Below, one piece after another: positions 1-64,000 of a DNA stretch of 64,000 nt. A model generated the notes under the pieces. The model had not been told where the DNA came from, searched no databases, and saw only the letters and a list, made by a program, of their open reading frames with translations. This DNA is from Streptomyces sp. CG 926 (GTDB lineage Bacteria; Actinomycetota; Actinomycetes; Streptomycetales; Streptomycetaceae): the NCBI RefSeq assembly GCF_003148825.1, contig NZ_QGGZ01000015.1, positions 62,001 through 126,000 of the forward strand, read 5' to 3'. Positions within the stretch are counted from its first letter, which is position 1. Each line of letters begins with the position of its first letter. The translations under genes were made by a program, and so were the position numbers.

Positions 1-170
1 TGCGGATCCGAGTCGGCCGGGAGCGGCTCTGCGGTGATCGGCGTCGAGGCGGGGGCTCGCTGGGCGTCCTTCACGGACCGGTTGATGGCTTCCAGCGCCG
101 CAGCGGCGGCGAGGAAGGGGACCGGTGCGGCCGATGTGGCGGCTTCGGCGGCTGCGGTGGCTTCGTTCAT
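1..170 (-). CDS. Alanine-rich protein, N-terminal part only; possible RheA-type repressor
   Basis: The frame reads leftwards off the window edge, so only about 56 residues are visible, starting at the ATG whose complement ends at 170 and preceded by a GGAG site. The visible part is Ala-rich and contains the stretch LEAINRSVKDAQRA. It is divergent from hsp18 across a region holding two RheA-type operators. In Streptomyces albus the heat-shock repressor gene rheA lies divergently upstream of hsp18, so position suggests RheA. I cannot confirm this from the sequence of the fragment itself, and an unrelated small stress protein is equally possible. Confidence 0.4.
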   Translation of the reverse strand, partial: MNEATAAAEAATSAAPVPFLAAAAALEAINRSVKDAQRAPASTPITAEPLPADSDP

Positions 171-187
171 GGGGCTCTCCGTCGCTC

Positions 188-206
188 TGTCATCCTCCAG
201 ATGACG
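188..206. promoter_or_regulatory. RheA-type operator 1
   Basis: TGTCATC, five bases, GATGACG: an inverted repeat that differs at the last base from the RheA operator TGTCATC-N5-GATGACA known upstream of S. albus hsp18. It lies between hsp18 and the divergent gene, 8 bases before the second copy. Confidence 0.7.
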
Positions 207-213
207 CCTTGCT

Positions 214-232
214 TGTCATCGTTTCGATGACA
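214..232. promoter_or_regulatory. RheA-type operator 2
   Basis: TGTCATC-GTTTC-GATGACA is an exact match to the RheA consensus as I remember it. With the copy at 188 it forms tandem operators in the divergent promoter region of hsp18 and should give heat-inducible derepression. Confidence 0.8.
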
Positions 233-299
233 TGCTACAACGGAGGCACGTTGAAGCGCATTGGCAGTTTCTGCCTGAACCAACTGGAGGTGTTTCGCG

Positions 300-734
300 A
301 TGTTGATGCGCACCGACCCGTTCCGCGAGATGGACCGGATCGTCCAGCAGTTGTCGGGTGCGTCGGGGACCTGGTCGAAGCCGTCGGTGATGCCGATGGA
401 CGCCTACCGCGACGGCGACGAGTATGTGATCGCCTTCGACCTGCCCGGTGTGAGCGCCGAGGCGATCGACATCGACGTCGAGCGGAACATGCTGACCGTG
501 AAGGCGGAGCGCCGCCCGGTCGCCAAGGCCGACTCCGTGAAGATGGAACTCTCCGAGCGGCCCCTGGGGGTCTTCTCCCGCCAGATCATGCTGGCCGACA
601 CCCTGGACACCGAGCGCATCCAGGCCGATTACGACGCGGGTGTCCTGACCCTGCGCATCCCGATCGCCGAGCGCGCCAAGCCTCGCAAGGTCAGCATCGG
701 CGCCGGATCCGGCCGCAAGCAGATCTCCGGCTGA
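300..734 (+). CDS. hsp18: Hsp20/alpha-crystallin small heat-shock protein (Hsp18-like)
   Basis: A 144-residue small heat-shock chaperone that should bind unfolding proteins in the cytoplasm as an oligomer. It opens with MLMRTDPFREMDR, as Streptomyces Hsp18 proteins do. It carries an alpha-crystallin domain (about residues 35-130) with FDLPGV, an ERPLGVFSR strand and the A-G-V-L-x-L-x-I-P signature near residue 115. The IAERAKPRK tail is typical. A GGAGGTG site lies 10 bases before the ATG. Two RheA-type operators lie about 70-110 bases upstream, so heat control through RheA is expected. The following hairpin at 754-798 probably ends the transcript. Confidence 0.95.
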   Translation: MLMRTDPFREMDRIVQQLSGASGTWSKPSVMPMDAYRDGDEYVIAFDLPGVSAEAIDIDVERNMLTVKAERRPVAKADSVKMELSERPLGVFSRQIMLADTLDTERIQADYDAGVLTLRIPIAERAKPRKVSIGAGSGRKQISG

Positions 735-753
735 ACCGCCCCCTCGGCCGGTC

Positions 754-798
754 GCGGAGGGCGGGAGAGCTGATCCCCCTCCGGCACCCGCCCTCCGC
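754..798 (+). terminator. Terminator after hsp18
   Basis: A perfect 12-bp stem (GCGGAGGGCGGG at 754-765 paired with 787-798) with a 21-base loop, 20 bases after the hsp18 stop. There is no U-tract, as is common in Streptomyces. Confidence 0.55.
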
Positions 799-838
799 AC
801 ACCCTTTGACCTCTCCACCCCTTCTCGGAGGTGCTGCG

Positions 839-1234
839 ATGTCGATACGTAGGGAGTCGTTCCTGGCCCACGTCCAGGAACGAGGCGAGTACGAAACCGT
901 GGAGGAAGCCGACCGGGTCGCCCGCGTCGTGCTGGCCCTGCTCGGCGCACACCTGGTCGGCACGGTGCGGGCCGAGCTGGCCGCCCGACTCCCGGAGACG
1001 TACGCCCTGATCCTCCTCAACCCGCTGCAGGCGGCGGAGCCGCTCTCACCGGAACGGTTCGTCCGTGCGACCGCGGCCTGGATCGAGGGCGCCACCGAGA
1101 AGACCGCCCTGTGGGACATCGGCGCCGTCCTGTCCACCGCGGCCGCCGCTGCGGGCGATGTCCTCACCCGCGAGGTCATCCTCCAGCTCCCACCCGGCTA
1201 CGACCTCCTCTTCGGCCACCCCCAGCCCACCTGA
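839..1234 (+). CDS. DUF2267 domain protein
   Basis: A 131-residue protein of the DUF2267 family, whose biochemical role is unknown and which is common near stress genes in Streptomyces. An N-terminal FLAHVQERGEY segment and repeated helix pairs are visible. The family's closing pattern, PPGYDLLFG, is near the C terminus. The ATG follows a GGAGGTG site by 6 bases, so I reject the longer open frame that begins near position 125. A second DUF2267 gene follows 47 bases downstream, and the two could be co-transcribed. Confidence 0.85.
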   Translation: MSIRRESFLAHVQERGEYETVEEADRVARVVLALLGAHLVGTVRAELAARLPETYALILLNPLQAAEPLSPERFVRATAAWIEGATEKTALWDIGAVLSTAAAAAGDVLTREVILQLPPGYDLLFGHPQPT

Positions 1235-1281
1235 ACGGGCCGAACACCTGAGACCTCGACGAGAAAGGTGACCGCAGCACT

Positions 1282-1728
1282 ATGTACGACCAGCCTCGAC
1301 CGGACCGGTCCGCCCCCGTCACGACCTTCGACCAGATGCTGGAACGCGTCCGCTACGAGGGCGCCTACCCGACCCGTGAACGCGCGGAGGAAGCCGTCCG
1401 CACCGTTCTGGGCGCGCTCGGCCGTCGGCTGACCGGTGACGAACGCATCGACCTGGCGCAGTGCCTGCCCGTCGAAGCCGCCCTCGCTCTCACCTCCTCC
1501 GTGCCGGACGGGCAGCCGCTCACGGGCTGGGGCTTCGTCAAGGACCTGGCCGCCCGAACCGGCGCCACCCCGGCAACAGTCCGTTGGGACACCGGCGCCG
1601 TCCTCGCCGCTGTCACTCGCATCGCCGGACCCGAGCTCCTCGCCCGCATCCTGCACCAGCTCCCCGAGGGCTACGCGCTCCTCTTCGGCCAGGCCGAACT
1701 GCGCCGTCCTGAGCCCGCCGCTGCTTGA
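1282..1728 (+). CDS. DUF2267 domain protein, second copy
   Basis: A 148-residue paralogue of the preceding gene. It shares the arrangement FDQMLERVRYEG, the predicted helix pairs, a W-D-x-G-A-V-L segment and the closing PEGYALLFG motif. Similarity is moderate, so this is an old duplication. An AAAGGTG site lies about 12 bases before the ATG. The function is not known, and the location suggests a role in the stress response. Confidence 0.85.
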   Translation: MYDQPRPDRSAPVTTFDQMLERVRYEGAYPTRERAEEAVRTVLGALGRRLTGDERIDLAQCLPVEAALALTSSVPDGQPLTGWGFVKDLAARTGATPATVRWDTGAVLAAVTRIAGPELLARILHQLPEGYALLFGQAELRRPEPAAA

Positions 1729-1984
1729 GCTCCGAGACCACCAGGACCACGCTCCGTGCGGCATCGCCGACGACGGGGAGGGCGTGACCGTCGAGGGAAG
1801 CGCGGGTCTGCTGCCGCCGAGTGGGGTTGCGACGTACTCCGTGGCCGTCGGGGCACCTCGTCTCTGATCGTCCGTCCGGGGCCGGCCCCGCTCTCGTACG
1901 CAGCGCCGACCGGGACAGCCCTGCGGCGCTCGTAGTAGCCCCTCCTGTCCGCAGCCGATTACCTCTCGACATCACGCAGGGAAA

Positions 1985-2518
1985 TCTATGCTCGCCGAAG
2001 TAGACATTCGCCGGTGGTGTGGTTATGGTTTCTCTCGTAGCCCGAAGAGGTCGAAGGGCTCGGCAGAGACGAACTGCCGGGCAGCAGTACGTCATTACCC
2101 GCAGTTGCAGTGCGTAGGACGGTGCGGTGACGGAGTCGCGAAGCCAGGATGGTTTGCAGGACGGCGACGGGACTGGTGACCGGACCGGGTGGCCCGCAGT
2201 GATCAGGGGCCGCCGCGGCAGTGAGCAGTACCAGCAGGGGCAGCACCCGCGGTGCGCAGTATCAGCAGTACGCAGTATCGGCAGCACGCAGTCCCCCGTT
2301 GGGTAAGCAGTTGATCACCGAGGGAAGAACGGAGGGACGAGGCGCCATCAGGATCGCCCGGACGCCACGCGAGTCCGGGTACCGCAGGACATCGATAGTG
2401 AGGTGGTCTCCGGTCGAGCAACCGCGATCCCCGCACACCCGACGAAGCTCAGGTCGGGCAGGCGGAAACAGAAGGCCGGCGCAGAACCAGGGCCGGCAGA
2501 TGGTGTAGCAGTTCCTTC
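1985..2518 (+). other. Long non-coding leader upstream of the MerR gene
   Basis: The stretch 1729-2574 has no frame with Streptomyces codon usage and is locally less GC-rich. From about 1985 it carries repeated CAGTA/CAGCA words (densest at 2220-2295), an element GGTTATGG near 2020 and several possible short stems, and it leads to the hairpin at 2519-2549. I read it as a 5' untranslated leader or a small RNA; the exact transcript start is unknown. I have a memory of similar leaders before related MerR genes in other Streptomyces but cannot verify it. Confidence 0.4.
2220..2295. repeat. Short CAGTA/CAGCA direct repeats
   Basis: About eight imperfect copies of a 5-10 base word (GCAGTA, CAGCAG, GCAGTATC) lie in tandem within the leader. 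They are not coding in any frame with normal codon bias. Their function is unknown; they could give the leader RNA a repetitive fold. Confidence 0.5.
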
Positions 2519-2549
2519 GGGGCCCGGGAGCCACATGCTCCCGGGCCCC
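2519..2549 (+). terminator. Hairpin before the MerR start; candidate attenuator
   Basis: A perfect 13-bp stem (GGGGCCCGGGAGC at 2519-2531 with 2537-2549) and a 5-base CACAT loop. It ends 25 bases before the MerR ATG, so it lies inside the likely transcript. It could be an attenuator, or the 3' end of a separate small RNA. Confidence 0.6.
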
Positions 2550-2574
2550 TCCACGCGTTCCACAGAGAGGTGCA

Positions 2575-2907
2575 ATGACAGCAGACGACTCCTTCGACCG
2601 TCTCGACGACGACGACTACCCCGCCTACACCATGGGCCGGGCCGCCGAAATGCTCGGCACCACCCAGGGCTTCCTGCGCGCCATCGGCGAAGCCCGCCTC
2701 ATCACCCCGCTGAGGTCGGTCGGCGGCCACCGCCGCTACTCCCGCTACCAGCTGCGCATCGCCGCCCGCGCCCGCGAACTCGTCGACCAAGGCACCCCCA
2801 TCGAGGCCGCCTGCCGCATCATCATCCTGGAAGACCAGCTCGAAGAGGCTCAGCGCATCAACGCCGCATACCGGAACGCTGCCCGACTCTCGACCCCCAC
2901 AGGCTGA
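2575..2907 (+). CDS. MerR-family transcriptional regulator
   Basis: A 110-residue DNA-binding protein with a MerR-type winged helix at about residues 17-90: YTMGRAAEMLGTT is the recognition HTH, followed by GGHRRYSRYQL, the wing signature. It is short and lacks a C-terminal effector domain, ending in one predicted coiled-coil helix (LEDQLEEAQRINAAYR) that would mediate dimerisation. A GAGAGGTG site lies 4 bases before the ATG. The long leader and the hairpin at 2519-2549 suggest control at the RNA level. Its targets are not evident from the context. Confidence 0.85.
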   Translation: MTADDSFDRLDDDDYPAYTMGRAAEMLGTTQGFLRAIGEARLITPLRSVGGHRRYSRYQLRIAARARELVDQGTPIEAACRIIILEDQLEEAQRINAAYRNAARLSTPTG

Positions 2908-3277
2908 GGCGCCTCACCGCGGACCGCGACCCGCTCCTGGCGGGGGACACCCAGAGGTCTTGCCTCCTGAGCGCCCTCGCCGAGCCCCAACCCGGCCGCA
3001 TCCGGATCGCGCTGTGGGCGCAGGGCGTCGAGGCCGGGTGGAGGGGGTGGAGCTGCGCTCGGCGCGGAGCCGGGCAACCGCGGTGTCGACGTAATCGCCC
3101 CCTGGTGGGCGGCCCCACGTTCGCCGCCCATCGGTCGAGAACCCCGCGCGGAAGGCGACGCCCCGGCACGGAGCCCGCCGTGTCCGTCTCCGCGCCCGGG
3201 GCCTGCCTGCTTCCGGCACGGCGAATCGGCGGGAGCTGAGGCGACTCCTTGTCCGGGTTGCCCCGGCTCGCCGACGG
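2908..3277. other. Gene-free stretch
   Basis: I see nothing convincing in these 370 bases. Frames on both strands are open because of base composition but lack ribosome sites and consistent codon bias. No strong hairpin or operator stands out. Confidence 0.5.
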
Positions 3278-3778
3278 TCAGTTGCGTACGCAGGCGAGCT
3301 GGCGGTTCATCTCGGCCATGAACCGCACCACGACGTGCAATTCATCGGCGTTGAACCGTGCACGAGTGGCGTCGGTGGAACGGGCCAGCGGGCGGAAGTA
3401 CTCGCGCGCGGCCTCCCGGCCCGCCTGGGTGTAGTGGAGGTGGACCACCCGCCGGTCGTCGACCGCGCGAACTCGGCGCACGTGGCCCGCCTTCTCCAGC
3501 CGGTCCAGGCACGCGGTGACCGCGCCGGACGTCAGGTTCATCTGGGCGCCCAGACGTCCGGGCGTCATCGGCCCCGCCGTTTCGTCACGATCGGCGTCCA
3601 GCAGGGCGATCAGCGCCTGTACATCCGTCAGATGCAGGCCCTGCGCATGGGCGAATTCCTGAGCAATGCGGTTGAAATCGGCATTCATCGCGCGCAGCAG
3701 CACGGCGAAACTCTGCAACCCGATCGGGTCCTCGAGCGGAAGTTCGTGCGGGGAGTGGGGCTGGTCTGCACTGCGCAT
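3278..3778 (-). CDS. MarR-family transcriptional regulator
   Basis: A 166-residue winged-helix repressor. The DNA-binding core at about residues 60-120 includes LTDVQALIALL, a recognition helix near MTPGRLGAQMNLTSGAVTAC, and the wing segment VRRVRAVDDRRVVHL. Flanking helices form the dimerisation part. It is divergent from an MMPL transporter across 65 bases that contain an imperfect palindrome overlapping the rightward -10 element. It therefore most likely represses that transporter and perhaps itself, with a ligand that is not evident. Confidence 0.9.
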   Translation of the reverse strand: MRSADQPHSPHELPLEDPIGLQSFAVLLRAMNADFNRIAQEFAHAQGLHLTDVQALIALLDADRDETAGPMTPGRLGAQMNLTSGAVTACLDRLEKAGHVRRVRAVDDRRVVHLHYTQAGREAAREYFRPLARSTDATRARFNADELHVVVRFMAEMNRQLACVRN

Positions 3779-3788
3779 GGCACCAGCA

Positions 3789-3811
3789 TATAATCTCTCG
3801 ATGATTGAGAT
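3789..3811 (+). promoter_or_regulatory. MMPL promoter -10 and MarR operator
   Basis: A perfect TATAAT at 3789-3794 points rightwards. It overlaps an interrupted palindrome, ATCTC-N9-GAGAT, at 3793-3811. This fits a MarR dimer blocking RNA polymerase at the transporter promoter; the GTG start follows at 3844. Confidence 0.55.
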
Positions 3812-3843
3812 ACTTTGTCATTGAGTGATTGGAGTGATGGTCC

Positions 3844-5955
3844 GTGACACGCACACCACGCTGGGTCCGCCGGCTGGTGCCCGTACTGCTGCTGGTGGTC
3901 TGGCTGGGCATCGGGGGAACGCTGGGCCCCTACGCGGGAAAGCTCGGCGAGGTCGCCACCAACGACCAGGCGGCGTTCCTCCCGCAGAGCGCCGAGTCCA
4001 CCCAGGTCCTCAAGGCTCGCAAGGCATTCGAGCGCTCCGAGTCGGTGCCCGCGATCATCGTCTGGCAGGCGTCCGACGGCGGCGCCGTCAGCGACACGCA
4101 GCAGCAGGAAGCGACCACGGCCGTCGCCACGCTGGCCGGTACGACCGGCATCACGGGACAGCCGTCACCCGCTCTGCGCTCGAAGGACGGCACGGCCCTC
4201 CAGGCCATCGTGCCCCTGGCTCCCGACCTCGGCGAGGAACTGCCCGCCGTCCTGGACGAGGTACGCGCGGCAGCCCAGGCCGTACCGCGCATGACCGCCC
4301 AGATCGCAGGCCCCGCAGCCACCCAGGCAGACCTCGCGGACGCCTTCGCCGGCATCGACGGCCTCCTGCTGGGCGTCGCGCTCGGCGCGGTCCTGCTGAT
4401 CCTGCTCCTGGTCTACCGCAGCCTCCTGCTGCCCTTCGTGATCATCATCAGCGCCGTCTTCGCCCTCGGCCTCGCCTGCGCCGTCGTCTACGCCTTGGCC
4501 GACCGCGGTGTCGTACGCGTCGACGGCCAGGTCCAGGGCATCCTGTCCATCCTGGTCATCGGAGCGGCGACGGACTACGCGCTGCTGCTGGCCGCCCGGT
4601 TCCGGGAGGAACTCGCGATCCGGGGCGACCGCATGGCCGCAGCCGTCGCCTCGGTTCGGCGCTCCGCCGGGGCGATCACCGCCAGCGCCGCGACCGTGGC
4701 CCTCGGCCTTCTCGCGCTCCTCGCCAGCGACCTGACCAACAACAGGGCCCTCGGCCCCGTCGGCGCGATCGGCATCCTCTGCGCGCTCCTGGCCACCCTG
4801 ACGTTCCTGCCCGCCGTCCTGGCCCTCCTCGGTCGCGCCGCGTTCTGGCCCGCCACGCCCAAACCGGCCGACGCCACGACGGAAGGCCACCGGATCTGGC
4901 GCCGCGTCGCCGCCCTCATCGACCGGGCACCACGCCGGGTCTGGGCATCGACGACCCTGCTCATGCTGGCCCTGGCGGCCTTCGCGCCCACCCTGTCCTC
5001 CCAGGGCGTTCCCCTCAACGAGATCTTCGTCAAGGACGCGCCCTCCGTCGCCGCCCAGGCAACCCTCAGCCGGCACTTCCCCGGCGGCTCCGGCCAACCC
5101 GCGGTGATCATCGCCGATGCCGACAAGGCCCAGGAGGTGCAGGCGGCCGCCCGGGCGGTCGACGGCGTCGCCTCCGCCACCCCCGTCACCGCCTCCGCCT
5201 CCGGGCGCCCCGGCGGCGAGCCCCTGCTCGTCGACGGTCGGATCCGCATCGACGCCACCCTCACCAGCGCCGCCGACAGCGACGAGGCGAAGAACACCGT
5301 TCGCGAACTGCGCGAACGCGTCCACGCCGTCCCCGGAGCCGAAGCCCTGGTCGGCGGCTACACCGCCCAGCAGTACGACACCGAACAGACCGCAGCCCGG
5401 GACCGCACCCTCATCGTCCCCGTGGTCCTGGTCATCATCCTGCTCATCCTCGTCCTGCTCCTGCGCTCCGTCCTGATCCCCGTCCTGCTGGTGGCCAGCG
5501 TCGCCCTGAACTTCCTGGCCACGCTCGGCGTCTCCGCGCTCGTCTTCCAGCACCTGCTCGGGTTCAGCGGCACGGACGCCTCCGTCCCCCTCTACGGCTT
5601 CGTGTTCCTGGTCGCCCTCGGCGTCGACTACAACATCTTCCTCATGTCCCGGGTCCGCGAGGAAGCGCTCACCCACGGTGTCCGACAGGGCGTCCTGCGC
5701 GGCCTCACCACCACCGGCGGTGTCATCACCTCAGCCGGCGTCGTACTCGCCGCCACCTTCGCCGCCCTCATGGTCATCCCGCTCGCCTTCCTCGTCCAGA
5801 TCGCCTTCATCGTCGCCTTCGGCGTCCTCCTCGACACCCTCGTCGTACGCTCCCTCCTCGTTCCCGCCCTCGTGATCGACATCGGGCCCCGCAGCTGGTG
5901 GCCCAGCTCCCTCTCCCGCCCGCACCCAGACGCCGACAGCAAGGCACGCTCCTGA
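3844..5955 (+). CDS. MMPL-family (RND-like) membrane transporter
   Basis: A 703-residue proton-driven exporter of the MMPL family, which in actinomycetes moves lipids or drugs across the cytoplasmic membrane. An N-terminal membrane helix (VRRLVPVLLLVVWLGIG) is followed by an extracellular loop. Two helix clusters follow, each with the conserved TM4-like motif: GAATDYALLLAARFREE near residue 239 and GVDYNIFLMSRVREE near residue 593. A second large loop separates them. The GTG start has a GGAG site 11 bases upstream. Regulation by the divergent MarR protein is likely. The substrate cannot be told from sequence. Confidence 0.9.
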   Translation: MTRTPRWVRRLVPVLLLVVWLGIGGTLGPYAGKLGEVATNDQAAFLPQSAESTQVLKARKAFERSESVPAIIVWQASDGGAVSDTQQQEATTAVATLAGTTGITGQPSPALRSKDGTALQAIVPLAPDLGEELPAVLDEVRAAAQAVPRMTAQIAGPAATQADLADAFAGIDGLLLGVALGAVLLILLLVYRSLLLPFVIIISAVFALGLACAVVYALADRGVVRVDGQVQGILSILVIGAATDYALLLAARFREELAIRGDRMAAAVASVRRSAGAITASAATVALGLLALLASDLTNNRALGPVGAIGILCALLATLTFLPAVLALLGRAAFWPATPKPADATTEGHRIWRRVAALIDRAPRRVWASTTLLMLALAAFAPTLSSQGVPLNEIFVKDAPSVAAQATLSRHFPGGSGQPAVIIADADKAQEVQAAARAVDGVASATPVTASASGRPGGEPLLVDGRIRIDATLTSAADSDEAKNTVRELRERVHAVPGAEALVGGYTAQQYDTEQTAARDRTLIVPVVLVIILLILVLLLRSVLIPVLLVASVALNFLATLGVSALVFQHLLGFSGTDASVPLYGFVFLVALGVDYNIFLMSRVREEALTHGVRQGVLRGLTTTGGVITSAGVVLAATFAALMVIPLAFLVQIAFIVAFGVLLDTLVVRSLLVPALVIDIGPRSWWPSSLSRPHPDADSKARS

Positions 5956-6088
5956 ACCGGCGCCCCGACACCATCCCTCGCGGTCGGACACGGTGCTCCT
6001 GCGCCACCCGCCTGAGCCACCTGCGCTGCGCACGGCAACCGGCGGGGAGGCGCGTGAACCTCGGTTCGTCGTGGGCATACGTACCGTC

Positions 6089-6592
6089 GTGAGGATCATC
6101 AGCGAACGCCGGCAACCAGGCACCTCCAACGGGTGGAGGAGCTATGCGGTCAGTGCCGTGGCCGCGACAGCGGTTGCCGGCGCTCGTGCGGTCGACGCGG
6201 ACGCCACCTGGTACCGGGCCCTGGACAAGCCGTCGTGGCAGCCGCCGTCCTGGGCGTTCGGGGTGGTGTGGCCGCCGCTCTACGCGGCGATCGCCTGGTC
6301 CGCCGGCCGAGGACTTCACCGCACGCGCGGCCGTGAGCGCGCACTTCTGGCAGCCGACCTGGCGGCCAACCTCGTGCTGAACGCGGCATGGAACCATCTC
6401 TTCTTCCGCCGTCGCAGCCCGCGGGCCGGCCTTACCTGCACCCTGCTACTGGACGTGAGCAACGCTCACCTGGTCCGCCGTCTGGCTGCTACCGACCGTT
6501 CGGCCGCAACGGCGCTCGTCCCGTACGCGGCTTGGTGCCTGTTCGCCACGGCCCTCAACCTCTCCCTCGTGCGACGCAACCCGTCGCCGTAG
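6089..6592 (+). CDS. TspO/MBR-family tryptophan-rich sensory protein
   Basis: A five-helix membrane protein of the TspO family, which binds porphyrins and related ligands and is linked to stress and tetrapyrrole handling. The family motifs are in order: WYRALDKPSWQPPSW, FGVVWPPLYAAIAW, NLVLNAAWNHLFFRR and the C-terminal PYAAWCLFATALNL. Length is about 167 residues from the GTG at 6089. That start is chosen because the family begins just before the first helix; an in-frame GTG at 6071 is an alternative, and neither has a strong ribosome site. Confidence 0.85.
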   Translation: MRIISERRQPGTSNGWRSYAVSAVAATAVAGARAVDADATWYRALDKPSWQPPSWAFGVVWPPLYAAIAWSAGRGLHRTRGRERALLAADLAANLVLNAAWNHLFFRRRSPRAGLTCTLLLDVSNAHLVRRLAATDRSAATALVPYAAWCLFATALNLSLVRRNPSP

Positions 6593-6886
6593 CCAGCAGG
6601 GGGAGAGATCCCGGATCTCCGATACGTGGATCTTGCAGTCCGCGATCGGCCCGGACAGGTCCGCACCCGCCTCGTCTTGGCTTCAGGTGGTGCCTATCGT
6701 GACGTTCTGGGGCGAGAGGCTGCTCACCTCTGACCTTCGGCCACCCGTAGGAGGCTCGCACCCCTACTGCCCGTAGCCTCGAGCATGCGAGGGGTGCGCC
6801 GTAAGGACCTGTGGCTCGTATTGCAGGGCGGCGTCGAGCCCGTCGCGCGACGGGATGCCCCGTGTGGGGACCGGTGGGAGGAACAC

Positions 6887-7714
6887 GTGGAAAAGGCTGA
6901 GACCCGGCGGCGATCGCACTCCGACGCGGGGGGTCCGGGGGAGGGCCTGGACGGTCTCCGGGAGCGTGGGTTCGCCCGCTACGGCGCCGAGCGACTCGGT
7001 ATCCCGGCCGGCTCCGCCCACGGTGACCTTGCCCGGATGCGGGAGGTCTTCGCGGCTCTGCCGCCCGACCCGTACGCCCCCGGAACGCATCGGTTCCGCC
7101 GGTACTCCCACGCCGTCTACCTGCCGTGGAAGGACGAACTGTCCTGGATTCCCGGAATCCCCGACCCCGTGCACGGTACGGTCACCGACTTCTCCCAGGG
7201 CGAGGAGAACCCTGAGTACCCGCGCACGCGGCGTGTGCTCCCCGACATCCCCGAGGAGCTGCGCGGCAACGCTCTGCTGCTGCGACTCCTGCGCTGGGAC
7301 ATCGAGCAGGTCCTGTCGCTGAAGAATTTGGGGAGACGGCCGCTGTGGGCCGGTGTCCACCTGATCAAGCTCGGCGTCGACGGTCCCGACCAGGCCGCCG
7401 TTTCCTCCCCCGACTGCCTGCACCAGGACGGAGGCTCGGCAAGTACGTTCACTTTCGCCCACCTGATCAACCGGACGAACGTCACCGGTGGGCAGAACGT
7501 CATCGCCACACCGGGCAGCGCAGGTCTGCAGCCCGAGGACCCGTGGGCGGACATCCACGCCGACTTCACGTTGACCGACCCACTGGATGGCTACGCCGTC
7601 CACGACCACAGAGTCAGCCACTACGTCGGCCCGGTCCGCGCGGGTTCCGAGCCCGGGCCGGGCGAACGGTCCATCCTCATCGTCGGCCTCGCCCCGTACG
7701 TCCCTCAACTCTGA
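6887..7714 (+). CDS. 2-oxoglutarate/Fe(II)-dependent dioxygenase family protein
   Basis: A cytoplasmic oxygenase of the 2OG-Fe dioxygenase family (PF10014 type), which includes amino-acid hydroxylases such as isoleucine 4-hydroxylase. The metal ligands are visible as CLHQDGG (His-x-Asp, around residue 180) and the distal His in VHDHRVSHYVGPV. The GTG at 6887 has a GGGAGG site 5-6 bases upstream, better than the ATG at 6785, giving 275 residues. It stands alone with no biosynthetic neighbours, so the substrate is unknown. A free amino acid or small amine would fit the family. Confidence 0.8.
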   Translation: MEKAETRRRSHSDAGGPGEGLDGLRERGFARYGAERLGIPAGSAHGDLARMREVFAALPPDPYAPGTHRFRRYSHAVYLPWKDELSWIPGIPDPVHGTVTDFSQGEENPEYPRTRRVLPDIPEELRGNALLLRLLRWDIEQVLSLKNLGRRPLWAGVHLIKLGVDGPDQAAVSSPDCLHQDGGSASTFTFAHLINRTNVTGGQNVIATPGSAGLQPEDPWADIHADFTLTDPLDGYAVHDHRVSHYVGPVRAGSEPGPGERSILIVGLAPYVPQL

Positions 7715-7966
7715 CACCGGCGCCGACCGAGTCCGCCGAACACGCCAGTACGCGCGGCCGTGGTGCTGGTCGGTGCGTGGCGCTCCGGCGCCCTGCACCT
7801 TCCGTAGGCCGCTCCGCCCGCGTGCCTACGTCTTCCACGGCACCGTCACCCTCGCCGCGATCCGGTCCGGCCCGTGATCCGCCGGGCCGGGGCCCGTCCG
7901 GCACCTCGCTGACAGCCGCTCCTTCGGCCCTGCCCGACCGTCAGAGGTACGCAGTACCGTCCCTCC

Positions 7967-8278
7967 ATGGCAGCCACGATCGATCTGACGCTGGATGGTG
8001 CGGATACGCAGGTTCTTGCCGTCTTCTGGAAGACGGCCCTGGGCCCGCGCCTCTGCATCCTCAAGGTCCCCGAGCCCAAGACGGCAAAGGACCGGCTGCA
8101 CATCGACGTCCGAGTGCCAGGACACGGCAGTTCCGACGAACGGTGGGTGCGGATCACGTCGGAGTCCGAACGCCTGGTGGAGGCGGGTGGGACCATCCTG
8201 GAGAAGTTCGACGGACACCACGTCCTGATGGCCGACCCGGAGGGCAACGAGTTCTGCGTCGGCGCAGCCTCAACGTGA
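7967..8278 (+). CDS. VOC-family (glyoxalase-like) protein with an internal deletion
   Basis: A 103-residue protein with the start and end of a vicinal-oxygen-chelate domain. MAATIDLTLDG...FWKTALG at the N terminus is followed directly by PRLCILKVPEPKTAKDRLHIDV and the closing DPEGNEFCV. Family members as I know them are about 140-145 residues, with some 35-45 residues between the first and second segments. The join here is in frame, so the gene looks internally deleted rather than frameshifted. The missing part normally supplies beta strands of the first module, so activity is doubtful. Confidence 0.7.
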   Translation: MAATIDLTLDGADTQVLAVFWKTALGPRLCILKVPEPKTAKDRLHIDVRVPGHGSSDERWVRITSESERLVEAGGTILEKFDGHHVLMADPEGNEFCVGAAST

Positions 8279-8381
8279 TGTGTGGGTGAAAGGGCCGCCG
8301 CGCGCCTCGCCCACCTGCTGCACCTGGGCCGCTCCGGCGTGATCCCACCGCTCGACCTGCGCGGGGGCAGTACGCGCAGCA

Positions 8382-8425
8382 GCGGCAGGGCCGGGACCCC
8401 GTTCCTGCGGTCCCGGCCCTGCCGC
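8382..8425 (-). terminator. Strong terminator after csbD
   Basis: A perfect 17-bp inverted repeat (8382-8398 with 8409-8425) and a 10-base loop, 7 bases beyond the csbD stop in its reading direction. It may also act on rightward transcripts from the VOC gene. Confidence 0.75.
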
Positions 8426-8432
8426 GTGACGA

Positions 8433-8606
8433 TCAGTGCTTGAAGACGTCCTTGACCTTCTCCTTGGCCTCACGGGCGTCGCCCGTGGCCTGCTCGGCGC
8501 GGCCCTCGGCCGTCAGCCGCTCGTTGCCCGTCAGGCGGCCGGCGGCCTCCTTGAGCTTGCCCTTGGCCTGCTCGACCTTCGCCTCGGTCTTCTGCTCACC
8601 AGACAC
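8433..8606 (-). CDS. CsbD-family stress protein
   Basis: A 57-residue, highly charged protein of the CsbD family, which is strongly induced by general stress in many bacteria and whose role is not known. It starts with GTG preceded by GGGAG and reads MSGEQKTEAKVEQAKGK, then the family repeat of K/E/A-rich helices with GNERLTAEGRAEQATGD. The strong hairpin at 8382-8425 follows. It fits the stress gene set of this region. Confidence 0.9.
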   Translation of the reverse strand: MSGEQKTEAKVEQAKGKLKEAAGRLTGNERLTAEGRAEQATGDAREAKEKVKDVFKH

Positions 8607-8829
8607 AGCTGATCACTCCCTCTTGGGTGCCAACGCCTTACGAAACCCCGTATGGCCGCTGAAGACTCTCGTAAACAGGTCCGGCAACAGCACGTGGCTC
8701 GTACGGCCGTCTCGATGACGACTGTCACCGCAGCTCTCGATTGCCGGGGGCCTGCCAGGGAACGAGGGGGAGAGACACGAGCCGAGGAGGCTCCCGAGGC
8801 CTGATGTTCGAGGGTGAGAGGACAGATCT

Positions 8830-9171
8830 GTGAGCAGCGTGTGGATGTACAGGCAGGACAGCGGCTATACGTCCCGGCAGTCGTTGGTGGGTTTCACCGT
8901 GGAGGCCGCTGACGGCGTCGTCGGCCACGTGGACCGCCAGCAGGACCAGCCCGGCACGCAGCACTTGGTGGTCGACACGGGCGTGTGGGTGTTCGGCCGG
9001 AGTGTCCTGATTCCCGCCGGTGTCGTCACCGCTATCGACACCGACGCGCGGACGGTCAAGGTCGCACCGGGCCGGGAGCAGATCAAAGCCGCTCCCCGGT
9101 TCACCACGGACAGCGAGACCGCCGACCACCGCTATCTGTCCGCGGTCGGCAACTACTACCACTCCCTGTGA
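8830..9171 (+). CDS. PRC-barrel domain protein
   Basis: A 113-residue protein with one PRC-barrel-like fold at about residues 15-80: LVGFTVEAADGVVGHVD, then LVVDTGVWVFGRSVLIPAGVV. The tail carries REQIKAAPRF. The same architecture recurs in the leftward gene at 26988, with the shared signature DTGVW(I/V)FG and a C-terminal REQIKxAPxF/TKEQIKDAPEF. PRC-barrel proteins often bind other macromolecules; here the role is unknown but probably stress related. The GTG start has GAGAGGA upstream. Confidence 0.85.
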   Translation: MSSVWMYRQDSGYTSRQSLVGFTVEAADGVVGHVDRQQDQPGTQHLVVDTGVWVFGRSVLIPAGVVTAIDTDARTVKVAPGREQIKAAPRFTTDSETADHRYLSAVGNYYHSL

Positions 9172-9388
9172 CGCCGGGCGGATTCATCTGCCGCAGCAGC
9201 GCAACCCCGCGTACTCACGGCGCCCGTCAGGTCGGATACAGCGTGCGTATCCAAGGGCCTGCCCGTGGCCCGCGGCTATGAGGCGGGCCTGCCGGTTCTC
9301 CCGGCCGTTCGCCGGCGATGGACGGCAGATCCGTCCGTTCTGCTTCGACTACCCTGGTGGAGCTGTCACACGTGAGCGAAGGACGCAT

Positions 9389-10048
9389 ATGGCTCGCCCC
9401 TACCACCCCGGACCGAAACCGTTCGTCTTCGCTGTCGGCGACGGCAACGACCAACAGGTCTCCGTGGGTGACCCTCAGGAGGCCTACGTAGCGTTCTCGG
9501 CGTTCTTCCGCGATCGAGATTCCGACACCTACACCATCAATGACGAAGCGTCGGGGCAGAGTCTGGTACTCATGCCCGGGAAAGGTGTGATTTCCCGGAT
9601 CCAGGACGCGGACCAGCCTCGCTCGGAATACCTCCGGGTCGACAGGGGCAATCGCTACCTTCCGAGCGCAATGCTGTTCTTCGAGAACGGATATGCCGGT
9701 CTCGACCGCTTCGGCCAGTGGTTCGCCGACCTGGCCGATCTCGACGCCTCACCGGAGACTCGCGGTGCCGCCCGCGCCGCCACGTTCACGACGGAAGCCG
9801 CGGCGATCGAAGAAGTCGCTCGGATCTGGGCAGATTCGGGCTGCGTGGACCCGAGTGACCGGTACTACGTCTTCTTCGACTCGCATGGTGTCGACGATGA
9901 CCGAGCCGACCGGGCCGAATTGCTCAAGTTGATCGAGTTCCTAGGTATCGAACGGGTCGACGCTCCGGCCGAGGCCGCCGCCTCCGGCGGCGAAGTCTGG
10001 GTGCGCACCGACCCACGCCTCGACGCCGAATTCGTGCGGTGGTCGTGA
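9389..10048 (+). CDS. Hypothetical protein sharing a C-terminal-type domain with its neighbour
   Basis: A 219-residue protein I do not recognise by name, starting at the ATG preceded by GAAGGA. Residues about 10-125 (VFAVGDGNDQQVSVGDP ... FFENGYAGLDRFGQWFADLADLD) resemble the last 130 residues of the next gene in length, order of motifs and ending: compare its FVRGGYAALEQHGPWMSDVAEFE. The rest is acidic with no membrane segment. The pair may be partners or an old partial duplication. No catalytic motif is visible. Confidence 0.65.
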   Translation: MARPYHPGPKPFVFAVGDGNDQQVSVGDPQEAYVAFSAFFRDRDSDTYTINDEASGQSLVLMPGKGVISRIQDADQPRSEYLRVDRGNRYLPSAMLFFENGYAGLDRFGQWFADLADLDASPETRGAARAATFTTEAAAIEEVARIWADSGCVDPSDRYYVFFDSHGVDDDRADRAELLKLIEFLGIERVDAPAEAAASGGEVWVRTDPRLDAEFVRWS

Positions 10049-10128
10049 ACTCGTGAACAGGTCGTGCGAGGTGGAGCAGCCGCAACATCACGGTGCCGGC
10101 CGGTCCCGTTCCGAAGAAGGCTGAGTCC

Positions 10129-11391
10129 ATGAAAGACATAGTTTTCACGCGCATGAGCGGCTGGATACCCAACGTGATCCGCGAGGACGGCGAACTGAAG
10201 CTCATGCTCGGTGCCGGGGCCGACGCCAACCACGAGCCCCGCACCTTCACGTTCCCGATCGGCGAAGCCCATCTTGCGGTGATCCGGGAGGACCTCGCCA
10301 GGCACCTGCTGCTGTGGAGTGCGGTCCTTCCGCTGTGCGATGCCGCCGGAACCCGGGGCCGGCTCGACGAGGACGCGGCCGTCGCGCTCCTGGACCCGAT
10401 CCTCCTTGCCGAACCCGCCGACGTCGACGCGCTCTTCCGGCGCATCCGGTGGAACAGCAGCCGGCTCGTCGCCCACGGGGCCGACACCGGTCTGCTCGAG
10501 CGCGGTCAGGTATGCGCGGCGATGCGCGCGGCGACGGAGACGTCGAACGGGCAGCGAGCTCAGGAGTACTACGCGGACCGCCGTCGCGCCGAGCGAGGAA
10601 CCGTACTCGGTCCACTCGACGCCGCGATTCTGAAGTACACGGGCCAGTATCTGCACGGCGCGACGGTTCCGAGGCGGACGCCCGATGCCGTGGACCCCGC
10701 ACTGCTGCCCGAGGTCATGCGGGTGATCGCCACCGCGGAGCAGGCGTGCGCCGGGATGCGGATCGGCCGCGATCCGCGACGGGGAAGGCGCGCCACGGAC
10801 AAGCGCGACTGGAGCCGGATGGAGGCGACGGTCGAAGCGGCCGTGCGCCGTGCACACCCCGAACTCGTCGACGACGCGGTGCGTACCGTGGGCTTCCTGA
10901 TGTGCTCGGAGGCCGCGCACCGCTCCAGGAACACACCCCTGGAGGATGACGAGGAGGCTGCCGGCCACCACCCCGACTCCGGTGGGAGCACGAGCAGGAC
11001 GGCCCTGTCGTTCACCGATGACAAGGGCGCCGAGAAGAAGTGGCTACGGGACGGTCCCCGCACCGCCACTGCGGAGTTCTGGGAGTTCGTCGGCGAACGC
11101 TCCGCCGCGGACAACGAGGTGTTCACCATCGAGGACGAGGAGATGGGCGAAGGGATCCAGCTCCACTTCTATGCGGACTCCATCGCTCGGATCACGACCC
11201 TGCGCCAGGGAGAGGGCGGGGCGGATCCGGAGTACCGGGTCGAGTACGGACTGGTCGACGGGATCGGCGGGTACCGCAATCTGGTGAGCGCCTTCGTCCG
11301 CGGCGGCTACGCCGCACTCGAACAGCACGGTCCCTGGATGTCCGATGTCGCCGAGTTCGAGCGCGCGCGCCGGCGGCGCGACGCCCGGTAG
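10129..11391 (+). CDS. DUF6357-like hypothetical protein
   Basis: A 420-residue soluble protein that I believe belongs to a Streptomyces family catalogued as DUF6357; the number is from memory. Its conserved parts as I recall them are the opening MKDIVFTRMSGWIPNVIREDG, then LKYTGQYLHG and IGRDPRRGRR in the middle. The C-terminal domain runs from SFTDDKG to GPWMSDVAEFE. That C-terminal domain is also found in the preceding gene. The ATG follows GAAGAAGG. There is no signal peptide or transmembrane helix and no known catalytic motif. Confidence 0.65.
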   Translation: MKDIVFTRMSGWIPNVIREDGELKLMLGAGADANHEPRTFTFPIGEAHLAVIREDLARHLLLWSAVLPLCDAAGTRGRLDEDAAVALLDPILLAEPADVDALFRRIRWNSSRLVAHGADTGLLERGQVCAAMRAATETSNGQRAQEYYADRRRAERGTVLGPLDAAILKYTGQYLHGATVPRRTPDAVDPALLPEVMRVIATAEQACAGMRIGRDPRRGRRATDKRDWSRMEATVEAAVRRAHPELVDDAVRTVGFLMCSEAAHRSRNTPLEDDEEAAGHHPDSGGSTSRTALSFTDDKGAEKKWLRDGPRTATAEFWEFVGERSAADNEVFTIEDEEMGEGIQLHFYADSIARITTLRQGEGGADPEYRVEYGLVDGIGGYRNLVSAFVRGGYAALEQHGPWMSDVAEFERARRRRDAR

Positions 11392-11455
11392 TCCCAGCGG
11401 GAGCCCACGCACGGGGCGTTGCCCCGCCGCAGGCACGCGGACCCGACTCGGTATC

Positions 11456-11490
11456 GCATGGCATGGCAGGGCATGTCGTGGCATGGCACC
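11456..11490. repeat. CATGGCA-type short repeats
   Basis: GCATGGCATGGCAGGGCATG and a following GTGGCATGGCAC give four copies of a GCATGGCA-like word in the 306-base gap after the DUF6357-like gene. Nothing else stands out in that gap. Confidence 0.4.
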
Positions 11491-11697
11491 CTTGGCCCCG
11501 ACTGAGACCTGGCAGGTTGCCGCCGGTCGGAGATGAGCCGACGGGAGCTACTTGTCTCACCGTTGAAGTGCCACTTACGTTTGCGCCTTGAATATCTGGA
11601 TCAAGCGTCGGCGTGGCAGTGTGGGATACCTGCGGCACGTGGGTGATGGGGGATCATGTCTGCCCGTGCGAAGAGCTGCTGAGATGAAGAGGCTGCG

Positions 11698-12360
11698 ATG
11701 AGCACGGGAAGATGGCTCTTGGTCTGCCTGCGGCGCTACGTCATGACGGCCGCCCTCGGCTGGGTGGTCGCGGCCCTGGTGCTGCCCGTTCTGGGCGACG
11801 ATCCCTTCTGGTCGTCGTTCGGCACGGGGCTGGGAGTGGGGCTGGTCGTGGTGCCGCTCCTGACGCTCCTGACCATGTTCGTACTCGTTCTGCTGGCCGG
11901 TCGGCGGTTCGAGCCGCCGACCGGTGGTGCCTCGCGGATCCAGGGCGGCGGGTGGATCGTGCTGCCCTTGGTCCTGCTGCTGCCCGTGGCCCTGCTCGTG
12001 CCGCTCCAGTACCTGATCGTGCTCGGCGCTCAGCTTGTGTACGTGGTGTGGGTGCTGCCCTGCCAGGACGCTCGCGACACGGCGGACTTGCTGCGCTCGC
12101 TCGCCGACCCGGCCGTCCCCGCGGAGCAGCGGGCCCGGATGGCGCGGGCGGTCGCGGGACTGCGGGGCAGGCCGGTCGTCGAAGCCTTGGTGCAGACCGC
12201 GGCCGACGCGGAGCCGGAGGTCGCCGAAGCGGGTCTGGAGACCCTCTGCACCATCTGGCGGCGCGACGGGGTGGTCGGCGAGGACCTGCTGCTGAAGCTC
12301 GACCAGCAGGCCCAGGACCGCGTCCGGGCCCTCGGGGTTCGGGTGCGGAGCCCTTGGTGA
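11698..12360 (+). CDS. Membrane protein with cytoplasmic HEAT-like tail
   Basis: A 220-residue protein I cannot assign to a named family. Four hydrophobic segments are seen at about residues 15-32, 44-66, 87-103 and 104-122. They are followed by a soluble Arg/Ala/Leu-rich tail (DTADLLRSLADPAVPAEQRA onward) whose repeated helix pairs resemble HEAT-type repeats. Start ATG has GAAGAG upstream. It stands alone, so no function is inferred. Confidence 0.7.
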   Translation: MSTGRWLLVCLRRYVMTAALGWVVAALVLPVLGDDPFWSSFGTGLGVGLVVVPLLTLLTMFVLVLLAGRRFEPPTGGASRIQGGGWIVLPLVLLLPVALLVPLQYLIVLGAQLVYVVWVLPCQDARDTADLLRSLADPAVPAEQRARMARAVAGLRGRPVVEALVQTAADAEPEVAEAGLETLCTIWRRDGVVGEDLLLKLDQQAQDRVRALGVRVRSPW

Positions 12361-12510
12361 GAACGGCGGCGATCGGCCACGGCTGACACGCCCGGCGCAT
12401 GGCGGCCGTCGATGCCGCCCTCCGAGCAGCGGAACAGTCCCTGCCCTGCACCGAGCGGGTGCATTCTTCACCCCGCGCTCGACGCGCACACTCGCCACCT
12501 CAACTCACCG

Positions 12511-12987
12511 TCAGGGTTCGTCGTCGTAGGCGATGGCGGGGTCGACGGCGTGGGGCCGGCGGTGGGAAGGCCCTGTCCCATCGCTGCCTTTGGCGGAGTG
12601 ACGCCCGTCATGGGGATCGGAGGGGTGTGCGGGTGGGGTGTGGATGGTGAAGACGACGGTGGTGCCGGTGACGTCGAGCAGGCGGGTGAGCTGGGGGCGG
12701 GGTGTGTGCAGGACGAGGGTCTTGCCGGTGGTGGTTGCGGTGTGGTGGAGGTTGAGGAGGAGGTGGAGGCCGGCGCTGTCGCAGAAGGTCAGGGCCGACA
12801 GGTCGAGGTCGAGGCCGGTCGTGCTGGCATCGAGGGCCTCGTCGAGAGTGGCCTGCACATCGTGATGGTTGTCCGCGTCGAGCTCGCCGGTGACCTGGGC
12901 CCGGGTTCGTCGTGGCCCGGGGTGGACGGCGACGACGACTGTGGGCAGGGCTTCGCGGGGATCGCGCTCGCGGTCGGACTGGGTCAT
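12511..12987 (-). CDS. STAS-domain anti-sigma-factor antagonist
   Basis: A 158-residue protein with a STAS domain (about residues 17-115) of the SpoIIAA/RsbV/BldG type. These proteins bind anti-sigma kinases and release a stress sigma factor. The signature around the phosphorylatable serine is intact: LDLSALTFCDSAGLHLLL, with Ser near residue 90. A long polar tail rich in His, Pro and Asp follows. A GAAGGGAG site precedes the ATG. No anti-sigma partner is adjacent. It fits the stress-related neighbourhood. Confidence 0.85.
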   Translation of the reverse strand: MTQSDRERDPREALPTVVVAVHPGPRRTRAQVTGELDADNHHDVQATLDEALDASTTGLDLDLSALTFCDSAGLHLLLNLHHTATTTGKTLVLHTPRPQLTRLLDVTGTTVVFTIHTPPAHPSDPHDGRHSAKGSDGTGPSHRRPHAVDPAIAYDDEP

Positions 12988-13058
12988 GGCTTCGCTCCCT
13001 TCAGCGATCGGGTCGACTCGTGAGGGCCGACCGCAGGGCGCCGGCGAGTGTCGTGGGG

Positions 13059-13421
13059 TCAGGGGCGCGGGAAGGTGTCCGGGGCGGTCTCCGGGCCGGG
13101 TTGCCCGGTGGCCGGCGGCGGCGAGGGCTCCAGATCGGCGAGGAGCCTGATCAGGTGGCCGATCTCGTGCGGTCCTTCGGCGGGGTGGCGAAAGAGGGTG
13201 CCGTCGGTGACCTGGTAGTGGTTGCGGCGACCATGGCGGGCGCGGGTGAGATAGCCGGCGCTCTCCAGATCGGTGATCACGGCGCGGACAGCGCGTTCGG
13301 TGATCTGGCAGGCCGCCGCCATCTCGCGCATCCGCACCTCCGGATCTCGCAGGAGCATCGCGAGGATCCGGGCGTGGTTGGTGACGAAAGTCCAGCTGGT
13401 CCGTGACTCGACCGATTCCAT
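13059..13421 (-). CDS. Winged-helix transcriptional regulator
   Basis: A 120-residue DNA-binding protein of the ArsR/MarR-like helix-turn-helix group. Residues 5-75 form the winged helix: TNHARILAMLLRDPEVRMRE, MAAACQITERAVRAVITDLE as the HTH, and YLTRARHGRRNHYQV as the wing. The C-terminal 40 residues are Pro-rich. A perfect TATAAT lies 7 bases before the ATG, so the mRNA is probably leaderless. It is read towards the STAS gene, 71 bases away, and may be co-transcribed with it. Confidence 0.8.
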   Translation of the reverse strand: MESVESRTSWTFVTNHARILAMLLRDPEVRMREMAAACQITERAVRAVITDLESAGYLTRARHGRRNHYQVTDGTLFRHPAEGPHEIGHLIRLLADLEPSPPPATGQPGPETAPDTFPRP

Positions 13422-13428
13422 GCCCTGA

Positions 13429-13434
13429 ATTATA
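13429..13434 (-). promoter_or_regulatory. -10 element of a leaderless promoter
   Basis: On the minus strand the sequence reads TATAAT, 7 bases and then the ATG at 13421. Transcription would start at the A of the start codon. The -35 region (about GGCGAA, 17 bases upstream) is weak, which suggests an activator or an alternative factor. Confidence 0.5.
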
Positions 13435-13655
13435 GGACGCGAGATTCCGGTTTCGCCAGACCTAAGTTGCAGGAATCAAGTGCTGCGCTCAGTCGCACGG
13501 GGGCGAGTCCTGGGTGTGGTGAACCTGGCGTGGACGAAGGTCCCACGGCGCCTGGCAAGCCGTGTGGCCGGGCCGAATCGGATCCCGTTCGCCATCCGCA
13601 TCAAGCACGGACTGTCGCTGGTCAGGCCGACCGCGGGCCCCCTACGGTGCGGAGC

Positions 13656-14005
13656 GTGGACGAAGATCAGACAGCGAGTTCCTGAGCGCAGTGCGCGCTG
13701 TCCTCACCGAAGCCGGGTTCGTCGGACCGGCTGCGGGGCACGAGGGTGTGCACATGGTGCGGCACGCGCGCGGCGTGATGGTCGGCCGGATGCCCCAACA
13801 GCTTCCCCGCGTCCGCGTCCGCGTCCGCGCCCGGCGACGCGGGCCCCGCCGCGGCCGGCCCGGCAACGGATAGGACATGCCAGGGCTCCGCCACGCTTTC
13901 GGCCTCGCCCTCGCCGCAGCCTTCCGCTACGCCGGATTCGCCGTCGAAACCCGAGGCGGCCAGTAGCTCCTCGTCCTGGACCCCCGCCACCGACCCGACC
14001 TCTGA
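13656..14005 (+). pseudogene. Decayed small-protein gene
   Basis: A frame with normal Streptomyces codon bias encodes DSEFLSAVRAVLTEAGFVG and HEGVHMVRHARGVMVG. It is followed by an in-frame TAG at 13871, then GLRHAFGLALAAAFRYAGFAVETRGGQ, another TAG, and a tail ending at 14005. The likely start GTG at 13656 is in a different frame from the body. Two stops and one frame change indicate a pseudogene of a roughly 110-residue hypothetical protein. Confidence 0.5.
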
Positions 14006-14590
14006 GCCCGCCCACCGGCTGGGCCACCGCTCCGGCCGTCGCGGGCGCGGTCACACCTGCCGGGATGCCTCCCGCACGGCGAAAAGGGCAGGGGACCGTC
14101 AGGATCGGGCGGGCGGAGAAGATCACGGCTCGGCGGTCTTCATGCCGGCGCGAGGCAGAGCCGTCATCGTCTCCGACGCCCGCCACCACGACATCCCCGT
14201 CCTGGCCGTCGACATCGATCACTCCGCCGGCGACCACCGCATCGAGGAGACCGGCAGCCGGGGGTGTGGGCTGCGCTGACCTGGTCCTCGCTGATGCCCC
14301 GCACCGAGGACGGTGACGCGGGGATCGAAGTCGGCCGCCCCGGGACAACCCGGCGGCTGATCTGGTCTCGCCGTACGGTTGGAGACAGGCGGCAGCCGAG
14401 CGGCCTCGCCGCCTGACAGCCCGCAGCGGCGCTCCCACCCTCCCCTTTCGGCGCCCTGCGGGCCCGAGCGTCACCTCCTCCACGTGGCCGCCACGCCGCC
14501 ACGGCGGGTCCGACCCATGGGTGCCACATGTTTCGGGGCGCATTGCATGCTTCGGGCGCACCCCTGCGGTGTCTCGCCCGCGCCGTGGCG
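14006..14590. other. Degenerate stretch
   Basis: Another coding-like fragment is visible on the plus strand at about 14139-14279 (FMPARGRAVIVSDARHH and LAVDIDHSAGDHRIEETG), without start or partner. The rest has no gene, hairpin or operator that I can support. Together with 13656-14005 it looks like a site of gene decay. Confidence 0.4.
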
Positions 14591-14956
14591 CTACCAGGTG
14601 TGGTCGGGGTGCCCGTTGGTGCGGCGCAGCTCCTTCAGGCGTGCCTCGTGAAGGTGGTCGCGGCCGCCGGCCGGCTGGGCGACGATGTCCTGCTCGATAC
14701 CGGCGAAGGGCCGGTAGTAGGAGTTGTTGTACGCCTCGACGTTCTGGAAGGCCCAGTGTTCCGGGATGCCGTTCCTACCGAAGACCTCCCACTCGACCTG
14801 GCGGGCCTGCGTCTGGTGGTCCGCCTCTCGCAGCAGCCTGACGGCATCGTCGAGCTGGAAGTCGGCGGTCCCCGTCAGCTGATGGAATCCGTAGAGGTGC
14901 CCTCGCGCCCGCTCGGTCGTCTCCGGTGCTTTGGTCAATGCGCCCAGCGCGGCCAC
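14591..14956 (-). CDS. Conserved hypothetical protein
   Basis: A 121-residue soluble protein, probably from the GTG at 14956 (MAALGALTKAPETTERARGH). Visible landmarks are LYGFHQLTGTADFQLDDAV, RQVEWEVFGRN, an aromatic segment EAYNNSYYRPFAGIEQ and a C-terminal EARLKELRRTNGHPDH. I recall similar Streptomyces hypothetical proteins with this ending but know of no function. It lies in the same direction as the upstream HxlR regulator, 56 bases away, with a weak GAGAAG ribosome site. Confidence 0.6.
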   Translation of the reverse strand: MAALGALTKAPETTERARGHLYGFHQLTGTADFQLDDAVRLLREADHQTQARQVEWEVFGRNGIPEHWAFQNVEAYNNSYYRPFAGIEQDIVAQPAGGRDHLHEARLKELRRTNGHPDHTW

Positions 14957-15012
14957 GGTCTTCTCGCTGACCCCAGGGGGTTGAGATCGCAGGCTCGCGG
15001 GCGGCCGGTCGA

Positions 15013-15642
15013 TCAGCGGGGCAGGATGCGCAGCACTGCCTCGTGATCGCCGCTGAGCCGCAGGCCCTGCTGTACCGCGGCGCTCAGATCGAGGTCGCCG
15101 AGCAGGGTGGCGGCCAGCAGGTGCGGCGGTCCGGTCAGTGACGCGGTGGGGTGGTCGACCCGGCCGGCATGTGTGTGCACCGAGCCGTCCTTGACTTCGA
15201 TGACCAGGTCCTCGTTGCCGTCGGCGTGCAGTTGCAGGGCGATTGCCGGCTGGTCGGGGCGGTGGTCGGTCAGTGCCCGGGCGGGCATGTCCAGCCAGTG
15301 GGTGCGGAAGGTGTCGTTGCCGCCCGGCTCGCGCAACAGCGGCACGCCCCACCGGCTCAGCTCCCGCAGCACCGGCTCCAGCTCGCGGCCACGCTCGGTG
15401 AGGGAGAACAGGGTGGTGGCCACCGGCGGCGGGGCGGCCTCGCGGAGGATCAGGCCGGCTTCCTCGAGCTCGCGGAGCCGGTCGACCAGCAGGTTGCTGG
15501 CGATCCCGGGCAGCCCGTTGCGCAGGTCGGTGTGCCGGCAAGGACCCAGGGCGAGCAGTTCACGGACGATCAGCAAGGTCCATCGGTCGCCGATGGTGTC
15601 CAGTGATTTCGCGATGCCGCAGTACTGCCCGTAGGTGCGCAT
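15013..15642 (-). CDS. HxlR-family transcriptional regulator with SCP2-like C-terminal domain
   Basis: A 209-residue regulator. Residues 1-100 form the HxlR winged helix (YCGIAKSLDTIGDRWTLLIV, then HTDLRNGLPGIASNLLVDRL and a LFSLTERGRELEPV wing). Residues 115-205 look like a sterol-carrier-type ligand-binding domain, a common fusion in actinomycetes. It is divergent from the metallo-hydrolase cassette across 81 bases that contain a perfect inverted repeat. It very likely controls that cassette. Confidence 0.85.
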   Translation of the reverse strand: MRTYGQYCGIAKSLDTIGDRWTLLIVRELLALGPCRHTDLRNGLPGIASNLLVDRLRELEEAGLILREAAPPPVATTLFSLTERGRELEPVLRELSRWGVPLLREPGGNDTFRTHWLDMPARALTDHRPDQPAIALQLHADGNEDLVIEVKDGSVHTHAGRVDHPTASLTGPPHLLAATLLGDLDLSAAVQQGLRLSGDHEAVLRILPR

Positions 15643-15681
15643 GCCACCACTCTACATCGCAGTGTTGAGATTCAAAACTCT

Positions 15682-15702
15682 CTTGTTGACTTTCTCAACA
15701 AG
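15682..15702. promoter_or_regulatory. Operator between hxlR-type gene and metallo-hydrolase
   Basis: CTTGTTGA-CTTTC-TCAACAAG is a perfect 8-bp inverted repeat with a 5-base spacer. It covers the -35 element TTGACT (15686-15691) of a rightward promoter whose -10, TAGCGT, is at 15710-15715 with an 18-base spacer. The ATG at 15724 follows so closely that the transcript is probably leaderless. Confidence 0.65.
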
Positions 15703-15723
15703 GTCGGTCTAGCGTCGCTGCCC

Positions 15724-16476
15724 ATGACTCCCACCCTTTCCGTGCGTCGGTTGGCCTGGGCCGGCGTCGAGATCCGTCTCGGCGACACCCGCATGCTGAT
15801 CGACCCGCTCGAGAACGTCGCTCCGCTGGCGCCGGTGATGGGGCCGCCGCACCGGCCGGTCGACCCGGTCGACACCCCGCCCGGCACCCACGCCCTCATC
15901 ACCCACCTGCACCCCGACCACTTCGACCACGACCTGATCGCCCGGATCGCGGCCACCGGCACGATCGGCTGCCACACCCCGAGCGCGGCAGCGCTGCACG
16001 AGGCGGGCATCGCCCCCGTCGCCCAGGACCTGGGCCGGTCACGCCGCATCGGAGAGCTGACCGTCACCCCGGTGACCTCGCTCGACTGGCGCGGCAACGA
16101 CTGTGACCAGGTCGCCTGGGTCGTCGAAGGCGCCGGCCGGCGGGTCATCCACTGCGGCGACACCCAGTGGCACGGCAGCTGGTGGCAGATCGCCCGCGAC
16201 CACGGCCCGTTCGACGTCGCGTTCGTCCCGGTCAACGGCGTCATCGCCCACTTCGAGGGCTACGCGGCCAACGTCCCGGCGACCATGACCCCCGAGCAGG
16301 GCGTCGAGGCCGCCGTCGCACTCGGCGCCGGCACCGTCTGCGCCATGCACTACGGCCTGTTCCACAACCCGCCGTTCTACACCGAACAACCCGACATCGA
16401 GCAGCGCTTCCAGCACGCCGCCGACGAGCGCGGCATCACCGCGGCCATCGTCGCCGACGGCCAGCCCGTCCTGTGA
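15724..16476 (+). CDS. MBL-fold metallo-hydrolase
   Basis: A 250-residue metallo-beta-lactamase-fold hydrolase related to UlaG-type enzymes. The zinc motif HLHPDHFDHD is near residue 60, with further ligands in HCGDTQWHG and CAMHYGLFHN. No signal peptide is seen, so it is cytoplasmic. It is the first gene of a three-gene unit with an NAD(P)-binding protein and a Bcr/CflA exporter, and probably acts on a small molecule that the unit removes. Regulation by the divergent HxlR protein is likely. Confidence 0.85.
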   Translation: MTPTLSVRRLAWAGVEIRLGDTRMLIDPLENVAPLAPVMGPPHRPVDPVDTPPGTHALITHLHPDHFDHDLIARIAATGTIGCHTPSAAALHEAGIAPVAQDLGRSRRIGELTVTPVTSLDWRGNDCDQVAWVVEGAGRRVIHCGDTQWHGSWWQIARDHGPFDVAFVPVNGVIAHFEGYAANVPATMTPEQGVEAAVALGAGTVCAMHYGLFHNPPFYTEQPDIEQRFQHAADERGITAAIVADGQPVL

Positions 16477-16499
16477 CCAGCAGAAACAAGGAGCAACAC

Positions 16500-17144
16500 A
16501 TGAAGATCGTCCTGTTCGGAGCCAGCGGCAACATCGGCCGGCCCACCACCGAGGAACTACTGCGCCGCGGCCACACCGTCACCGCGGTCACCCGAGCCGG
16601 CCACATCGACGGACTGGGGCACAAGGCCCTGACCGTGACCACCGGTGACGTCACCGACGCCGCCGCGGTCGCTGGCCTCGCCGCCTCCCACGACGCCGTA
16701 CTGTCGGCCGTCGGCCCCCGGATCGGCCAGGAGAACGACCGCGCCACGATCGTCGGTGCCGCCCGTGCGCTGATCGACGGACTCCGCCGAGCCGGCGTGA
16801 CCCGCCTGGTCACCATCGGCGGTGCCGGTAGCCTTCGCACGCCGACCGGCGCCCGGGTCATGGACGACCCGGGCTTCCCCGCGATGTGGAAGGCCAACGC
16901 CGAGGCCCAGTCCGAAGCGCTCGACCTCTACCGCGGCGTGCACGACCTCGACTGGACGTACGTGTCGCCCGCCGCAGTCATCGGAGCGGGCGAGCGGACC
17001 GGGTCTTACCGCAGCGCCGGGGACACCCTGCTCACCGACGACGACGGCAACAGCCGCATCTCGTACGCCGATTACGCGATCGCCTTGGCCGACACGATCG
17101 AGAGCGGCACCGCGATCCGCCGCCGCATCACCGTGGCGTACTGA
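16500..17144 (+). CDS. NAD(P)-binding (NmrA/atypical SDR) family protein
   Basis: A 214-residue oxidoreductase-like protein with an N-terminal Rossmann motif, KIVLFGASGNIGRPT (G-x-x-G-x-x-G). It has an LVTIGGAGSL strand and a WTYVSPAAVIGAGERTG segment typical of NAD(H)-binding YwnB/NmrA-like proteins. An AAGGAG site lies 6 bases before the ATG, and the gene starts 23 bases after the metallo-hydrolase, so they share an operon. The substrate is unknown. Confidence 0.85.
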   Translation: MKIVLFGASGNIGRPTTEELLRRGHTVTAVTRAGHIDGLGHKALTVTTGDVTDAAAVAGLAASHDAVLSAVGPRIGQENDRATIVGAARALIDGLRRAGVTRLVTIGGAGSLRTPTGARVMDDPGFPAMWKANAEAQSEALDLYRGVHDLDWTYVSPAAVIGAGERTGSYRSAGDTLLTDDDGNSRISYADYAIALADTIESGTAIRRRITVAY

Positions 17145-17147
17145 GCC

Positions 17148-18404
17148 ATGAGCAACGACGCCGCCGGCCGGCACACCCGATTCATCGTCCTGCTCGCAGC
17201 GCTCGTGGCCCTGGGACCACTGTCCATCGACGGCTACCTGCCCGGACTGCCGGACCTCGCCGGCGACCTGCGCGCCGGCGCCGCGGCCACCCAGCTCACC
17301 ATCACCGCCTGCCTGGCCGGGCTGGCCATCGGGCAGCTGATCGCCGGGCCGCTGAGCGACACCTACGGCCGGCGGCGTCCGTTGCTGGCGGGCCTCGCCC
17401 TCTACACGATCGCCAGCGCGCTCTGCGCGGTGGCGCCCGACGTCCGGACCTTGGTCGGCCTACGCCTGGTCCAGGGCATCGGCGGGGCGTTCGGCATCGT
17501 CATCGCCAACGCCATGGTCCGCGACCGCACCTCCGGAACCCGCACCGCACGTCTCTTCTCCGCACTGACCTTGATCACCGGCCTGGCGCCGGTGTTCGCA
17601 CCGGTCCTCGGCGGCCAGCTCCTGCGCGTCACGGCCTGGCCCGGAATCTTCGTGGCCCTGGCCGTACTCGGCGCCGTGATGCTGGCGGCCTCCGCCGCAG
17701 GACTGCCGGAGACCCGGTCCTCCGCGTCACGCCGGCCGCTGCCGGCTGTCGTCGGGCAGCTGCTCGGCGACCGGGTCTTCACCGGGTACGTCCTGGCCAA
17801 CGGCCTGGTCTTCGCGGCGATGTTCGCCTACATCTCCGGCTCGCCGTTCGTCCTGCAGGAAATCCACGGCCTGTCACCGCAGCAGTACAGCGCCGTGTTC
17901 GCCGTCAACGCCGCCGGACTCGTTGCGGCCGCCCAGATCAGCGGCCTGCTGGTGGCCCGGGCCGGCGCCCGCGTGCTGCTGCTCGCCGGTCTGCTGGGCG
18001 CGGCAGCCGGTGGCGCCGCGGTCCTGGGCGCGGTGCTGACAGGGGCACCCCTGCCCGCGCTCCTGATCGGCCTGTTCGTCCTGGTCTCCAGCGTGGGCCT
18101 CGTCATGCCGAACGCCGCGGCCCTGGCCCTGGCCGACCACGGCGCACACGCCGGGTCGGCCGCCGCTCTGCTCGGCTTCAGCCAGTTCATGATCGGCGGG
18201 GCAGTTGCTCCGCTGGCCGGCGCGGGTGGCGCCACCGACGCCTTGCCGATGGGAATCATCGTCGCCGTGCTGCCGGCGCTCGCTCTGCTCACACTCGGCG
18301 TCCTCACCCGGTCGATGCCCGGTGAACGCACTCGCAGGCCGCCTCGCCAGGGACCTGCCGGGCACCGGCGACCGCGCCGGCACATCGAGAAGGGCTGCTG
18401 CTGA
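17148..18404 (+). CDS. Bcr/CflA-type MFS multidrug exporter
   Basis: A 418-residue major-facilitator exporter of the DHA1 family with 12 predicted membrane helices. GPLSDTYGRRRPLLAG between TM2 and TM3 is the MFS motif A. LSIDGYLPGLPDLAGDL in TM1 is typical of Bcr/CflA proteins. The start is 3 bases after the preceding stop, so translation is coupled. As the last gene of the HxlR-controlled unit it would expel a toxic compound or its modified form. Confidence 0.9.
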   Translation: MSNDAAGRHTRFIVLLAALVALGPLSIDGYLPGLPDLAGDLRAGAAATQLTITACLAGLAIGQLIAGPLSDTYGRRRPLLAGLALYTIASALCAVAPDVRTLVGLRLVQGIGGAFGIVIANAMVRDRTSGTRTARLFSALTLITGLAPVFAPVLGGQLLRVTAWPGIFVALAVLGAVMLAASAAGLPETRSSASRRPLPAVVGQLLGDRVFTGYVLANGLVFAAMFAYISGSPFVLQEIHGLSPQQYSAVFAVNAAGLVAAAQISGLLVARAGARVLLLAGLLGAAAGGAAVLGAVLTGAPLPALLIGLFVLVSSVGLVMPNAAALALADHGAHAGSAAALLGFSQFMIGGAVAPLAGAGGATDALPMGIIVAVLPALALLTLGVLTRSMPGERTRRPPRQGPAGHRRPRRHIEKGCC

Positions 18405-19207
18405 CCATGACCGCGGACATATCCACATCCCTCGGCCCCACCCACCCCACCCCACCCCGGCCCGGCCCAGCGCGCTCACCCGCCGGATAGGGCGCGAAGG
18501 TGTGGAAGCGACGTAACTCGTGTGCGAACGCTGAGCCCGAGCCCGAAACGACCCGCAGCCGTCGGAGGCGCACGGTCGGCGGCGGCGGACGGTGGGTGGT
18601 GGCTCCGGATGTCAGCGGGTGTCGCGGTGGCGACCACGATGGTGATGGCTCGCTGTCGTCAACAGGACGAGGGACAGCGCAACAGGAAGCAGGAACAGCA
18701 GTAAAAGGGTCATGATGCCTCTGATGCCCACAGTGAGATGATGGATTCATCCGCTGCCTCCCGTTGCCGCACCAGCCGCTCACGGGTCTGCGGAGCGAGC
18801 AGCTCCCAGGGCCGGGACATCCGCGACGACCGCGACCGCGACGACGGCTTGGAAGGCGTCGTCCTGCGGGACAGCGGTCAGGCGGGGCCGTGTCCCTTGG
18901 ATCCGCCGCGTCGAGATCCGCTCCCCGGCCTCGGAACCCGTGCCCCGGCCGGTTCTGGCGGGCAGGACGCAGGCCCCTGCGGCAGGGGCGCGGCGGCGGC
19001 GCCCGCCACGCCGATCGCGCCGGCGCCGGGCTTGAAAGACCCAGGTGCGGGCAGGTGCGGGACATGTCGATCGCCCGTTCGGACCGGCTCGTACGTGCCG
19101 GCCGAACCGGCACAGGAGTGCAGACGTATGGTGTACGCGACCTGGCCCTCCGAGAAGAGCGGAGTCTCCCGGGCATCCCGAGGCGCCGAGGCCCGGGGAG
19201 GTGCCTC
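18405..19207. other. Gene-free stretch before the amidotransferase gene
   Basis: I find no gene that I can support in these 803 bases. C-rich tracts (CCCACCCCACCCC near 18440) and open frames without ribosome sites occur. The promoter of the following gene must lie here but no clear -35/-10 pair stands out. Confidence 0.4.
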
Positions 19208-20989
19208 ATGTGCGGCCTGAGCGGAGAGATACGGTTCGACGGCGCGCGCCCCGATCTTGCCGCTGTCGAACGTATGACCGATGCGATGGAGCCGCGGGGC
19301 CCCGACGGTAGAGGTTCCTGGTCCCAGGCGGCGGTCGCCTTCGGCCACCGACGGTTGAAGATCATCGATCTGTCGGAGCGCGGCGGCCAGCCCATGGTCG
19401 ACCCGGAGCTGGGCCTCACCATGGTCTTCAACGGCTGCGTCTACAACCATCGCGAGCTGCGCGCCCGACTCGAAAGGCTCGGCTACCGCTTCTTCTCGGA
19501 CTCCGACACCGAGGTCGTCGTCAAGGCGTACGCAGAATGGGGCAAGGAGTGCGTCGAGCTCCTCGTCGGCATGTTCGCCTTCGCCGTCGCCGAGCACCAA
19601 ACCGGCCGTGTCGTCCTGGGCCGTGACCGGCTGGGCATCAAGCCGCTCTACGTCACCGAGGACGCCGACCGCCTACGCTTCGCCTCCTCGCTGCCCGCCC
19701 TGCTGGCGGGCGGGGGAGTGGACACGTCCATCGACCCGGTGGCCCTCCACCAGTACCTCAGCTGGCACGGCACGGTGGTCGCACCCCGCACCGTACTGGC
19801 GGGCGTACGGAAGGTCCCGCCGGCCACCGTCCGGGTCGTCGAGCCCGACGGCACCAGCCACGACCACTGCTACTGGCAGCCTTCGTACACCAGGCGTTCC
19901 GAACTCGGGGACGATCCGTTCCTCTGGCGGGAGGCCGTGCACGAGGCGCTGCGTACGGCGGTGCGCAGGCGTACGGTCGCCGACGTTCCCGTGGGCGTGC
20001 TCCTGTCCGGCGGACTGGACTCCAGCCTGATCGTGGCCATGCTCGCGGAGGAGGGACGCGACGACGTTCCGACCTTCGCCATGGGCTTCGAGGAGGAGAA
20101 CGGCGAGGACGGCGACGAGTTCCTGTACTCGGACCTCGTCGCTCGGCGGTTCTCGACCGACCATCACCAGTTCCTGATCACCTCCGACCGGCTGCCCACA
20201 GCCTTGGAGGCCGCGATCGGGGCCATGAGCGAGCCCATGGTCAGCCATGACGCCGTGGCGTTCCACCTGCTCTCCGAGCAGGTCTCGAAGGAGGTCAAGG
20301 TCGTCCTGTGCGGCCAGGGCGCTGACGAGGTCTTCGCCGGGTATCACTGGTACCCGCAGATCGCCTCCGCCACCCGATCCGGAGCGGACGAGGCCTACGC
20401 CCGCGCATACTTCGACCGGACGCACGCCGACCTCACCGCGATGATCCACCCGGACCTCGCCGTCGACCACGACGCTTCCAGGGACTTCGTCCGACGTCAC
20501 ATGGCCACCCCCGGAGCCGATACCGCTCTCGACGCCGCCCTACGCATGGACGTGCACGCGCTGATGCCCGACGACCCGGTCAAGCGCGTGGACAACATGA
20601 CGATGGCGTGGGGACTGGAGGCCAGGGTGCCGTTCCTGGACCAGGACCTCGTGGAGCTGGCGGCGGCATGTCCGCCGGGCCTGAAGCTCGCGCAGGGCGG
20701 CAAGGCCGTGCTCAAGGACGTCGGACGCACGGTACTGCCCCGCGAGGTCGTCGACCGCCCCAAGGGATACTTCCCCGTCCCGGCGGTGCGCAACATGGCC
20801 CGGCCCGTGCTGGCCCGGGTGCGGCACGCCCTCACGGCCCCCGAAGCGCGCCGACGCGGGATCTTCGACGAGCGGCTCGTGGACGAGCTGCTCGCGGCCC
20901 CCAACCGTCACCGCGCCCGGCGCGGGGCCAACACCCTGTGGCAGGTGGCGACACTGGAGATCTGGCTCCAGGCGCACGGCATCCGGTGA
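19208..20989 (+). CDS. N-acetylglutaminylglutamine amidotransferase-like enzyme (AsnB family)
   Basis: A 593-residue glutamine-dependent amidotransferase. Cys2 (MCGLSGEIRFDG) is the glutaminase nucleophile. The class II glutaminase domain spans residues 1-200, and the synthetase domain has the ATP loop SGGLDSSL near residue 267. Motifs such as PMVDPELGLTMVFNGC, HYLSWH-like HQYLSWHG and LCGQGADEVFAGYHWYP match the subgroup that makes the osmoprotectant NAGGN better than ordinary asparagine synthetase. A GGGGAGGTG site precedes the ATG. The usual partner, the NAGGN synthetase, is not next to it; an S9 peptidase follows instead. Confidence 0.75.
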   Translation: MCGLSGEIRFDGARPDLAAVERMTDAMEPRGPDGRGSWSQAAVAFGHRRLKIIDLSERGGQPMVDPELGLTMVFNGCVYNHRELRARLERLGYRFFSDSDTEVVVKAYAEWGKECVELLVGMFAFAVAEHQTGRVVLGRDRLGIKPLYVTEDADRLRFASSLPALLAGGGVDTSIDPVALHQYLSWHGTVVAPRTVLAGVRKVPPATVRVVEPDGTSHDHCYWQPSYTRRSELGDDPFLWREAVHEALRTAVRRRTVADVPVGVLLSGGLDSSLIVAMLAEEGRDDVPTFAMGFEEENGEDGDEFLYSDLVARRFSTDHHQFLITSDRLPTALEAAIGAMSEPMVSHDAVAFHLLSEQVSKEVKVVLCGQGADEVFAGYHWYPQIASATRSGADEAYARAYFDRTHADLTAMIHPDLAVDHDASRDFVRRHMATPGADTALDAALRMDVHALMPDDPVKRVDNMTMAWGLEARVPFLDQDLVELAAACPPGLKLAQGGKAVLKDVGRTVLPREVVDRPKGYFPVPAVRNMARPVLARVRHALTAPEARRRGIFDERLVDELLAAPNRHRARRGANTLWQVATLEIWLQAHGIR

Positions 20990-21046
20990 AATGACGGGAC
21001 CGAGTGGTGGGAACACCCGGTAAGCGGAAGCCTGGGAGAGGTGGCC

Positions 21047-23296
21047 ATGCCCCTGGAGCGGACGAACCTCGTGCATCACGCGCCCGGTACGGCGGGCGGG
21101 ACCGCGGCGGCCCCTGACACAAGGGGCACCGACGCCGCGCCCCTCGCGCCGGCGCCGGCGCCCGCGCCCGTGCCCGCGCCCGTACCGGTGCCCGCGCCGG
21201 CGCCCGTACCGGTGCGGATGCCCGACCATCTCAGCGCCGACCCACCCACCCTGCTCACCGCCCACGGATGCTGGTATCCCTCGGCGGACCCCACCGGTGA
21301 GCACGTGGCCTTCATCTGCGACCGGGCCGGCGTCCCCCAGCTGTGGAGCGGGCCCGCCCGGGGGACCGAAGCCCACACACTGGACGGTGACCCCGATCCG
21401 GTGACCGAGGTCTCCTGGTCCCCCGACGGGCGCTGGATCGCCTACACATCGGCGCCGGGCGGCGGCGAGCACACCCGCGTCCTGGTGGTGCGCCCGGACG
21501 GAACCGGACGACAGGTGCTTGCCGGAGCCGAGCCCGGAAGCTCCGCACACCTCGGGTGCTGGACCCGCGACGGCACAGCCTTGGCGGTCACGGTCGCCCG
21601 GCCTTCCGTGTCGGGGGCGGAGCACACCGGGGCGGGACACCTCCCGTCCGACGTCGACGGTGCGCCGGCGGCCGGCGTGCGGGGCCCCGGCGCGGACCGG
21701 GCCGAACGCGGCGCCACGGCGACCCTCCTCCAAGGCACGGCGGCGCACCGGGCCCTCCCGCGACGCGACCGGGCACCGTCGGCGTCCGCGGCGCTCGGCC
21801 CGGTCCCGGACCTCGTCCAGGTCCGCGGCGGTGGGCTGGCCGCCTACCTGGTCGACCCGGAGGGCGCGCACGCGCCCGTACTCCTCTACGGCGAGGAGGG
21901 CGCGGCATCGCTGCGCGTGTGCGACACGAGCCCGGACGGCCGCTTCGCACTCGTCCGCCGAGGGCCGCGCGGCCGACGCGAGGCCCTCGTGCTCGACACC
22001 GCCTCCGGCCGCACCACCTTCTCCCTGCACGTCGCCGACGGGGATCCCTGGATCGGGCGGTTCTCCGCCGACGCGCGGACGGTGTGGCTGCGCAGCGACG
22101 CGGACCGCGAGTTCGCGGCCCTCCTGCGGGTCCGGCTGGACGAGCAGGGAGCGAGCAGGGGCGTCTCCGTAGCGGTCGAACGCGAGGAGACCGCCCTCGA
22201 CCTGCTGAGCGTGCCCGACCACGGCAGGTGGGCGCTTCTGGCCTGGAACGTGCACGGCGCCACCGAACTGGAGAGCACGGGCCTCCCCGTCACCGACGCG
22301 GACGGCGGCGCGGAACCACGGCACCGGCCGGTCCTGCCGCACGAGGTGGTGACCCGCATGGCGCCGTTGGAGCGCGGCGGCCTGTTCGCCGCGCTCGCCG
22401 GGTCCCGGCGCAGGCCCGGCATCTGGGAACTGGACCAAGGCCTCATGCCCGCGCGGGCCGGCTGGTCGGCCCGCGACGAGGACGCCGTACCCCCCGGGCG
22501 GCCTCCGGTCCGCCCGGTGCCCCTGCGCTGCCGAGCGCGGGACGGGCTGACGTTGGGAGGCTGGTACTACCGCGCGCCCGACCGGGATCCCGGCCGGCCG
22601 GCCCCTTGCGTCATCCACCTCCACGGCGGACCCGAGGAACAGGAACGACCGGTGTTCAGCCCGCTCTACCACGAGCTCCTGGGCAGGGGCCTGGACGTGT
22701 TCGCCCCGGACGTCCGCGGCTCCTCCGGCTGGGGCCGGTCCTTCGTGGACGCCGACCTCGGCGCCGGCCGGTTCGCGGCGATCGACGACGTCGCCGACTG
22801 CGCCGCACACGTGGTGGCGCTCGGCTACGCCGATCCCGTACGCCTGGGAGTGATGGGCCGCTCGTACGGGGGCTACCTCACCATGGCCTCCCTCGTCCGG
22901 CATCCGGACCTCTTCCGCGCCGGGGTCGCGGTCTGCGGGATGTCGGACTTCGCCACCTTCTTCGCCGGAACCGAACCGTGGATCGCCCAGTCGGCCATCG
23001 CCAAATACGGCCACCCCGCACGCGACCGGGACCTGCTGCGCGCCCTTTCCCCGATGAGCCGCATCGATCAACTGCGCGCGCCCGTGCTGGCTGTCCACGG
23101 AGAACACGACACCAACGTGCCGCCGACGGAGTCGGAACAATTCATCCGCGCGGCACGCGGCCGCGGGGTGCCGGCACGACAGCTGACGCTGCGCGACGAG
23201 GGCCATGAATTCCTGCGGGCGGACAACAGGAGGCTCTACCGCCGGGCCGCCGCGGACTGGCTGGAGCGGTACCTCGGCAGCAACCCGACCCCCTGA
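21047..23296 (+). CDS. S9-family prolyl-oligopeptidase-type peptidase
   Basis: A 749-residue serine peptidase. After a low-complexity Pro-Ala-Val tract (about residues 30-60, six or more PAPV-type units) comes a beta-propeller-like region with WD40-type PD repeats ([21 protein letters not shown]). The alpha/beta hydrolase domain has the triad Ser in GRSYGGYL (about 605), Asp in HGEHDTNVP (about 686) and His in DEGHEFL (about 719). No signal peptide is seen. It follows the amidotransferase by 57 bases and may hydrolyse the peptide-like osmolyte or related dipeptides. The ATG at 21047 suits the GGGAGAGG site better than the GTG at 21041. Confidence 0.85.
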
Positions 23297-23459
23297 CGGC
23301 GCGGGAGCGGCGACCCTGTGGCCTGCCCGTGCGGGGATCGCGCAGACCTACGTCATGCGCCTCGCCCGAGTCGGTGCCCATCGGCCGGCGCGGCGCGAGT
23401 GGACCGCTCCTGTGAAAGCCTCGGGGGGTGATCATGGAGAGGCAGGGTATCCGCAGGAC

Positions 23460-24554
23460 GTGATCAGTCTGGGCGTGGAAGAAGAGTATTTGCTGGTGGA
23501 TCCGGTCACGGGGGTGCCGGTACCGCTGGTGGAGGACGTGAGCCGCGCGGCCGGTCTCGGAGCTTTCGCGGAGCGCGGCGAGGTTCAGGACGAGCTGCTC
23601 CAGGCCCAGGTCGAGGTGGCGACACCGGTGTGCTGGAGCCTGGAGGAGGTCGGTGGTCATCTCCTGCGTCTTCGGCATGCGCTGGCGTCGGCCGCCGAGC
23701 AGAACGGCTGTCGCATCGCCGCCACGGGAGTGGCCCCGGTGCGCGGGACGCAGCCGGTGCCGGTGACCCCGACGCGGCGATATCTGCGGATGGAGGTCGA
23801 GGCCGGGCAGCTGGTGGACGAGCAGCTGATCTGCGGCATGCACGTCCACGTGGGAGTTCCCGACCCGGAGACCGCAGTCGCCGTACTGAACCGGACCCGG
23901 GCGTGGCTCCCGACGCTGCTGGCCATGTCCGTCAACTCGCCCCTGTGGGACGGGCTGGACACCGGCTTCGCGAGTTGGCGAACCATCGTGTTCGGCCGGT
24001 GGCCCGTGAGCGGTCCACCCCCGCATTTCGACGGATACCCCGACTACGAACGCCGCCTGGACGCGTTGGTGACGTCAGGAGTGATTGCGGACAGGGCCCA
24101 GGTCTACTGGCAGGCGCGGCTGTCCGATCGCTATCCCACGGTCGAGGTGCGGTGCCTGGACGTGCAGCTTCGGGCCGATGACGCCGTCATGCTCGCCGCT
24201 GTCGTCCGGGCGCTGGTCGCCACCGCGATCGCCGAGGAGAAGGCCGGCGTGGAACTGACTCCGTGGGAGCCCGAGATTCTGCACGCCGCCAACTGGCACG
24301 CTGCCCGGCACGGCCTGAACAGCACCCTGGTCGGCCGAGACGGGCTCCCGCGCAGTAGCGGCGACGCCCTGTGCTCGCTGCTCCAGCACATCACTCCCGC
24401 GCTGGAGGAGGCCGGCGACCTGCGTGAAGTGGACGCGCTGGTCCACCGACTGCTCCGGGACGGTACCCCCGCCGATCGTCAGCGCCGAGCCCTGGCCGAC
24501 GGCGGGCTGACAGGATTGATCGACCTGATCACCGGCACCACCACGCCCGACTGA
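23460..24554 (+). CDS. Glutamate-cysteine ligase 2 (YbdK/GCS2) family carboxylate-amine ligase
   Basis: A 364-residue ATP-dependent ligase of the GCS2 family. It begins [14 protein letters not shown], the family's N-terminal signature, then has a conserved [14 protein letters not shown] metal/ATP-binding segment, [13 protein letters not shown] and [11 protein letters not shown]. Such enzymes join an amine to a glutamate gamma-carboxylate; the physiological substrate is often not cysteine. Start is either the GTG at 23460 (chosen from the family N terminus) or the GTG at 23412. It is the third gene of the amidotransferase-peptidase unit and could supply the peptide bond step. Confidence 0.8.
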
Positions 24555-24689
24555 AACCCGACCTGAGCGCACCTGCTGCCCGCACACCCGCACACCGCAG
24601 CGAGACCCGGTCGCGGTCCACACTCCGCGCCCGTGCCCGAGGCCCGGCAGCGCCTTGTTGCCACGCATCCGCTCCCGACGTCGTCCCGC

Positions 24690-25703
24690 CTACGGCAGCG
24701 GCCCGGACGTGGGATCGGCTTCGGCGGCATCCGCAAGGGCCTGTGCGGCGGCTTCGGCTGCTTGAGCGGCGTCGGCGGCGGCCTGGTTCGCTCTGTCCTC
24801 CGTAGGGGTGGAGTGGGTGACCGGTGACGCGGGGAGCACTTCGCTGAAGGCTCGGCTGACGGCTTGGAGCGCGGAGGTGACCTCCCCGGGAATGACCCAC
24901 AACGTGCTGCCCGGTCCTTGGGCGAGCTGGGGCAGTGCCTGAAGATACTGGTAGGCGAGCAGTTTGGGGTCGGGGTCGTTGCGGTGCACAGCCTGGAACA
25001 CTTCGTCGATGGCACGGGACTGACCCTCGGCCCGGAGGATCTCGGCCGTTCGGGCCCCCTCGGCGCGCAGGACGGCAGATTGCTTGTCCCCTTCGGCGGT
25101 GAGGATCTGCGACTGTCGTTGTCCTTCGGCTCCCAAGATCGCGGCGCGCTTGTCCCGCTCCGCTCGCATCTGCTTCTCCATCGCGTCCTTGATCGACTGG
25201 GGCGGATCGATGGCTTTGATCTCGACGCGGTTGACCCTCAGGCCCCATTTGCCGGTTGCTTCGTCCAGCACGCCCCGGAGTTGGCTGTTGATGGTGTCGC
25301 GGGAGGTCAGGGTTCGTTCCAGGTCCATCGATCCCACGACATTGCGCAGGGTGGTGACCGTGAGCTGTTCGACGGCCTGGAGGAAGTTCGCGATCTCGTA
25401 GGCGGCCGCCCGCGGGTCGGTGACCTGGAAGTACAGGACGGTATCGATCTCCACCACAAGGTTGTCCTCGGTGATGACCGGTTGCGGTTTGAAGGAGACG
25501 ACCTGCTCCCGCAGATCGATCACGGGATAGACGCGGTCGATGTAGGGGATGACGATGTTGAGACCCGGTCTCAGCGTGCGGTGGTAGCGGCCGAGCCGCT
25601 CCACATTGCGGGCGCGCGCCTGAGGCACGATACGCACGGCCCGAACCACGGTGAAGACGGCGAAGATCGCGACAATGACGCCGGCGACGGCCCAGCCTTC
25701 CAT
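24690..25703 (-). CDS. SPFH/band-7 (stomatin-like) membrane protein
   Basis: A 337-residue protein with one N-terminal membrane helix (WAVAGVIVAIFAVFTVV). It is followed by the SPFH domain (ERLGRYHRTLRPGLNIVIPY, LREQVVSFKPQPVITEDN, LVVEIDTVLYFQV) and a long Ala/Glu/Arg coiled coil (AERDKRAAILGAEGQRQSQI). The tail is Ala-rich. Such stomatin homologues organise membrane microdomains and work with NfeD proteins. The start is 2 bases after the stop of the NfeD gene, with GGGAGTG upstream, so the pair is translationally coupled. Confidence 0.9.
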   Translation of the reverse strand: MEGWAVAGVIVAIFAVFTVVRAVRIVPQARARNVERLGRYHRTLRPGLNIVIPYIDRVYPVIDLREQVVSFKPQPVITEDNLVVEIDTVLYFQVTDPRAAAYEIANFLQAVEQLTVTTLRNVVGSMDLERTLTSRDTINSQLRGVLDEATGKWGLRVNRVEIKAIDPPQSIKDAMEKQMRAERDKRAAILGAEGQRQSQILTAEGDKQSAVLRAEGARTAEILRAEGQSRAIDEVFQAVHRNDPDPKLLAYQYLQALPQLAQGPGSTLWVIPGEVTSALQAVSRAFSEVLPASPVTHSTPTEDRANQAAADAAQAAEAAAQALADAAEADPTSGPLP

Positions 25704-25705
25704 CG

Positions 25706-26137
25706 TCACTCCCTGGGGTAGACGAATGCGGTACTGCCACTGATCTCCACCACGTCGGCAACCGCTCCCGGAGGGATGACCGACGTCTCGTCGTAGGCCC
25801 GAGCGGTCCACACCTCGCCCCCGATGCGGACCGTGCCGCCCTGCGAGGACACCTCACTGATCACATAGGCGGGCTTCCCCACCAGCGCTTCCACGCCGAA
25901 CCGTGCCTCCTCGCGCGGTGAAAGACGTTGCAGCGCCAAGGGGCGGACGAAGAGCACGCTGAGCGTGGCGAGGAGGGCGAACACCAAGAACTGCCACGTC
26001 ACGGGGAGCCCGAGGGCGGCGGCCGCTGCGGTGACCGCCGCAGCCATGGCGAGCAATCCCAAGGAGGCGGTGAGAGTGAACACCTCCGCGAGGGCCAACC
26101 CCGCTGCGGCGATCAGCCACATCAGCCACGGCTCCAC
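25706..26137 (-). CDS. NfeD-family membrane protein
   Basis: A 143-residue NfeD protein of the short type: three or four membrane helices (residues 4-22, 25-45, 48-68) followed by an OB-fold domain (GVEALVGKPAYVISEVSSQG, GGEVWTARAYD, GAVADVVEISGSTAFVYP). The GTG start is chosen because GGAGGAGG lies 5 bases upstream. NfeD and SPFH proteins form membrane complexes, and the two genes here make an operon. Confidence 0.9.
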   Translation of the reverse strand: MEPWLMWLIAAAGLALAEVFTLTASLGLLAMAAAVTAAAAALGLPVTWQFLVFALLATLSVLFVRPLALQRLSPREEARFGVEALVGKPAYVISEVSSQGGTVRIGGEVWTARAYDETSVIPPGAVADVVEISGSTAFVYPRE

Positions 26138-26436
26138 GAAGCCTCCTCCGCACGGAGCGGCCCGGGGTGATACGGACACGGTCCGCCCTACTCGTACGTA
26201 ATCTACCCGTTTGCACCTGTACGAAATCCGGTCGGTGAACCTCGGCGGCCGCAAGAGCCCGTCATGGTTCCGGTACCTGGACACCCGCCTGGGGTAACGC
26301 CTGTCGGTTTGGCGTATCGACCCTCGCGAGCGGCCCGAGGCGCCCGGCCTCGCCGTGGACCGGTTCAACGGTTCAAGGGTGATCGGGAGGGTAGGCGACG
26401 GCCACGATTCGAATCCGCGGCGAAAGGCAAGCACCG

Positions 26437-26667
26437 ATGTTGATGGCACACCCGGCCGTGCTCCCCGGCCTCGTCAACCGCTACTGGGCACTGTCCGTAA
26501 TCGACGCCGCGGAAGGCGAATCGCCCGTGCGCAAGGAGATCGAGGACGTCGAGCGGGCGCTCTGCGTGGCCACCGGTACGACGGACGTGCACGCCGCCCT
26601 CATAGCCACCCGCCACCGCCTGCCGGGCACGGGTGCCCTCGACGACTCCGTGCTCGTCTCAGGCTGA
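26437..26667 (+). CDS. DUF5133 protein
   Basis: A 76-residue Streptomyces protein of the DUF5133 family, with the shared layout MLMAHPAVLPGLVNRYW, RKEIEDVERALCVATGT and a DVHAALIATRHRL helix. A second member is at 31062 with the same layout (PVRQQMEDVVYTLCVSTGT). The function is not known. No clear ribosome site precedes the ATG apart from GGCAAG. Confidence 0.8.
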   Translation: MLMAHPAVLPGLVNRYWALSVIDAAEGESPVRKEIEDVERALCVATGTTDVHAALIATRHRLPGTGALDDSVLVSG

Positions 26668-26689
26668 TCGTTCGGCCGTCAGCGGGTGG

Positions 26690-26846
26690 GCAAGGGGGGG
26701 CTCGGCCGCCACCTCGTCGACCACGGTTACAGCGGGCCCTTCGGGCTCGACGGGCTGGTCGACGCGGACGGCATCGCGTACGCGAGTGAGAGCAACATCC
26801 GGCGTACGGCCACCACCACCCCCACGCCATGGTCACCCGGCTGACG
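26690..26846 (+). pseudogene. Remnant of an ATP-grasp ligase gene
   Basis: The plus strand encodes GRHLVDHGYSGPFGLDGLVD, then ADGIAYASESNIRRTATTT. This has the closing pattern of ATP-grasp ligases (D-G-x-x-D-x-x-G ... E-x-N-x-R-R-T). The frame then ends in nonsense, while the adjacent frame reads HAMVTRLTAG, so a frameshift is present. Only a C-terminal fragment is left, directly after the DUF5133 gene. Confidence 0.45.
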
Positions 26847-26921
26847 GCGGGAACCGTCGAATCCCCTCCGGCCTGGTCGGTGTCGAAGGATCGGACGCGG
26901 GTCCCCATCGACTTCGAAACG

Positions 26922-26977
26922 GCGCGACGACGCCGGTCCCGACACCCTTCTGGTTGTCGGGACCGGCGTCGTCGCGC
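26922..26977 (-). terminator. Very strong terminator hairpin
   Basis: A perfect 23-bp inverted repeat (26922-26944 with 26955-26977) and a 10-base loop, 10 bases past the stop of the leftward PRC-barrel gene. It may also stop rightward transcription from DUF5133. Confidence 0.8.
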
Positions 26978-26987
26978 AGGACGGCGA

Positions 26988-27356
26988 TCAGGCGGGTCGG
27001 CCGCCGAAGGGCGTGCCGGTGCCGTAGTACGTTCCCAGGTCCGCCCGGTAGCCGGCGTCGCCGAGGTGCTTGTCCCGGTGGAACTCGGGTGCGTCCTTGA
27101 TCTGTTCCTTGGTGCGGTCGACGAAGAGCTTCCGCTCCTCCGGGTCGATCCTGACGACGGTGCCGGCCGGCAGCAGGACCTCCTTGCCGAAGATCCATAC
27201 GCCGGTGTCGACCACCAGGTAGGCGTCACCGACCTCGTCGGAGTGCTTGTCGACCTTGCCGATGCTGCCGTCGGTCGCCTCGACCTTGTAACCGGTCAGA
27301 TCGGTGCCGGCCAGATGGCCGGAAGTCGGCTGGTAACTCCACACATGCTCAGTCAC
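26988..27356 (-). CDS. PRC-barrel domain protein, second copy
   Basis: A 122-residue protein with a PRC-barrel (TGYKVEATDGSIGKVD, YLVVDTGVWIFGKEVLLPAG) and a C-terminal segment with TKEQIKDAPEF. It is a clear relative of the gene at 8830. The tail GTYYGTGTPFGG is Gly/Tyr-rich. The GTG at 27356 is chosen because of GGAGGAG upstream and the match of the N terminus to the family (TEHVWSYQPTSG). A stress role is inferred from the neighbours. Confidence 0.85.
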   Translation of the reverse strand: MTEHVWSYQPTSGHLAGTDLTGYKVEATDGSIGKVDKHSDEVGDAYLVVDTGVWIFGKEVLLPAGTVVRIDPEERKLFVDRTKEQIKDAPEFHRDKHLGDAGYRADLGTYYGTGTPFGGRPA

Positions 27357-27673
27357 GCGAAAACAACTCCTCCGGTCAACGGGAGACGGCGAAAAGGCGA
27401 ACGCTCCACCCGACCCTCCCTGTTCCGTACATCGTGTTCGGCGGTTCTGCTGCAATCCGCCTGGATTTCGCCTTCCCCGCCTTTGCGACTTCACGCACCC
27501 GGATCGACATATGGCACCGGAGCGGCCGCCGATCGTTGGATGGTCGGTAGGCCCTGTGCCGCGTCACGGGTTTGCGAGGGTCCCGGCGACGACGACATGG
27601 CGGCGGCCGGTCGCTCCCGGAAGGGATGACCGGCCACCGCCATGCAGTGTCTGAACTGCGCTCCGTCCTACGG

Positions 27674-27835
27674 CTACCAGCGGTACCAGCGGCCGCTACC
27701 TCCCTTGGGTCGGGCGACGAAACCGATCAGCCACAGGATCAGGACTGCGATCGCCACCCACCAAAGAATCTTCACCGCGAAACCCGCGCCGAAGAGGAGA
27801 AGGACCAGCAGAAGAACAAGAAGCAGGGGAACCAT
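27674..27835 (-). CDS. Small hydrophobic membrane protein (lmo0937-like)
   Basis: A 53-residue protein made of two membrane helices (MVPLLLVLLLVLLLFGAGFA and VKILWWVAIAVLILWLIGFV) and the basic, aromatic tail ARPKGGSGRWYRW. The layout matches the lmo0937 family of small stress-associated hydrophobic proteins. A GGAGG site lies about 9 bases before the ATG. The role is unknown. Confidence 0.8.
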   Translation of the reverse strand: MVPLLLVLLLVLLLFGAGFAVKILWWVAIAVLILWLIGFVARPKGGSGRWYRW

Positions 27836-28052
27836 AGTTATCAACCTCCGAAGCACCGTGTGCCCGACCGCACCGAGGGCATGCGCTCGATTTTCGTTCG
27901 TTTCTCGTCCTGATGGTTGGGCAGCAGATTCCGCCTGCATTCTCCTGCGATATGGCGGAGCTGTGTCGGGGTCGATCCAGCTGGAAAAGGACTCGTTGCG
28001 CCGATCGGACCCGTCCCCAAGCGTGAGGGGTCGGAGTGGGAGCGCAGCTCCC

Positions 28053-28634
28053 TCATCCGGCGGCATGCGCTCCGAGGGCCTGGCGGTAGGCCATGTGCCC
28101 GCCCAGCGCACCGGTGACGGCTACGGCCGTCATTCCGGCCAGGGCCCACAGTCGGCCTTTCGCGGAGCGGCCGCGGAGGCGTGCTGTCAGGGATGTCGCG
28201 TAGCAGACCACCGCGGCGGCGTTGGAAGCCGCGTGGGCCAGGCCGACCCGGGCCTGCTCGGGTGGTAGGTCCGCCCAGTCCACCCAGCCGGCCACCGCCG
28301 CGGGGGCGACTCCGGCCAGTCCGACGGCGGTCAGGGTGGTCGACGCGTGCTGTGTTCCGGGTACGACGTCGAGTACCGAGGCCGACAGCCAGCATCCGAT
28401 GGGAACCTGCACGAGCACGGGGTGCACAGGGTGGCCCAGCGGTCTGCCGCGCAGCAGATCGCGCAGGCCCCCCAGGGGGAGTGCGCGGATTCCCCGCTGC
28501 AGCGCCCGGATGGCCGGATCGGCCATCGTGGTCCGTTCGAGCCGGTCCAGGGTCTTCAGCCAGCAGGCCGAGGCCGTGTCGAGAGCCGCGGTCGGCCCGG
28601 CCGCGGGCGAGGTGTCGAGAGTGCGTGAGTGCAT
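28053..28634 (-). CDS. DUF2231 membrane protein
   Basis: A 193-residue membrane protein with the DUF2231 domain from about residue 65 (GRPLGHPVHPVLVQVPIGCW) and four predicted helices. HPVHPxLVxxPIG is the family signature. In other actinomycetes this domain is often fused or next to a Rieske protein; none is seen here. The C terminus ends GALGGHMAYRQALGAHAAG, also typical. Its function is unknown. Confidence 0.85.
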   Translation of the reverse strand: MHSRTLDTSPAAGPTAALDTASACWLKTLDRLERTTMADPAIRALQRGIRALPLGGLRDLLRGRPLGHPVHPVLVQVPIGCWLSASVLDVVPGTQHASTTLTAVGLAGVAPAAVAGWVDWADLPPEQARVGLAHAASNAAAVVCYATSLTARLRGRSAKGRLWALAGMTAVAVTGALGGHMAYRQALGAHAAG

Positions 28635-28864
28635 ACACCACGCCTACCCGCCGCCGTGCCGCCGTCCCGCCCTGGCCTCGACTGCACCCGAACAGGCCCT
28701 CCACATGGGGGAGCCAGGTTCTCCACCGTCGTTCTGATCCGGTCGGTCCTCCGACGTGTTCCCCTGCCGCCCTGCGCGGAGCTCCGGCTCGTGGGCGGGT
28801 GTGGAGGCGATGGCGGGGTAGGCGCCCCTCTACCACGGCACGCACATCTCATCGAGGAGGGAGC

Positions 28865-29057
28865 GTGAAGCGAGCGGCGGAGCCCGAGGTGGACGGCTCG
28901 GTGGGCGACCTCGGTCCTTCCGCTCCCGAGCTGCCCCGCCCCCCGCACCGCGGCGCGAGACCTCGAACGCACGCGCGCCGAACTCGGCCGGACCGTCGCT
29001 GCTCCGGCCGCCGCCACGGTCGGCATCAAGGCCCATACGAAGGAGAAGACCGCTGTC
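28865..29057 (+). pseudogene. Out-of-frame N-terminal part of the DUF3618 gene
   Basis: A GTG at 28865 with a GGAGGGAGC site begins a frame (MKRAAEPEVDG) that runs into the +1 frame of the DUF3618 signature DLERTRAELGRTV at about 28955. That signature continues in frame into the gene at 29058. The original start has thus been separated from the body by a small insertion or deletion. Confidence 0.5.
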
Positions 29058-29372
29058 ATGAAGCATGAAACCGCAGAGAAGGCCTCGCTGATCGCCGATC
29101 AGATCCGTGAGAAGGCAGGACGAGCCGCCCACCTGGTGCGGGACAGGACCCCCGACCCGGTCCTGGAGAAGACCGCCCAGGCCGCCGCGCAGGTGTACGA
29201 CAGTGCGACCCGCGCCGGCCGGTACGCGGCGGACAAGTCCCCTGACCCACTGCTGGAGAAGGCCGGTCGGGTCGCGACGGTCGCACGCGTCAACCGCACT
29301 CCGCTCCTGGTCGCGGGCGCTGTGATCATCACGCTGGTACTGGTCCGTCGCAGCCGTGGACGTCGCCGATGA
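29058..29372 (+). CDS. DUF3618 protein, body part
   Basis: A 104-residue protein from the ATG at 29058: a charged Ala/Lys-rich coiled region (KHETAEKASLIADQIREKAG), two related DRTPDPVLEK/DKSPDPLLEK repeats, and one C-terminal membrane helix with a basic end (LLVAGAVIITLVLVRRSRGRRR). This is the second half of a DUF3618 protein; the family's N-terminal ERTRAELG motif is present upstream in the same frame but its start is out of frame. Translation from the internal ATG is possible. It overlaps the DUF4235 gene by 4 bases. Confidence 0.7.
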   Translation: MKHETAEKASLIADQIREKAGRAAHLVRDRTPDPVLEKTAQAAAQVYDSATRAGRYAADKSPDPLLEKAGRVATVARVNRTPLLVAGAVIITLVLVRRSRGRRR

Positions 29373-29635
29373 ACGCCTCCAAGGTCGCCTACAAGCCCGT
29401 CGGGCTCGCCCTGGGGGCGGCGAGCGGCATGGTCGCCGGCGCCGTGTTCAAACAGGCGTGGAAGATCATCGAGGGGGAGGGTGACGCCCCGAATGCCACG
29501 GACGAAGACCGCACGTGGAAGCAGATCCTGATTGCCGCGGCGCTCCAGGGAGCGATCTTCGCGGTGGTCAAGGCCTCGGTCGATCGATCGGGCGCCGTGG
29601 CCGTACGGCGCCTGACCGGCACCTGGCCGGGCTGA
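29369..29635 (+). CDS. DUF4235 membrane protein
   Basis: An 88-residue protein of the DUF4235 family. Two hydrophobic segments are seen (KPVGLALGAASGMVAGAVF and KQILIAAALQGAIFAVVKAS) with the acidic linker ATDEDRTWK between, and a basic end. The ATGA overlap with the DUF3618 gene shows translational coupling; these two families are regularly adjacent in Streptomyces. The function is unknown. Confidence 0.85.
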   Translation: MNASKVAYKPVGLALGAASGMVAGAVFKQAWKIIEGEGDAPNATDEDRTWKQILIAAALQGAIFAVVKASVDRSGAVAVRRLTGTWPG

Positions 29636-29640
29636 CCCCC

Positions 29641-29685
29641 GGCGGTGCCGGCCGTCTTGACCCCGATCCGGCGGCCGGCACCGCC
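29641..29685 (+). terminator. Terminator after the DUF3618-DUF4235 pair
   Basis: A perfect 14-bp stem (GGCGGTGCCGGCCG at 29641-29654 with 29672-29685) and a 17-base loop, 5 bases after the DUF4235 stop. Confidence 0.7.
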
Positions 29686-29994
29686 ATGACCCTCCTGGGC
29701 CCCGTCACCTGGCATGCGTGCCTTCTGCCGCGCCCGCGGAACGGGGCGACCAGCGCGGTGAACGGTGCGAAGCAGCCGGCGCGCCAAGACCCGTGCCGTC
29801 ATCGCCGCGATCACGGTCTTCGCGCCGAACAGGACCTTGTCCCGGGTCCCTTCCCGGGTCCTCGCAGCGCTCGGCGTAGACGGTCGGCTCGCTGCGTGAC
29901 CGCCAACCGGATGCTGCGGACCCTCTCCACCACTCCGGGCACGATCGACCACCGCGGGGGCGCGCCGGCCCAGTTGACGGGTGCGGAAGAAGGT

Positions 29995-30846
29995 TCATGG
30001 AAGCTGGATTCCGGACCAGGCATCGACTTCGCACTGTCCGTCGGCATTGTTCCCCGCGCTCACGACGGTGCCGTCGGCACGCAGGCCAAGGGTGTGCGTG
30101 GAACCGGCCGCCACGGCGACGATGTCGCGCCAACCGCCGACGTCGCACTGTCCGTAGCTGTTGTCCCCCGCTGCGAGGACCCGTCCGGACGCAGTGACCC
30201 CGATGGTGTGGTAGCTGCCCGCGCCGACCGCCACCAGGTCTTCCCACCCATCGACCTCGCACGCCCCGGTGGCCCGGTCGCCGGTCGCCACTGCCCGCCC
30301 ATCGGCTCGGAGGCCGACGGTATGGAGATACCCGGCCGAAATGGCGGCCAGGTCACGCCACCCTTCGACGTCACACTGCCGTCGTCGGTTGTTCCCCGCC
30401 GCCAGCGCGGAGCCGTCCGACCGGACGCCGACCGAGTGCCAGTCACCACACGAGAGAGCGACCATCTCGCGCCAGGGCTGCACGTCGCACTGTCCTTCCG
30501 AACTCCGGCCGACTGCCAGAACGCGGCCGTTCGCGAGGAGACCGAGCGTGCGGCGCCAACCTGCGGCCACGGCCGTGACGCCTCGCCATCCGGCGACGTC
30601 ACATTGCCCATCGCCGTTCCACCCGGTTGCCAGCACCGTGCCGTCCGACCGGAGTCCCACCGTATGAGACCTGCCGGTGTTCGTCGCAGCGTGGACCAGC
30701 CCGGCCGCCACCGCGACGACGTCCTCCCATCGCTCGACGCGACATTCACCGGCCGCGGTATTGCCCACGGCGAGAACGGTTCCATCCCGGCGCCGTCCGA
30801 CCGAATGACGCCTTCCGGCCGCCAGCGCCAACGGGTTGGCGAGCAT
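29995..30846 (-). CDS. RCC1-repeat beta-propeller protein
   Basis: A 283-residue protein made almost wholly of seven RCC1-like repeats of about 38 residues. Each has the pattern H-T-(V/L)-G-L-R-x-D-G-x-V-x-A-x-G-(N/D) and closes with GQCDVxxW. Seven blades would make a closed propeller. No signal peptide or extra domain is present, so it is probably a cytoplasmic binding protein. The ATG follows AGGAGG. RCC1-like proteins act as scaffolds or exchange factors in eukaryotes; in bacteria their roles are mostly unknown. Confidence 0.85.
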   Translation of the reverse strand: MLANPLALAAGRRHSVGRRRDGTVLAVGNTAAGECRVERWEDVVAVAAGLVHAATNTGRSHTVGLRSDGTVLATGWNGDGQCDVAGWRGVTAVAAGWRRTLGLLANGRVLAVGRSSEGQCDVQPWREMVALSCGDWHSVGVRSDGSALAAGNNRRRQCDVEGWRDLAAISAGYLHTVGLRADGRAVATGDRATGACEVDGWEDLVAVGAGSYHTIGVTASGRVLAAGDNSYGQCDVGGWRDIVAVAAGSTHTLGLRADGTVVSAGNNADGQCEVDAWSGIQLP

Positions 30847-31061
30847 TCCGCCTCCTTGCGCTCGGCACGTTCGCGGGACATGAGATTCCACCCTACTTCG
30901 GCCCGGTGCTGGGGCGGACGCCGTCCGAGCCGTCCTGCCGAGGACTGTCCTGCGCGCCGCGCAGGGACGCCTGTGGTGCATGGGACGCCCGTGCCGGGGC
31001 AGTCGACGCGTCGGGGGCGGCGGGCCGCCCGTGACGGCGACGTGTGTGAAGGAGCGAGATC

Positions 31062-31328
31062 GTGATGATGACTCACCCCACCGTGTTGGCAGGTCTGGTG
31101 GCGGAGTACGAGACGGAGTCCGAGCTCCGTACCGCGGGGTCCCGCCGTCCGGTGCGGCAGCAGATGGAGGACGTGGTCTACACGCTGTGCGTGTCGACCG
31201 GGACACAGGACATAGACGCAGCGCTGGCCGTGGCGCGAGAGCGGCTGAGTACCGCATGGCTCGGTGAAGTGAATGACGCGGAGGCGATGGCACGGTCCGG
31301 CCGCTCCTCGCATCGTGCGGCCGGATAG
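31062..31328 (+). CDS. DUF5133 protein, second copy
   Basis: An 88-residue DUF5133 protein: MMMTHPTVLAGLVAEYE, PVRQQMEDVVYTLCVSTGTQ, DIDAALAVARERL. It is a paralogue of the gene at 26437, longer by a polar tail. GAAGGAG lies 7 bases before the GTG; the ATG at 31065 is an alternative. It ends at a double hairpin shared with the convergent emfourin-like gene. Its function is unknown. Confidence 0.8.
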   Translation: MMMTHPTVLAGLVAEYETESELRTAGSRRPVRQQMEDVVYTLCVSTGTQDIDAALAVARERLSTAWLGEVNDAEAMARSGRSSHRAAG

Positions 31329-31334
31329 GCCGCG

Positions 31335-31397
31335 GGTGCCGTACCGCCCCCGATCGGGGCCGGTACGGCACCGCCCGCCCGATGCCTCCGGGCGGGC
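31335..31397. terminator. Double hairpin between convergent genes
   Basis: Two perfect stems: GGTGCCGTACCG at 31335-31346 with 31361-31372, and GCCCGCCCG at 31373-31381 with 31389-31397. They lie between the DUF5133 stop and the emfourin-like stop and should terminate both. Confidence 0.7.
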
Positions 31398-31403
31398 GAC
31401 CGC

Positions 31404-31670
31404 TCAGGCGGCCGTGGCCAGAACGGCGTCGATCAGTTGCCGTTGGTCCTCGGTGAGGTGCGGATCCTGTAACTCGACCAGCTTGCTGTCGACGCGGACG
31501 ACGTAGCGGAAGCCGTCGGGAATGGGTTCCTGCCCCACGGGACCCTCAGCGGTGAGCACGCGCTCGGCCAGCCGCTCCAACTCGGGCCCGTCCGCGCGGC
31601 ACTCCGTCTCCAGGGAACCCGTCTTCTCCCCGCCTGCGAATCCACCGGTGCGTGTGACGGTGATCAGCAT
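31404..31670 (-). CDS. Protealysin-inhibitor emfourin-like protein
   Basis: An 88-residue protein resembling emfourin, the small inhibitor usually encoded beside protealysin-like M4 metalloproteases. The N terminus MLITVTRTGGFAGGEKTGS has the R-x-G-G-F-A-G pattern of that family. An FRYVVRVDSKLVELQDPHLT segment and a closing helix follow. AAGGAGG precedes the ATG. No M4 protease gene is in the window, so it would be an orphan inhibitor or act on an enzyme elsewhere. Confidence 0.7.
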   Translation of the reverse strand: MLITVTRTGGFAGGEKTGSLETECRADGPELERLAERVLTAEGPVGQEPIPDGFRYVVRVDSKLVELQDPHLTEDQRQLIDAVLATAA

Positions 31671-33091
31671 GGTGTGGAACCTCCTTGAAGAGAACACCGC
31701 CTGGTTGTACGGGCGTTCGGCCGGAGCCGGGCGCCCGGAGGCGGTGCACGGTTGTGGTCAGCCTTCGCCTGCCCGCAAAAGCCCCACATGCTCCGCCCCG
31801 CGGACAGCGAGCGCAGAATGTCCGAAAGAGGCCGCGCCGCACGAGAACGGAACCGGCCGAACAGACCCGCCGAACCCACCCGGCCCAGCATCCGCGCGAG
31901 GTCGTGCGCATGTCGGTCGCCTCGGTCACCGGCGCCGCTCCATTTCGATTCCGGGGCCGACGGATTCGGGCGCAGCATCCCTGCCCTGCCCTGACAGCCG
32001 TGTGACGGGTCCTAGCGGGGCGGACCCGGGTGACGGCATGAACCGTCGGTGCCGGGGAAGACGCTTCGTACGCCGCCCGCGGCGCGCACGACCGGCCCTA
32101 CGAGGGCCGGCTGGAACAACGAGGTGCACCATGACGCCGACCGCATCGACCCTCAGTGGTACGGGCCCCTCCGCCGACCGCGCGGACCGGACGGGGCCGT
32201 GGAAGGACTTCGGCAGAGTGCTGGACCAGATGGTCGATCTCCTGGGTGGGTGTCGAGAAGAGGGTGGGGACGCCGCCCGGAAGCCGACATCCCGCCGTGT
32301 GCCGCTCGCAGGACACACTTCGCGCCGACGGTGAGGGTCCGGACCGTACGCCCGAAGGCCCACGCCGGGCGCGACCAGGGCCTCTCTCTTGGGCCGGCAT
32401 CCCGTCCGGCGAACGCGGCGGGGCGGCTCCGTTCTGGACACGGTGGTCACCCGGTATCTCCGTCGCGAGGCGTCGGAGCCGCGCTCGTCGCCGCCGCGGC
32501 CGACGAAGCAAGCATCGCGGACCTGACGGGGCGGTGGGGTGGACCTGACCGATCGCTCCGTGGCTGCGGCCGAACACATGCCGCGGGCTCGCGCCGCTGA
32601 CGCCGGTCGATCGGGCCGCAGATGCCGGTGCCAGCCCGAGCCTCGGCTCGGGCTGGGCTCGGCCACCGACGCGGACGAAACGGTGGGCCGCGTCAGTGCT
32701 TCGGTGGGTTGTGCCGGAACGCACGCCTCTGGGCCGGCCTCGGTGTTCTGTGAGGGTGCGTCGCTCGCTTCGCCGTCGCCCCGGCCGGGGCCTGAGCGTC
32801 CTCGGCTTCCCGCCGGGCGTCTTCGAAGGCGGGGTCGTCACATCTCGTCGCCGCTTGTGCTCGCGGACAGCCGTAGGAGCCCCTGGCCGGTCCGGGTCCG
32901 TCGGCAGGGTTTGCGTCCGGTGGGTGGGGGCACGCGCCAATCGTGCGGTTCGAGGTCCGCCGGTCCGGTCGGGGGAGTGAGGCCACGGGCCGCGCTGTGA
33001 GGTATCAGGAATCAGGTCTTGCGCACGGTGCGTGAGCAGGTCGCGCGAGTCCGTGCCAGGCAACCGGAACACCCGAGCGATCGGCATTGCC
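31671..33091. other. Mostly gene-free stretch
   Basis: About 1.4 kb with no strongly supported gene apart from the weak candidate at 32131. A short stem CAGCCCGAG/CTCGGGCTG is at 32635-32658, and CCGGCCCT/AGGGCCGG is near 32095. Codon bias is inconsistent on both strands, so this may be decayed coding DNA. Confidence 0.4.
32131..32334 (+). CDS. Possible small protein, weak candidate
   Basis: An ATG with GAGGTG 4 bases upstream opens a 67-codon frame. Its first 38 codons have normal Streptomyces bias (TGPSADRADRTGPWKDF, GRVLDQMVDLLGG), after which the bias is lost. It could be a truncated gene or a chance frame. I do not recognise a family. Confidence 0.25.
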   Translation: MTPTASTLSGTGPSADRADRTGPWKDFGRVLDQMVDLLGGCREEGGDAARKPTSRRVPLAGHTSRRR

Positions 33092-33697
33092 ATGAACCCT
33101 CGACCCCCCAGTGCAGGCCTCGGTTCCCGGCCCCCTACGGAGCCACAGAGGTTCCTGGCGATCTACCTCAACGACCATCTCGCGGGCGCCGGCAGCGGGG
33201 TCTCCCTGATCCGCCGCATGGCCCGGGCCCACCGGAACGCGCCCGCGGGTCGGCGTCTGGCCGAGCTCGCCGCGGAGATCACCGAGGACCGCGACAGCCT
33301 GCGCGAGTTCATGAGCGCTCTCGACGTGCCCGCGAAGTGGCCCAGGGTGGTCGCGGGGCGGCTGGCGGAGAAGGCGGGCAGGCTCAAACTCAACGGTCGC
33401 CTGGTGAAGCGCTCACCTCTGAGTGACGTCCTCGAGCTCGAAGCCATGCGTCTCGGGGTCGAGGGCAAGGCGTCGTTGTGGCGGTCACTCGGAGTCCTCG
33501 CGGTCAGCGAACCCCGCCTGGACCAGGCCGCCATCGACCGGCTCCTGGATCGCGCCGTGCGACAGGAGTCCGTACTGGAGGCGTTGCGGGTGGAGGCCGT
33601 ACGGCGCACCTTCACCAGCGCCGCGACCGTCTCTGCCCGTGGCCGTGCAGGACCGTCACGCCACGGCTCGCCGGGAAGGGCCGGGTGGGCGTCATAA
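33092..33697 (+). CDS. Conserved all-helical hypothetical protein
   Basis: A 201-residue soluble protein, likely starting at the ATG at 33092. The conserved core as I remember it from other actinomycetes is FLAIYLNDHLAGAGSGVSLI, an ITEDRDSLREFMSALDVP segment, WLAEKAGRxK-like RLAEKAGRLKLNG, and LELEAMRLGVEGKASLWRSL. The repeated amphipathic helices with acidic and His residues recall ferritin-like four-helix bundles, but I see no complete metal site. The last 25 residues are basic and probably disordered. No function is assigned. Confidence 0.65.
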   Translation: MNPRPPSAGLGSRPPTEPQRFLAIYLNDHLAGAGSGVSLIRRMARAHRNAPAGRRLAELAAEITEDRDSLREFMSALDVPAKWPRVVAGRLAEKAGRLKLNGRLVKRSPLSDVLELEAMRLGVEGKASLWRSLGVLAVSEPRLDQAAIDRLLDRAVRQESVLEALRVEAVRRTFTSAATVSARGRAGPSRHGSPGRAGWAS

Positions 33698-33863
33698 GAG
33701 TCGCCGTCACCGGTGCCACCGGCCAACGCGGGCACCAGCGTGGTGCGGGCCCTGGCAGCCGACCGGATGGTCAGCGAGGTGCGTGGTGTCGCCCGCCGGC
33801 TGCCGGACCTCCATTGCCCCTGCTCGATGCGGGCCGGGCCCGACACGATCCGGAAGAGACGGC
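33685..33863 (+). pseudogene. 5' remnant of an SDR-family (NAD-dependent epimerase) gene
   Basis: From the GTG at 33685 the sequence encodes IRVAVTGATG, the Rossmann motif of extended SDR proteins. It then continues one frame over as AGTSVVRALAADRMVSEVRG and VARRLPDL before stopping near the inverted-repeat element at 33864. Only about 55 codons of a gene normally over 300 codons remain, with a frameshift. The element borders the remnant. Confidence 0.55.
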
Positions 33864-34028
33864 CTAGTGCCGTGGCCGGAAAGGTTCGCCGGGTTGCGGC
33901 GTCCGGTGCGGTGCATCGCAAGGCGGAGGGCCACGGCTCGTACCGGACGTACTTGCGTGGTCCAACAACGCAGCGAGGTGCCGTGCCGGGCGTCGCGACC
34001 CGGTGAACCTTGCCGGTCACGGCACTAG
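33864..34028. mobile_element. MITE-like inverted-repeat element
   Basis: A 165-bp element bounded on both sides by CTAG. Its ends are inverted copies: CTAGTGCCGTGGCCGG on the left and, read in reverse complement, CTAGTGCCGTGACCGG on the right. The repeat continues inwards for about 56 bases with mostly transition differences, so the transcript would fold into a long hairpin with G-U pairs. CTAG ends fit TA-duplicating IS630/Tc1-type elements. It has no coding capacity, so it would be moved in trans. The right end lies on the stop codon of the next gene. Confidence 0.75.
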
Positions 34029-35059
34029 GTGGGCAGGGGGGTGCGCAGGGCCGAGCGACCCTGGCTCCACTCGCTGCGGATGTGCGCGGCCAGACGGTCC
34101 TCCAGGAGCACGGTCGCGGCGCAACCGAACGCGACGTCCGCTTCGAGGTGCGGCTCGTCCGCCAGCAGCCCGCCGATGACCTCATGACGTACGACCTGCT
34201 CGTGGACGGCGTCGGCCTCCACGTGCTCGGCGTAGAAGTGCTCGGCCGCCGGGCCCGCCCCACACCTGCGCATGGCCTTGGCCAGCCGTCGCGAGCCGGG
34301 CGACGACGTCACCTCCACGCACGCGAAGTGTCCGACCAGCGCCCCGCGCAGGGCCCGGTGGAGCCCGAGGAACGACATCAGGTTGACGGTGGCGAGCAGG
34401 GGCGCCGGTGCTTGGTCCAGGTAGCGGCCGTACGCCGTGTCCAGGCCTAGGTCGTCCATTAGGTCGGCGAAGAGGCGGGCATGGATCCGCTCGGGGTTCC
34501 CGGCGCCGAATTCGTCGTACTCGATGGCGACCATCGCCGCCTTGGCCCGGCCGCCGAGCCGCGGGATCACCCAGGCGTGGGGGTCGGCCTCCTTCAGGTG
34601 ATACAGGGAGCGCAGGGCCGCGTACTCGCGCAGCTGCCACAGCTCGCCCTCGGTCTCCAGGTGGTGGCTCAAGCTGCCGCTCAGGTCCACGGGTTCGACG
34701 AGGAGGGGGCCGAACGCCTCTGCCACGGTCCCGGGGGTATCCGCCGTCTCCGACCGCAGCGCGTGGCCGAACCGGTCCTCCAGGGCGCGGCGCAGCCGCA
34801 GCAGGTCCGGATCCCATTCCAGGGCCTCGTCCACGCCCGCGAAACCGCGATAGTGCAGTTCGTACAGCAGGTAGAGGGCGAGCTGGAGGTCCTCGCCCCA
34901 CGGGTCGGCCTTGAGGAGCGCCGCGGTGGTGTGGGCGGGGGGCCGGCCGCCGCGCAGGGCGTCCACCACCGCGCGCGACAGCGGCCCGCGCCCTTCGACC
35001 AGCACGGGAGCGGGGGCGGCCCCGGCGGCGGGGACGGCGGTGCGGGTGGGTGCGGTCAT
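34025..35059 (-). CDS. Iron-containing redox enzyme family protein (haem-oxygenase-like fold)
   Basis: A 344-residue protein of the haem-oxygenase-like diiron group. Helical core motifs are ALYLLYELHYRGFAGVD near residue 60 (E-x-x-H metal-ligand type), MVAIEYDEFGAGNPERIHA near 190 (E-x-x-x-D-E ... H) and FYAEHVEADAVHEQVV near 290 (E-x-x-x-D-x-x-H). Related diiron oxygenases act on fatty acids or amino acids, but the substrate here is unknown. Its ATG overlaps the CDGSH gene stop (ATGA). Its own stop, TAG, lies in the CTAG end of the inverted-repeat element. Confidence 0.85.
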   Translation of the reverse strand: MTAPTRTAVPAAGAAPAPVLVEGRGPLSRAVVDALRGGRPPAHTTAALLKADPWGEDLQLALYLLYELHYRGFAGVDEALEWDPDLLRLRRALEDRFGHALRSETADTPGTVAEAFGPLLVEPVDLSGSLSHHLETEGELWQLREYAALRSLYHLKEADPHAWVIPRLGGRAKAAMVAIEYDEFGAGNPERIHARLFADLMDDLGLDTAYGRYLDQAPAPLLATVNLMSFLGLHRALRGALVGHFACVEVTSSPGSRRLAKAMRRCGAGPAAEHFYAEHVEADAVHEQVVRHEVIGGLLADEPHLEADVAFGCAATVLLEDRLAAHIRSEWSQGRSALRTPLPT

Positions 35060-35364
35060 GGCTCGTTCCTGTCCTCGGGTGCCGGGGTCGCGCGCTCGCG
35101 GGGGCGGTGGCTGGTGTCGCACCAGGGGTACGTACGGCTGCGGCGGCAGGTGCACACGGCGACCATGAACCGGTCCGACCGGGCGGTCGTCCCGTCCTCC
35201 AGGACGATCTCGACCGGGCCCTCGACCAGGACCGGGCCGCAGCGGTCCACGGACCCGGAGCGGTCCACGGCCACGCGCCGGGGGCGCCGGGCACGGGGGG
35301 CCCGTCCGACGGGAGCCTGCGGGACCCGCCCGGGTTCAGAAGTGCCTTCAGAGGGACTGCGCAC
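35056..35364 (-). CDS. CDGSH iron-sulfur domain protein
   Basis: A 102-residue protein ending in a CDGSH-type [2Fe-2S] domain: CTCRRSRTYPWCDTSH supplies three Cys and one His. The N-terminal 40 residues are basic and Pro-rich. A strand segment (GPVLVEGPVEIVLEDGT) precedes the cluster motif, as in actinobacterial CDGSH proteins. It overlaps the methyltransferase gene by 17 bases and the redox enzyme gene by 4, so the three are one translationally coupled operon. It could pass electrons to the diiron enzyme. Confidence 0.9.
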   Translation of the reverse strand: MRSPSEGTSEPGRVPQAPVGRAPRARRPRRVAVDRSGSVDRCGPVLVEGPVEIVLEDGTTARSDRFMVAVCTCRRSRTYPWCDTSHRPRERATPAPEDRNEP

Positions 35365-36034
35365 GGACGATCACCAGCTCCTCCTGGTCATCGCCGTCCT
35401 CCGCCAGGCCTTGCTCCTGCAGCCAGACCCGGCGTGAGCGCAGGACCGGCCCCCAAGGCACCGAGGCCCGTTCGGTGACCCGCGCGGACATTCCGTGCCG
35501 GGAGAGCAGCCGAAGGGTCTCCTGTGCCCCGCACATCCCCGAGTGGACCATGAGGAGGACCCCGCCGGGCCGAAGCAGCGCCGGGGCGGTCGCACAGATC
35601 CGGTCGATGAGGGCCCGTCCGTCCGTGCCCGCGTCCCAGGCGCGCCGGCCGCCCCGGGTGGGCAGCCGGGCGTCGGGGCACGGGACGTACGGCGGGTTGG
35701 CCAGGACCAGGTCGAAGCGGCGGCCACGGGTTCGGGTGGCGAAGTCGCCGTGGAGGATGCGCAGCCTACGGCGCTGGCGCCATCCGTTCAGCCGGGCGGC
35801 CAGCACGGCGGGCCACGCGATGTCGACCGCGGTGACCTCGGCGCCCCGGGCAGCGGCGCGCAGAGCGAGCGCTCCGGTACCCGTCCCGATCTCGATGACC
35901 TCCGCGCCCGGGCGTAGGGGCTCGCGGGCGAGGGCGTCGGCGAGCAGCAGGGTGTCGGCCTGGGGCCGGTAGACGCCGGGAAGGGCGATGAGGCGTGGCA
36001 TGGGGTCGGTGCGCGTCAGGGCTGTACCGGGCAC
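35348..36034 (-). CDS. HemK2/MTQ2-like SAM-dependent methyltransferase
   Basis: A 228-residue class I methyltransferase. The SAM-binding motif is VIEIGTGTGALALRAAARGA near residue 45, VTAVDIAW follows, and the catalytic NPPY of amino-methyltransferases is in LVLANPPYVPCPD. The GTG start has AGGAGG upstream. HemK2-type enzymes methylate glutamine in release factors; in this conserved operon with CDGSH and a diiron enzyme the target may be different. It is the first gene of the operon. Confidence 0.85.
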   Translation of the reverse strand: MPGTALTRTDPMPRLIALPGVYRPQADTLLLADALAREPLRPGAEVIEIGTGTGALALRAAARGAEVTAVDIAWPAVLAARLNGWRQRRRLRILHGDFATRTRGRRFDLVLANPPYVPCPDARLPTRGGRRAWDAGTDGRALIDRICATAPALLRPGGVLLMVHSGMCGAQETLRLLSRHGMSARVTERASVPWGPVLRSRRVWLQEQGLAEDGDDQEELVIVRAQSL

Positions 36035-36061
36035 GGCTTCCTCCTGGTCGCTCGCGAAAGG

Positions 36062-36301
36062 TCAGGGGCGCTGCCGGGGGTCGGGATCGGCGCCGGCGCC
36101 GTCGGGCGTCTGCCAGGACTCGCGTCGGGCCCGGGCCGCGGGACCCTGCTCCGACGGGTGCGTACCGGGGTCCTTGCGGGCCGCCGCGCGTCTGGTGCCG
36201 TACCAGAACGCGCCGATCAGCAGCACGACGACGATCACGCCGACGAGGATCAGGTAGAGGGACGGGAAGGCGGAGGCCGCGAGGGGCACTGAGGCGATCA
36301 T
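36062..36301 (-). CDS. DUF6479-like small membrane protein
   Basis: A 79-residue protein with one membrane helix (LYLILVGVIVVVLLIGAFWYG), then a basic GTRRAAARK and a polar C-terminal tail with the segment ESWQTPDG. The layout matches a Streptomyces family I know as DUF6479. The ribosome site is weak. Its function is unknown. Confidence 0.65.
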   Translation of the reverse strand: MIASVPLAASAFPSLYLILVGVIVVVLLIGAFWYGTRRAAARKDPGTHPSEQGPAARARRESWQTPDGAGADPDPRQRP

Positions 36302-36629
36302 GGGCTGCGCCTACCCGCGATCCCGTGCTTTGCACATCCGCCGCGTGCGCTCCGCTTCCGCCCCCTCCCGCGAGCCGGGCGCGCCGGAAGGGTTCACCCC
36401 TGAACAGCGGGTGGGCACGGCGTGCGGATGCCGTGAGCCCCGCGGACGGAGCCCACCGTCCGGGCTCTGTTTCCGGCCGAGGATGAGAAGCGACGAGCAC
36501 CGAGCGCTCCGGGGTGCGCTGACCCGCCTGTGTGCGGATCGGGCCGGTGTCGGCGTTGCCCTGTACCGGCGACGCCGGCCGGCAGGCGAGATCCGAAAGC
36601 GACCGCGAGCCAGACCGCGCCCGGGGCGA

Positions 36630-37073
36630 TCACGCACACCCCCGCGCCCCAGCGCAGCACGGCAGCGAGACACCGACCGCGGCGATCGTCTCGCCGAGGG
36701 AGATCTCCTTCGCGGCCCGCTGGGCCGTGCTACGGAACACGACGGCCAGGGCCGCTGCCGGCGTGAGCGCGAACAGGCCCGTGTCCAGCGAGAGGACGGT
36801 GGTGCCGAGGACCAGCAACACCATCGCCACCGGAGTGGCCACCTGTTCGGCACCGAGTACCGGGTCGGGCGCCCGGGTGGGCGCCGTCCCGCGGCGGCGG
36901 CCGAAGACCGGCCATGTGATGAGCGCGGCGGCCAGGTTGATGGCGAAGGTGCCCCCGAACAGGGCGGCGCCGTCGACGTGCAGGTGGTTCGCGGCGAGGG
37001 CCGAGTGCCGCCGGGGGGCCGCACCGGTGGCGCACAACAGCGTGGCGAGCAGGAAGAGCAGCCAAGGCACCAC
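36630..37073 (-). CDS. Hypothetical membrane protein
   Basis: A 147-residue protein with about four hydrophobic segments: WLLFLLATLLCATGAA, LFGGTFAINLAAALITW, VATPVAMVLLVLGTTVLSL and LFALTPAAALAVVF. I recognise no family. It starts at a GTG 15 bases after the second PAP2 gene with no clear ribosome site, so it may be translated by coupling as the last gene of the DedA-PAP2 operon. Confidence 0.5.
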   Translation of the reverse strand: MVPWLLFLLATLLCATGAAPRRHSALAANHLHVDGAALFGGTFAINLAAALITWPVFGRRRGTAPTRAPDPVLGAEQVATPVAMVLLVLGTTVLSLDTGLFALTPAAALAVVFRSTAQRAAKEISLGETIAAVGVSLPCCAGARGCA

Positions 37074-37088
37074 GTCGTGGTCGGAAGG

Positions 37089-37775
37089 TTACGCCGCGCC
37101 CTCGGTGTGGATGCGGGCTGCTGCCGCGACGGCCAGGGCCGTCCAGGTCAGGGCCAGCAGCCAGCCGGCGATGACATCGGTGGTCCAGTGCACGCCGAGC
37201 CAGACGCGGCTCGCGCCGACAGCGGCGGCCCAGGCGAGTGTCAGCGCGATCCAGGCCCGGTGTCCGCGGGGTCGTCTGCTGATCAGGGCGGCCACGATCA
37301 GGCCTGCGGCCATCGCCGAGGTGGTGGCATGGCCGGAGGGGTAGGCGTGGCGAGAGGCGTGCGTGAGCCAGTCCGCCTCCGGTGGGCGTGGGCGGGCGAT
37401 GAGGGTCATGAGGCCGAAGCGCACCGCCTGTCCGAGCGCCAGCCAGCCGACGCACGCGAGGACAACCTGCGCGGTCCTGGTCCTCGGCCGCCGACCCGCG
37501 AGGATCAATCCCGCTGTGGCGGCGAGGAGGTAGGGGGCGAAACCGGTTCCGGTGGCGGTCACGACCTGGAGAGCGGCGACGACGGCTCCGGGCCGGTGGT
37601 CCACGGCGGCCTGCGTCAGTGAGCTGTCACCGGGAAGCGGTGCGAGACCGCCGGCCGTCAGCGCCGCGGTCAGAGCGGCGAAGGCGAACGCCGCCGACGC
37701 CGCCGGCGTGAGCGGGTGACGATGCCGGCGGCCTGGGTCCGAGGGTGAGGCGCGAGGGCCCCGAGCGGTGTTCAT
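37089..37775 (-). CDS. PAP2-family lipid phosphatase
   Basis: A 228-residue membrane phosphatase with five or six helices and the three PAP2 motifs in order: ARPRPPEADWLTH (K/R-x6-RP type), YPSGHATTSA (PSGH) and ASRVWLGVHWTTDVIAG (S-R-x5-H-x3-D). These enzymes dephosphorylate phosphatidate or polyprenyl pyrophosphates outside the membrane. Its ATG overlaps the stop of the other PAP2 gene, which shows coupling. Confidence 0.9.
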   Translation of the reverse strand: MNTARGPRASPSDPGRRHRHPLTPAASAAFAFAALTAALTAGGLAPLPGDSSLTQAAVDHRPGAVVAALQVVTATGTGFAPYLLAATAGLILAGRRPRTRTAQVVLACVGWLALGQAVRFGLMTLIARPRPPEADWLTHASRHAYPSGHATTSAMAAGLIVAALISRRPRGHRAWIALTLAWAAAVGASRVWLGVHWTTDVIAGWLLALTWTALAVAAAARIHTEGAA

Positions 37776-38377
37776 GCGGCTACGAGGGCCCGCAGGCGGC
37801 TTCGGTCGAGGCGTGCCGCCAAGGTCTGCGCGTGCCGGGAGAGCGGGACGGCCGTCAAGGCGGCGACGACGGATCCGACGACCAGTCCCGCGGCGATGTC
37901 GTGCGGGTAGTGCGCGCCCACCCAGACGCGGGAGGCCGCCATGGCGAGGGCGGCCGGAACGGCGACGGCCCCCAGACGCTTCGAGGCGAACCAGAGCGCG
38001 ACGGCCGCGGCCGCCGCCAGGGTGGCGTGGTTGCTGGGGAAGGACCAGTCCGACGGCGCGGGGCACGCCTCCAGGGTGATCACGTGGAGGGATCGGCAGG
38101 GGCGGCTTTCGTGGAGCACCGGCTTGAGTACGGAGCTGACGACGAAGGCGATCAGCGTCAGCACAGGTGTCGCCAGGGCCATCAGGGCCTTCGCGGGGCT
38201 CAGATGCCGGGCACGGTGCCAGGCGAGCAGCATGAGGATCGCGAAGACGACGAGTCCGTAGTCGGAGTAGGCGGTGATCAGGTGGTCGAGCCAGGCGGGT
38301 GCGTCGTGCGCGGTCTCGACGATGTCCAGGTAGGTGTTGGCATCGAACGAGCCGGCGCCGAGCCGGAGGCCGGTCAT
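37772..38377 (-). CDS. PAP2-family phosphatase, BcrC-like
   Basis: A 201-residue membrane phosphatase with PAP2 motifs KPVLHESRPCRSL, FPSNHATLAAAA and ASRVWVGAHYPHDIAAG. The PSNH variant and its length fit BcrC-type undecaprenyl-pyrophosphate phosphatases. It overlaps DedA upstream and the other PAP2 gene downstream by 4 bases each. A role in recycling the lipid carrier for wall synthesis is likely. Confidence 0.9.
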   Translation of the reverse strand: MTGLRLGAGSFDANTYLDIVETAHDAPAWLDHLITAYSDYGLVVFAILMLLAWHRARHLSPAKALMALATPVLTLIAFVVSSVLKPVLHESRPCRSLHVITLEACPAPSDWSFPSNHATLAAAAAVALWFASKRLGAVAVPAALAMAASRVWVGAHYPHDIAAGLVVGSVVAALTAVPLSRHAQTLAARLDRSRLRALVAA

Positions 38378-39045
38378 GCGCTTTCACCCGTCTGCCGGGC
38401 CCGGCGGGAGCGGAGCACCTCAAGGCCGATCGGCACCAGGGACACGGCGACGACGGCCGCGATGATCGGCAGGAGGTAGCGGTCGACGGCGGGTACCGAG
38501 GCGCCCAGGGCGTATCCGGCCAGCACCAGGCCGACCGTCCAGAGGAGGCCGCCGAGTACCTGCCAGAGGGTGAAGACGCGGGCCGGCACGGCCAGGACCC
38601 CGGCCAGCGGGTTCAGCACCGTACGCACGATCGGCAGGAAGCGCGCGAGCACGATCGCCTTGGCGTGGCCGTACCGGTGGAGGATGTCCGCAGCGCGCTC
38701 GGCGCCTTCGCGGATCTTGGCGGACCTGGTCCGGGCCAGAAAGGCCGGTCCTGCCTTTCTGCCGATGAGATATCCGGTCTGCGCGCCGGCCAGTGCTCCG
38801 CACGCGGCGGCCGTGAGAACCCAGGGCAGCGAGAGATGACCCGGCCGGGTGGTCGAGCCCGCGCACAGCAGCCCGGCGGTGAACAAGAGGGAGTCGCCGG
38901 GCAGGAAGAAGCCGATGAGCAGGCCGGTTTCGGCGAACAGGACGAAGGCGATGCCGATCGTGCCGAAGGCGGCGAGCAGCGACTGCGCGTCGAGCAGGTT
39001 CACGGCGAGGTGCATCTGTGTGGCGGCCGGATGCGCGAGTGTCAT
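38374..39045 (-). CDS. DedA-family membrane protein
   Basis: A 223-residue DedA protein; this family includes undecaprenyl-phosphate and phosphatidylethanolamine translocases. Typical features are the re-entrant FAETGLLIGFFLPGDSLLF, a GALAGAQTGYLIGRKAGPAF segment, and the second re-entrant ARFLPIVRTVLNPLAGV with the conserved Arg and Pro. AAGGGTC precedes the ATG. As first gene of the DedA-PAP2-PAP2 operon it may flip the carrier whose pyrophosphate the PAP2 enzymes remove. Confidence 0.9.
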   Translation of the reverse strand: MTLAHPAATQMHLAVNLLDAQSLLAAFGTIGIAFVLFAETGLLIGFFLPGDSLLFTAGLLCAGSTTRPGHLSLPWVLTAAACGALAGAQTGYLIGRKAGPAFLARTRSAKIREGAERAADILHRYGHAKAIVLARFLPIVRTVLNPLAGVLAVPARVFTLWQVLGGLLWTVGLVLAGYALGASVPAVDRYLLPIIAAVVAVSLVPIGLEVLRSRRARQTGESA

Positions 39046-39084
39046 GCGGGTGACCCTTCGTTGCCGGGCTGGTGCGGGGGTGAG

Positions 39085-39129
39085 GGCTGCGGAGGAATGG
39101 GCTGCGGAGGTCTGGGCTGTGGAGGTATG
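39085..39129. repeat. Three tandem 15-bp repeats
   Basis: GGCTGCGGAGGAATG, GGCTGCGGAGGTCTG and GGCTGTGGAGGTATG follow each other in the intergenic region between dedA and the first blaI gene. They are non-coding; function unknown. Confidence 0.7.
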
Positions 39130-39166
39130 GGACGTGCGACGGTGCCGTCGCCGGGGACCGCCTACT

Positions 39167-39205
39167 CTGTCTACAAGACAGTAGTCGGTCTACATCAATG
39201 TAGAC
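39167..39205 (+). promoter_or_regulatory. BlaI-type operators upstream of the first blaI
   Basis: GTCTACATCAATGTAGAC at 39188-39205 is a perfect 18-bp palindrome containing TACA-N4-TGTA, the core of BlaI/MecI operators. A second inverted repeat, CTGTCT-ACA-AGACAG, is at 39167-39181. They lie 23-61 bases before the blaI ATG, so autoregulation is expected. Confidence 0.75.
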
Positions 39206-39227
39206 GATTCGTGGGTGGAGGCGTTCC

Positions 39228-39605
39228 ATGGCGGATACCGAGGGCGAGCGCAGGCCCGCCGGCGAGCTCGAAGCCGGCGTTCTCGCGGCACTGTGGGCGG
39301 CCGGCGGACCGTTGTCGGCCGCGCAGGTCGGGGAGGCGATATCGCAGAACCTGGCACGCACCACGGTGGCGACCCTGCTGGCCCGGCTGTTGGAGAAGGG
39401 AGCGGTGGGGCGGCGCCCCGGCCGCCGGGGGTTCGTGTACTTCCCGGTCGAGGACTCCCACGGCCTGGCGGCCCGTCGGATGCATCGGGAGCTCGACGGG
39501 GGCGGTGGTGACCGTGGCCTCGTACTGGCCCGTTTCGTCAAGGGGCTCACCGCGCACGACGAAGCCGAACTGCGCCGTCTGCTCGACGAGGAGGGGAGCG
39601 GATGA
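39228..39605 (+). CDS. BlaI/MecI/CopY-family repressor, copy 1
   Basis: A 125-residue winged-helix repressor. ELEAGVLAALWAAGGPLSAA is the family's N terminus, ARTTVATLLARLLEKGAVGR the recognition helix, and GFVYFPVEDSHGLA the wing. Residues 80-125 dimerise. In the family, proteolysis triggered by an M56 membrane peptidase releases the operator. The partner peptidase gene overlaps its end by 4 bases. Operators with TACA-N4-TGTA precede it and related sites occur before efeO and before the oxygenase operon at 51.1 kb. Confidence 0.9.
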   Translation: MADTEGERRPAGELEAGVLAALWAAGGPLSAAQVGEAISQNLARTTVATLLARLLEKGAVGRRPGRRGFVYFPVEDSHGLAARRMHRELDGGGGDRGLVLARFVKGLTAHDEAELRRLLDEEGSG

Positions 39606-40543
39606 TCGCTCTTCTGTTGCTTCCCCTGGTGCTGCCCTGGGCCCTGCCGCTACTGGCGCGCAGGATCGTCGCACGGGTGCGCCCCGACATCGCCCTGTGT
39701 GCGGTCACCGGTGCAAGCGCGGTTCTCGCCGTGGCCGTCGTCGCCTGCCTCGGCGCCCTGGTGCTGCCGCTCGCCCTCCGCGTGCCCGTTCTCGGTGGGC
39801 TCGCGCATCTGCTTCACCCGCTTCATGTGGGCCCGCCGGCCCTGGTGTCCGGTGCCTCCGTACTGGCGGCCGGGGCGGTCGTCGTCGGCGTGTGTGCCGC
39901 GGTGCGAGGTGCGGCCTCGGAGCTGAGATGTCTGCGTCGCGCTCGCCGGCGGGTGGCGAGCCTTCCGGAAGCCGGCGGCCTGTGCGTCGTCGACGACGAC
40001 CGCCCGGACGCCTTCGCGCTGCCCGGGGCCCGGCGCGGGGCGGACCGGATCGTGGTGACCTCCGGCATGCTCCGTGCCTTGGACGCCCGGGAGCGGGAAG
40101 CGCTCCTGGCACACGAGCGGGCGCATCTCGCCGCGCGTCACCACCTCTTTCTGGGCGTCGCCCGGCTGGCCGGCTGGTGCCATCCGGCCCTCGCCGCCGC
40201 GATCACGGAGGTCTCTTTCGCCGCCGAGCGCGCCGCCGACGAGGCCGCCGCCCGCGGCTGTGGTGACCGCAGGCTCGCCGCTCGTGCGGTCGGCCGGGCC
40301 GCGCTCGCCGCGACCTCGCACGGGGCCGGACCTCGGCGCCCGGCAGTCGCGGCCGGAGGAACCACCGGACCGGTTCCCGCCCGGGTCAAGGCCTTGCTGG
40401 TGCAGGCGCCCGTGCGGCACCTGACCGCAGCCCTCGTAGCGGCGGTTCTCGTGTGCACGGCTGCCGGCGCCTCCTCGCTGTCCGGGGCCGTCCGGCTGCA
40501 CCGCGGGGTCGAGACCGCCCAAGGTGAGGCCCCTTCGGACTGA
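39602..40543 (+). CDS. M56-family membrane metallopeptidase, copy 1 (BlaR-like)
   Basis: A 313-residue membrane protein with about four helices and a cytoplasmic zinc-protease loop carrying HERAH near residue 165 (HExxH), followed by the third ligand region FAAERAADEAAA. DAFALPGARRG is a typical M56 segment. There is no penicillin-binding sensor domain, so the signal is not a beta-lactam bound as in BlaR1. It is coupled to BlaI and should cleave it upon signalling. Confidence 0.9.
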   Translation: MIALLLLPLVLPWALPLLARRIVARVRPDIALCAVTGASAVLAVAVVACLGALVLPLALRVPVLGGLAHLLHPLHVGPPALVSGASVLAAGAVVVGVCAAVRGAASELRCLRRARRRVASLPEAGGLCVVDDDRPDAFALPGARRGADRIVVTSGMLRALDAREREALLAHERAHLAARHHLFLGVARLAGWCHPALAAAITEVSFAAERAADEAAARGCGDRRLAARAVGRAALAATSHGAGPRRPAVAAGGTTGPVPARVKALLVQAPVRHLTAALVAAVLVCTAAGASSLSGAVRLHRGVETAQGEAPSD

Positions 40544-40563
40544 GGCCCCTGGCCACGGCGGAC

Positions 40564-40582
40564 TTAGGGCAGCCTTTCCTCA
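40564..40582 (+). promoter_or_regulatory. Iron box upstream of efeO
   Basis: TTAGGGCAGCCTTTCCTCA matches 14 of 19 bases of the DmdR1/IdeR consensus TTAGGTTAGGCTAACCTAA, about 80 bases before the efeO start. Iron-dependent repression is expected. Confidence 0.65.
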
Positions 40583-40586
40583 GCGA

Positions 40587-40600
40587 CTACATTTATGTAG
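40587..40600 (+). promoter_or_regulatory. BlaI-type operator upstream of efeO
   Basis: CTACAT-TT-ATGTAG, containing TACA-N4-TGTA, starts 5 bases after the iron box. It resembles the operator before blaI (CTACAT-CA-ATGTAG) and overlaps the likely -10 region (TATGTA). efeO may therefore answer to both iron and the BlaI pair. Confidence 0.65.
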
Positions 40601-40664
40601 ACTCCGCCGCAGCCCCCGGCGAGACGTGTCCGGGGCGCCCCCCTGCCACGCGAAACGAGGCCCC

Positions 40665-41819
40665 ATGCCCGCCAGCTCCCGTCCCCTGATCGTCGGCGTC
40701 AGCACCGCCATGGCCGCCGTTGTCTCACTGGCGGGCTGCGCGCAGAAGACCGACACGAAGGGCGGCGACGGCACGGTCCAGGTGGTCGCGAAGGACGACG
40801 CCTGCGAGGTCTCGACGAAGGAGTTCCCCGCCGGTCACCTCACGCTGAACGTGGACAACCGCGGCACCAAGGTCACCGAGGTCTACGTCCTGTACCCGGA
40901 CGACCGGATCGTGACCGAGCGCGAGAACATCGGCCCCGGCACCAAGGCGAGCCTCACGGCAGAGATCAAGTCCGGCGACTACACGGTCGTGTGCAAGCCC
41001 GGTATGAAGGGCGACGGCCTACGCCGGCCGGTCAAGGCCACCGGCGGTGAATCCGCCCACCGGTCCCCGGAGATGGACGCGGCCGTGGCGGCCTTCCGTA
41101 CGTACGTGCAGGAGCAGGCCGACGCGACGCTGCCGAAGGCCAAGGCGTTCACCGACGCCGTCCGCGCCGGCGACGTCGAAGCCGCGAAGAAGGCCTACGC
41201 CCCGTCCCGGATCGGCTGGGAGCGCACCGAGCCGGTCGCCGAGTCCTTCGGTGACATCGACCCCAAGGTCGACGTCCGCGAGGACGGCCTGGAGGCCGGT
41301 CAGGACCCGGAGAAGGACTGGACCGGCTGGCACCGCCTGGAGAAGGCCCTGTGGGCCGACAACAAGATCGGCGACCGGGAGAAGCAGCTCGCCGACCAGC
41401 TCGACGCGGACCTCACGGACTGGGTCAAGCGCGTCGGGCAGGCCGAGATCACCCCGACCTCCATGGCCAACGGTGCCAAGGAACTGCTGGACGAGGTCGC
41501 CACCGGCAAGGTCACCGGTGAGGAGGAGCGCTACTCGCGCACCGACCTGGTCGACTTCAAGGGCAACGTCGAGGGCGCCGAGAAGTCCTTCCAACTCCTC
41601 AAGCCGGTCGCCCGGAAGAACGACCCGCAGCTGGTCGCCGAGCTGGACAAGCAGTTCGCCGCGCTGAACACGCTGCTGGACAAGTTCCGCACCGACCCGA
41701 GCGGCTACGACTTCACCGCCTACGACAAGGTCGGCGAGAGCGAGCGCAAGGAGCTCTCCGACGGCGTCAACGCGCTCGCCGAGCCACTGTCCAAGCTCGC
41801 CGCCGCCGTGACGAAGTGA
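40665..41819 (+). CDS. efeO: EfeO-type iron-uptake lipoprotein (cupredoxin plus M75 domain)
   Basis: A 384-residue extracytoplasmic protein of the EfeUOB ferrous-iron system. A signal peptide ends in the lipobox SLAGC, so it is lipid-anchored. An N-terminal cupredoxin-like domain (about 35-125, with a C-K-P-G-M-K-G segment) precedes the M75 imelysin-like domain with the GWHRLEKALW (H-x-x-E) metal motif near residue 225. An iron box and a BlaI-type site are in its promoter. The efeB remnant overlaps its stop by 4 bases, and efeU follows. Confidence 0.92.
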   Translation: MPASSRPLIVGVSTAMAAVVSLAGCAQKTDTKGGDGTVQVVAKDDACEVSTKEFPAGHLTLNVDNRGTKVTEVYVLYPDDRIVTERENIGPGTKASLTAEIKSGDYTVVCKPGMKGDGLRRPVKATGGESAHRSPEMDAAVAAFRTYVQEQADATLPKAKAFTDAVRAGDVEAAKKAYAPSRIGWERTEPVAESFGDIDPKVDVREDGLEAGQDPEKDWTGWHRLEKALWADNKIGDREKQLADQLDADLTDWVKRVGQAEITPTSMANGAKELLDEVATGKVTGEEERYSRTDLVDFKGNVEGAEKSFQLLKPVARKNDPQLVAELDKQFAALNTLLDKFRTDPSGYDFTAYDKVGESERKELSDGVNALAEPLSKLAAAVTK

Positions 41820-42196
41820 ACCGGCCCACCCACGAAGGCGCCACCGCCGTGCAGGACCGGCCGCACTTCGCCGCGTTCGATGTGAAGACGAAGGACCGGG
41901 CGGAGCTGATCCAGCTCCGGCGGGACGGGACCCGGGCCGCCGAGCGGATGACCGCGGGCCGCGAGGTCGGTGAGGGCGCCCGGGACGGCAGCGACGGACT
42001 CGGCCGCCTGGAAGCGGGCCTGCTCTTCCTGGCCCACCAGCGCGACGACCGTACCGGCCTCATCCCCGTGCGGACCTCGCTCGCCCGCAACGACGCACTC
42101 GACGAGTACACCCAGCACGTGGGTTCGGCGATCTTCGCGATCCCCCCGGTCGTCCGCACCACGGACGACCGGTGGGGCCGGGAGCTGTTCGCCTGA
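41816..42196 (+). pseudogene. efeB: efeB remnant: DyP-type peroxidase with the middle deleted
   Basis: A 126-codon frame from a GTG that overlaps the efeO stop. Residues 10-50 (RPHFAAFDVKTKDRAELIQL, then TRAAERMTAGREVG) match the start of mature EfeB. Residues 52-126 (LEAGLLFLAHQRDDRTGLIP ... GSAIFAIPPVVR, WGRELFA) match its C terminus. The Tat signal, the GxxDG catalytic motif and the haem-binding His, some 250 residues, are missing. The join is in frame, so a stub protein could be made, but peroxidase activity is not possible. Confidence 0.8.
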
Positions 42197-42243
42197 CCCC
42201 CGCGGACCCAGCAAGGGGACCGCACTCTCAGAAGGGAACCGAC

Positions 42244-43095
42244 GTGTTCGGGAACTACCTCATCGGACTGCGCGAGGGACTGGAGGCCAGTCTGGTCGTC
42301 TGCATTCTCGTCGCCTACCTCGTCAAGACCGGCAACAGCCGCCGCCTACCGCCCGTCTGGGCCGGCGTGGGCATCGCGGTCGCGCTCTCCCTCGCCTTCG
42401 GAGCCCTCCTCCAGTTCGGCTCCTCCACCTTGACCTTCCAGGCCAAGGAAGCCCTCGGCGGCAGCCTGTCCATCCTGTCCGTCGCCCTGGTGACCTGGAT
42501 GGTCTTCTGGATGCGCCGCACCGCCCGCCACCTGAAGTCCGAGCTCCACGGCAGGCTCGACGCCGCCCTCGCCGTCGGCACCGGCGCCCTGGTCGTCACC
42601 TCCTTCCTCGCCGTGGGCCGCGAGGGCCTGGAGACCTCCCTGTTCATCTGGACCGCCGTCCAGGCCACCGGCGACGGCGTCCGCCCCCTCGTCGGCGCCC
42701 TGCTGGGCCTGGCCACCTCCGTCGTGCTGGGCTGGCTCTTCTACCGCGGCGCGCTCAAGATCAACCTGGCGAAGTTCTTCCGCTGGACCGGCGCGATGCT
42801 CGTCGTCGTCGCCGCGGGCGTCCTCGCCTACGGCATCCACGACCTCCAGGAAGCAGACCTCCTGCCCGGCCTGCACCACCTCGCCTTCGACATCAGCGCC
42901 ACCATCCCCCCGGACTCCTGGTACGGCACGCTGCTCAAGGGCGTCTTCAACTTCCAGCCCGACCTCACCCTCCTCCAGCTCACCGTATGGGCCCTGTACG
43001 TCGTCCCGGTGATGTTCCTCTTCCTGGCACCCGAACGCTCTGTTCCGGCCGCCCGCCCCGAGCCGGAGCCGGCCGGACAGCCGGCCGCCGAATAG
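42244..43095 (+). CDS. efeU: EfeU/FTR1-family iron permease
   Basis: A 283-residue membrane permease with seven predicted helices and two REGLE iron-binding motifs: LREGLEASLV in TM1 (about residue 10) and GREGLETSLF in TM4 (about 125). GTG start with AAGGGAACC upstream. It is the membrane channel of the EfeUOB system, which takes up iron with EfeO. With efeB reduced to a remnant the system would lack its oxidase. It ends with a Pro/Glu-rich tail. Confidence 0.92.
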   Translation: MFGNYLIGLREGLEASLVVCILVAYLVKTGNSRRLPPVWAGVGIAVALSLAFGALLQFGSSTLTFQAKEALGGSLSILSVALVTWMVFWMRRTARHLKSELHGRLDAALAVGTGALVVTSFLAVGREGLETSLFIWTAVQATGDGVRPLVGALLGLATSVVLGWLFYRGALKINLAKFFRWTGAMLVVVAAGVLAYGIHDLQEADLLPGLHHLAFDISATIPPDSWYGTLLKGVFNFQPDLTLLQLTVWALYVVPVMFLFLAPERSVPAARPEPEPAGQPAAE

Positions 43096-43174
43096 CACCA
43101 GGCCCGGTCCCGGCCCCCTCGCAGCCTCCCGCCGGAACCCGAAGCCGTCACACCGCCAACGACGGGGACCTCCG

Positions 43175-43774
43175 ATGTACGAGCCGCACACACCCGAACC
43201 CAGCCCACCCCCACCGCCGCACAGCACGGCCGGACGCGCCGAGCACGCCGTCAGCTGGCTGACCGAAGGCGAGGAAGCCGAGCGGACACTCGCGCAGTCG
43301 CTGGACGACCTGCCCAACGAACGCGACGACCGTCTCGCGCGCATGGCCGCCCTCCTGCAGGCCACCGCACGAGGCCTCGACCCGCGGGCCGCCGCGGTGT
43401 GGGCCGACGTACCCGAGCATCTGGTGCACAGCTGGCTGGCCCAGGACCCCGCCTTCGCCGCCGCCATCGAAGCAGCGACGGCCCTGGCCCGAGCACACGG
43501 TGCGCAGCTCCCGGGCCGAAGGACACCGGCGGCGATCCGGGTCGCCGTACTGGCCGTGAGCCGGGGTGCGGACCGGAACACCGCCGCGCAGGTAGCGGGT
43601 CTGAAACCGCACGAGTTCCGCAAGCTGCGCAAGGCATCCCCCCTTCTGGAGGTGCTCGTCGGCGCAGCTCGCGCGCGCAGGTCGAAGTCCTCGCCCTCCT
43701 CCTACCTGCGGCGGAGGGCGGGCGATACCGCGCCTTCGGGCGGGTTCCGCCTCATCCAGCGCGACAACCCCTGA
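43175..43774 (+). CDS. Hypothetical protein with helix-turn-helix-like segments
   Basis: A 199-residue soluble protein with no named family that I recognise. After a Pro-rich start, two similar segments each look like a homeodomain-type HTH: ATARGLDPRAAAVWADVPEH and AVSRGADRNTAAQVAGLKPH. Both have a G-L/A-D spacing and are followed by a basic helix. The C terminus is basic and probably disordered. It lies between efeU and the second BlaI pair, 79 bases after efeU. A DNA-binding role is possible. Confidence 0.6.
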   Translation: MYEPHTPEPSPPPPPHSTAGRAEHAVSWLTEGEEAERTLAQSLDDLPNERDDRLARMAALLQATARGLDPRAAAVWADVPEHLVHSWLAQDPAFAAAIEAATALARAHGAQLPGRRTPAAIRVAVLAVSRGADRNTAAQVAGLKPHEFRKLRKASPLLEVLVGAARARRSKSSPSSYLRRRAGDTAPSGGFRLIQRDNP

Positions 43775-43822
43775 GAACGGGCCCGCAAGGTGTGCACGGG
43801 TCCGGCCGGCCATGACGGGCCG

Positions 43823-43841
43823 GTAGATTAGGCATACCTCA
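43823..43841 (+). promoter_or_regulatory. Iron box upstream of the second blaI
   Basis: GTAGATTAGGCATACCTCA matches 14 of 19 bases of TTAGGTTAGGCTAACCTAA and holds the strong core TTAGGC-N2-ACCT. It ends 23 bases before the blaI-2 ATG, so it would cover the transcription start. This suggests that the second BlaI-M56 pair is made under iron limitation. Confidence 0.55.
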
Positions 43842-43864
43842 GAAGTGGCGGGACGGGAGTGGAC

Positions 43865-44248
43865 ATGGCGGGCAAGGGCCGGGATGAAAGACGTCCGCAC
43901 GGCGAGCTCGTCGCGGACGTGCTGGCGGTGCTCTGGCAGGCAGGCAAGCCGATGACCGCACACGAGGTCAACGCGGCACTGGGCACGGGGCTGGCCAGGA
44001 CGACGATGGCCACCATCCTCGTACGTCTCCACGAGAAGGGCACCCTCCGGCGGGTACCTGCGGGGCGCGGTTTCGCCTACGAGCCGGTCGAGGACGCCGC
44101 CGGGCTGGTCGCCGGCCGGATGCGGCGCGAACTGGAGAGCGAACCCAGGCGTGACCTGGTGCTGCAGCGGTTCGTGTCCTCCTTGTCCGAGGACGACGAG
44201 GAGACGCTGCGCAAGCTGCTGCTGGAAGCCGAGGAAGACCCCGCGTGA
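43865..44248 (+). CDS. BlaI/MecI/CopY-family repressor, copy 2
   Basis: A 127-residue winged-helix repressor paralogous to the gene at 39228. HGELVADVLAVLWQAGKPMT is the N-terminal helix pair, ARTTMATILVRLHEKGTLRR the recognition helix, GFAYEPVEDAAGLVAGRM the wing and linker. The ATG at 43865 fits the GGGAG site better than the GTG at 43859. No TACA-N4-TGTA palindrome precedes it; an iron box does. It overlaps the M56 gene by 4 bases. Confidence 0.9.
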   Translation: MAGKGRDERRPHGELVADVLAVLWQAGKPMTAHEVNAALGTGLARTTMATILVRLHEKGTLRRVPAGRGFAYEPVEDAAGLVAGRMRRELESEPRRDLVLQRFVSSLSEDDEETLRKLLLEAEEDPA

Positions 44249-45243
44249 CCTTCGTGCTGCTCCTGCTCGTCCTTGTTCTGCTCTTCCCCTGGGGCGCGGC
44301 GGCCGTGGCCCGGCGCCTCGCGCAGGTGCTTCCGCCCCGCTGGGCGTGCTGGGTCCTCACCGGTGCCGCGGTCCTGCTCGCCGGTGCGACGGTCTCCATG
44401 CTGTTCGGTCTCTTCCACGTCCCCTTCCTCGCCTCGCTCGAACAGTTGTCGCTCACACGAGTACTTCAGGAGTGGCCGGCAGCCGTGCCGGTGGCCGGTG
44501 CGGCCGGAGCGGCGATGCTCGTCCAGCTGGTTCTGCTGGTGCGGCGCTGGTTCCAGCACCGCACCTTGCTCAAGCGGGCATGGCTCTCGGCGCAGGAGGG
44601 CACCGCAGAAGGCGACCTGCTGGTGATCCCGGGAGACGATGTCGACGCGTTCGCGCTTCCCGGCTACCGGGGGCGCCGCGGCCGGGTCGTGGTCACGGCG
44701 GGGATGGTGCGGTCCCTGAAGGAGCGCGAGCGCGCGGTCCTGCTGGCCCACGAGCGGTCCCACCTGGCCGGCCGCCACCACCTGCTGTCGGCCGTGGCCG
44801 ACCTCGCCGCCGTGCTCCATCCCGCCCTGCGCGGCCTGCGCGACGCTCTGGTCTTCCACCTGGAACGCTGGGCGGACGAGGACGCGGCAGCCGTGGTGGG
44901 CGACCGGCGGATCGCGGCCGCGGCCGTCGCCCGTGCCGCGCTGGCAGGATCCCCTCACGGTCGGGGCGGGGGCTATCCGCTGCTGTCGGCGACGAGCGGG
45001 CCCGTACCGCGGCGTGTCGAGGCACTGCTCGGGCCCCAGCCGCAGGGTCCGCGCGGGAGCGCCCGTAGGGCGGGCGCCACCGCACTCGCCGTGACGGTGG
45101 TCGCCACCGCCGGGGGAACCCTCGCACTGGCCTACGGCTTGCACGAGTACGTGGAGTACGCGGCGGGGCAACTGCTGGGTGTGCCCTCGGGCTGCTCGGG
45201 ATTCTGGAGCACGTTGCACGCCCTGTTCGGTTCCGGCGCGTAG
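44245..45243 (+). CDS. M56-family membrane metallopeptidase, copy 2 (BlaR-like)
   Basis: A 332-residue paralogue of the gene at 39602. Four or five membrane helices surround a cytoplasmic loop with HERSH near residue 170 (HExxH) and the downstream HLERWADEDAAAVVGDRR that carries the third ligand Glu. DAFALPGYRGRRG is conserved between the copies. A last helix near residue 280 leads to a short outside tail with a single Cys. No sensor domain is fused. It probably cleaves BlaI-2. Confidence 0.9.
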   Translation: MTFVLLLLVLVLLFPWGAAAVARRLAQVLPPRWACWVLTGAAVLLAGATVSMLFGLFHVPFLASLEQLSLTRVLQEWPAAVPVAGAAGAAMLVQLVLLVRRWFQHRTLLKRAWLSAQEGTAEGDLLVIPGDDVDAFALPGYRGRRGRVVVTAGMVRSLKERERAVLLAHERSHLAGRHHLLSAVADLAAVLHPALRGLRDALVFHLERWADEDAAAVVGDRRIAAAAVARAALAGSPHGRGGGYPLLSATSGPVPRRVEALLGPQPQGPRGSARRAGATALAVTVVATAGGTLALAYGLHEYVEYAAGQLLGVPSGCSGFWSTLHALFGSGA

Positions 45244-45296
45244 CCGACACGGAGCCCCTCCACCGGCCGCGTGCAGCGGGCGGTGCGCGGGGTCGG

Positions 45297-46700
45297 TCAG
45301 GCGGTGGCCGGGGTGGCGTGGAGCTGGGCTGCGGTCAGGGCTGTGTTGTAACGGCGCAGGAGGAGCAGGGCGGTGGCGGCGAGACCGGTCAGCAGTCCGA
45401 GCCAGATGCCGAGGGTGTCCAGGTCGAGGGCGTAGGCGAGAAGCCAGGCGGCGGGCAGCCCGATGATCCAGTAGCCGATGAGGGTGATGCGGAAGCCGCT
45501 CCTGGTGTCGTCGAGGCCGCGCAGGAGACCGACACCGATGTTCTGCGCGCAGTCGAAGAACTGCAGGAATGCGGTGACGACCAGCAGGTGGGTGGCGAGG
45601 GTGAGGGCCTGCTCGGACCCGGTGTCGAGGAACGGGGCCAGGACGAGGCGGGGCAGTGTGAGGTAGACGATGCCGACCACCGTCATGACGGCGCCGGCGC
45701 AGGCCAGGGCGGTGTTCTTGATGCGGCGGGCGTCGTCGTGGTTGCCGAGGGCGAGTTCGCGGCTGACGTTGATGGACGCGGCGTGGGAGAGACCGACGGC
45801 GACCTGGAAGACGATGTAGACGAGCTGGTTGACCGCCGTGTGTGCGGCGAGCGCGTCGGGGCCGAAGGAGCCTGCCATCAGGGCGGTGACGGAGAAGAAG
45901 CCGGCTTCGGAGCCGTAGGTGGCGGCGATGGGCACGCCGAGGCCGATCAGCCGCTTGACGGTGGCCGCGTCGGCACGGGTGATGTCGAGCGTGAGGTAGG
46001 GGGCCAGCTCCTTGTCCTTCTTCGCGGCGATGTAGAGGGCGAGGAAGGACAGCAGGTACACGGTGGAGGTGGCGATGCCGACGCCGGTCAGCCCGAGACG
46101 GGGCAGCCCGAAGGTGCCGTGGATGAGCATCCAGTTGAGGGCGGCGTTGACGGCGATGGAGGCGAGGGTGATCTGCAGGAGGGCCTGGGGGCGGCGCATG
46201 CCTACGGTGAACTGGCGGACGGCCTGGAACCAGAGGCAGGGCAGCAGGCCGGGCGCGAGGGCGTAGATCATCGTCCGGGTGAGGTCGACGACGGCCGCGT
46301 CCTGGCCGAGCCAGGTCAGCAGGTGACCGATGGCGATCATGATGAGGGCGCCGGCCGTACCGGCGAGGGTGGCGACGGCCAGGCTCGCGCGGACGATGCC
46401 CCGGACCTCGTGGTGTGCCGCCCCCTTCGCGAGGTCGCCGCTGCCGTCCGCTTCCTGCTCGGCGCGGGCGGCCGCTGCGGCGATCTGGTTGCCGACGGAG
46501 GTGACCAGGCCGACGCCCATGGTGCGGATCTGGTTGAAGATGACGATGGCGAGGCCACCGGCGGCGAGTTCGGTCGTGCCGAGCAGGCCCATCATCACCG
46601 TGTCGGTGGTCGTCAGGGCGACCTGTGCCAGCTGGGTGAGGACGAGCGGGACGGCGAGCGTGGCGAGCGCGCGGCTGTCGCGGAGGAGGGTGGTCAGCAT
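45297..46700 (-). CDS. MATE-family efflux transporter
   Basis: A 467-residue multidrug-and-toxin-extrusion exporter with 12 predicted helices in two similar halves (LATLAVPLVLTQLAQVALTT and RLIGLGVPIAATYGSEAGF start each half). TDTVMMGLLGTTELAAGGLA is typical. The ATG follows the SbnA-like gene by 5 bases, the last gene of the leftward iron-boxed operon. Its likely job is to export the product made by the four enzymes upstream. MATE exporters are known for siderophores in plants and some bacteria. Confidence 0.9.
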   Translation of the reverse strand: MLTTLLRDSRALATLAVPLVLTQLAQVALTTTDTVMMGLLGTTELAAGGLAIVIFNQIRTMGVGLVTSVGNQIAAAAARAEQEADGSGDLAKGAAHHEVRGIVRASLAVATLAGTAGALIMIAIGHLLTWLGQDAAVVDLTRTMIYALAPGLLPCLWFQAVRQFTVGMRRPQALLQITLASIAVNAALNWMLIHGTFGLPRLGLTGVGIATSTVYLLSFLALYIAAKKDKELAPYLTLDITRADAATVKRLIGLGVPIAATYGSEAGFFSVTALMAGSFGPDALAAHTAVNQLVYIVFQVAVGLSHAASINVSRELALGNHDDARRIKNTALACAGAVMTVVGIVYLTLPRLVLAPFLDTGSEQALTLATHLLVVTAFLQFFDCAQNIGVGLLRGLDDTRSGFRITLIGYWIIGLPAAWLLAYALDLDTLGIWLGLLTGLAATALLLLRRYNTALTAAQLHATPATA

Positions 46701-46705
46701 GGGGG

Positions 46706-47740
46706 TTACCGGTTCCTGCGGAGCTTGGTGAGGTGTTCGTCGACGTCGCGTTCGGTCGCGGGGCTGAGGAGGTCGCGCTCGGCCATCCAGTCGTCGTTGA
46801 AGACGGTGTCCATGTACTTCTCGCCGCCGTCGTTGATGAAGGCGACCATCACACCGTCGGGCGGCAGTTCGGACAAGCGGGCCAGGGCTTCGTGGACGAC
46901 GCCGCCGGCGGAGCCGCCGATGAGCAGGCCGCAGTGGCGGGCCACGGCGCGGGCGGTGGCGAAGGCTTCGATGTCGCCGACCTTGGCTCCCTCGTCGATG
47001 AGGTCGTAGTCGACGAGCAGGCCGATGGTGGCGCCTTCCGGAGTGCCGGTGCCGGACTGGTAGTAGTCGTGGGCGGGCGGGCCGAAGGCGATGGACCCCT
47101 TGGGCTCGACGCCGATCACCGACAGGCCGGGGACCGTCTTCTTCAGCTCGCGGGCGGTGCCGCACAGGCCGCCGCCCGTGCCCACGGCGCCGATGAGGAC
47201 GTGGACCCGGTTGTCGAGCGCCTGGGCGATCTCGCGGCCGACGTCGTAGTAGCCGACGGCGTTGCTGGGGTTGTTGTGCTGTTCCGTGAAGAAGGTGTTG
47301 TCCTTGCCGCGGGCCATGTCCTCGGCGAGTTCCTCGCGGGCGGCGGTGTGGAGCTCGTCGCCGTCGCTGTCGGCGTCGACGTGGACGAGTTCGGTGCCCA
47401 TGGCTTTCATGCCGCGGAGCTTGTCGGCGGCGGCGTGGTTGTCGACGACGGCGGTGAAGCGGTAGCCGCGCTCCGCGGCGACGACGGCGAGTCCGAGGCC
47501 GGTGTTGCCGGAGGTGGACTCGATGATGTGGCCGCCGTCGCGGAGCTCCCCGCGCTCCTCGGCGTCGTCGACCATCTGGCGGGCCATGCGGATCTTGGCG
47601 CTACCGGTGGGGTTGAACATCTCCAGCTTCAGCAGGAGGCGGGCTCCGTTGTCGGCTCGGGCGAGTTCGAACAGCGGGGTGTAGCCGATGAGGTCGGATA
47701 TTCGGCTGACGACCGGCGGTCGGGTGAGGGCGTCGGGCAT
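46706..47740 (-). CDS. SbnA-like PLP synthase (cysteine-synthase fold, diaminopropionate type)
   Basis: A 344-residue fold-type II PLP enzyme. The Schiff-base Lys is K49 in FNPTGSAKIRM, and STSGNTGLG (about 76-84) binds the cofactor phosphate region. The altered NPTGSAKIR in place of the usual cysteine-synthase pattern fits SbnA, which condenses O-phosphoserine with glutamate to start 2,3-diaminopropionate synthesis. Here the amine donor might be glutamate or aspartate. The ATG at 47740 is preceded by GGAG. It sits beside an SbnB-like gene in the same operon, which supports this reading over plain cysteine synthesis. Confidence 0.8.
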   Translation of the reverse strand: MPDALTRPPVVSRISDLIGYTPLFELARADNGARLLLKLEMFNPTGSAKIRMARQMVDDAEERGELRDGGHIIESTSGNTGLGLAVVAAERGYRFTAVVDNHAAADKLRGMKAMGTELVHVDADSDGDELHTAAREELAEDMARGKDNTFFTEQHNNPSNAVGYYDVGREIAQALDNRVHVLIGAVGTGGGLCGTARELKKTVPGLSVIGVEPKGSIAFGPPAHDYYQSGTGTPEGATIGLLVDYDLIDEGAKVGDIEAFATARAVARHCGLLIGGSAGGVVHEALARLSELPPDGVMVAFINDGGEKYMDTVFNDDWMAERDLLSPATERDVDEHLTKLRRNR

Positions 47741-47781
47741 GGCGATCGGCTCCATGGAAGGCGGGGGGTGGGCGGGGCGTG

Positions 47782-49122
47782 TCAGCGGTCGAGGCGCCAG
47801 CGGGGCCGGCCCGCGTCGTCGGGGTGGTCGATGACGACCTTCGGCGGCAGGGGGAGTTCGTGGAAGGGCGACTCGTTGGAGTCCATCTGGTAGCCGGCGG
47901 TGTTCGGGTAGACGAGCAGGTCGCCGGTGGCGGGCCGCGCCCGGAACGCGATCTTGCGCCAGGTGAGCAGGTCGGAGTCGAGGCAGCTGGCACCGGCGAC
48001 GCACGCCCGGTACGGGTCGAGGGCCGCGGGGGGTGTCCGGGTGGGGACGAGCCGGGGGTCGGGCAGGTATTCGCTGTTGAACCACTGCTCGGACAGACTC
48101 AGGCTGGTGCCGTCGACGGTGACGATCCCGTACCCGTCGCGGTCCTTGACGCCCTGCACGGTGAAGACGGAGGCCCCGGCCCCGTCGAGCAGTGCCCGGC
48201 CGGGTTCCAGCAGCAGCATCACGCCGGCCTCGCGCAGCCGGTCGGCCAGGCGCGGCCCCCTTCCGTGCGGGCCGGATGCCAGGACGGCCGCGAGGGCGTC
48301 GGCTCCGGCGACGGGGGAGTGGTAGGGGTAGAAGTCGGCGGCGGTGAAGGTTTTCGCGGCGTGGTAGTCGCCGGGCCGCTGCCGGTCGAGGAAGGTCTCC
48401 CATGCGGCGGCGGGGACGTAGTCGACGGCGAAGCCGCCCCCGATGCTGATCCGGTCGGCCTGCAGGCCCAGCACCCGTGCCTTGAGGCAGAGGTCGATGA
48501 GGTCGCCCGCGAGGTCGGCGCGCTGCTGGGTGTCGTAGCCGGACAGGTGGAAGCTGAAGCCTTCCATGCGGACCTGGTCCGGTGCCTGCGCGCAGTCGCG
48601 CATCGCTTCGTCCAGGTCGTGCGCGTCCAGACCGAAGCGGCTGTTCGGTTGTGCGGGAGGGTGAACGCGCAGCAGCACCCTGGGGGTTCGAGGGCCGTCG
48701 AGGGTCAGGACGCGGTCGAGTTCGTCGAGGGCGTCCACGGCGATGAGTGCGCCCTGCTGTGCCGCGACCCGTAGCAGGGCAGGGGTCTTGGCGGGGCCGG
48801 TGACGACGAGGTCCTTGCCGCGCACTCCGTGGCCCAGGGCTTCGCGCAGTTCGCCGAGGGAGGCGACGTCGACGCCGGCTCCCCGGTCGGCGCAGCGGTC
48901 GATGAACACCCCGGCCTTGTTCGCCTTCTTGGCGTAGTAGACGCGGCCTTCGACTCCGGCGACGGTCAGGGCGGTGCGGAAGGCCGCCAGGTTGGCGTCG
49001 AACCGCTCGGGGAGCAGGTAGTGGAAGGGGCCGCCCAGACCGTGTGCCAGCTCGAACAGGATCCCGCTGCTGTGCAGACGTTCGGCGAGCGGGTCGGGAT
49101 GGACGGGCAGGGTCAGCGCCAC
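47782..49122 (-). CDS. Group IV (alanine-racemase-fold) PLP decarboxylase, SbnH-like
   Basis: A 446-residue PLP decarboxylase related to LysA and SbnH. The cofactor Lys is K66 in VYYAKKANKAG. The phosphate-binding glycines are in ISIGGGFAVDY, MLLLEPGRAL is the family's E-P-G-R motif, and GASCLDSDLL supplies the active-site Cys-x-x-D. The closing YQMDSNESPFHELPLP is typical of siderophore-locus members. GTG start with GAGGTGG upstream; it overlaps the SbnB-like gene by 10 bases. It would remove the carboxylate of a diaminopropionyl intermediate to give an ethylenediamine unit. Confidence 0.85.
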   Translation of the reverse strand: MALTLPVHPDPLAERLHSSGILFELAHGLGGPFHYLLPERFDANLAAFRTALTVAGVEGRVYYAKKANKAGVFIDRCADRGAGVDVASLGELREALGHGVRGKDLVVTGPAKTPALLRVAAQQGALIAVDALDELDRVLTLDGPRTPRVLLRVHPPAQPNSRFGLDAHDLDEAMRDCAQAPDQVRMEGFSFHLSGYDTQQRADLAGDLIDLCLKARVLGLQADRISIGGGFAVDYVPAAAWETFLDRQRPGDYHAAKTFTAADFYPYHSPVAGADALAAVLASGPHGRGPRLADRLREAGVMLLLEPGRALLDGAGASVFTVQGVKDRDGYGIVTVDGTSLSLSEQWFNSEYLPDPRLVPTRTPPAALDPYRACVAGASCLDSDLLTWRKIAFRARPATGDLLVYPNTAGYQMDSNESPFHELPLPPKVVIDHPDDAGRPRWRLDR

Positions 49123-50102
49123 AGGGCCACCTCGGTTCCGAGCTTCTGTTCGGCGGCGAGCTGCGCGAAGCGGTGGCCGAGCGCGATGTCGGTCACGACC
49201 AGGCCGCTGTTGTAGGCGAAGATCCGCTGGTCGGGGGCGGTACGGGCCTTCGCGACGCCGGAGATGACGACGGGCAGTTCGATGTCCACCGCCGGGAGGT
49301 TGCCGTCCGCGTCGACCATGTCGGTGCCGGTCACGCGCATCTGGGCCTCGCTGGTGGCGATCACCCGGTCGGCACGGTGCAGGGTGGAGGGGGCCAGGCC
49401 GTGGCCGACGAGGACGGCGGTCGCGCCGGGCTTCAGCCATCCCGCTTCGACGGCGGCGGGCGTGTGGTCACCGGCGGTGGCGATGATGATGTCGGCGTCG
49501 CGGGCGGCGGACGCGAGATCGGTGACCAGCTCCACCTCCCGGTCGGGGAAGTGGCGGGCGAGTTCGGCGCGTACGGCGGCTATGCCGTCGGGGTGCGTGC
49601 CGGACAGCAGCAGGCGTTCCAGGCGGGGCAGCGTGGTGAGCAGGAACGGCAGCGCGAGGCGGCCCTGGGTCCCGGTGCCGATGACCAGCGCCGTGGTGGC
49701 GTCGGGGGTGGCGCATTCGCGGGCGAGGAGCGCGGAGACGGCCGGGGTGCGCAGGGAGCCGATGCGCGAGCAGTCCATCATCGCCACGGGCAGCCCCGTG
49801 ATGTCGTCGTAGATGCTCAGCGTCGTGTAGTAGTGCTGTCGATCGCGGGTTTCGTGCAGGCCGTGCTTGTAGGAGGTCTTGATCGCGACGACGTTGCGCA
49901 CCCCGTCCCGGCCGAGCATGGCGTAGGAGACCGAGTGGCCGTCGGCCGGCTTGACCGTGAGCTTGCGTGGGTTGTCCGACCGGCCGGCCGCCAGGGTGCG
50001 GTAGGCCTGCTCGACGGTGTCGACGACGTCGGCGAGGGAGATGTCCAGGCCGGCGAGGTCACTGGTGGACAGTACGCGCAGGGTGGTGTCGTCGCGGTCC
50101 AT
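49113..50102 (-). CDS. SbnB-like ornithine-cyclodeaminase-family dehydrogenase
   Basis: A 329-residue NAD-dependent enzyme of the ornithine cyclodeaminase/mu-crystallin family. The dinucleotide motif is VIGTGTQGRLALPF near residue 141. Substrate-site residues are in VAIKTSYKHG (about 75) and SRIGSLRTPAVSALLARE. SbnB oxidises the SbnA product to diaminopropionate and 2-oxoglutarate. Here it might do that, or run as a reductive condensing enzyme. AAAGGG precedes the ATG. It is the second gene of the leftward operon. Confidence 0.85.
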   Translation of the reverse strand: MDRDDTTLRVLSTSDLAGLDISLADVVDTVEQAYRTLAAGRSDNPRKLTVKPADGHSVSYAMLGRDGVRNVVAIKTSYKHGLHETRDRQHYYTTLSIYDDITGLPVAMMDCSRIGSLRTPAVSALLARECATPDATTALVIGTGTQGRLALPFLLTTLPRLERLLLSGTHPDGIAAVRAELARHFPDREVELVTDLASAARDADIIIATAGDHTPAAVEAGWLKPGATAVLVGHGLAPSTLHRADRVIATSEAQMRVTGTDMVDADGNLPAVDIELPVVISGVAKARTAPDQRIFAYNSGLVVTDIALGHRFAQLAAEQKLGTEVALWR

Positions 50103-50148
50103 GAGTGTGCCCTTTCGAAGTGGTGATGCGGTGGGGACGCGCTGGATG

Positions 50149-51138
50149 TCAGTCGGTCCACGCGGTGAGGGCCGCCTGGCCGTAGCCGTGCTCGTCGTGC
50201 TCGGCGAGCGGGCGGGTGGGACGTCCTTCGACGCGGACCGAGGCACGCTTGAGCCAGCGGTCGGTGCCGTCGTAGCGGGCCCGGAAGGGGACACGGCCGT
50301 GGACGACGATGTCGTTGTCGACGACCAGGACGTCGCCGGGTTCCAGGCTCACCGCGACCGAGACCCGGGCCAGTTCCTCCTCCAGCCGCCCGTACGCCTC
50401 GCGCCACGCCTCGTCGGCCTCGTCCATCGGGGTGTAGGCGGGGTCGAAGCGCATGGTCAGGCCCTCGGGGGTGTCGAAGAGGGTCGGTACGGGCGAGGGC
50501 CGGCCCGCGAACTGCTGAGCCTGCTCGTAGGCGTCGTCGGGCAGGATCGGTGCGACCGGCCGAGTGAGTTGGGTGATGTCGTCGTCGGAGAGTTCGGTCC
50601 GGCGGATGCTGGCCGCGGTGGTGGCGATCCGGTCGTGATTGCGCATGCAGGCGAGCAGGAGCAGGTGGGCGCGGCCGGGGTGGAAGGCGTCCTCGGTGTG
50701 CGGGGTGAGCAGTACGGAGCTGGAGGCTCCGGTCTGCTCGCTCTCGTGTCCGGGCGAGGGCACGATGTTGTGCACGAACCGGCCGTCCTGCTGACCGTCC
50801 CAGGCGATCGGGGTGCCCATCAGCGCCGAGACCAGCAGCAGGACCACGTCCCACACCGCGCCGGCGTCCGCGACGGTCGACCAGTGGCCGGGGGTGGCCC
50901 CGAGTTCGGTGTCGTCCAGGCGCAGGCCGCGTACGACGAACAGCCCGTCCGCGGTGTCCACGGGCCGCAGAGCATGGCGCACGTTGTCGCTGAGCGCGGC
51001 GCACGCCTCGGGCAGGGCTTCGAGGAGCGAGGGCGCCGTGGCGGAGCCGTGTCGGGCGAGGAGCTCGGCCGCGGTGGAGGTCAGTTCGGCTGCGGCGGCA
51101 TCGTCAAGAGGGCGTACCGGGGCAGGGCAGGTGGGCAC
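50149..51138 (-). CDS. TauD/clavaminate-synthase-like amino-acid hydroxylase
   Basis: A 329-residue Fe(II)/2-oxoglutarate oxygenase close in motif to AsnO, VioC and OrfP, which hydroxylate asparagine or arginine at the beta carbon. The metal site is H147-x-E149 (TPHTEDAFHPGRAHLL) and H280 (DNDIVVHGRVPF), with an Arg in DRWLKR for 2-oxoglutarate. The HxE in place of HxD is the hallmark of this subgroup. The GTG at 51138 has GGAAGG 8 bases upstream. It is the first gene after the iron box and BlaI-type operator and probably makes hydroxyarginine or hydroxyasparagine for the product. Confidence 0.85.
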   Translation of the reverse strand: MPTCPAPVRPLDDAAAAELTSTAAELLARHGSATAPSLLEALPEACAALSDNVRHALRPVDTADGLFVVRGLRLDDTELGATPGHWSTVADAGAVWDVVLLLVSALMGTPIAWDGQQDGRFVHNIVPSPGHESEQTGASSSVLLTPHTEDAFHPGRAHLLLLACMRNHDRIATTAASIRRTELSDDDITQLTRPVAPILPDDAYEQAQQFAGRPSPVPTLFDTPEGLTMRFDPAYTPMDEADEAWREAYGRLEEELARVSVAVSLEPGDVLVVDNDIVVHGRVPFRARYDGTDRWLKRASVRVEGRPTRPLAEHDEHGYGQAALTAWTD

Positions 51139-51282
51139 GGTGGCACCTTCCAGGCAGGGCGGAGCGAGCGCGGGCGTGCGGCATCGCCGCACCGGCTCGA
51201 AAACGGCGTGGGGAACGCGAAAAGTGGTCGGGTCCGGGGCGGGTCGGGGCACTGCCGGACACCAGGAACGTAGCCCCGTCGC

Positions 51283-51301
51283 TTCGGTAAGGCAACCCTA
51301 A
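51283..51301 (-). promoter_or_regulatory. Iron box of the leftward operon
   Basis: On the minus strand TTAGGGTTGCCTTACCGAA matches 14 of 19 bases of the DmdR1/IdeR consensus. It covers a likely -10 (TAGGGT) whose -35 (TTGATG, 17 bases upstream) lies inside the neighbouring BlaI-type dyad. Confidence 0.75.
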
Positions 51302-51312
51302 TCGAAGACTTT

Positions 51313-51330
51313 GACTACATCAACGTAGTC
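51313..51330 (-). promoter_or_regulatory. BlaI-type dyad of the leftward operon
   Basis: GACTACATCAACGTAGTC: arms GACTAC/GTAGTC around ATCAAC, containing TACATCAACGTA. It differs at only three positions from the blaI promoter operator GTCTACATCAATGTAGAC at 39188. It overlaps the predicted -35 of the leftward promoter, next to the iron box. Confidence 0.65.
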
Positions 51331-51465
51331 CAATTTTGGTCACCTTCAGGCACCTCTGACGCAACTTCAAAAACGTTGCTGACCAGCGGATTTGAGTCGA
51401 ACGAAAGGCTTCCTTCCGGTGGTCCGGGTCGACTGGGGTCGCTTGCGCACTCCGGCCGAGTTCGG

Positions 51466-51479
51466 TTAGGTAAGCCTAA
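51466..51479 (+). promoter_or_regulatory. Iron box of the rightward importer operon
   Basis: TTAGG-TAAG-CCTAA is a perfect dyad within GGTTAGGTAAGCCTAAG, the core of DmdR1/IdeR boxes. It overlaps the -10 of a promoter with TTGCGC at 51443-51448, and the GTG start of the lipoprotein gene follows at 51515. Iron repression is expected. Confidence 0.75.
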
Positions 51480-51514
51480 GAAACACCGAGTGCGAACCTG
51501 AGACGAGGACAGAC

Positions 51515-53074
51515 GTGGGCGTCACCAGACGACAGCTGCTGTGGGCCGGAACCGGCATCGGAGTGGCCGGAATTCTCGCCGCCTGCACGGGCGGCAGCGG
51601 GGATTCCAAGGGCACCGCGGCCCCTGGTGCGGACGCGGGCAAACCTCGTACCGGTGGCACCCTGCGCGTCGGCGCCCTGGGCCGGGCGAGCGCCACCACC
51701 CGCGACCCGCACGGCACCCAGGCCAACGAGAGCGACTACCTCATCCTCGCCCTCGCCTTCGACACCCTGACCGTTCCCGGGGCCAAGACGAACACCGCTC
51801 CGCGGCTCGCGGCCTCATGGGAGCCGTCGGCCGACCTGAAGACCTGGAAGTTCAAGATCGCCCAAGGTGCGGCGTTCCACGACGGCACCCCGGTCACCGC
51901 CGAGGACGTGGTGTGGTCGCTGAAGCGGCTGCGCAACACCCCCTCCGGCGCGGCCCGTCTGCCCGGCATCCAGGCGGACAACATCAGCGCCGAGGGCACC
52001 GACACGGTCGTCGTCGTATCCGACTACGCGAACGCCGAATTCCCCATGCTGACCCGGTTCGCCTCCTTCGTCATGAAGAAGGACACCAAGGACTCCGAAC
52101 TCGACAAGGCACCCGGCACCGGCCCGTTCAAGCTGGACTGGTTCCGCGGCGGCAACGCCCGCCTGGTGCGCAACGACAAGTGGCACGGCGGCCCGGTGCA
52201 CCTCGACGCGGTCGAGGTCACCATGTTCGAGACCCCGCAGGCGATGGCCAACGCGCTGCTCGCCGGGCAGATCGACCTCGCCTCCAACGCCGGCGCGGTC
52301 GCCGCCCGCACCGCGGAGTCCCGCAAGGACGTCCAGGTGCTGCGACGCCCGAACGACATGGCGATGCCGATCGTCATGCGCACCGCCAAGGGCAGCCCCT
52401 TCGAGGACGTCCGCGTCCGCGAGGCGATGCGCCTGGTCGTGGACCGTGACGCGATGGTCAAGCAGGTCCTGTCCGGCTACGGCACCGTCGCCAACGACAT
52501 CCTGGGCACCGGCGACCCGGCCTTCGCCAAGGACATCCCCCAGCGGGCGCGCGACCTCGCCAAGGCCAAGCAGCTCCTGGCCGACGCGGGCTTCGACCTG
52601 TCCAGGACCTACCAGCTGGTCACCACCGAGGACATCGCGGGCCTCGCCGAATCCGCGACGCTGTTCGCCAACCAGGCCCGCGAGGCCGGCATCAAGGTCG
52701 AGGTCGTCAAGCAGGAATCCGGGGCCTTCTGGGACAAGACCTGGAAGACCGGCGACTTCTACACGACCTACTGGGGTACCAACGACTCGGTGGTCTTCTT
52801 CGCCTCCAAGACGATGGTCGGCGAGGCGGGCCAGAACGAGGCCGGCTGGAACGACCCCGGATTCGACGCCTCGTACCGCAAGGTCATCGCCACCGACGAC
52901 CCGACCCGGCGCGCCGCCGCACTCAAGGAAGTCCAGCAGATCGAGCACGAACGCTCCGGCTACCTGCTGTGGGGCATGGCCGACGGCATCGACCTGGCCG
53001 CGGCGAAGGTGCAGAACCTGCCCAAGCTCGCCGGATACGGGCGCGTCCAACTCGAAGGCGTGTGGCTGAGTTGA
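51515..53074 (+). CDS. ABC importer substrate-binding lipoprotein (Opp/Dpp/Nik family)
   Basis: A 519-residue SBP of cluster C (SBP_bac_5). The N terminus TRRQLLWAGTGIGVAG has a twin-Arg-like start and ends in the lipobox GILAAC, with Cys24 as lipid anchor. Family signatures are present: LAASWEPSADLKTWKFKI, GAAFHDGTPVTAEDVVWSL and APGTGPFKLD. Most members bind peptides or nickel chelates; next to iron boxes and a metallophore-like operon it most likely binds the metal-loaded product. GTG start. Confidence 0.9.
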   Translation: MGVTRRQLLWAGTGIGVAGILAACTGGSGDSKGTAAPGADAGKPRTGGTLRVGALGRASATTRDPHGTQANESDYLILALAFDTLTVPGAKTNTAPRLAASWEPSADLKTWKFKIAQGAAFHDGTPVTAEDVVWSLKRLRNTPSGAARLPGIQADNISAEGTDTVVVVSDYANAEFPMLTRFASFVMKKDTKDSELDKAPGTGPFKLDWFRGGNARLVRNDKWHGGPVHLDAVEVTMFETPQAMANALLAGQIDLASNAGAVAARTAESRKDVQVLRRPNDMAMPIVMRTAKGSPFEDVRVREAMRLVVDRDAMVKQVLSGYGTVANDILGTGDPAFAKDIPQRARDLAKAKQLLADAGFDLSRTYQLVTTEDIAGLAESATLFANQAREAGIKVEVVKQESGAFWDKTWKTGDFYTTYWGTNDSVVFFASKTMVGEAGQNEAGWNDPGFDASYRKVIATDDPTRRAAALKEVQQIEHERSGYLLWGMADGIDLAAAKVQNLPKLAGYGRVQLEGVWLS

Positions 53075-54081
53075 GCCGACCGGCCGACACGGGCCCGGTG
53101 GCCGCCCCCGCGACGGGGGCGGCCCCCGCCGCACGCCGAGCCGCAGCCATCGGCCTCCGCCTCGCGGCGACGGCCGCCCGGCGGGTCCTCATGCTGCTCA
53201 TCCTGCTCGCGCTGGTGTTCGCCGCGGTCGAGCTCCTGCCGGGAGACGCCGCGACCGCGTCCGCCGAACGCGGCGAGAGCGCGGCCGACCTCGCCGAACG
53301 CCGCCACCTCCTCGGTCTGGACAGGCCGTTGTGGGAGCGGTTCGCCGACTGGATGACCGCGCTGCCCACCGGCGACCTCGGAACCTCCGCCCGCGGCCGG
53401 AAGGTCACCGAACTCCTCGCCGACCCCCTGCCCAACACCCTCGTCCTCGCCCTGAGCGCATTCCTGATCACCGTCGTGCTGTCGCTGCTGCTCGGTTGCT
53501 GGGCCTCCGCACGCCCCGGCCGTTCGGCCGACCGGCTCATCGGCCACGGCTCGACGGTCGCGTTCGCCGTACCCGAGTTCGTGATCTCGGCCGGGCTGCT
53601 GCTCGTACTGTCCCTGTGGACCGGCTGGCTGCCGGCCGTCACGGTGACCGGCGGCGACGGCCGCCCCACCACCTGGACCATGCTGATCATGCCGGTACTC
53701 GCGCTGGTCATCCCGCAGACCGGCTGGAACACCCGTGTGGTGCGCGGCGCACTGGCCGACCAGTCCGCGACCCCGCATGTGGAAGCCGCCCACCTGGACG
53801 GCCTGCCCCTCGGCCGCATCCTGCTACGTCACCAACTCCCGGGAGCCGTACCGGCCATCGCCACCGGCATGGCCACCTCCACCGGCCTGCTGTTCGGCGG
53901 CGCGGTCGTGGTGGAGACCCTGTTCAACTACCCCGGGATCGGGGCCGTCCTGGCCGGAGCCGTTGCCGGACGCGACACCCCGCTGATCGCCGGGGTCGTC
54001 GTATGCGCGGGCGCGGTCATCAGCCTCGTCCTCCTGGCCGCCGACCTCATACGCCACGCCACTCTGGGAGCCCGCGCATGA
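53062..54081 (+). CDS. ABC importer permease (DppB-like)
   Basis: A 339-residue permease with about six helices. The N-terminal helix (VLMLLILLALVFAAVELLPG) carries the LPGD-like motif of DppB proteins, and RHQLPGAVPAIATGMATSTG holds the EAA-type loop that contacts the ATPase. The start is uncertain: the GTG at 53062 lies inside the end of the lipoprotein gene, and a TTG at 53071 is possible. It overlaps the next permease by 4 bases. Confidence 0.88.
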   Translation: MAELSRPADTGPVAAPATGAAPAARRAAAIGLRLAATAARRVLMLLILLALVFAAVELLPGDAATASAERGESAADLAERRHLLGLDRPLWERFADWMTALPTGDLGTSARGRKVTELLADPLPNTLVLALSAFLITVVLSLLLGCWASARPGRSADRLIGHGSTVAFAVPEFVISAGLLLVLSLWTGWLPAVTVTGGDGRPTTWTMLIMPVLALVIPQTGWNTRVVRGALADQSATPHVEAAHLDGLPLGRILLRHQLPGAVPAIATGMATSTGLLFGGAVVVETLFNYPGIGAVLAGAVAGRDTPLIAGVVVCAGAVISLVLLAADLIRHATLGARA

Positions 54082-54920
54082 CCGCCACCCTCCCCGCGGT
54101 CGCCCACCGGCCCGCCCGTCGGGGTAAGGCGGCCGCCGCCCTCGTTGTATTCGCCGTCGTGCCTCTGCTCCTGGCGCTCGCCGGACCCCTGATCGCACCG
54201 CACTCCATCGACACCCCCGTCACCGCCCCCTTCGCCACCCCCGGCGACGGCGCCCTCCTGGGTGGGGACCAGCTCGGCCGGGACGTGCTCAGCCGGGTGC
54301 TGCACGGCGGGACCCTGCTGATCGCGGGCGCGCTGCTGGTCGCCGTCGCCGTCACCCTCACCGCCACCGTGATCGGCTGTATCGCCGTACTCCGGCCGGC
54401 CGTGGGCCGAGTGGTCGAGCGCAGCGCCGACATCGCCATCCTCCTGCCACCCCTGCTCGGCATCATGTTGATCGCGCTCGCCTGGCCGGGCGGAGGTCGC
54501 TGGGCCGTGATCGCCGCCGCCACCGCCCTGGGCGTGCCGTACGCCGTCCGCGTCGTCGCCGCGGCCGCGTCCCCCCTCGCCACGGCCGGATACGTCGAAG
54601 CGGCCCTGGCCCGCGGCGAGTCCACCCCGTACATCGCCCTGCGAGAGATCCTGCCCAACCTCCGCGCGACGGTCCTGACGCTCTTCGGGCTCCGGTTCGT
54701 CGAAGCCGTCTACGTCATCTCCATGGCCGGATTCCTCCAGATCGGGCCCCAGCCACCGGCCTCCGACTGGTCGCTCATGGTCCGCGAGAACGCCTCCGGC
54801 ATCCTCCTCAACCCCTGGGCCGTCATCGCCCCCAGCCTGGCCATCGCCCTCCTGGCCGTCACCGTCAACCTCGTCACCGTCTCCCTGGCACCCGACACCA
54901 CGAAGGCGGTGACCCGCTGA
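54078..54920 (+). CDS. ABC importer permease (DppC-like)
   Basis: A 280-residue permease with an N-terminal helix (ALVVFAVVPLLLALAGPLIA), the DppC signature LGGDQLGRDVLSRVLHGG, and the coupling loop YVEAALARGESTPYIALREI (E-A-A-x3-G type) near residue 185. The ATGA overlap with the first permease and the 1-base overlap with the ATPase gene show tight coupling. It forms the channel with DppB-like protein. Confidence 0.9.
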   Translation: MTATLPAVAHRPARRGKAAAALVVFAVVPLLLALAGPLIAPHSIDTPVTAPFATPGDGALLGGDQLGRDVLSRVLHGGTLLIAGALLVAVAVTLTATVIGCIAVLRPAVGRVVERSADIAILLPPLLGIMLIALAWPGGGRWAVIAAATALGVPYAVRVVAAAASPLATAGYVEAALARGESTPYIALREILPNLRATVLTLFGLRFVEAVYVISMAGFLQIGPQPPASDWSLMVRENASGILLNPWAVIAPSLAIALLAVTVNLVTVSLAPDTTKAVTR

Positions 54921-56413
54921 TGAGCGACCTCGCCCCCGCGCGCACGCTCGCCCCCGCGACCACCGACGCGGCTCCCCTGATCACCGTCACCGGCCTGGAG
55001 ATACGACTTCCCGACGGCCCCGTACTCCTCCCCGCCACCACCGCGCGGATCCACGCCGGGCAGGTCACCGCCCTCATGGGAACATCGGGCTGCGGCAAGA
55101 CCACCCTCCTGCGCGCCCTGATCGGACACCTACCCCAAGGGGCGACGGTCACCGCGGGCACGCTCGACGTCCTCGGCCACACCCCGCACCGGCTGCCCCC
55201 CGACGCACTGCGCCACCTGCGACGCACATCCGTCGCCTACGTCGGCCAGGACCCCGGATCCGCCCTCAACCCCCGGATGACCGTCCGCCGCCTGATCCCC
55301 GAACTCGCGGCCGACCCGAGCGAGGAGAACGTCCGCACGCTGCTGGCCGAGTGCCGGCTGCCCACCGATACGGGGATCGCCGACCGCAGGCCCACCGCCC
55401 TGTCCGGCGGACAGCAACGCCGCGTCGCCCTCGCCCGCGCCCTCGCCCGGACCCCCGAGGTCCTCCTCCTGGACGAACCGACCGCCGGACTCGACGCGGC
55501 CCTGCGCGACGAGATCGCCCACCTGCTGCGCCACCTCGCCGCCGACCGGAACCTCGCGATCGTCGTCGCCACCCATGACCCCGAACTCGTCGCCGCCTGC
55601 GCGGACCACACCATCCGCCTCACCCCGAAGAGCACTCCCACCCCTCGCACGACCCCCGACGTCCCGCCGGGCTCAGGCCCGGGCACCCCGCCGGGGGAAG
55701 GCATGACCGCAACGGCGGTCGACGCCTACTTCCGCACCGGCCGGCGGCGGATCCCCGTACTGATCGGGGCCTCGTTCACCGCGGCGCCCGGCACGGCCAC
55801 CGCCATCGTCGGACCCTCCGGATCAGGGAAGACCACCCTGCTCCGCGTCCTGGCGGGACTCCACCCCACCCACACCGGCCAACTCACCCTCGACGGCCGC
55901 CCGCTGCCCGCCGATGTTCGGCGCCGCACCCGCGAACAGCAGCGCCGCATCCAGCTCGTCCCGCAGAACCCGCTCGCCACCCTCAACCCCCGCCACACCA
56001 TCGGCGAGCAGCTGGCCCGGCCCCTGCGCCTGCACGCCGACCAGCCGAAGAAGCTCCGCGCGGGCCGCGTCGCAGAGCTCCTCGCCCAGGTGGACCTCCC
56101 CGCCGACTACGCCGACCGCCGTCCGAGCGAGCTGTCCGGCGGACAACGCCAACGCGCTTCCATCGCCCGCGCACTCGCCACAAGGCCCGACATCCTGCTC
56201 TGCGACGAGGTCACCTCCGCACTCGACGCCGACACCGCCACCGGCATCATGGACCTCCTCACCCGCCTGCGCGCCGCACACCACATGGCCCTCGTGCTGG
56301 TCTCCCACGAACACCACCTCGTCGCCCGCTACACCGAAGCCACCCACGTCCTCGAAGCCGGCCGCATCACGCGCAGCGGCCCCACCGCGGGCCTCCTCAC
56401 CGCCCAGACGTAG
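54920..56413 (+). CDS. Double ATPase of the ABC importer (DppD-DppF fusion)
   Basis: A 497-residue protein with two complete ABC domains. First: Walker A GTSGCGKTT (about 54), signature LSGGQQRRVALARAL, Walker B VLLLDEPTAGLD. Second: Walker A GPSGSGKTT (about 298), signature LSGGQRQRASIARAL, Walker B ILLCDEVTSALD. Fused DppD-DppF proteins are usual for Opp/Dpp systems of this type in actinomycetes. It drives the importer and is the last gene of the operon. Confidence 0.92.
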   Translation: MSDLAPARTLAPATTDAAPLITVTGLEIRLPDGPVLLPATTARIHAGQVTALMGTSGCGKTTLLRALIGHLPQGATVTAGTLDVLGHTPHRLPPDALRHLRRTSVAYVGQDPGSALNPRMTVRRLIPELAADPSEENVRTLLAECRLPTDTGIADRRPTALSGGQQRRVALARALARTPEVLLLDEPTAGLDAALRDEIAHLLRHLAADRNLAIVVATHDPELVAACADHTIRLTPKSTPTPRTTPDVPPGSGPGTPPGEGMTATAVDAYFRTGRRRIPVLIGASFTAAPGTATAIVGPSGSGKTTLLRVLAGLHPTHTGQLTLDGRPLPADVRRRTREQQRRIQLVPQNPLATLNPRHTIGEQLARPLRLHADQPKKLRAGRVAELLAQVDLPADYADRRPSELSGGQRQRASIARALATRPDILLCDEVTSALDADTATGIMDLLTRLRAAHHMALVLVSHEHHLVARYTEATHVLEAGRITRSGPTAGLLTAQT

Positions 56414-56445
56414 ATGCGGACGGAAGTCCCGTCCTCCCGGGGCGC

Positions 56446-56946
56446 TCAGCCGCCCACGATGCGGCGTACGTTCTCGATGCTGCCGCAGTCCGAGGCGAGC
56501 TGCTTCTTGCGCTCCTGCAGGAAGGCCGCGCCCAGTTCGGCCCGGCGGTCGTCGGGGACGTTCTCCCGCGCGCCGTTGAGGATCGTCCGCTCCTCCTCGT
56601 CGAGGTGGTGGGTGACCGCCTTGACCAGTTCCTCGAGTCGCTCGTCCCACTCGTCCGAGCCGACGTCCTCCACCTCGAGCAGCTTGAGCAGGGCCTCGTT
56701 GCCGTCGGCGTGCTCCTCGGCCCCGTGATCCACTTCCTTGTTCTCGATGTCGTGGAATCGCTTCAGAGCGCCGTACACCTCGCTCTCCTCGGCCTCTCCA
56801 TGAGCGATGAGCAGTGTCGAGAACTCCGCCAGTGCCGCGGCGCGGTCGGCTTCCACGCTCCGCATCCGGCGAAACAGCTCCTCCATGGTCCGGTGATCCG
56901 CGAGGATCACCGCGACGACGTCCTTGTCCTGGTTCGCGTCCGACAT
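56446..56946 (-). CDS. Hemerythrin-domain protein
   Basis: A 166-residue all-helical protein with a hemerythrin HHE pattern: DHRTMEELFRRM (first His), LLIAHGEAEESEVYGALKRF (H ... E-E), DHGAEEHADGNEALL (H-x4-H) and VTHHLDEEERTIL (H-x3-E-E). Such domains bind a diiron centre and oxygen, NO or iron. GAGGAGG precedes the ATG. It is convergent with the importer operon. Its exact role is unknown; a stress or iron link is plausible. Confidence 0.88.
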   Translation of the reverse strand: MSDANQDKDVVAVILADHRTMEELFRRMRSVEADRAAALAEFSTLLIAHGEAEESEVYGALKRFHDIENKEVDHGAEEHADGNEALLKLLEVEDVGSDEWDERLEELVKAVTHHLDEEERTILNGARENVPDDRRAELGAAFLQERKKQLASDCGSIENVRRIVGG

Positions 56947-57024
56947 GCGACCGACCTCCTCTGCCCGATTCTGTGATGAGCGCCTGCTCCCTCACGGCCG
57001 CTTGAAACATCCGGCCGGGTCCGT

Positions 57025-57957
57025 TCACCCGCCTGGCGGCCAGGGGCCCGGCTGACCGGAGGCCCGTCCTTCGTCGGCGGCCGTCCGCAGTGCCTCGACG
57101 ACAGCGGCGGTCGTCGGGTTCGCGTTCCCCGTGTGTCGGGTCGCGGCGAACAGGAGGCGTCGGATCGGGTGGTCCGTGACGGCGGCCGTACGGATTCCGG
57201 GTGCGGCCGGGTCGATGGCCGTGCGGGGGACGAGTGCGGTGGCGAGCCCGGCTCGTACGAGCGTGAGCTGGGCGGCGATGTCGGCGGTGAGGTAGCGGGG
57301 TACGGGTGTGAAGCCGGCCCGTCGGCAGCCTTGCACGATGGCTTGCCCGCAGTCCGTGGTCGGCGGTGGGACGACGAGATCGTGCGCGGACAGATCCCGC
57401 AGGGCGACGGGCCGGTCGTCGTCTCGGTCGGCCGCGGTGACGACGAGCAGCGGATCGTCGAGCAGCGGCGAGACGTCGATGCCCCGGGGCGTCGCGTCCG
57501 GCTCGTGGTGATAGCGCTGGCCCAGCACCACATCGACGGTGCCGAGTGCGAGTTCGCGTAGCTGGGCCTGGTCGGTGATGGAGCAGGTCACGGTGAGCTG
57601 CGGATGGCACGCGCCGAGTGCGGTGAGGGCGGGGGCCACGATCCTGGTCACGGTGGACGGCAGCGCGGCGAGCGTGGCGGCGGCGCCGACCGTGCCCCTG
57701 ACGGCCGCGATGGCGCTCTCGGCCTCCTCCACGGCGGAGAGGATCCGGTCGGCGTGTTCGAGGAGGACACGACCGGCTTCCGTCAGGGCGACGGTGCGCC
57801 CGTCGGGGCGCAGCAGGTCGACTCCCACCTCGTTCCTCAGGGCGGCCAGCTGCTGGGACACGGCGCCGGCGGTCAGCGCGAGGGAATGGGCGGCCGCGGT
57901 GATGGAGCCCCGGGCGGCGACGGTCTTGAGCATGTGCAGGCGTCGGACATCGAGCAT
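57025..57957 (-). CDS. LysR-family transcriptional regulator
   Basis: A 310-residue LysR regulator. The HTH is at residues 4-60 (RLHMLKTVAARGSITAAAHS, then LALTAGAVSQQLAALRNEVG). A periplasmic-binding-like effector domain follows (LPSTVTRIVAPALTALGACH; LLDDPLLVVTAADR; VRAGLATALVPRTA). There is no ribosome site before the ATG, so translation may be leaderless. It is divergent from a SCO6745-like gene across about 79 bases and may control it. The ligand is unknown. Confidence 0.9.
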   Translation of the reverse strand: MLDVRRLHMLKTVAARGSITAAAHSLALTAGAVSQQLAALRNEVGVDLLRPDGRTVALTEAGRVLLEHADRILSAVEEAESAIAAVRGTVGAAATLAALPSTVTRIVAPALTALGACHPQLTVTCSITDQAQLRELALGTVDVVLGQRYHHEPDATPRGIDVSPLLDDPLLVVTAADRDDDRPVALRDLSAHDLVVPPPTTDCGQAIVQGCRRAGFTPVPRYLTADIAAQLTLVRAGLATALVPRTAIDPAAPGIRTAAVTDHPIRRLLFAATRHTGNANPTTAAVVEALRTAADEGRASGQPGPWPPGG

Positions 57958-58036
57958 GACTCGATAGTTTATCTAAAGGCTTCCATCAGAAAAGACCTTC
58001 TTGACCTGACAGATCACGATGGGCGACCGTCGGGCC

Positions 58037-58765
58037 ATGGAAATCTCCCCGTGCATCGCCGCCGTGGCCCGCCCCCTCCACGATTTCGGCGACGAGTTCA
58101 TGTCCGACGAGGTGACCGCGGAGATCGGTCTGAGCGCCGGGTTCGCCCCCGGCCGCGGCTTCTACTGTCGGGGCCGCTTCGGAGTGCTCGGTGAGGCACC
58201 GGTCGCGGTGGTCCAGGCGGTTCAGGGTTTCCTCGGCCCCCGGCTGGTGACGACAGGCTGGCTGGCGGGACAACCCGTGATGCCGGCGGAAGAGGCCGCC
58301 GCCTGCTACGGGCAGGCCGTCCGCGCCTGGGGGCGTACGCACATCCGCGCCGACGTCGACGTCGAGTACTTCAACCACCTGGCGCAGCGGCTGATCGATT
58401 CCGCCGACGCGGACGCACTGCCCCTGTTCGCCGGCTGGCGCGCGCAACCGTGCCCCGACGACGACCCCGCCGGTGCTGCCATGCAGCGCGTACACGTCCT
58501 GCGCGAACACCGTGGCGCCTGCCATCTGGCGGCGGTGCGCCGATGCGGGTTGAGCGCCCGAGCCGCCATGGTCATCAACCTCGGCGTCGAGCAGGCGGCC
58601 CACTACGGCTGGCAGGACCCGCAGCCCCTCGACGCGTCGCTGATCCCCCGACGGCAACGCGCCGAACGGATCACCGACGAGATGCAGATGCCGCTCTACG
58701 CCCGGCTGACCGACCGGCAGCGCTCCGACTTCGCCCGACTCGTCGAAGCGCTGACCACCCCCTGA
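58037..58765 (+). CDS. SCO6745-like family protein
   Basis: A 242-residue soluble protein of a Streptomyces family I know as SCO6745-like. It has no catalytic motif that I can point to. Landmarks are the N-terminal IAAVARPLHDFGDEFMSDEV, FYCRGRFGVLGEAPVAVVQA, HYGWQDP and a C-terminal LYARLTDRQRSDFARLVEAL. The ATG at 58037 is chosen over the one at 58019 from the family's usual N terminus; neither has a good ribosome site. It is divergent from the LysR gene. Confidence 0.65.
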   Translation: MEISPCIAAVARPLHDFGDEFMSDEVTAEIGLSAGFAPGRGFYCRGRFGVLGEAPVAVVQAVQGFLGPRLVTTGWLAGQPVMPAEEAAACYGQAVRAWGRTHIRADVDVEYFNHLAQRLIDSADADALPLFAGWRAQPCPDDDPAGAAMQRVHVLREHRGACHLAAVRRCGLSARAAMVINLGVEQAAHYGWQDPQPLDASLIPRRQRAERITDEMQMPLYARLTDRQRSDFARLVEALTTP

Positions 58766-58780
58766 GGTGATGGCCGGGGC

Positions 58781-59473
58781 CTACGGGCAGGTGTAGGTGA
58801 AGCTGGTTTCCGCGCGGGCGCGGTTCGGCGACAGCACCTCCAGCACCGCGGTGGCTCGTAGGGAGCCGGGGCCGTGGAAGGTCCAGCGCAGCGTCACCTC
58901 GGTCAGCCGGGTTCCCGGGGCGATGCGCTGCCCCACCGGGTCGGAGACGGTGCCGTCACTGCGACGCCAGCGGTAACGCAGCGTGCCACCTTCCCCGTTG
59001 CTGCGGATGGTCGCCGCCGCGGTCACCGTGCTGTCGCAACCGGCGGTCGAGGAGCTGGGACGCACGGTGACTCCCGTCACCGACAGCGGATCGCCGGTCT
59101 GCTGCCGTACGAGGAGCAGCGCGGCCGCGAGCGCGGTCCCCGCCACGGCGAGCCGGCCCCCGACGGCCCTGCGGCTCCGTCGGGCACCGGCGGCGTACGG
59201 TCCGCCCGCGCCCCCCGGAGCGGTGCCGTGCCAGGCCGCCGTGAGCCGTGCGGTGTCGCCGGACCGAGGCACGCCGGACCGAGGCACGCCGGACGGGGGC
59301 CCGCCGGACGACATCGCGGGCGCCGGGGAGCGCGGGTCCTCCTCGGACGGCGGCACGCCCCAGACAGCCTGGTCCAGGAGGGTGGCGCTGGTCGCCTCCT
59401 CGATCGGCGACGAGAAGGGGAGCGAGAAGGGGAGAGAGACGGTCGCCTCTTCGTCGTACGGTCCGTGTTCCAT
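58781..59473 (-). CDS. Single-pass membrane protein with extracellular beta domain
   Basis: A 230-residue protein: a polar Pro/Ser/Gly-rich cytoplasmic part (1-105), one membrane helix (VGGRLAVAGTALAAALLLV) and an outside domain of about 105 residues. That domain has two Cys (in STAGCDST and the C-terminal TYTCP) and an Ig-like strand pattern (TLRYRWRRSDGTVSDP). It starts 7 bases after the stop of the kinase gene, so it is in its operon. It could be a substrate or partner of the kinase. I know of no named family. Confidence 0.7.
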   Translation of the reverse strand: MEHGPYDEEATVSLPFSLPFSSPIEEATSATLLDQAVWGVPPSEEDPRSPAPAMSSGGPPSGVPRSGVPRSGDTARLTAAWHGTAPGGAGGPYAAGARRSRRAVGGRLAVAGTALAAALLLVRQQTGDPLSVTGVTVRPSSSTAGCDSTVTAAATIRSNGEGGTLRYRWRRSDGTVSDPVGQRIAPGTRLTEVTLRWTFHGPGSLRATAVLEVLSPNRARAETSFTYTCP

Positions 59474-59480
59474 GCCCGGC

Positions 59481-61259
59481 TCAGAGGATCGGGTTGCAGT
59501 CATCGGCGTGGAGCACCTTGTACGTGCCGCTGCCCGTCGCCGCCGCCGGGCTGCTCGACACCTGGACACCCCAGTAGGGATAGGGGTCGCCGACTCCGAA
59601 GCTGTGGGCGTACGTCCGGCTGAACGAGGTCTGCCCGGCGGGGATGGTGATGCGGTCCGTCGCGACGATCGGGCCCGGCCCCTGGGTGTTGCTGTGGAAC
59701 CAGGTGAGGATCAGCGTTCCGGTGGCGACGCCGTCGGTCTTGACGGAGGCGACGGTCTGGCCGCCGAACTTGCCGTAGCAGCCGTACTGGGAGAGGGACA
59801 CGGCCAGCACCCGCACGGTGGGGGGTGCGACGGGCGGTGCGACGGAAGGTGTGCCGGGGGCCGCGTTCGTGGTGGAGGGCGTCGGCTGTGCCACCTGTCC
59901 CGTGGAGGCCGGCGCCGCACCGGCGGAGGACGACGAACCGTCCGCCGCCGTGGAACCTCCTACGCCACTGCCGGCAGCGGGACCCGTAGCGGTCCCCGAC
60001 GGCCCGGTCGTGGGGGCGACGGTGGAATTCGGCCCCGCGGTGCGGCTGTCGGCCGCCGAGCCCGGCCGACCGGGCACGCCGGGTGAGTCGGTCGCGACGG
60101 CGGCGCCGGGAGCGCCGGGAGCGCCGGGGGAGCGCGGGGCGGAGCCGGTGACCTCGGCCTCCGCATCGTCCTGTTCGGCGATCGCGGACAGGGTGAGGAC
60201 CCCGCCGAGCAGCAGGGCGGCGGACGCCGCGACGACCGTCACCTTGCCTCGGCCCGCCGCACCGCCCCGGGATCGTGGCCGACCGGATCCCACCGGCGAG
60301 CCATGTGTCGTCGACGGTGCGGCAGTTGTCGTGGCGAGGGTGGTGTCCGCGAGGGACGTCGTCGTGGTCAGGGCGTCGTCGGGGGAGCGGACCAGGATCG
60401 GCAGCAGGGCGCGGAGCGCGGCCATTCGGCGCCGCCCACGCGCCTCCCAGTCCTCGCCGTACGCGCCGGACGCCAGCGCATCCAGCTCTCGGACGAACGC
60501 GGCGGCGCTCGGCGGCCGTTCCACGGCCCGTTTGGCCAGGCCACGGCGGATCAACGGCCGCAACGCCTCAGGAACCCTGTCGTCGGGTATCGGAGCCTCG
60601 ATGTGTTGTACCGCCAGTTCGACCGCCGTGGTGCCCGGGTACGGCTTGGAGCCGACGAGGCACTCGAAGAAGACGGCCGTCGCGGCATAGACATCGGTGA
60701 CGGGGGCGACCGGGGATCCGGTCCACTGCTCGGGAGCCATGTAGGGCGGCGTGCCGGCGATGCCGGAGGCGTCCCCCGCGGCCACCGCGATCCCGAAGTC
60801 CACCAGCTTGGAGCGGCCGTCCAGGTCCACCAGGACGTTCTCGGGCTTGTAGTCCCGGTGCACCAACCCCGCGTCGTGAGCCGCGGCGAGACCGAGCAAC
60901 GATCCCTTGAGCACGGTGAGGGCCGCCTCGGGCCCCGTGGGGCCCTCCTGGCGCAGCAGCGCCCTGAGCGAGACGCCGTCCACCAACTCCATGACGATCG
61001 CGGCGCCGTCGAGGTGCTCCACGTAGTCGTCGACCCGTACCACGTGCGGCGACCGCAAGGCCATCAACAGCCGGGCCTCGGCGCGGAAGTCGGTGCGCGC
61101 GCCGTGGGTCAGGTACTTGATCGCCACCGGGGTACCGGAAGCCTCGTCCAGAGCTTCGACCACCCTGCCGTAGGCACCGGCGCCCAGTTCCCGGCGATGG
61201 GTGTAACCGGGAACCTGCCACGGTCGGTGTGCGGTTTCCGTCGTGTCCCCGGTGTTCAT
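59481..61259 (-). CDS. Membrane-anchored Ser/Thr protein kinase with an extracellular domain
   Basis: A 592-residue Hanks-type kinase. The kinase domain spans about 18-280: LGAGAYGRVVEA (G loop), VAIKYL (Lys), HRDYKPENVLVDL (catalytic loop), DFGIAV and APEQW. A membrane helix is near residue 360 (VTVVAASAALLLGGVLTLSA). A Pro/Gly/Ala/Thr-rich linker of about 130 residues then leads to a C-terminal domain with two Cys (YGCYGKFGGQ and DDCNPIL). No PASTA repeats are present. The short membrane protein after it shares the operon and a similar outside domain plan. Confidence 0.88.
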   Translation of the reverse strand: MNTGDTTETAHRPWQVPGYTHRRELGAGAYGRVVEALDEASGTPVAIKYLTHGARTDFRAEARLLMALRSPHVVRVDDYVEHLDGAAIVMELVDGVSLRALLRQEGPTGPEAALTVLKGSLLGLAAAHDAGLVHRDYKPENVLVDLDGRSKLVDFGIAVAAGDASGIAGTPPYMAPEQWTGSPVAPVTDVYAATAVFFECLVGSKPYPGTTAVELAVQHIEAPIPDDRVPEALRPLIRRGLAKRAVERPPSAAAFVRELDALASGAYGEDWEARGRRRMAALRALLPILVRSPDDALTTTTSLADTTLATTTAAPSTTHGSPVGSGRPRSRGGAAGRGKVTVVAASAALLLGGVLTLSAIAEQDDAEAEVTGSAPRSPGAPGAPGAAVATDSPGVPGRPGSAADSRTAGPNSTVAPTTGPSGTATGPAAGSGVGGSTAADGSSSSAGAAPASTGQVAQPTPSTTNAAPGTPSVAPPVAPPTVRVLAVSLSQYGCYGKFGGQTVASVKTDGVATGTLILTWFHSNTQGPGPIVATDRITIPAGQTSFSRTYAHSFGVGDPYPYWGVQVSSSPAAATGSGTYKVLHADDCNPIL

Positions 61260-61560
61260 CGCTGTCCTCGCATGCCCGTTGTCGCCTGCGCGCCCGGGAA
61301 CGTGCCCCCGCCGCTTCGGCAGCCGGCCGGCCGGCTGCTGCGGCAAGTGGACCGGTGACCTGTGTCGAGGCGCGTGAGTAAGGGCTACTCACCTCACCGG
61401 CGACGTCGGCCGCGTCCCGTACGAGCGGCGGTGCACGCGGGGGTGGACGGAGCGGTAGCCGGTACGGAACGAAGTTGGCGGAGCCCATGCGGCCGTGTTC
61501 TCCTGGCTCGCACGTCGGCCCCGTCGAGTTCGGCCGTGCTCGTTCAGTGGGGGCGAAGGA
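61260..61560. other. Intergenic region between kinase and LuxR-type genes
   Basis: About 300 bases between divergent genes. It must hold both promoters, but I see no clear -35/-10 pair or palindrome that I would stand behind. Confidence 0.4.
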
Positions 61561-63624
61561 ATGCATCGGAACAACCGGAACAGTGTGCTGCGGCGTTGGC
61601 CGCTGGTGGGGCGCGAGGCCGAGCTGAGTGGCTTCGACGAGGTCCTGCCCGAAGCCCGCAGCGCCGGGTTCCTGATCTTCGGGCCGGCCGGGGTGGGCAA
61701 GTCCCGGCTGGCCGAGGAGTGCCTGGACCGTGCGATCGCGCTCGGGTACCGGGCCGGCCGGGCGGTCGCCACCGCGGCAGCGGCGTCGGTCCCGTTGGGC
61801 GCCATCGCTCATCTGCTGCCCGACGGCGCCGATCTGTCCGACCCGGTCTCGGGGTTCGCCGATGTGGCCGCACTGCTGTCGCGGCCCGGCGCGGCGCGGC
61901 CCCGCATGGTGATCCTGGTCGACGACATCCACCTCCTCGATGCGACCTCGGCGATGCTGTTGCGGCAGTTGATGGACGCCGGAGTGATCTTCCTGCTGGG
62001 AACGGTTCGGTCGGAGGAGGGTCCGGCGCCGGCGGTGTCCGCGCTCGGGCACGGGGACGCTGTCCGCCAGGTGGACCTCGCCGGGTTCGACCGGGACCAG
62101 GTCACGACGGCGCTGGAACGGGTCCTGGAGGGGCCCGTCGGGAGGAGCGCGGTCAACCACCTTCTGGCGACCAGTGGGGGCAACCCGCTCTACCTGCGGG
62201 AGCTGGTGGTGGGAGCGGTGGACGCCGGAGTGCTGACGTGCGACGGGGAGATCTGGGACATGACCGCGGATCGGCTGCCGGGCACGCGGCGCCTGACCGA
62301 CCTGATCCGTTCCCGGCTCGCCGTCGCCCCACACGCCGGCCGACAGGTATTGCAGGTGTTGTCGCTGTACGAGCCGCTGTCCTTGGCCCACCTGGAACAG
62401 GACGCCGAACCGGAGGTGCTGGACCAGTTGGAGCGGGCGGGGCTGATCGTCGTCGTCCAGGAGGAACGACGAACAGCGGTCCGGCTGGCCCACCCTCTCC
62501 ACGGCGAGGTACTGCGCGCGGACATGACGGCCCGGTGCCGCAGGGACACCTTGCTGCGGCAGGTCCGTCTGCTGAAGCGGACGGGGGCACGTCGCCGGGA
62601 GGACGCGATCCACCTCGCCGCGTTCGAGCTGGCGGCCACGGGCACGGCCGACCCGGGCCTGCTCGTCCGCGCGGCCGTCCTGGCCGCGCACGCCCACGCC
62701 TACCCGCGCGCGCTCGATCTCCTGCGGGCGATCCCGCAGGACCATCGGGGTTTCCGGATCGAGCTGCTGTCGGGGAAGACGCTGTACGAGGCCGGTGACT
62801 TCCAGCAGGCCGAGGACGTGCTGTCCCGGGCCGACGCCATGGCCGCGACCGAACAGGAGGTCCTGTCCGCGCTGGTGGTCCGGACACAGAACCTCATGTG
62901 GGGGCTGGGAACGTCCTACGCGAAGGTTCTCGATGTCATCGAGTCCGCCCGATGCCGGGTCACCGATCCCCTCGGTCGCCGCGTCCTGCTCGTCAACGAA
63001 GCCGCCGCCGCCCTCACCGTGGGAGAGGTCAGGCACAGCCTCGCCCTGAGCGCGGACCTCGAACGTGAGGGCACGCACGCACCGGACGCCCAGACATGGT
63101 TGTGGGCCGCCATGACCAGGTCCATGGCGCTCGCGGTCACCGGACGGGGGGAGGAGGCCGAGGGCTGGATCCGACGTGCCATCGCTTTCAGCTCGACCGC
63201 CGGCGAAACCCGCGCCACGGCCACCCAGGAGGTGGCCCACCAGGCGGTTCTCGCGCTCGCCCTGGCCGAGAGCGGTCGCCTGGCCGAGGCCCGAGAGGTG
63301 GGTGAACGGGCCTTCGCGGGCCTCCCGGACGCGACGGCGACCGCGGACCGTCGGATGCTGGCCTTCTACCTGGCGCGTGGCGCATGGGCTGCCGGACACC
63401 CGGCCCCAGGCGCGGCGCTGGTTCGCGGAGGTCGCCCGATCGTCCCGCCCGCACACCCCGGTGATGCTGTCGATGGCGTTGGCGGGTCTGGCGGCATCCG
63501 CCGCGTTGCAGGGGGACGCCGACGCGGCGGAAGCGGCCCTGGCCGAACGCGGTCGGCTGCCCGCCACGGGATTCTTCCCCGAGGAGAGACTGGGCGAGGC
63601 CTGGCTGCATGTCGCCCGAGGTGA
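61561..63624 (+). CDS. LuxR-family ATPase regulator (LAL type), interrupted by a frameshift
   Basis: A large AAA/STAND-type regulator. The ATG at 61561 has GGCGAAGGA directly upstream. The ATP-binding domain has Walker A FGPAGVGKSRL (about residue 40) and Walker B VILVDDIHLLD (about 120), followed by TPR-like helices (ALDLLRAIPQDHRG, YEAGDFQQAEDVLSRADAMA). From about residue 613 (GAWAAGHPAPG) the frame turns into Gly/Arg nonsense and stops at 63624, while the +1 frame continues the homology. The C-terminal HTH would be beyond the window. A real mutation or an assembly error are both possible. Confidence 0.75.
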   Translation: MHRNNRNSVLRRWPLVGREAELSGFDEVLPEARSAGFLIFGPAGVGKSRLAEECLDRAIALGYRAGRAVATAAAASVPLGAIAHLLPDGADLSDPVSGFADVAALLSRPGAARPRMVILVDDIHLLDATSAMLLRQLMDAGVIFLLGTVRSEEGPAPAVSALGHGDAVRQVDLAGFDRDQVTTALERVLEGPVGRSAVNHLLATSGGNPLYLRELVVGAVDAGVLTCDGEIWDMTADRLPGTRRLTDLIRSRLAVAPHAGRQVLQVLSLYEPLSLAHLEQDAEPEVLDQLERAGLIVVVQEERRTAVRLAHPLHGEVLRADMTARCRRDTLLRQVRLLKRTGARRREDAIHLAAFELAATGTADPGLLVRAAVLAAHAHAYPRALDLLRAIPQDHRGFRIELLSGKTLYEAGDFQQAEDVLSRADAMAATEQEVLSALVVRTQNLMWGLGTSYAKVLDVIESARCRVTDPLGRRVLLVNEAAAALTVGEVRHSLALSADLEREGTHAPDAQTWLWAAMTRSMALAVTGRGEEAEGWIRRAIAFSSTAGETRATATQEVAHQAVLALALAESGRLAEAREVGERAFAGLPDATATADRRMLAFYLARGAWAAGHPAPGAALVRGGRPIVPPAHPGDAVDGVGGSGGIRRVAGGRRRGGSGPGRTRSAARHGILPRGETGRGLAACRPR

Positions 63625-64000
63625 GCTCACCCGCGCACGCGCGGTCCTGACCGCGGCCGCGCAGGAAGCGTTCGAGCGCGGCGAGACGGCGTCCGAAGGG
63701 ATTCTGCTGACCGATCTCGTCCGGCTCGGTGAGGCCGGCGAGGCCGGTGAGGCGGCCGGGCGGCTGGCGGAGATCGCGGCGGAGTGCACCGGGCTCCTCC
63801 ACCGGTCCCGCGCCGATCTGGCCGCCGCATGGGCCGCACACGACCCGGACGGGCTCCTCGCCGCCGCGGACGCGCTGGAAGCCATGGGAGCGGACCTGCC
63901 GGCGGCCGAGGCGGCGAGCACCGCCGCCGCCGTCCTGAGGGGGGCCGGGCAGTCCCGCCGGGCCAATGCGGCTTCCGTGCGCGCCGAGGCTCTCGCGGCC
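63404..64000 (+). pseudogene. Out-of-frame continuation of the LuxR-type regulator
   Basis: In the frame shifted by +1 the sequence reads QARRWFAEVARSSRPHTPVM, LSMALAGLAASAALQGDAD and so on for about 195 codons. It has no stop up to the window end and keeps normal codon bias and the TPR-like Ala/Leu pattern. This is plainly the rest of the same protein. The switch point lies in the C-rich stretch near 63395-63410, so one extra base or two missing bases would explain it. Confidence 0.75.

Follow-up and report, generated by a model that had tools for sequence, protein, structure and literature searches.

A Streptomyces mini-transposon that probably pairs a conserved hairpin core with exchangeable IS630- or IS5-type ends

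A MITE is generally taken to be a shortened version of a single transposon, and BOX, RUP, ERIC, and Correia are small structured bacterial repeats, short and interspersed, that are able to fold as RNA. The target of IS630 is reportedly TA, with a preference for TA within CTAG, as Tenzen and Ohtsubo (1991) state in their title. BOX and RUP are mentioned in PMC3049150. MITEPsy1 of Pseudomonas syringae, according to an excerpt of its description, is a 100-nt MITE which inserts after CTAG or YTAA and is tentatively assigned to IS5 (PMC3189936). Judging by titles and abstract openings among the matches listed, in a literature search with subscription journals mostly outside its scope, no paper on the element analyzed here was found.

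The element lies in a 64,000-nt stretch of the Streptomyces sp. CG 926 genome, referred to as the window. An earlier note on this sequence had pointed to a 165-bp near-palindrome bounded by CTAG, and this was recovered at positions 33864 to 34028. The locus contains the following features.

33830 to 33867, + strand: solo right end of a second MITE family (IS5-type ends), the remainder of the copy being missing; the start at ~33830 was set by eye against locus L007.
33864 to 34028, + strand (the strand of the conserved hairpin): full MITE of 165 bp with IS630-type ends, from CTAG to CTAG.
33864 to 33894, + strand: left IS630-type terminal repeat, resembling the ends of the IS630-family units L152 and L329; its CTAG at 33864 is common to the MITE and the remnant on its left.
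33893 to 34000, + strand: conserved core hairpin, scoring 109.9 bits with model R1 (minus strand, 23.4 bits), in whose underlying alignment the window's own core is one row.
33998 to 34028, - strand: right IS630-type terminal repeat, resembling the ends of L152 and L329.
34025 to 34028, - strand: CTAG junction with the TAG stop of a haem-oxygenase-like gene.
34025 to 35155, - strand: frame of a haem-oxygenase-like iron enzyme (Haem_oxygenas_2, PF14518, E 4e-57).

Folding of positions 33850 to 34040 yielded -142.5 kcal/mol, compared to -89.5 ± 4.5 kcal/mol for 200 shuffled sequences (z -11.8). By strand, the element itself folded to -133.3 kcal/mol on the + strand and to -98.1 kcal/mol on the strand of the haem-oxygenase transcript. 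The outer 56 nt of its arms hold 11 mismatches, 9 transitions and 2 transversions. All nine transitions are G.U on the + strand and none is A.C, which agrees with the earlier reading of mostly transitional mismatches that keep G-U pairing. The right CTAG indeed contains the TAG stop of the haem-oxygenase-like gene, as had been noted. A truncated SDR gene, placed by the earlier note at the left end, was not confirmed: the single frame tried (33713-33865, 51 aa) had no Pfam match at E 0.01. The left end adjoins the remnant of an IS5-type MITE, of which positions 33848-33867 (C15:95848-95867) are an exact fit to the end pattern of the second family. Because the two elements share one CTAG, we infer that the IS5-ended copy was inserted first and that the IS630-ended copy then entered its regenerated CTAG. 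Among the orthologues of the haem-oxygenase gene in the relatives found, none offered an empty site with both flanks for the window copy, the sequence past the gene end being too divergent to join the two. A homologue in genome G012 ends in TAG without the element, by our own reading of the sequence.

The genome of Streptomyces sp. CG 926 (G000) harbors six full copies including that of the window, at 95 to 100% identity (95 to 98% for the other five). They are located in unrelated flanks, which bears out the earlier reading of a MITE-like element; the element is short and multicopy and carries terminal inverted repeats. A DNA search of this genome returned 54 matches, with strands and pieces counted separately. 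Many of them span only positions 33 to 134 of the element, and most of those inspected were elements of similar length with ends reading CTAGGCCGTCTCTTYCGGATC. In other species the same core is found between further ends, e.g., CTAAGGGCTGTCCCG, CTAGGGGGTTTCGTTTGG, and CTAGGGCGTGTCTT. All 13 scored candidates from G012 were full copies at 90 to 91%, and the end pattern (up to 2 mismatches) matched 226 times in this genome versus 55 times for the reversed control pattern. Matches to the element also occur in the Streptomyces plasmid records NZ_CP108509.1, NZ_CP108679.1, and NZ_CP108040.1; phage records were without a match. A scan of viral contigs with the A-end (IS630-type) pattern gave a single match, L150, which was taken as chance after its surroundings had been read by eye.

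The fetched copies are a chosen sample, taken by best score and heavily from some genomes, rather than all copies. Out of 174 distinct copies, 30 with ends scored below 40 were excluded when ends and stops were counted; since several of these show visible CTAA-type ends, the kept set leans to CTAG. The commonest lengths among the 144 copies with placed ends were 168 (69 copies), 165 (24), and 169 (16). Flanks were unrelated, with a mean identity of 0.31 over 904 same-genome pairs and one pair at 0.925. We also observed very short copies in which the ends are kept and most of the core is gone, at L072:1499-1552 (G013) and, in the CG 926 genome, at C1:932070-932142 and C9:134422-134488. At L006:1501-1830 (C14 of the same genome), an IS630-ended copy is followed directly by an IS5-ended copy, with a common junction.

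The TA duplication expected by the earlier note was found, 110 of the 144 copies having TA on each side. For 98 of these 110 the bases on both flanks conform to C-TA/TA-G, a count which leans to CTAG because the end finder rewards that motif. A cruder finder without this reward, applied to the outer 8 nt of 159 copies, assigned CTAG to 59, CTAA to 29, another TA to 10, and none to 61. A neighbor's stop codon is supplied by 72 of 127 testable copies, 6 of which serve both neighbors (17 of the 144 copies are without a testable junction). By genome, stop-supplying copies amounted to 19 of 28 in CG 926, 15 of 20 in G012, and 2 of 16 in G090. The coincidence seen at the window copy is common, not special.

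For a comparison with other CTAG sites, the 288 junctions of the 144 copies were reduced by 62 without CTA and 5 with flanks shorter than 230 nt to 221, and a codon score trained on 137 long frames was applied to each junction flank. Non-coding scores were obtained for 103 of the 221 flanks. Coding frames entering a junction were distributed over the three phases as 84:4:9, with 84 in phase with its stop, compared to 19:5:3 at other CTAG sites. Counting open frames only, the junction was used as a stop in 78 of 221 flanks versus 18 of 127 at other CTAG sites (p 2e-5), the latter being taken from the same loci, where some may be ends of other elements. Orientation relative to the gene ending at the element was unbiased (left, 43/111; right, 35/110), a result that does not favor a function in host 3' UTRs. 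In deposited annotation, an MBL-fold gene of Streptomyces sp. ADI95-16 ends exactly in CTAG, and the stop coincidence is annotated in one of seven annotated plasmid stretches (10 fetched), whose gene table is incomplete.

An IS5-ended copy supplies the stop of a gene in the CG 926 genome that we take to be sdhB. Of the 128 genomes that gave a match, CG 926 included, the best-scoring relatives supplied 29 loci, which were inspected at the sdhB-like stop. In none of them was the element located directly there, and the stops were TAG in 13, TGA in 15, and TAA in 1. An empty site at the end of this gene is provided by G070 and G063, in which the alignment runs through the joined site (75 and 72%, respectively).

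An IS630-type transposase with matching ends, which the earlier note had suggested looking for, was detected in other species (L152 and L329) and not in the CG 926 genome, whose 46 contigs matched neither DDE_3 nor, at E 1e-60, the L152 transposase. The L152 unit (G013) is 1739 bp long; its ends match, and its IS630 transposase occupies two frames (HTH_29 and HTH_32; DDE_3). Both ends of the G012 unit L329 match at 30/31. Across 30 loci of L152-type transposases, a set which includes L152's own locus, an end match of at least 24/31 was found at 29 within the fetched flanks, and paired ends at a fitting distance were found at 12. At the 12 loci that carry other DDE_3 genes, no end match reached 21/31. 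The ends of the window element match IS630-family transposons, and thus the guess of IS630 was right. An annotated IS630 transposase on a Streptomyces antimycoticus plasmid has ends matching at 26/31 and 27/31 with a GNAT gene in between; the GNAT acetyltransferase is a passenger inside the IS630 unit L360:1417-3205. Another unit, L151:872-1795 (G024:C62), is 923 bp long and has IS630-type ends and a LysE-family gene, with no transposase seen; it is possibly a non-autonomous cargo carrier.

The second family of ends leads to IS5 units, which we presume to be the IS427-like group. L119, an IS5-family unit on a Streptomyces albidoflavus plasmid, carries DUF4096 and DDE_Tnp_1 pieces. Its left end is identical over 21 nt to the end of the second family, and its right end shows 2 differences within those 21 nt. 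A relative, L154, resides in the CG 926 genome and has the ends CTAGGCCGTTTCCTTCGGATCA and CTGGGCCGTTTCCTTCGGATCA. These ends of the second family had suggested IS5 as the sole helper family, which was ruled out once the A-type ends proved to be IS630. Two further observations concern the IS5 units: L119:2501-3405 (NZ_CP108380.1) lies within an apparent CRISPR array, the repeats of which were read by eye, and L156:93-1594 (C10 of CG 926) is another IS5-family unit with other ends and a core element directly after it.

The inner ~107 nt of the element, the core, is common to IS630-ended MITEs and to MITEs with IS5-type ends. A covariance model built from 24 cores detected it in 105 of the 121 Streptomyces genomes searched (E 1e-4), with stricter search filters that lose weak matches. 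As up to 32 candidates were scored per genome, high per-genome counts are lower bounds. Loci L076, L079, and L085, from another family of the order, reached 97, 100, and 89 bits, respectively, as rows of the model's own alignment. No gathering score was attained in Rfam 15, where the best score was 29.5 bits versus the 75 required (microRNA model MIR898), and five other loci had no match at E 0.1. The core was not found inside IS630 units: 31 loci, at many of which one end alone was located, held one core (L314), beyond the paired end. Nor was it found inside IS5 units, where 32 loci held one core (L137), outside the unit; the core matches in L156 and L157 also fall outside the units. An interior derived from the autonomous element, which is usual for MITEs and not required of all, was not seen at the 31 IS630 loci.

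The consensus fold of the core amounts to -41.1 kcal/mol on the + strand versus -11.6 kcal/mol on the minus strand, and + folds better than - in all 24 core sequences. Changes on both sides occur in 17 of 30 pairs, with 96.1% of cells paired (553 Watson-Crick, 136 G.U, 11 A.C, and 17 other). Not one of 500 shuffles attained any of the five covariation measures, a comparison that leans in favor of the structure because the alignment tested had itself supplied that structure. Mismatches in the core arms of the 144 copies comprise 786 G.U, 6 A.C, and 236 transversions, the G.U count being inflated by fixed wobble positions inherited from one ancestor. In the outer arms (131 of the 144 copies), 186 G.U, 69 A.C, and 80 transversions were counted; G.U was ahead in 73 copies and A.C in 35, with 23 ties, so the strand bias is weaker outside the core than within. 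When each genome and end class was represented by a single copy, whole arms gave 424 G.U against 25 A.C, and G.U was ahead in 61 of 61.

Transversions apart, nearly all core-arm mismatches are G.U on one strand, which points to selection on the hairpin of that strand; a strand-biased C-to-T process could be an alternative source of G.U. The earlier suggestion of an RNA hairpin under selection therefore stands for the core, which looks selected by covariation and strand bias, and extends with less force to the outer arms. Both lines of evidence favor RNA as what the core would act through, and RNA is most likely the selected molecule.

On a tree of 135 different cores, for which a looser end-score cut of 36 was applied, end labels clustered strongly: they needed 17 changes, whereas shuffled labels needed 71.6 on average. 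For the IS630 label there are 4 changes, 2 of them forced by the starred (strong) branches, on a poorly resolved tree in which 84 of 132 inner branches are open.

We consider it probable, at roughly 0.8, that the element is a two-module non-autonomous mini-transposon in which exchangeable IS630- or IS5-type ends surround an older hairpin core under one-strand selection. The outer ~31 nt on each side would be recognized by an IS630-family transposase, which would insert at TA, mostly within CTAG, and duplicate the TA; mobilization would depend on IS630 or IS5 helpers with like ends. CTAG would be rebuilt at both ends, and a gene with a C-TAG stop would keep it; ends that begin with A would leave TAA instead of TAG. 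Since each end of an insertion carries CTAG (or CTAA), stops would survive and new landing sites would arise. Reuse of this kind is seen in the CTAG shared with the remnant at 33864 and in the IS630-then-second-family pair at C14. In the GC-rich CG 926 genome, CTAG often lies at stop codons and insertions elsewhere would probably be purged, and for these two reasons we propose that copies accumulate at gene 3' ends. As for the ~107 nt in the middle, they would be an older unit that forms a one-strand hairpin. Selection on that strand, most likely acting on RNA, would have preserved it, and an exchange of ends would have carried it between IS630-type ends and several IS5-like types. More tentatively, and at somewhat less than even odds, the core may be a structured RNA encoded by the element, without a counterpart in Rfam, whose range covers Streptomyces and related genera. 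It would survive by being packaged anew between ends that belong to unrelated transposase families, and it, rather than those ends, would be the lasting unit of inheritance.

The ends match IS630 elements, and some copies (e.g., L072 and C1:932070-932142) bear these ends but lack most of the core, as would be expected if the element were an ordinary MITE that arose by internal deletion of an IS630 element. Its palindrome would then have been kept by its deletion origin and by template-switch correction, and the RNA reading would be illusory, given that hairpin-templated correction can mimic compensatory change. Such correction would, however, erase asymmetric internal loops, whereas those of the core are conserved in sequence; moreover, the wobbles are strand-biased, and the core is absent inside the units of the 31 IS630 and 32 IS5 loci yet present in IS5-ended elements too. 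We therefore regard this origin as unlikely. A similarly low probability is given to a bidirectional terminator or 3'-end stabilizer that hosts have retained at gene ends, with transposition as past history. The hairpin is very stable, and an enrichment at 3' ends is evident from 97 forward- versus 21 reverse-coding flanks, compared to 27 to 18 at other CTAG sites (p 0.004), but target choice and purging would give the same enrichment. Orientation is unbiased, a terminator does not need conserved internal loops, and the haem-oxygenase transcript would read the strand with the weaker fold. The T-run that follows the hairpin of an intrinsic terminator is generally missing: within the 8 nt past the right end, no more than one T occurs in 97 of 144 copies, and 4 T occur in 2 copies.

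A selected molecule in the form of single-stranded DNA of one strand, serving as a fold-back substrate or a host-protein site, would explain the strand bias in place of RNA. G.T pairs fold in DNA as well, and sequence data do not separate the two. IS5 transposition is a cut-and-paste process through double-strand breaks. The same applies to IS630 transposition, according to an excerpt of a study on ISY100 (PMC2170065), which argues against a single-stranded DNA substrate, and we consider this reading improbable.

The preferred reading, that of two exchangeable modules, places a conserved, probably RNA-level core between the ends of two unrelated transposase families with a common target. If this is true, the selfish or useful part would be the non-coding interior, flanked by exchangeable ends. 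It would also imply a safe landing rule: since insertion into CTAG leaves TAG or TAA, elements could enter stop codons with genes unbroken.

Compared to known systems, the element resembles IS630/Tc1-mariner transposons and IS630-derived MITEs in its TA target, mostly in CTAG, in its matching ends, and in a helper with HTH and DDE_3 domains. It differs from IS630-derived MITEs in that its core is located outside the IS630 units searched and is common to IS5-ended elements. The likeness to IS5 family MITEs consists of the TA in CTAG and of the ends of the second family, which match IS5 units with DUF4096 and DDE_Tnp_1, whereas the window element itself has IS630-type ends. For MITEPsy1, a 4-nt duplication is given, and a second end type or a conserved core is not mentioned in the excerpted source (PMC3189936). 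Unlike BOX, RUP, ERIC, and Correia, the element described here combines one conserved core with the ends of unrelated transposase families.
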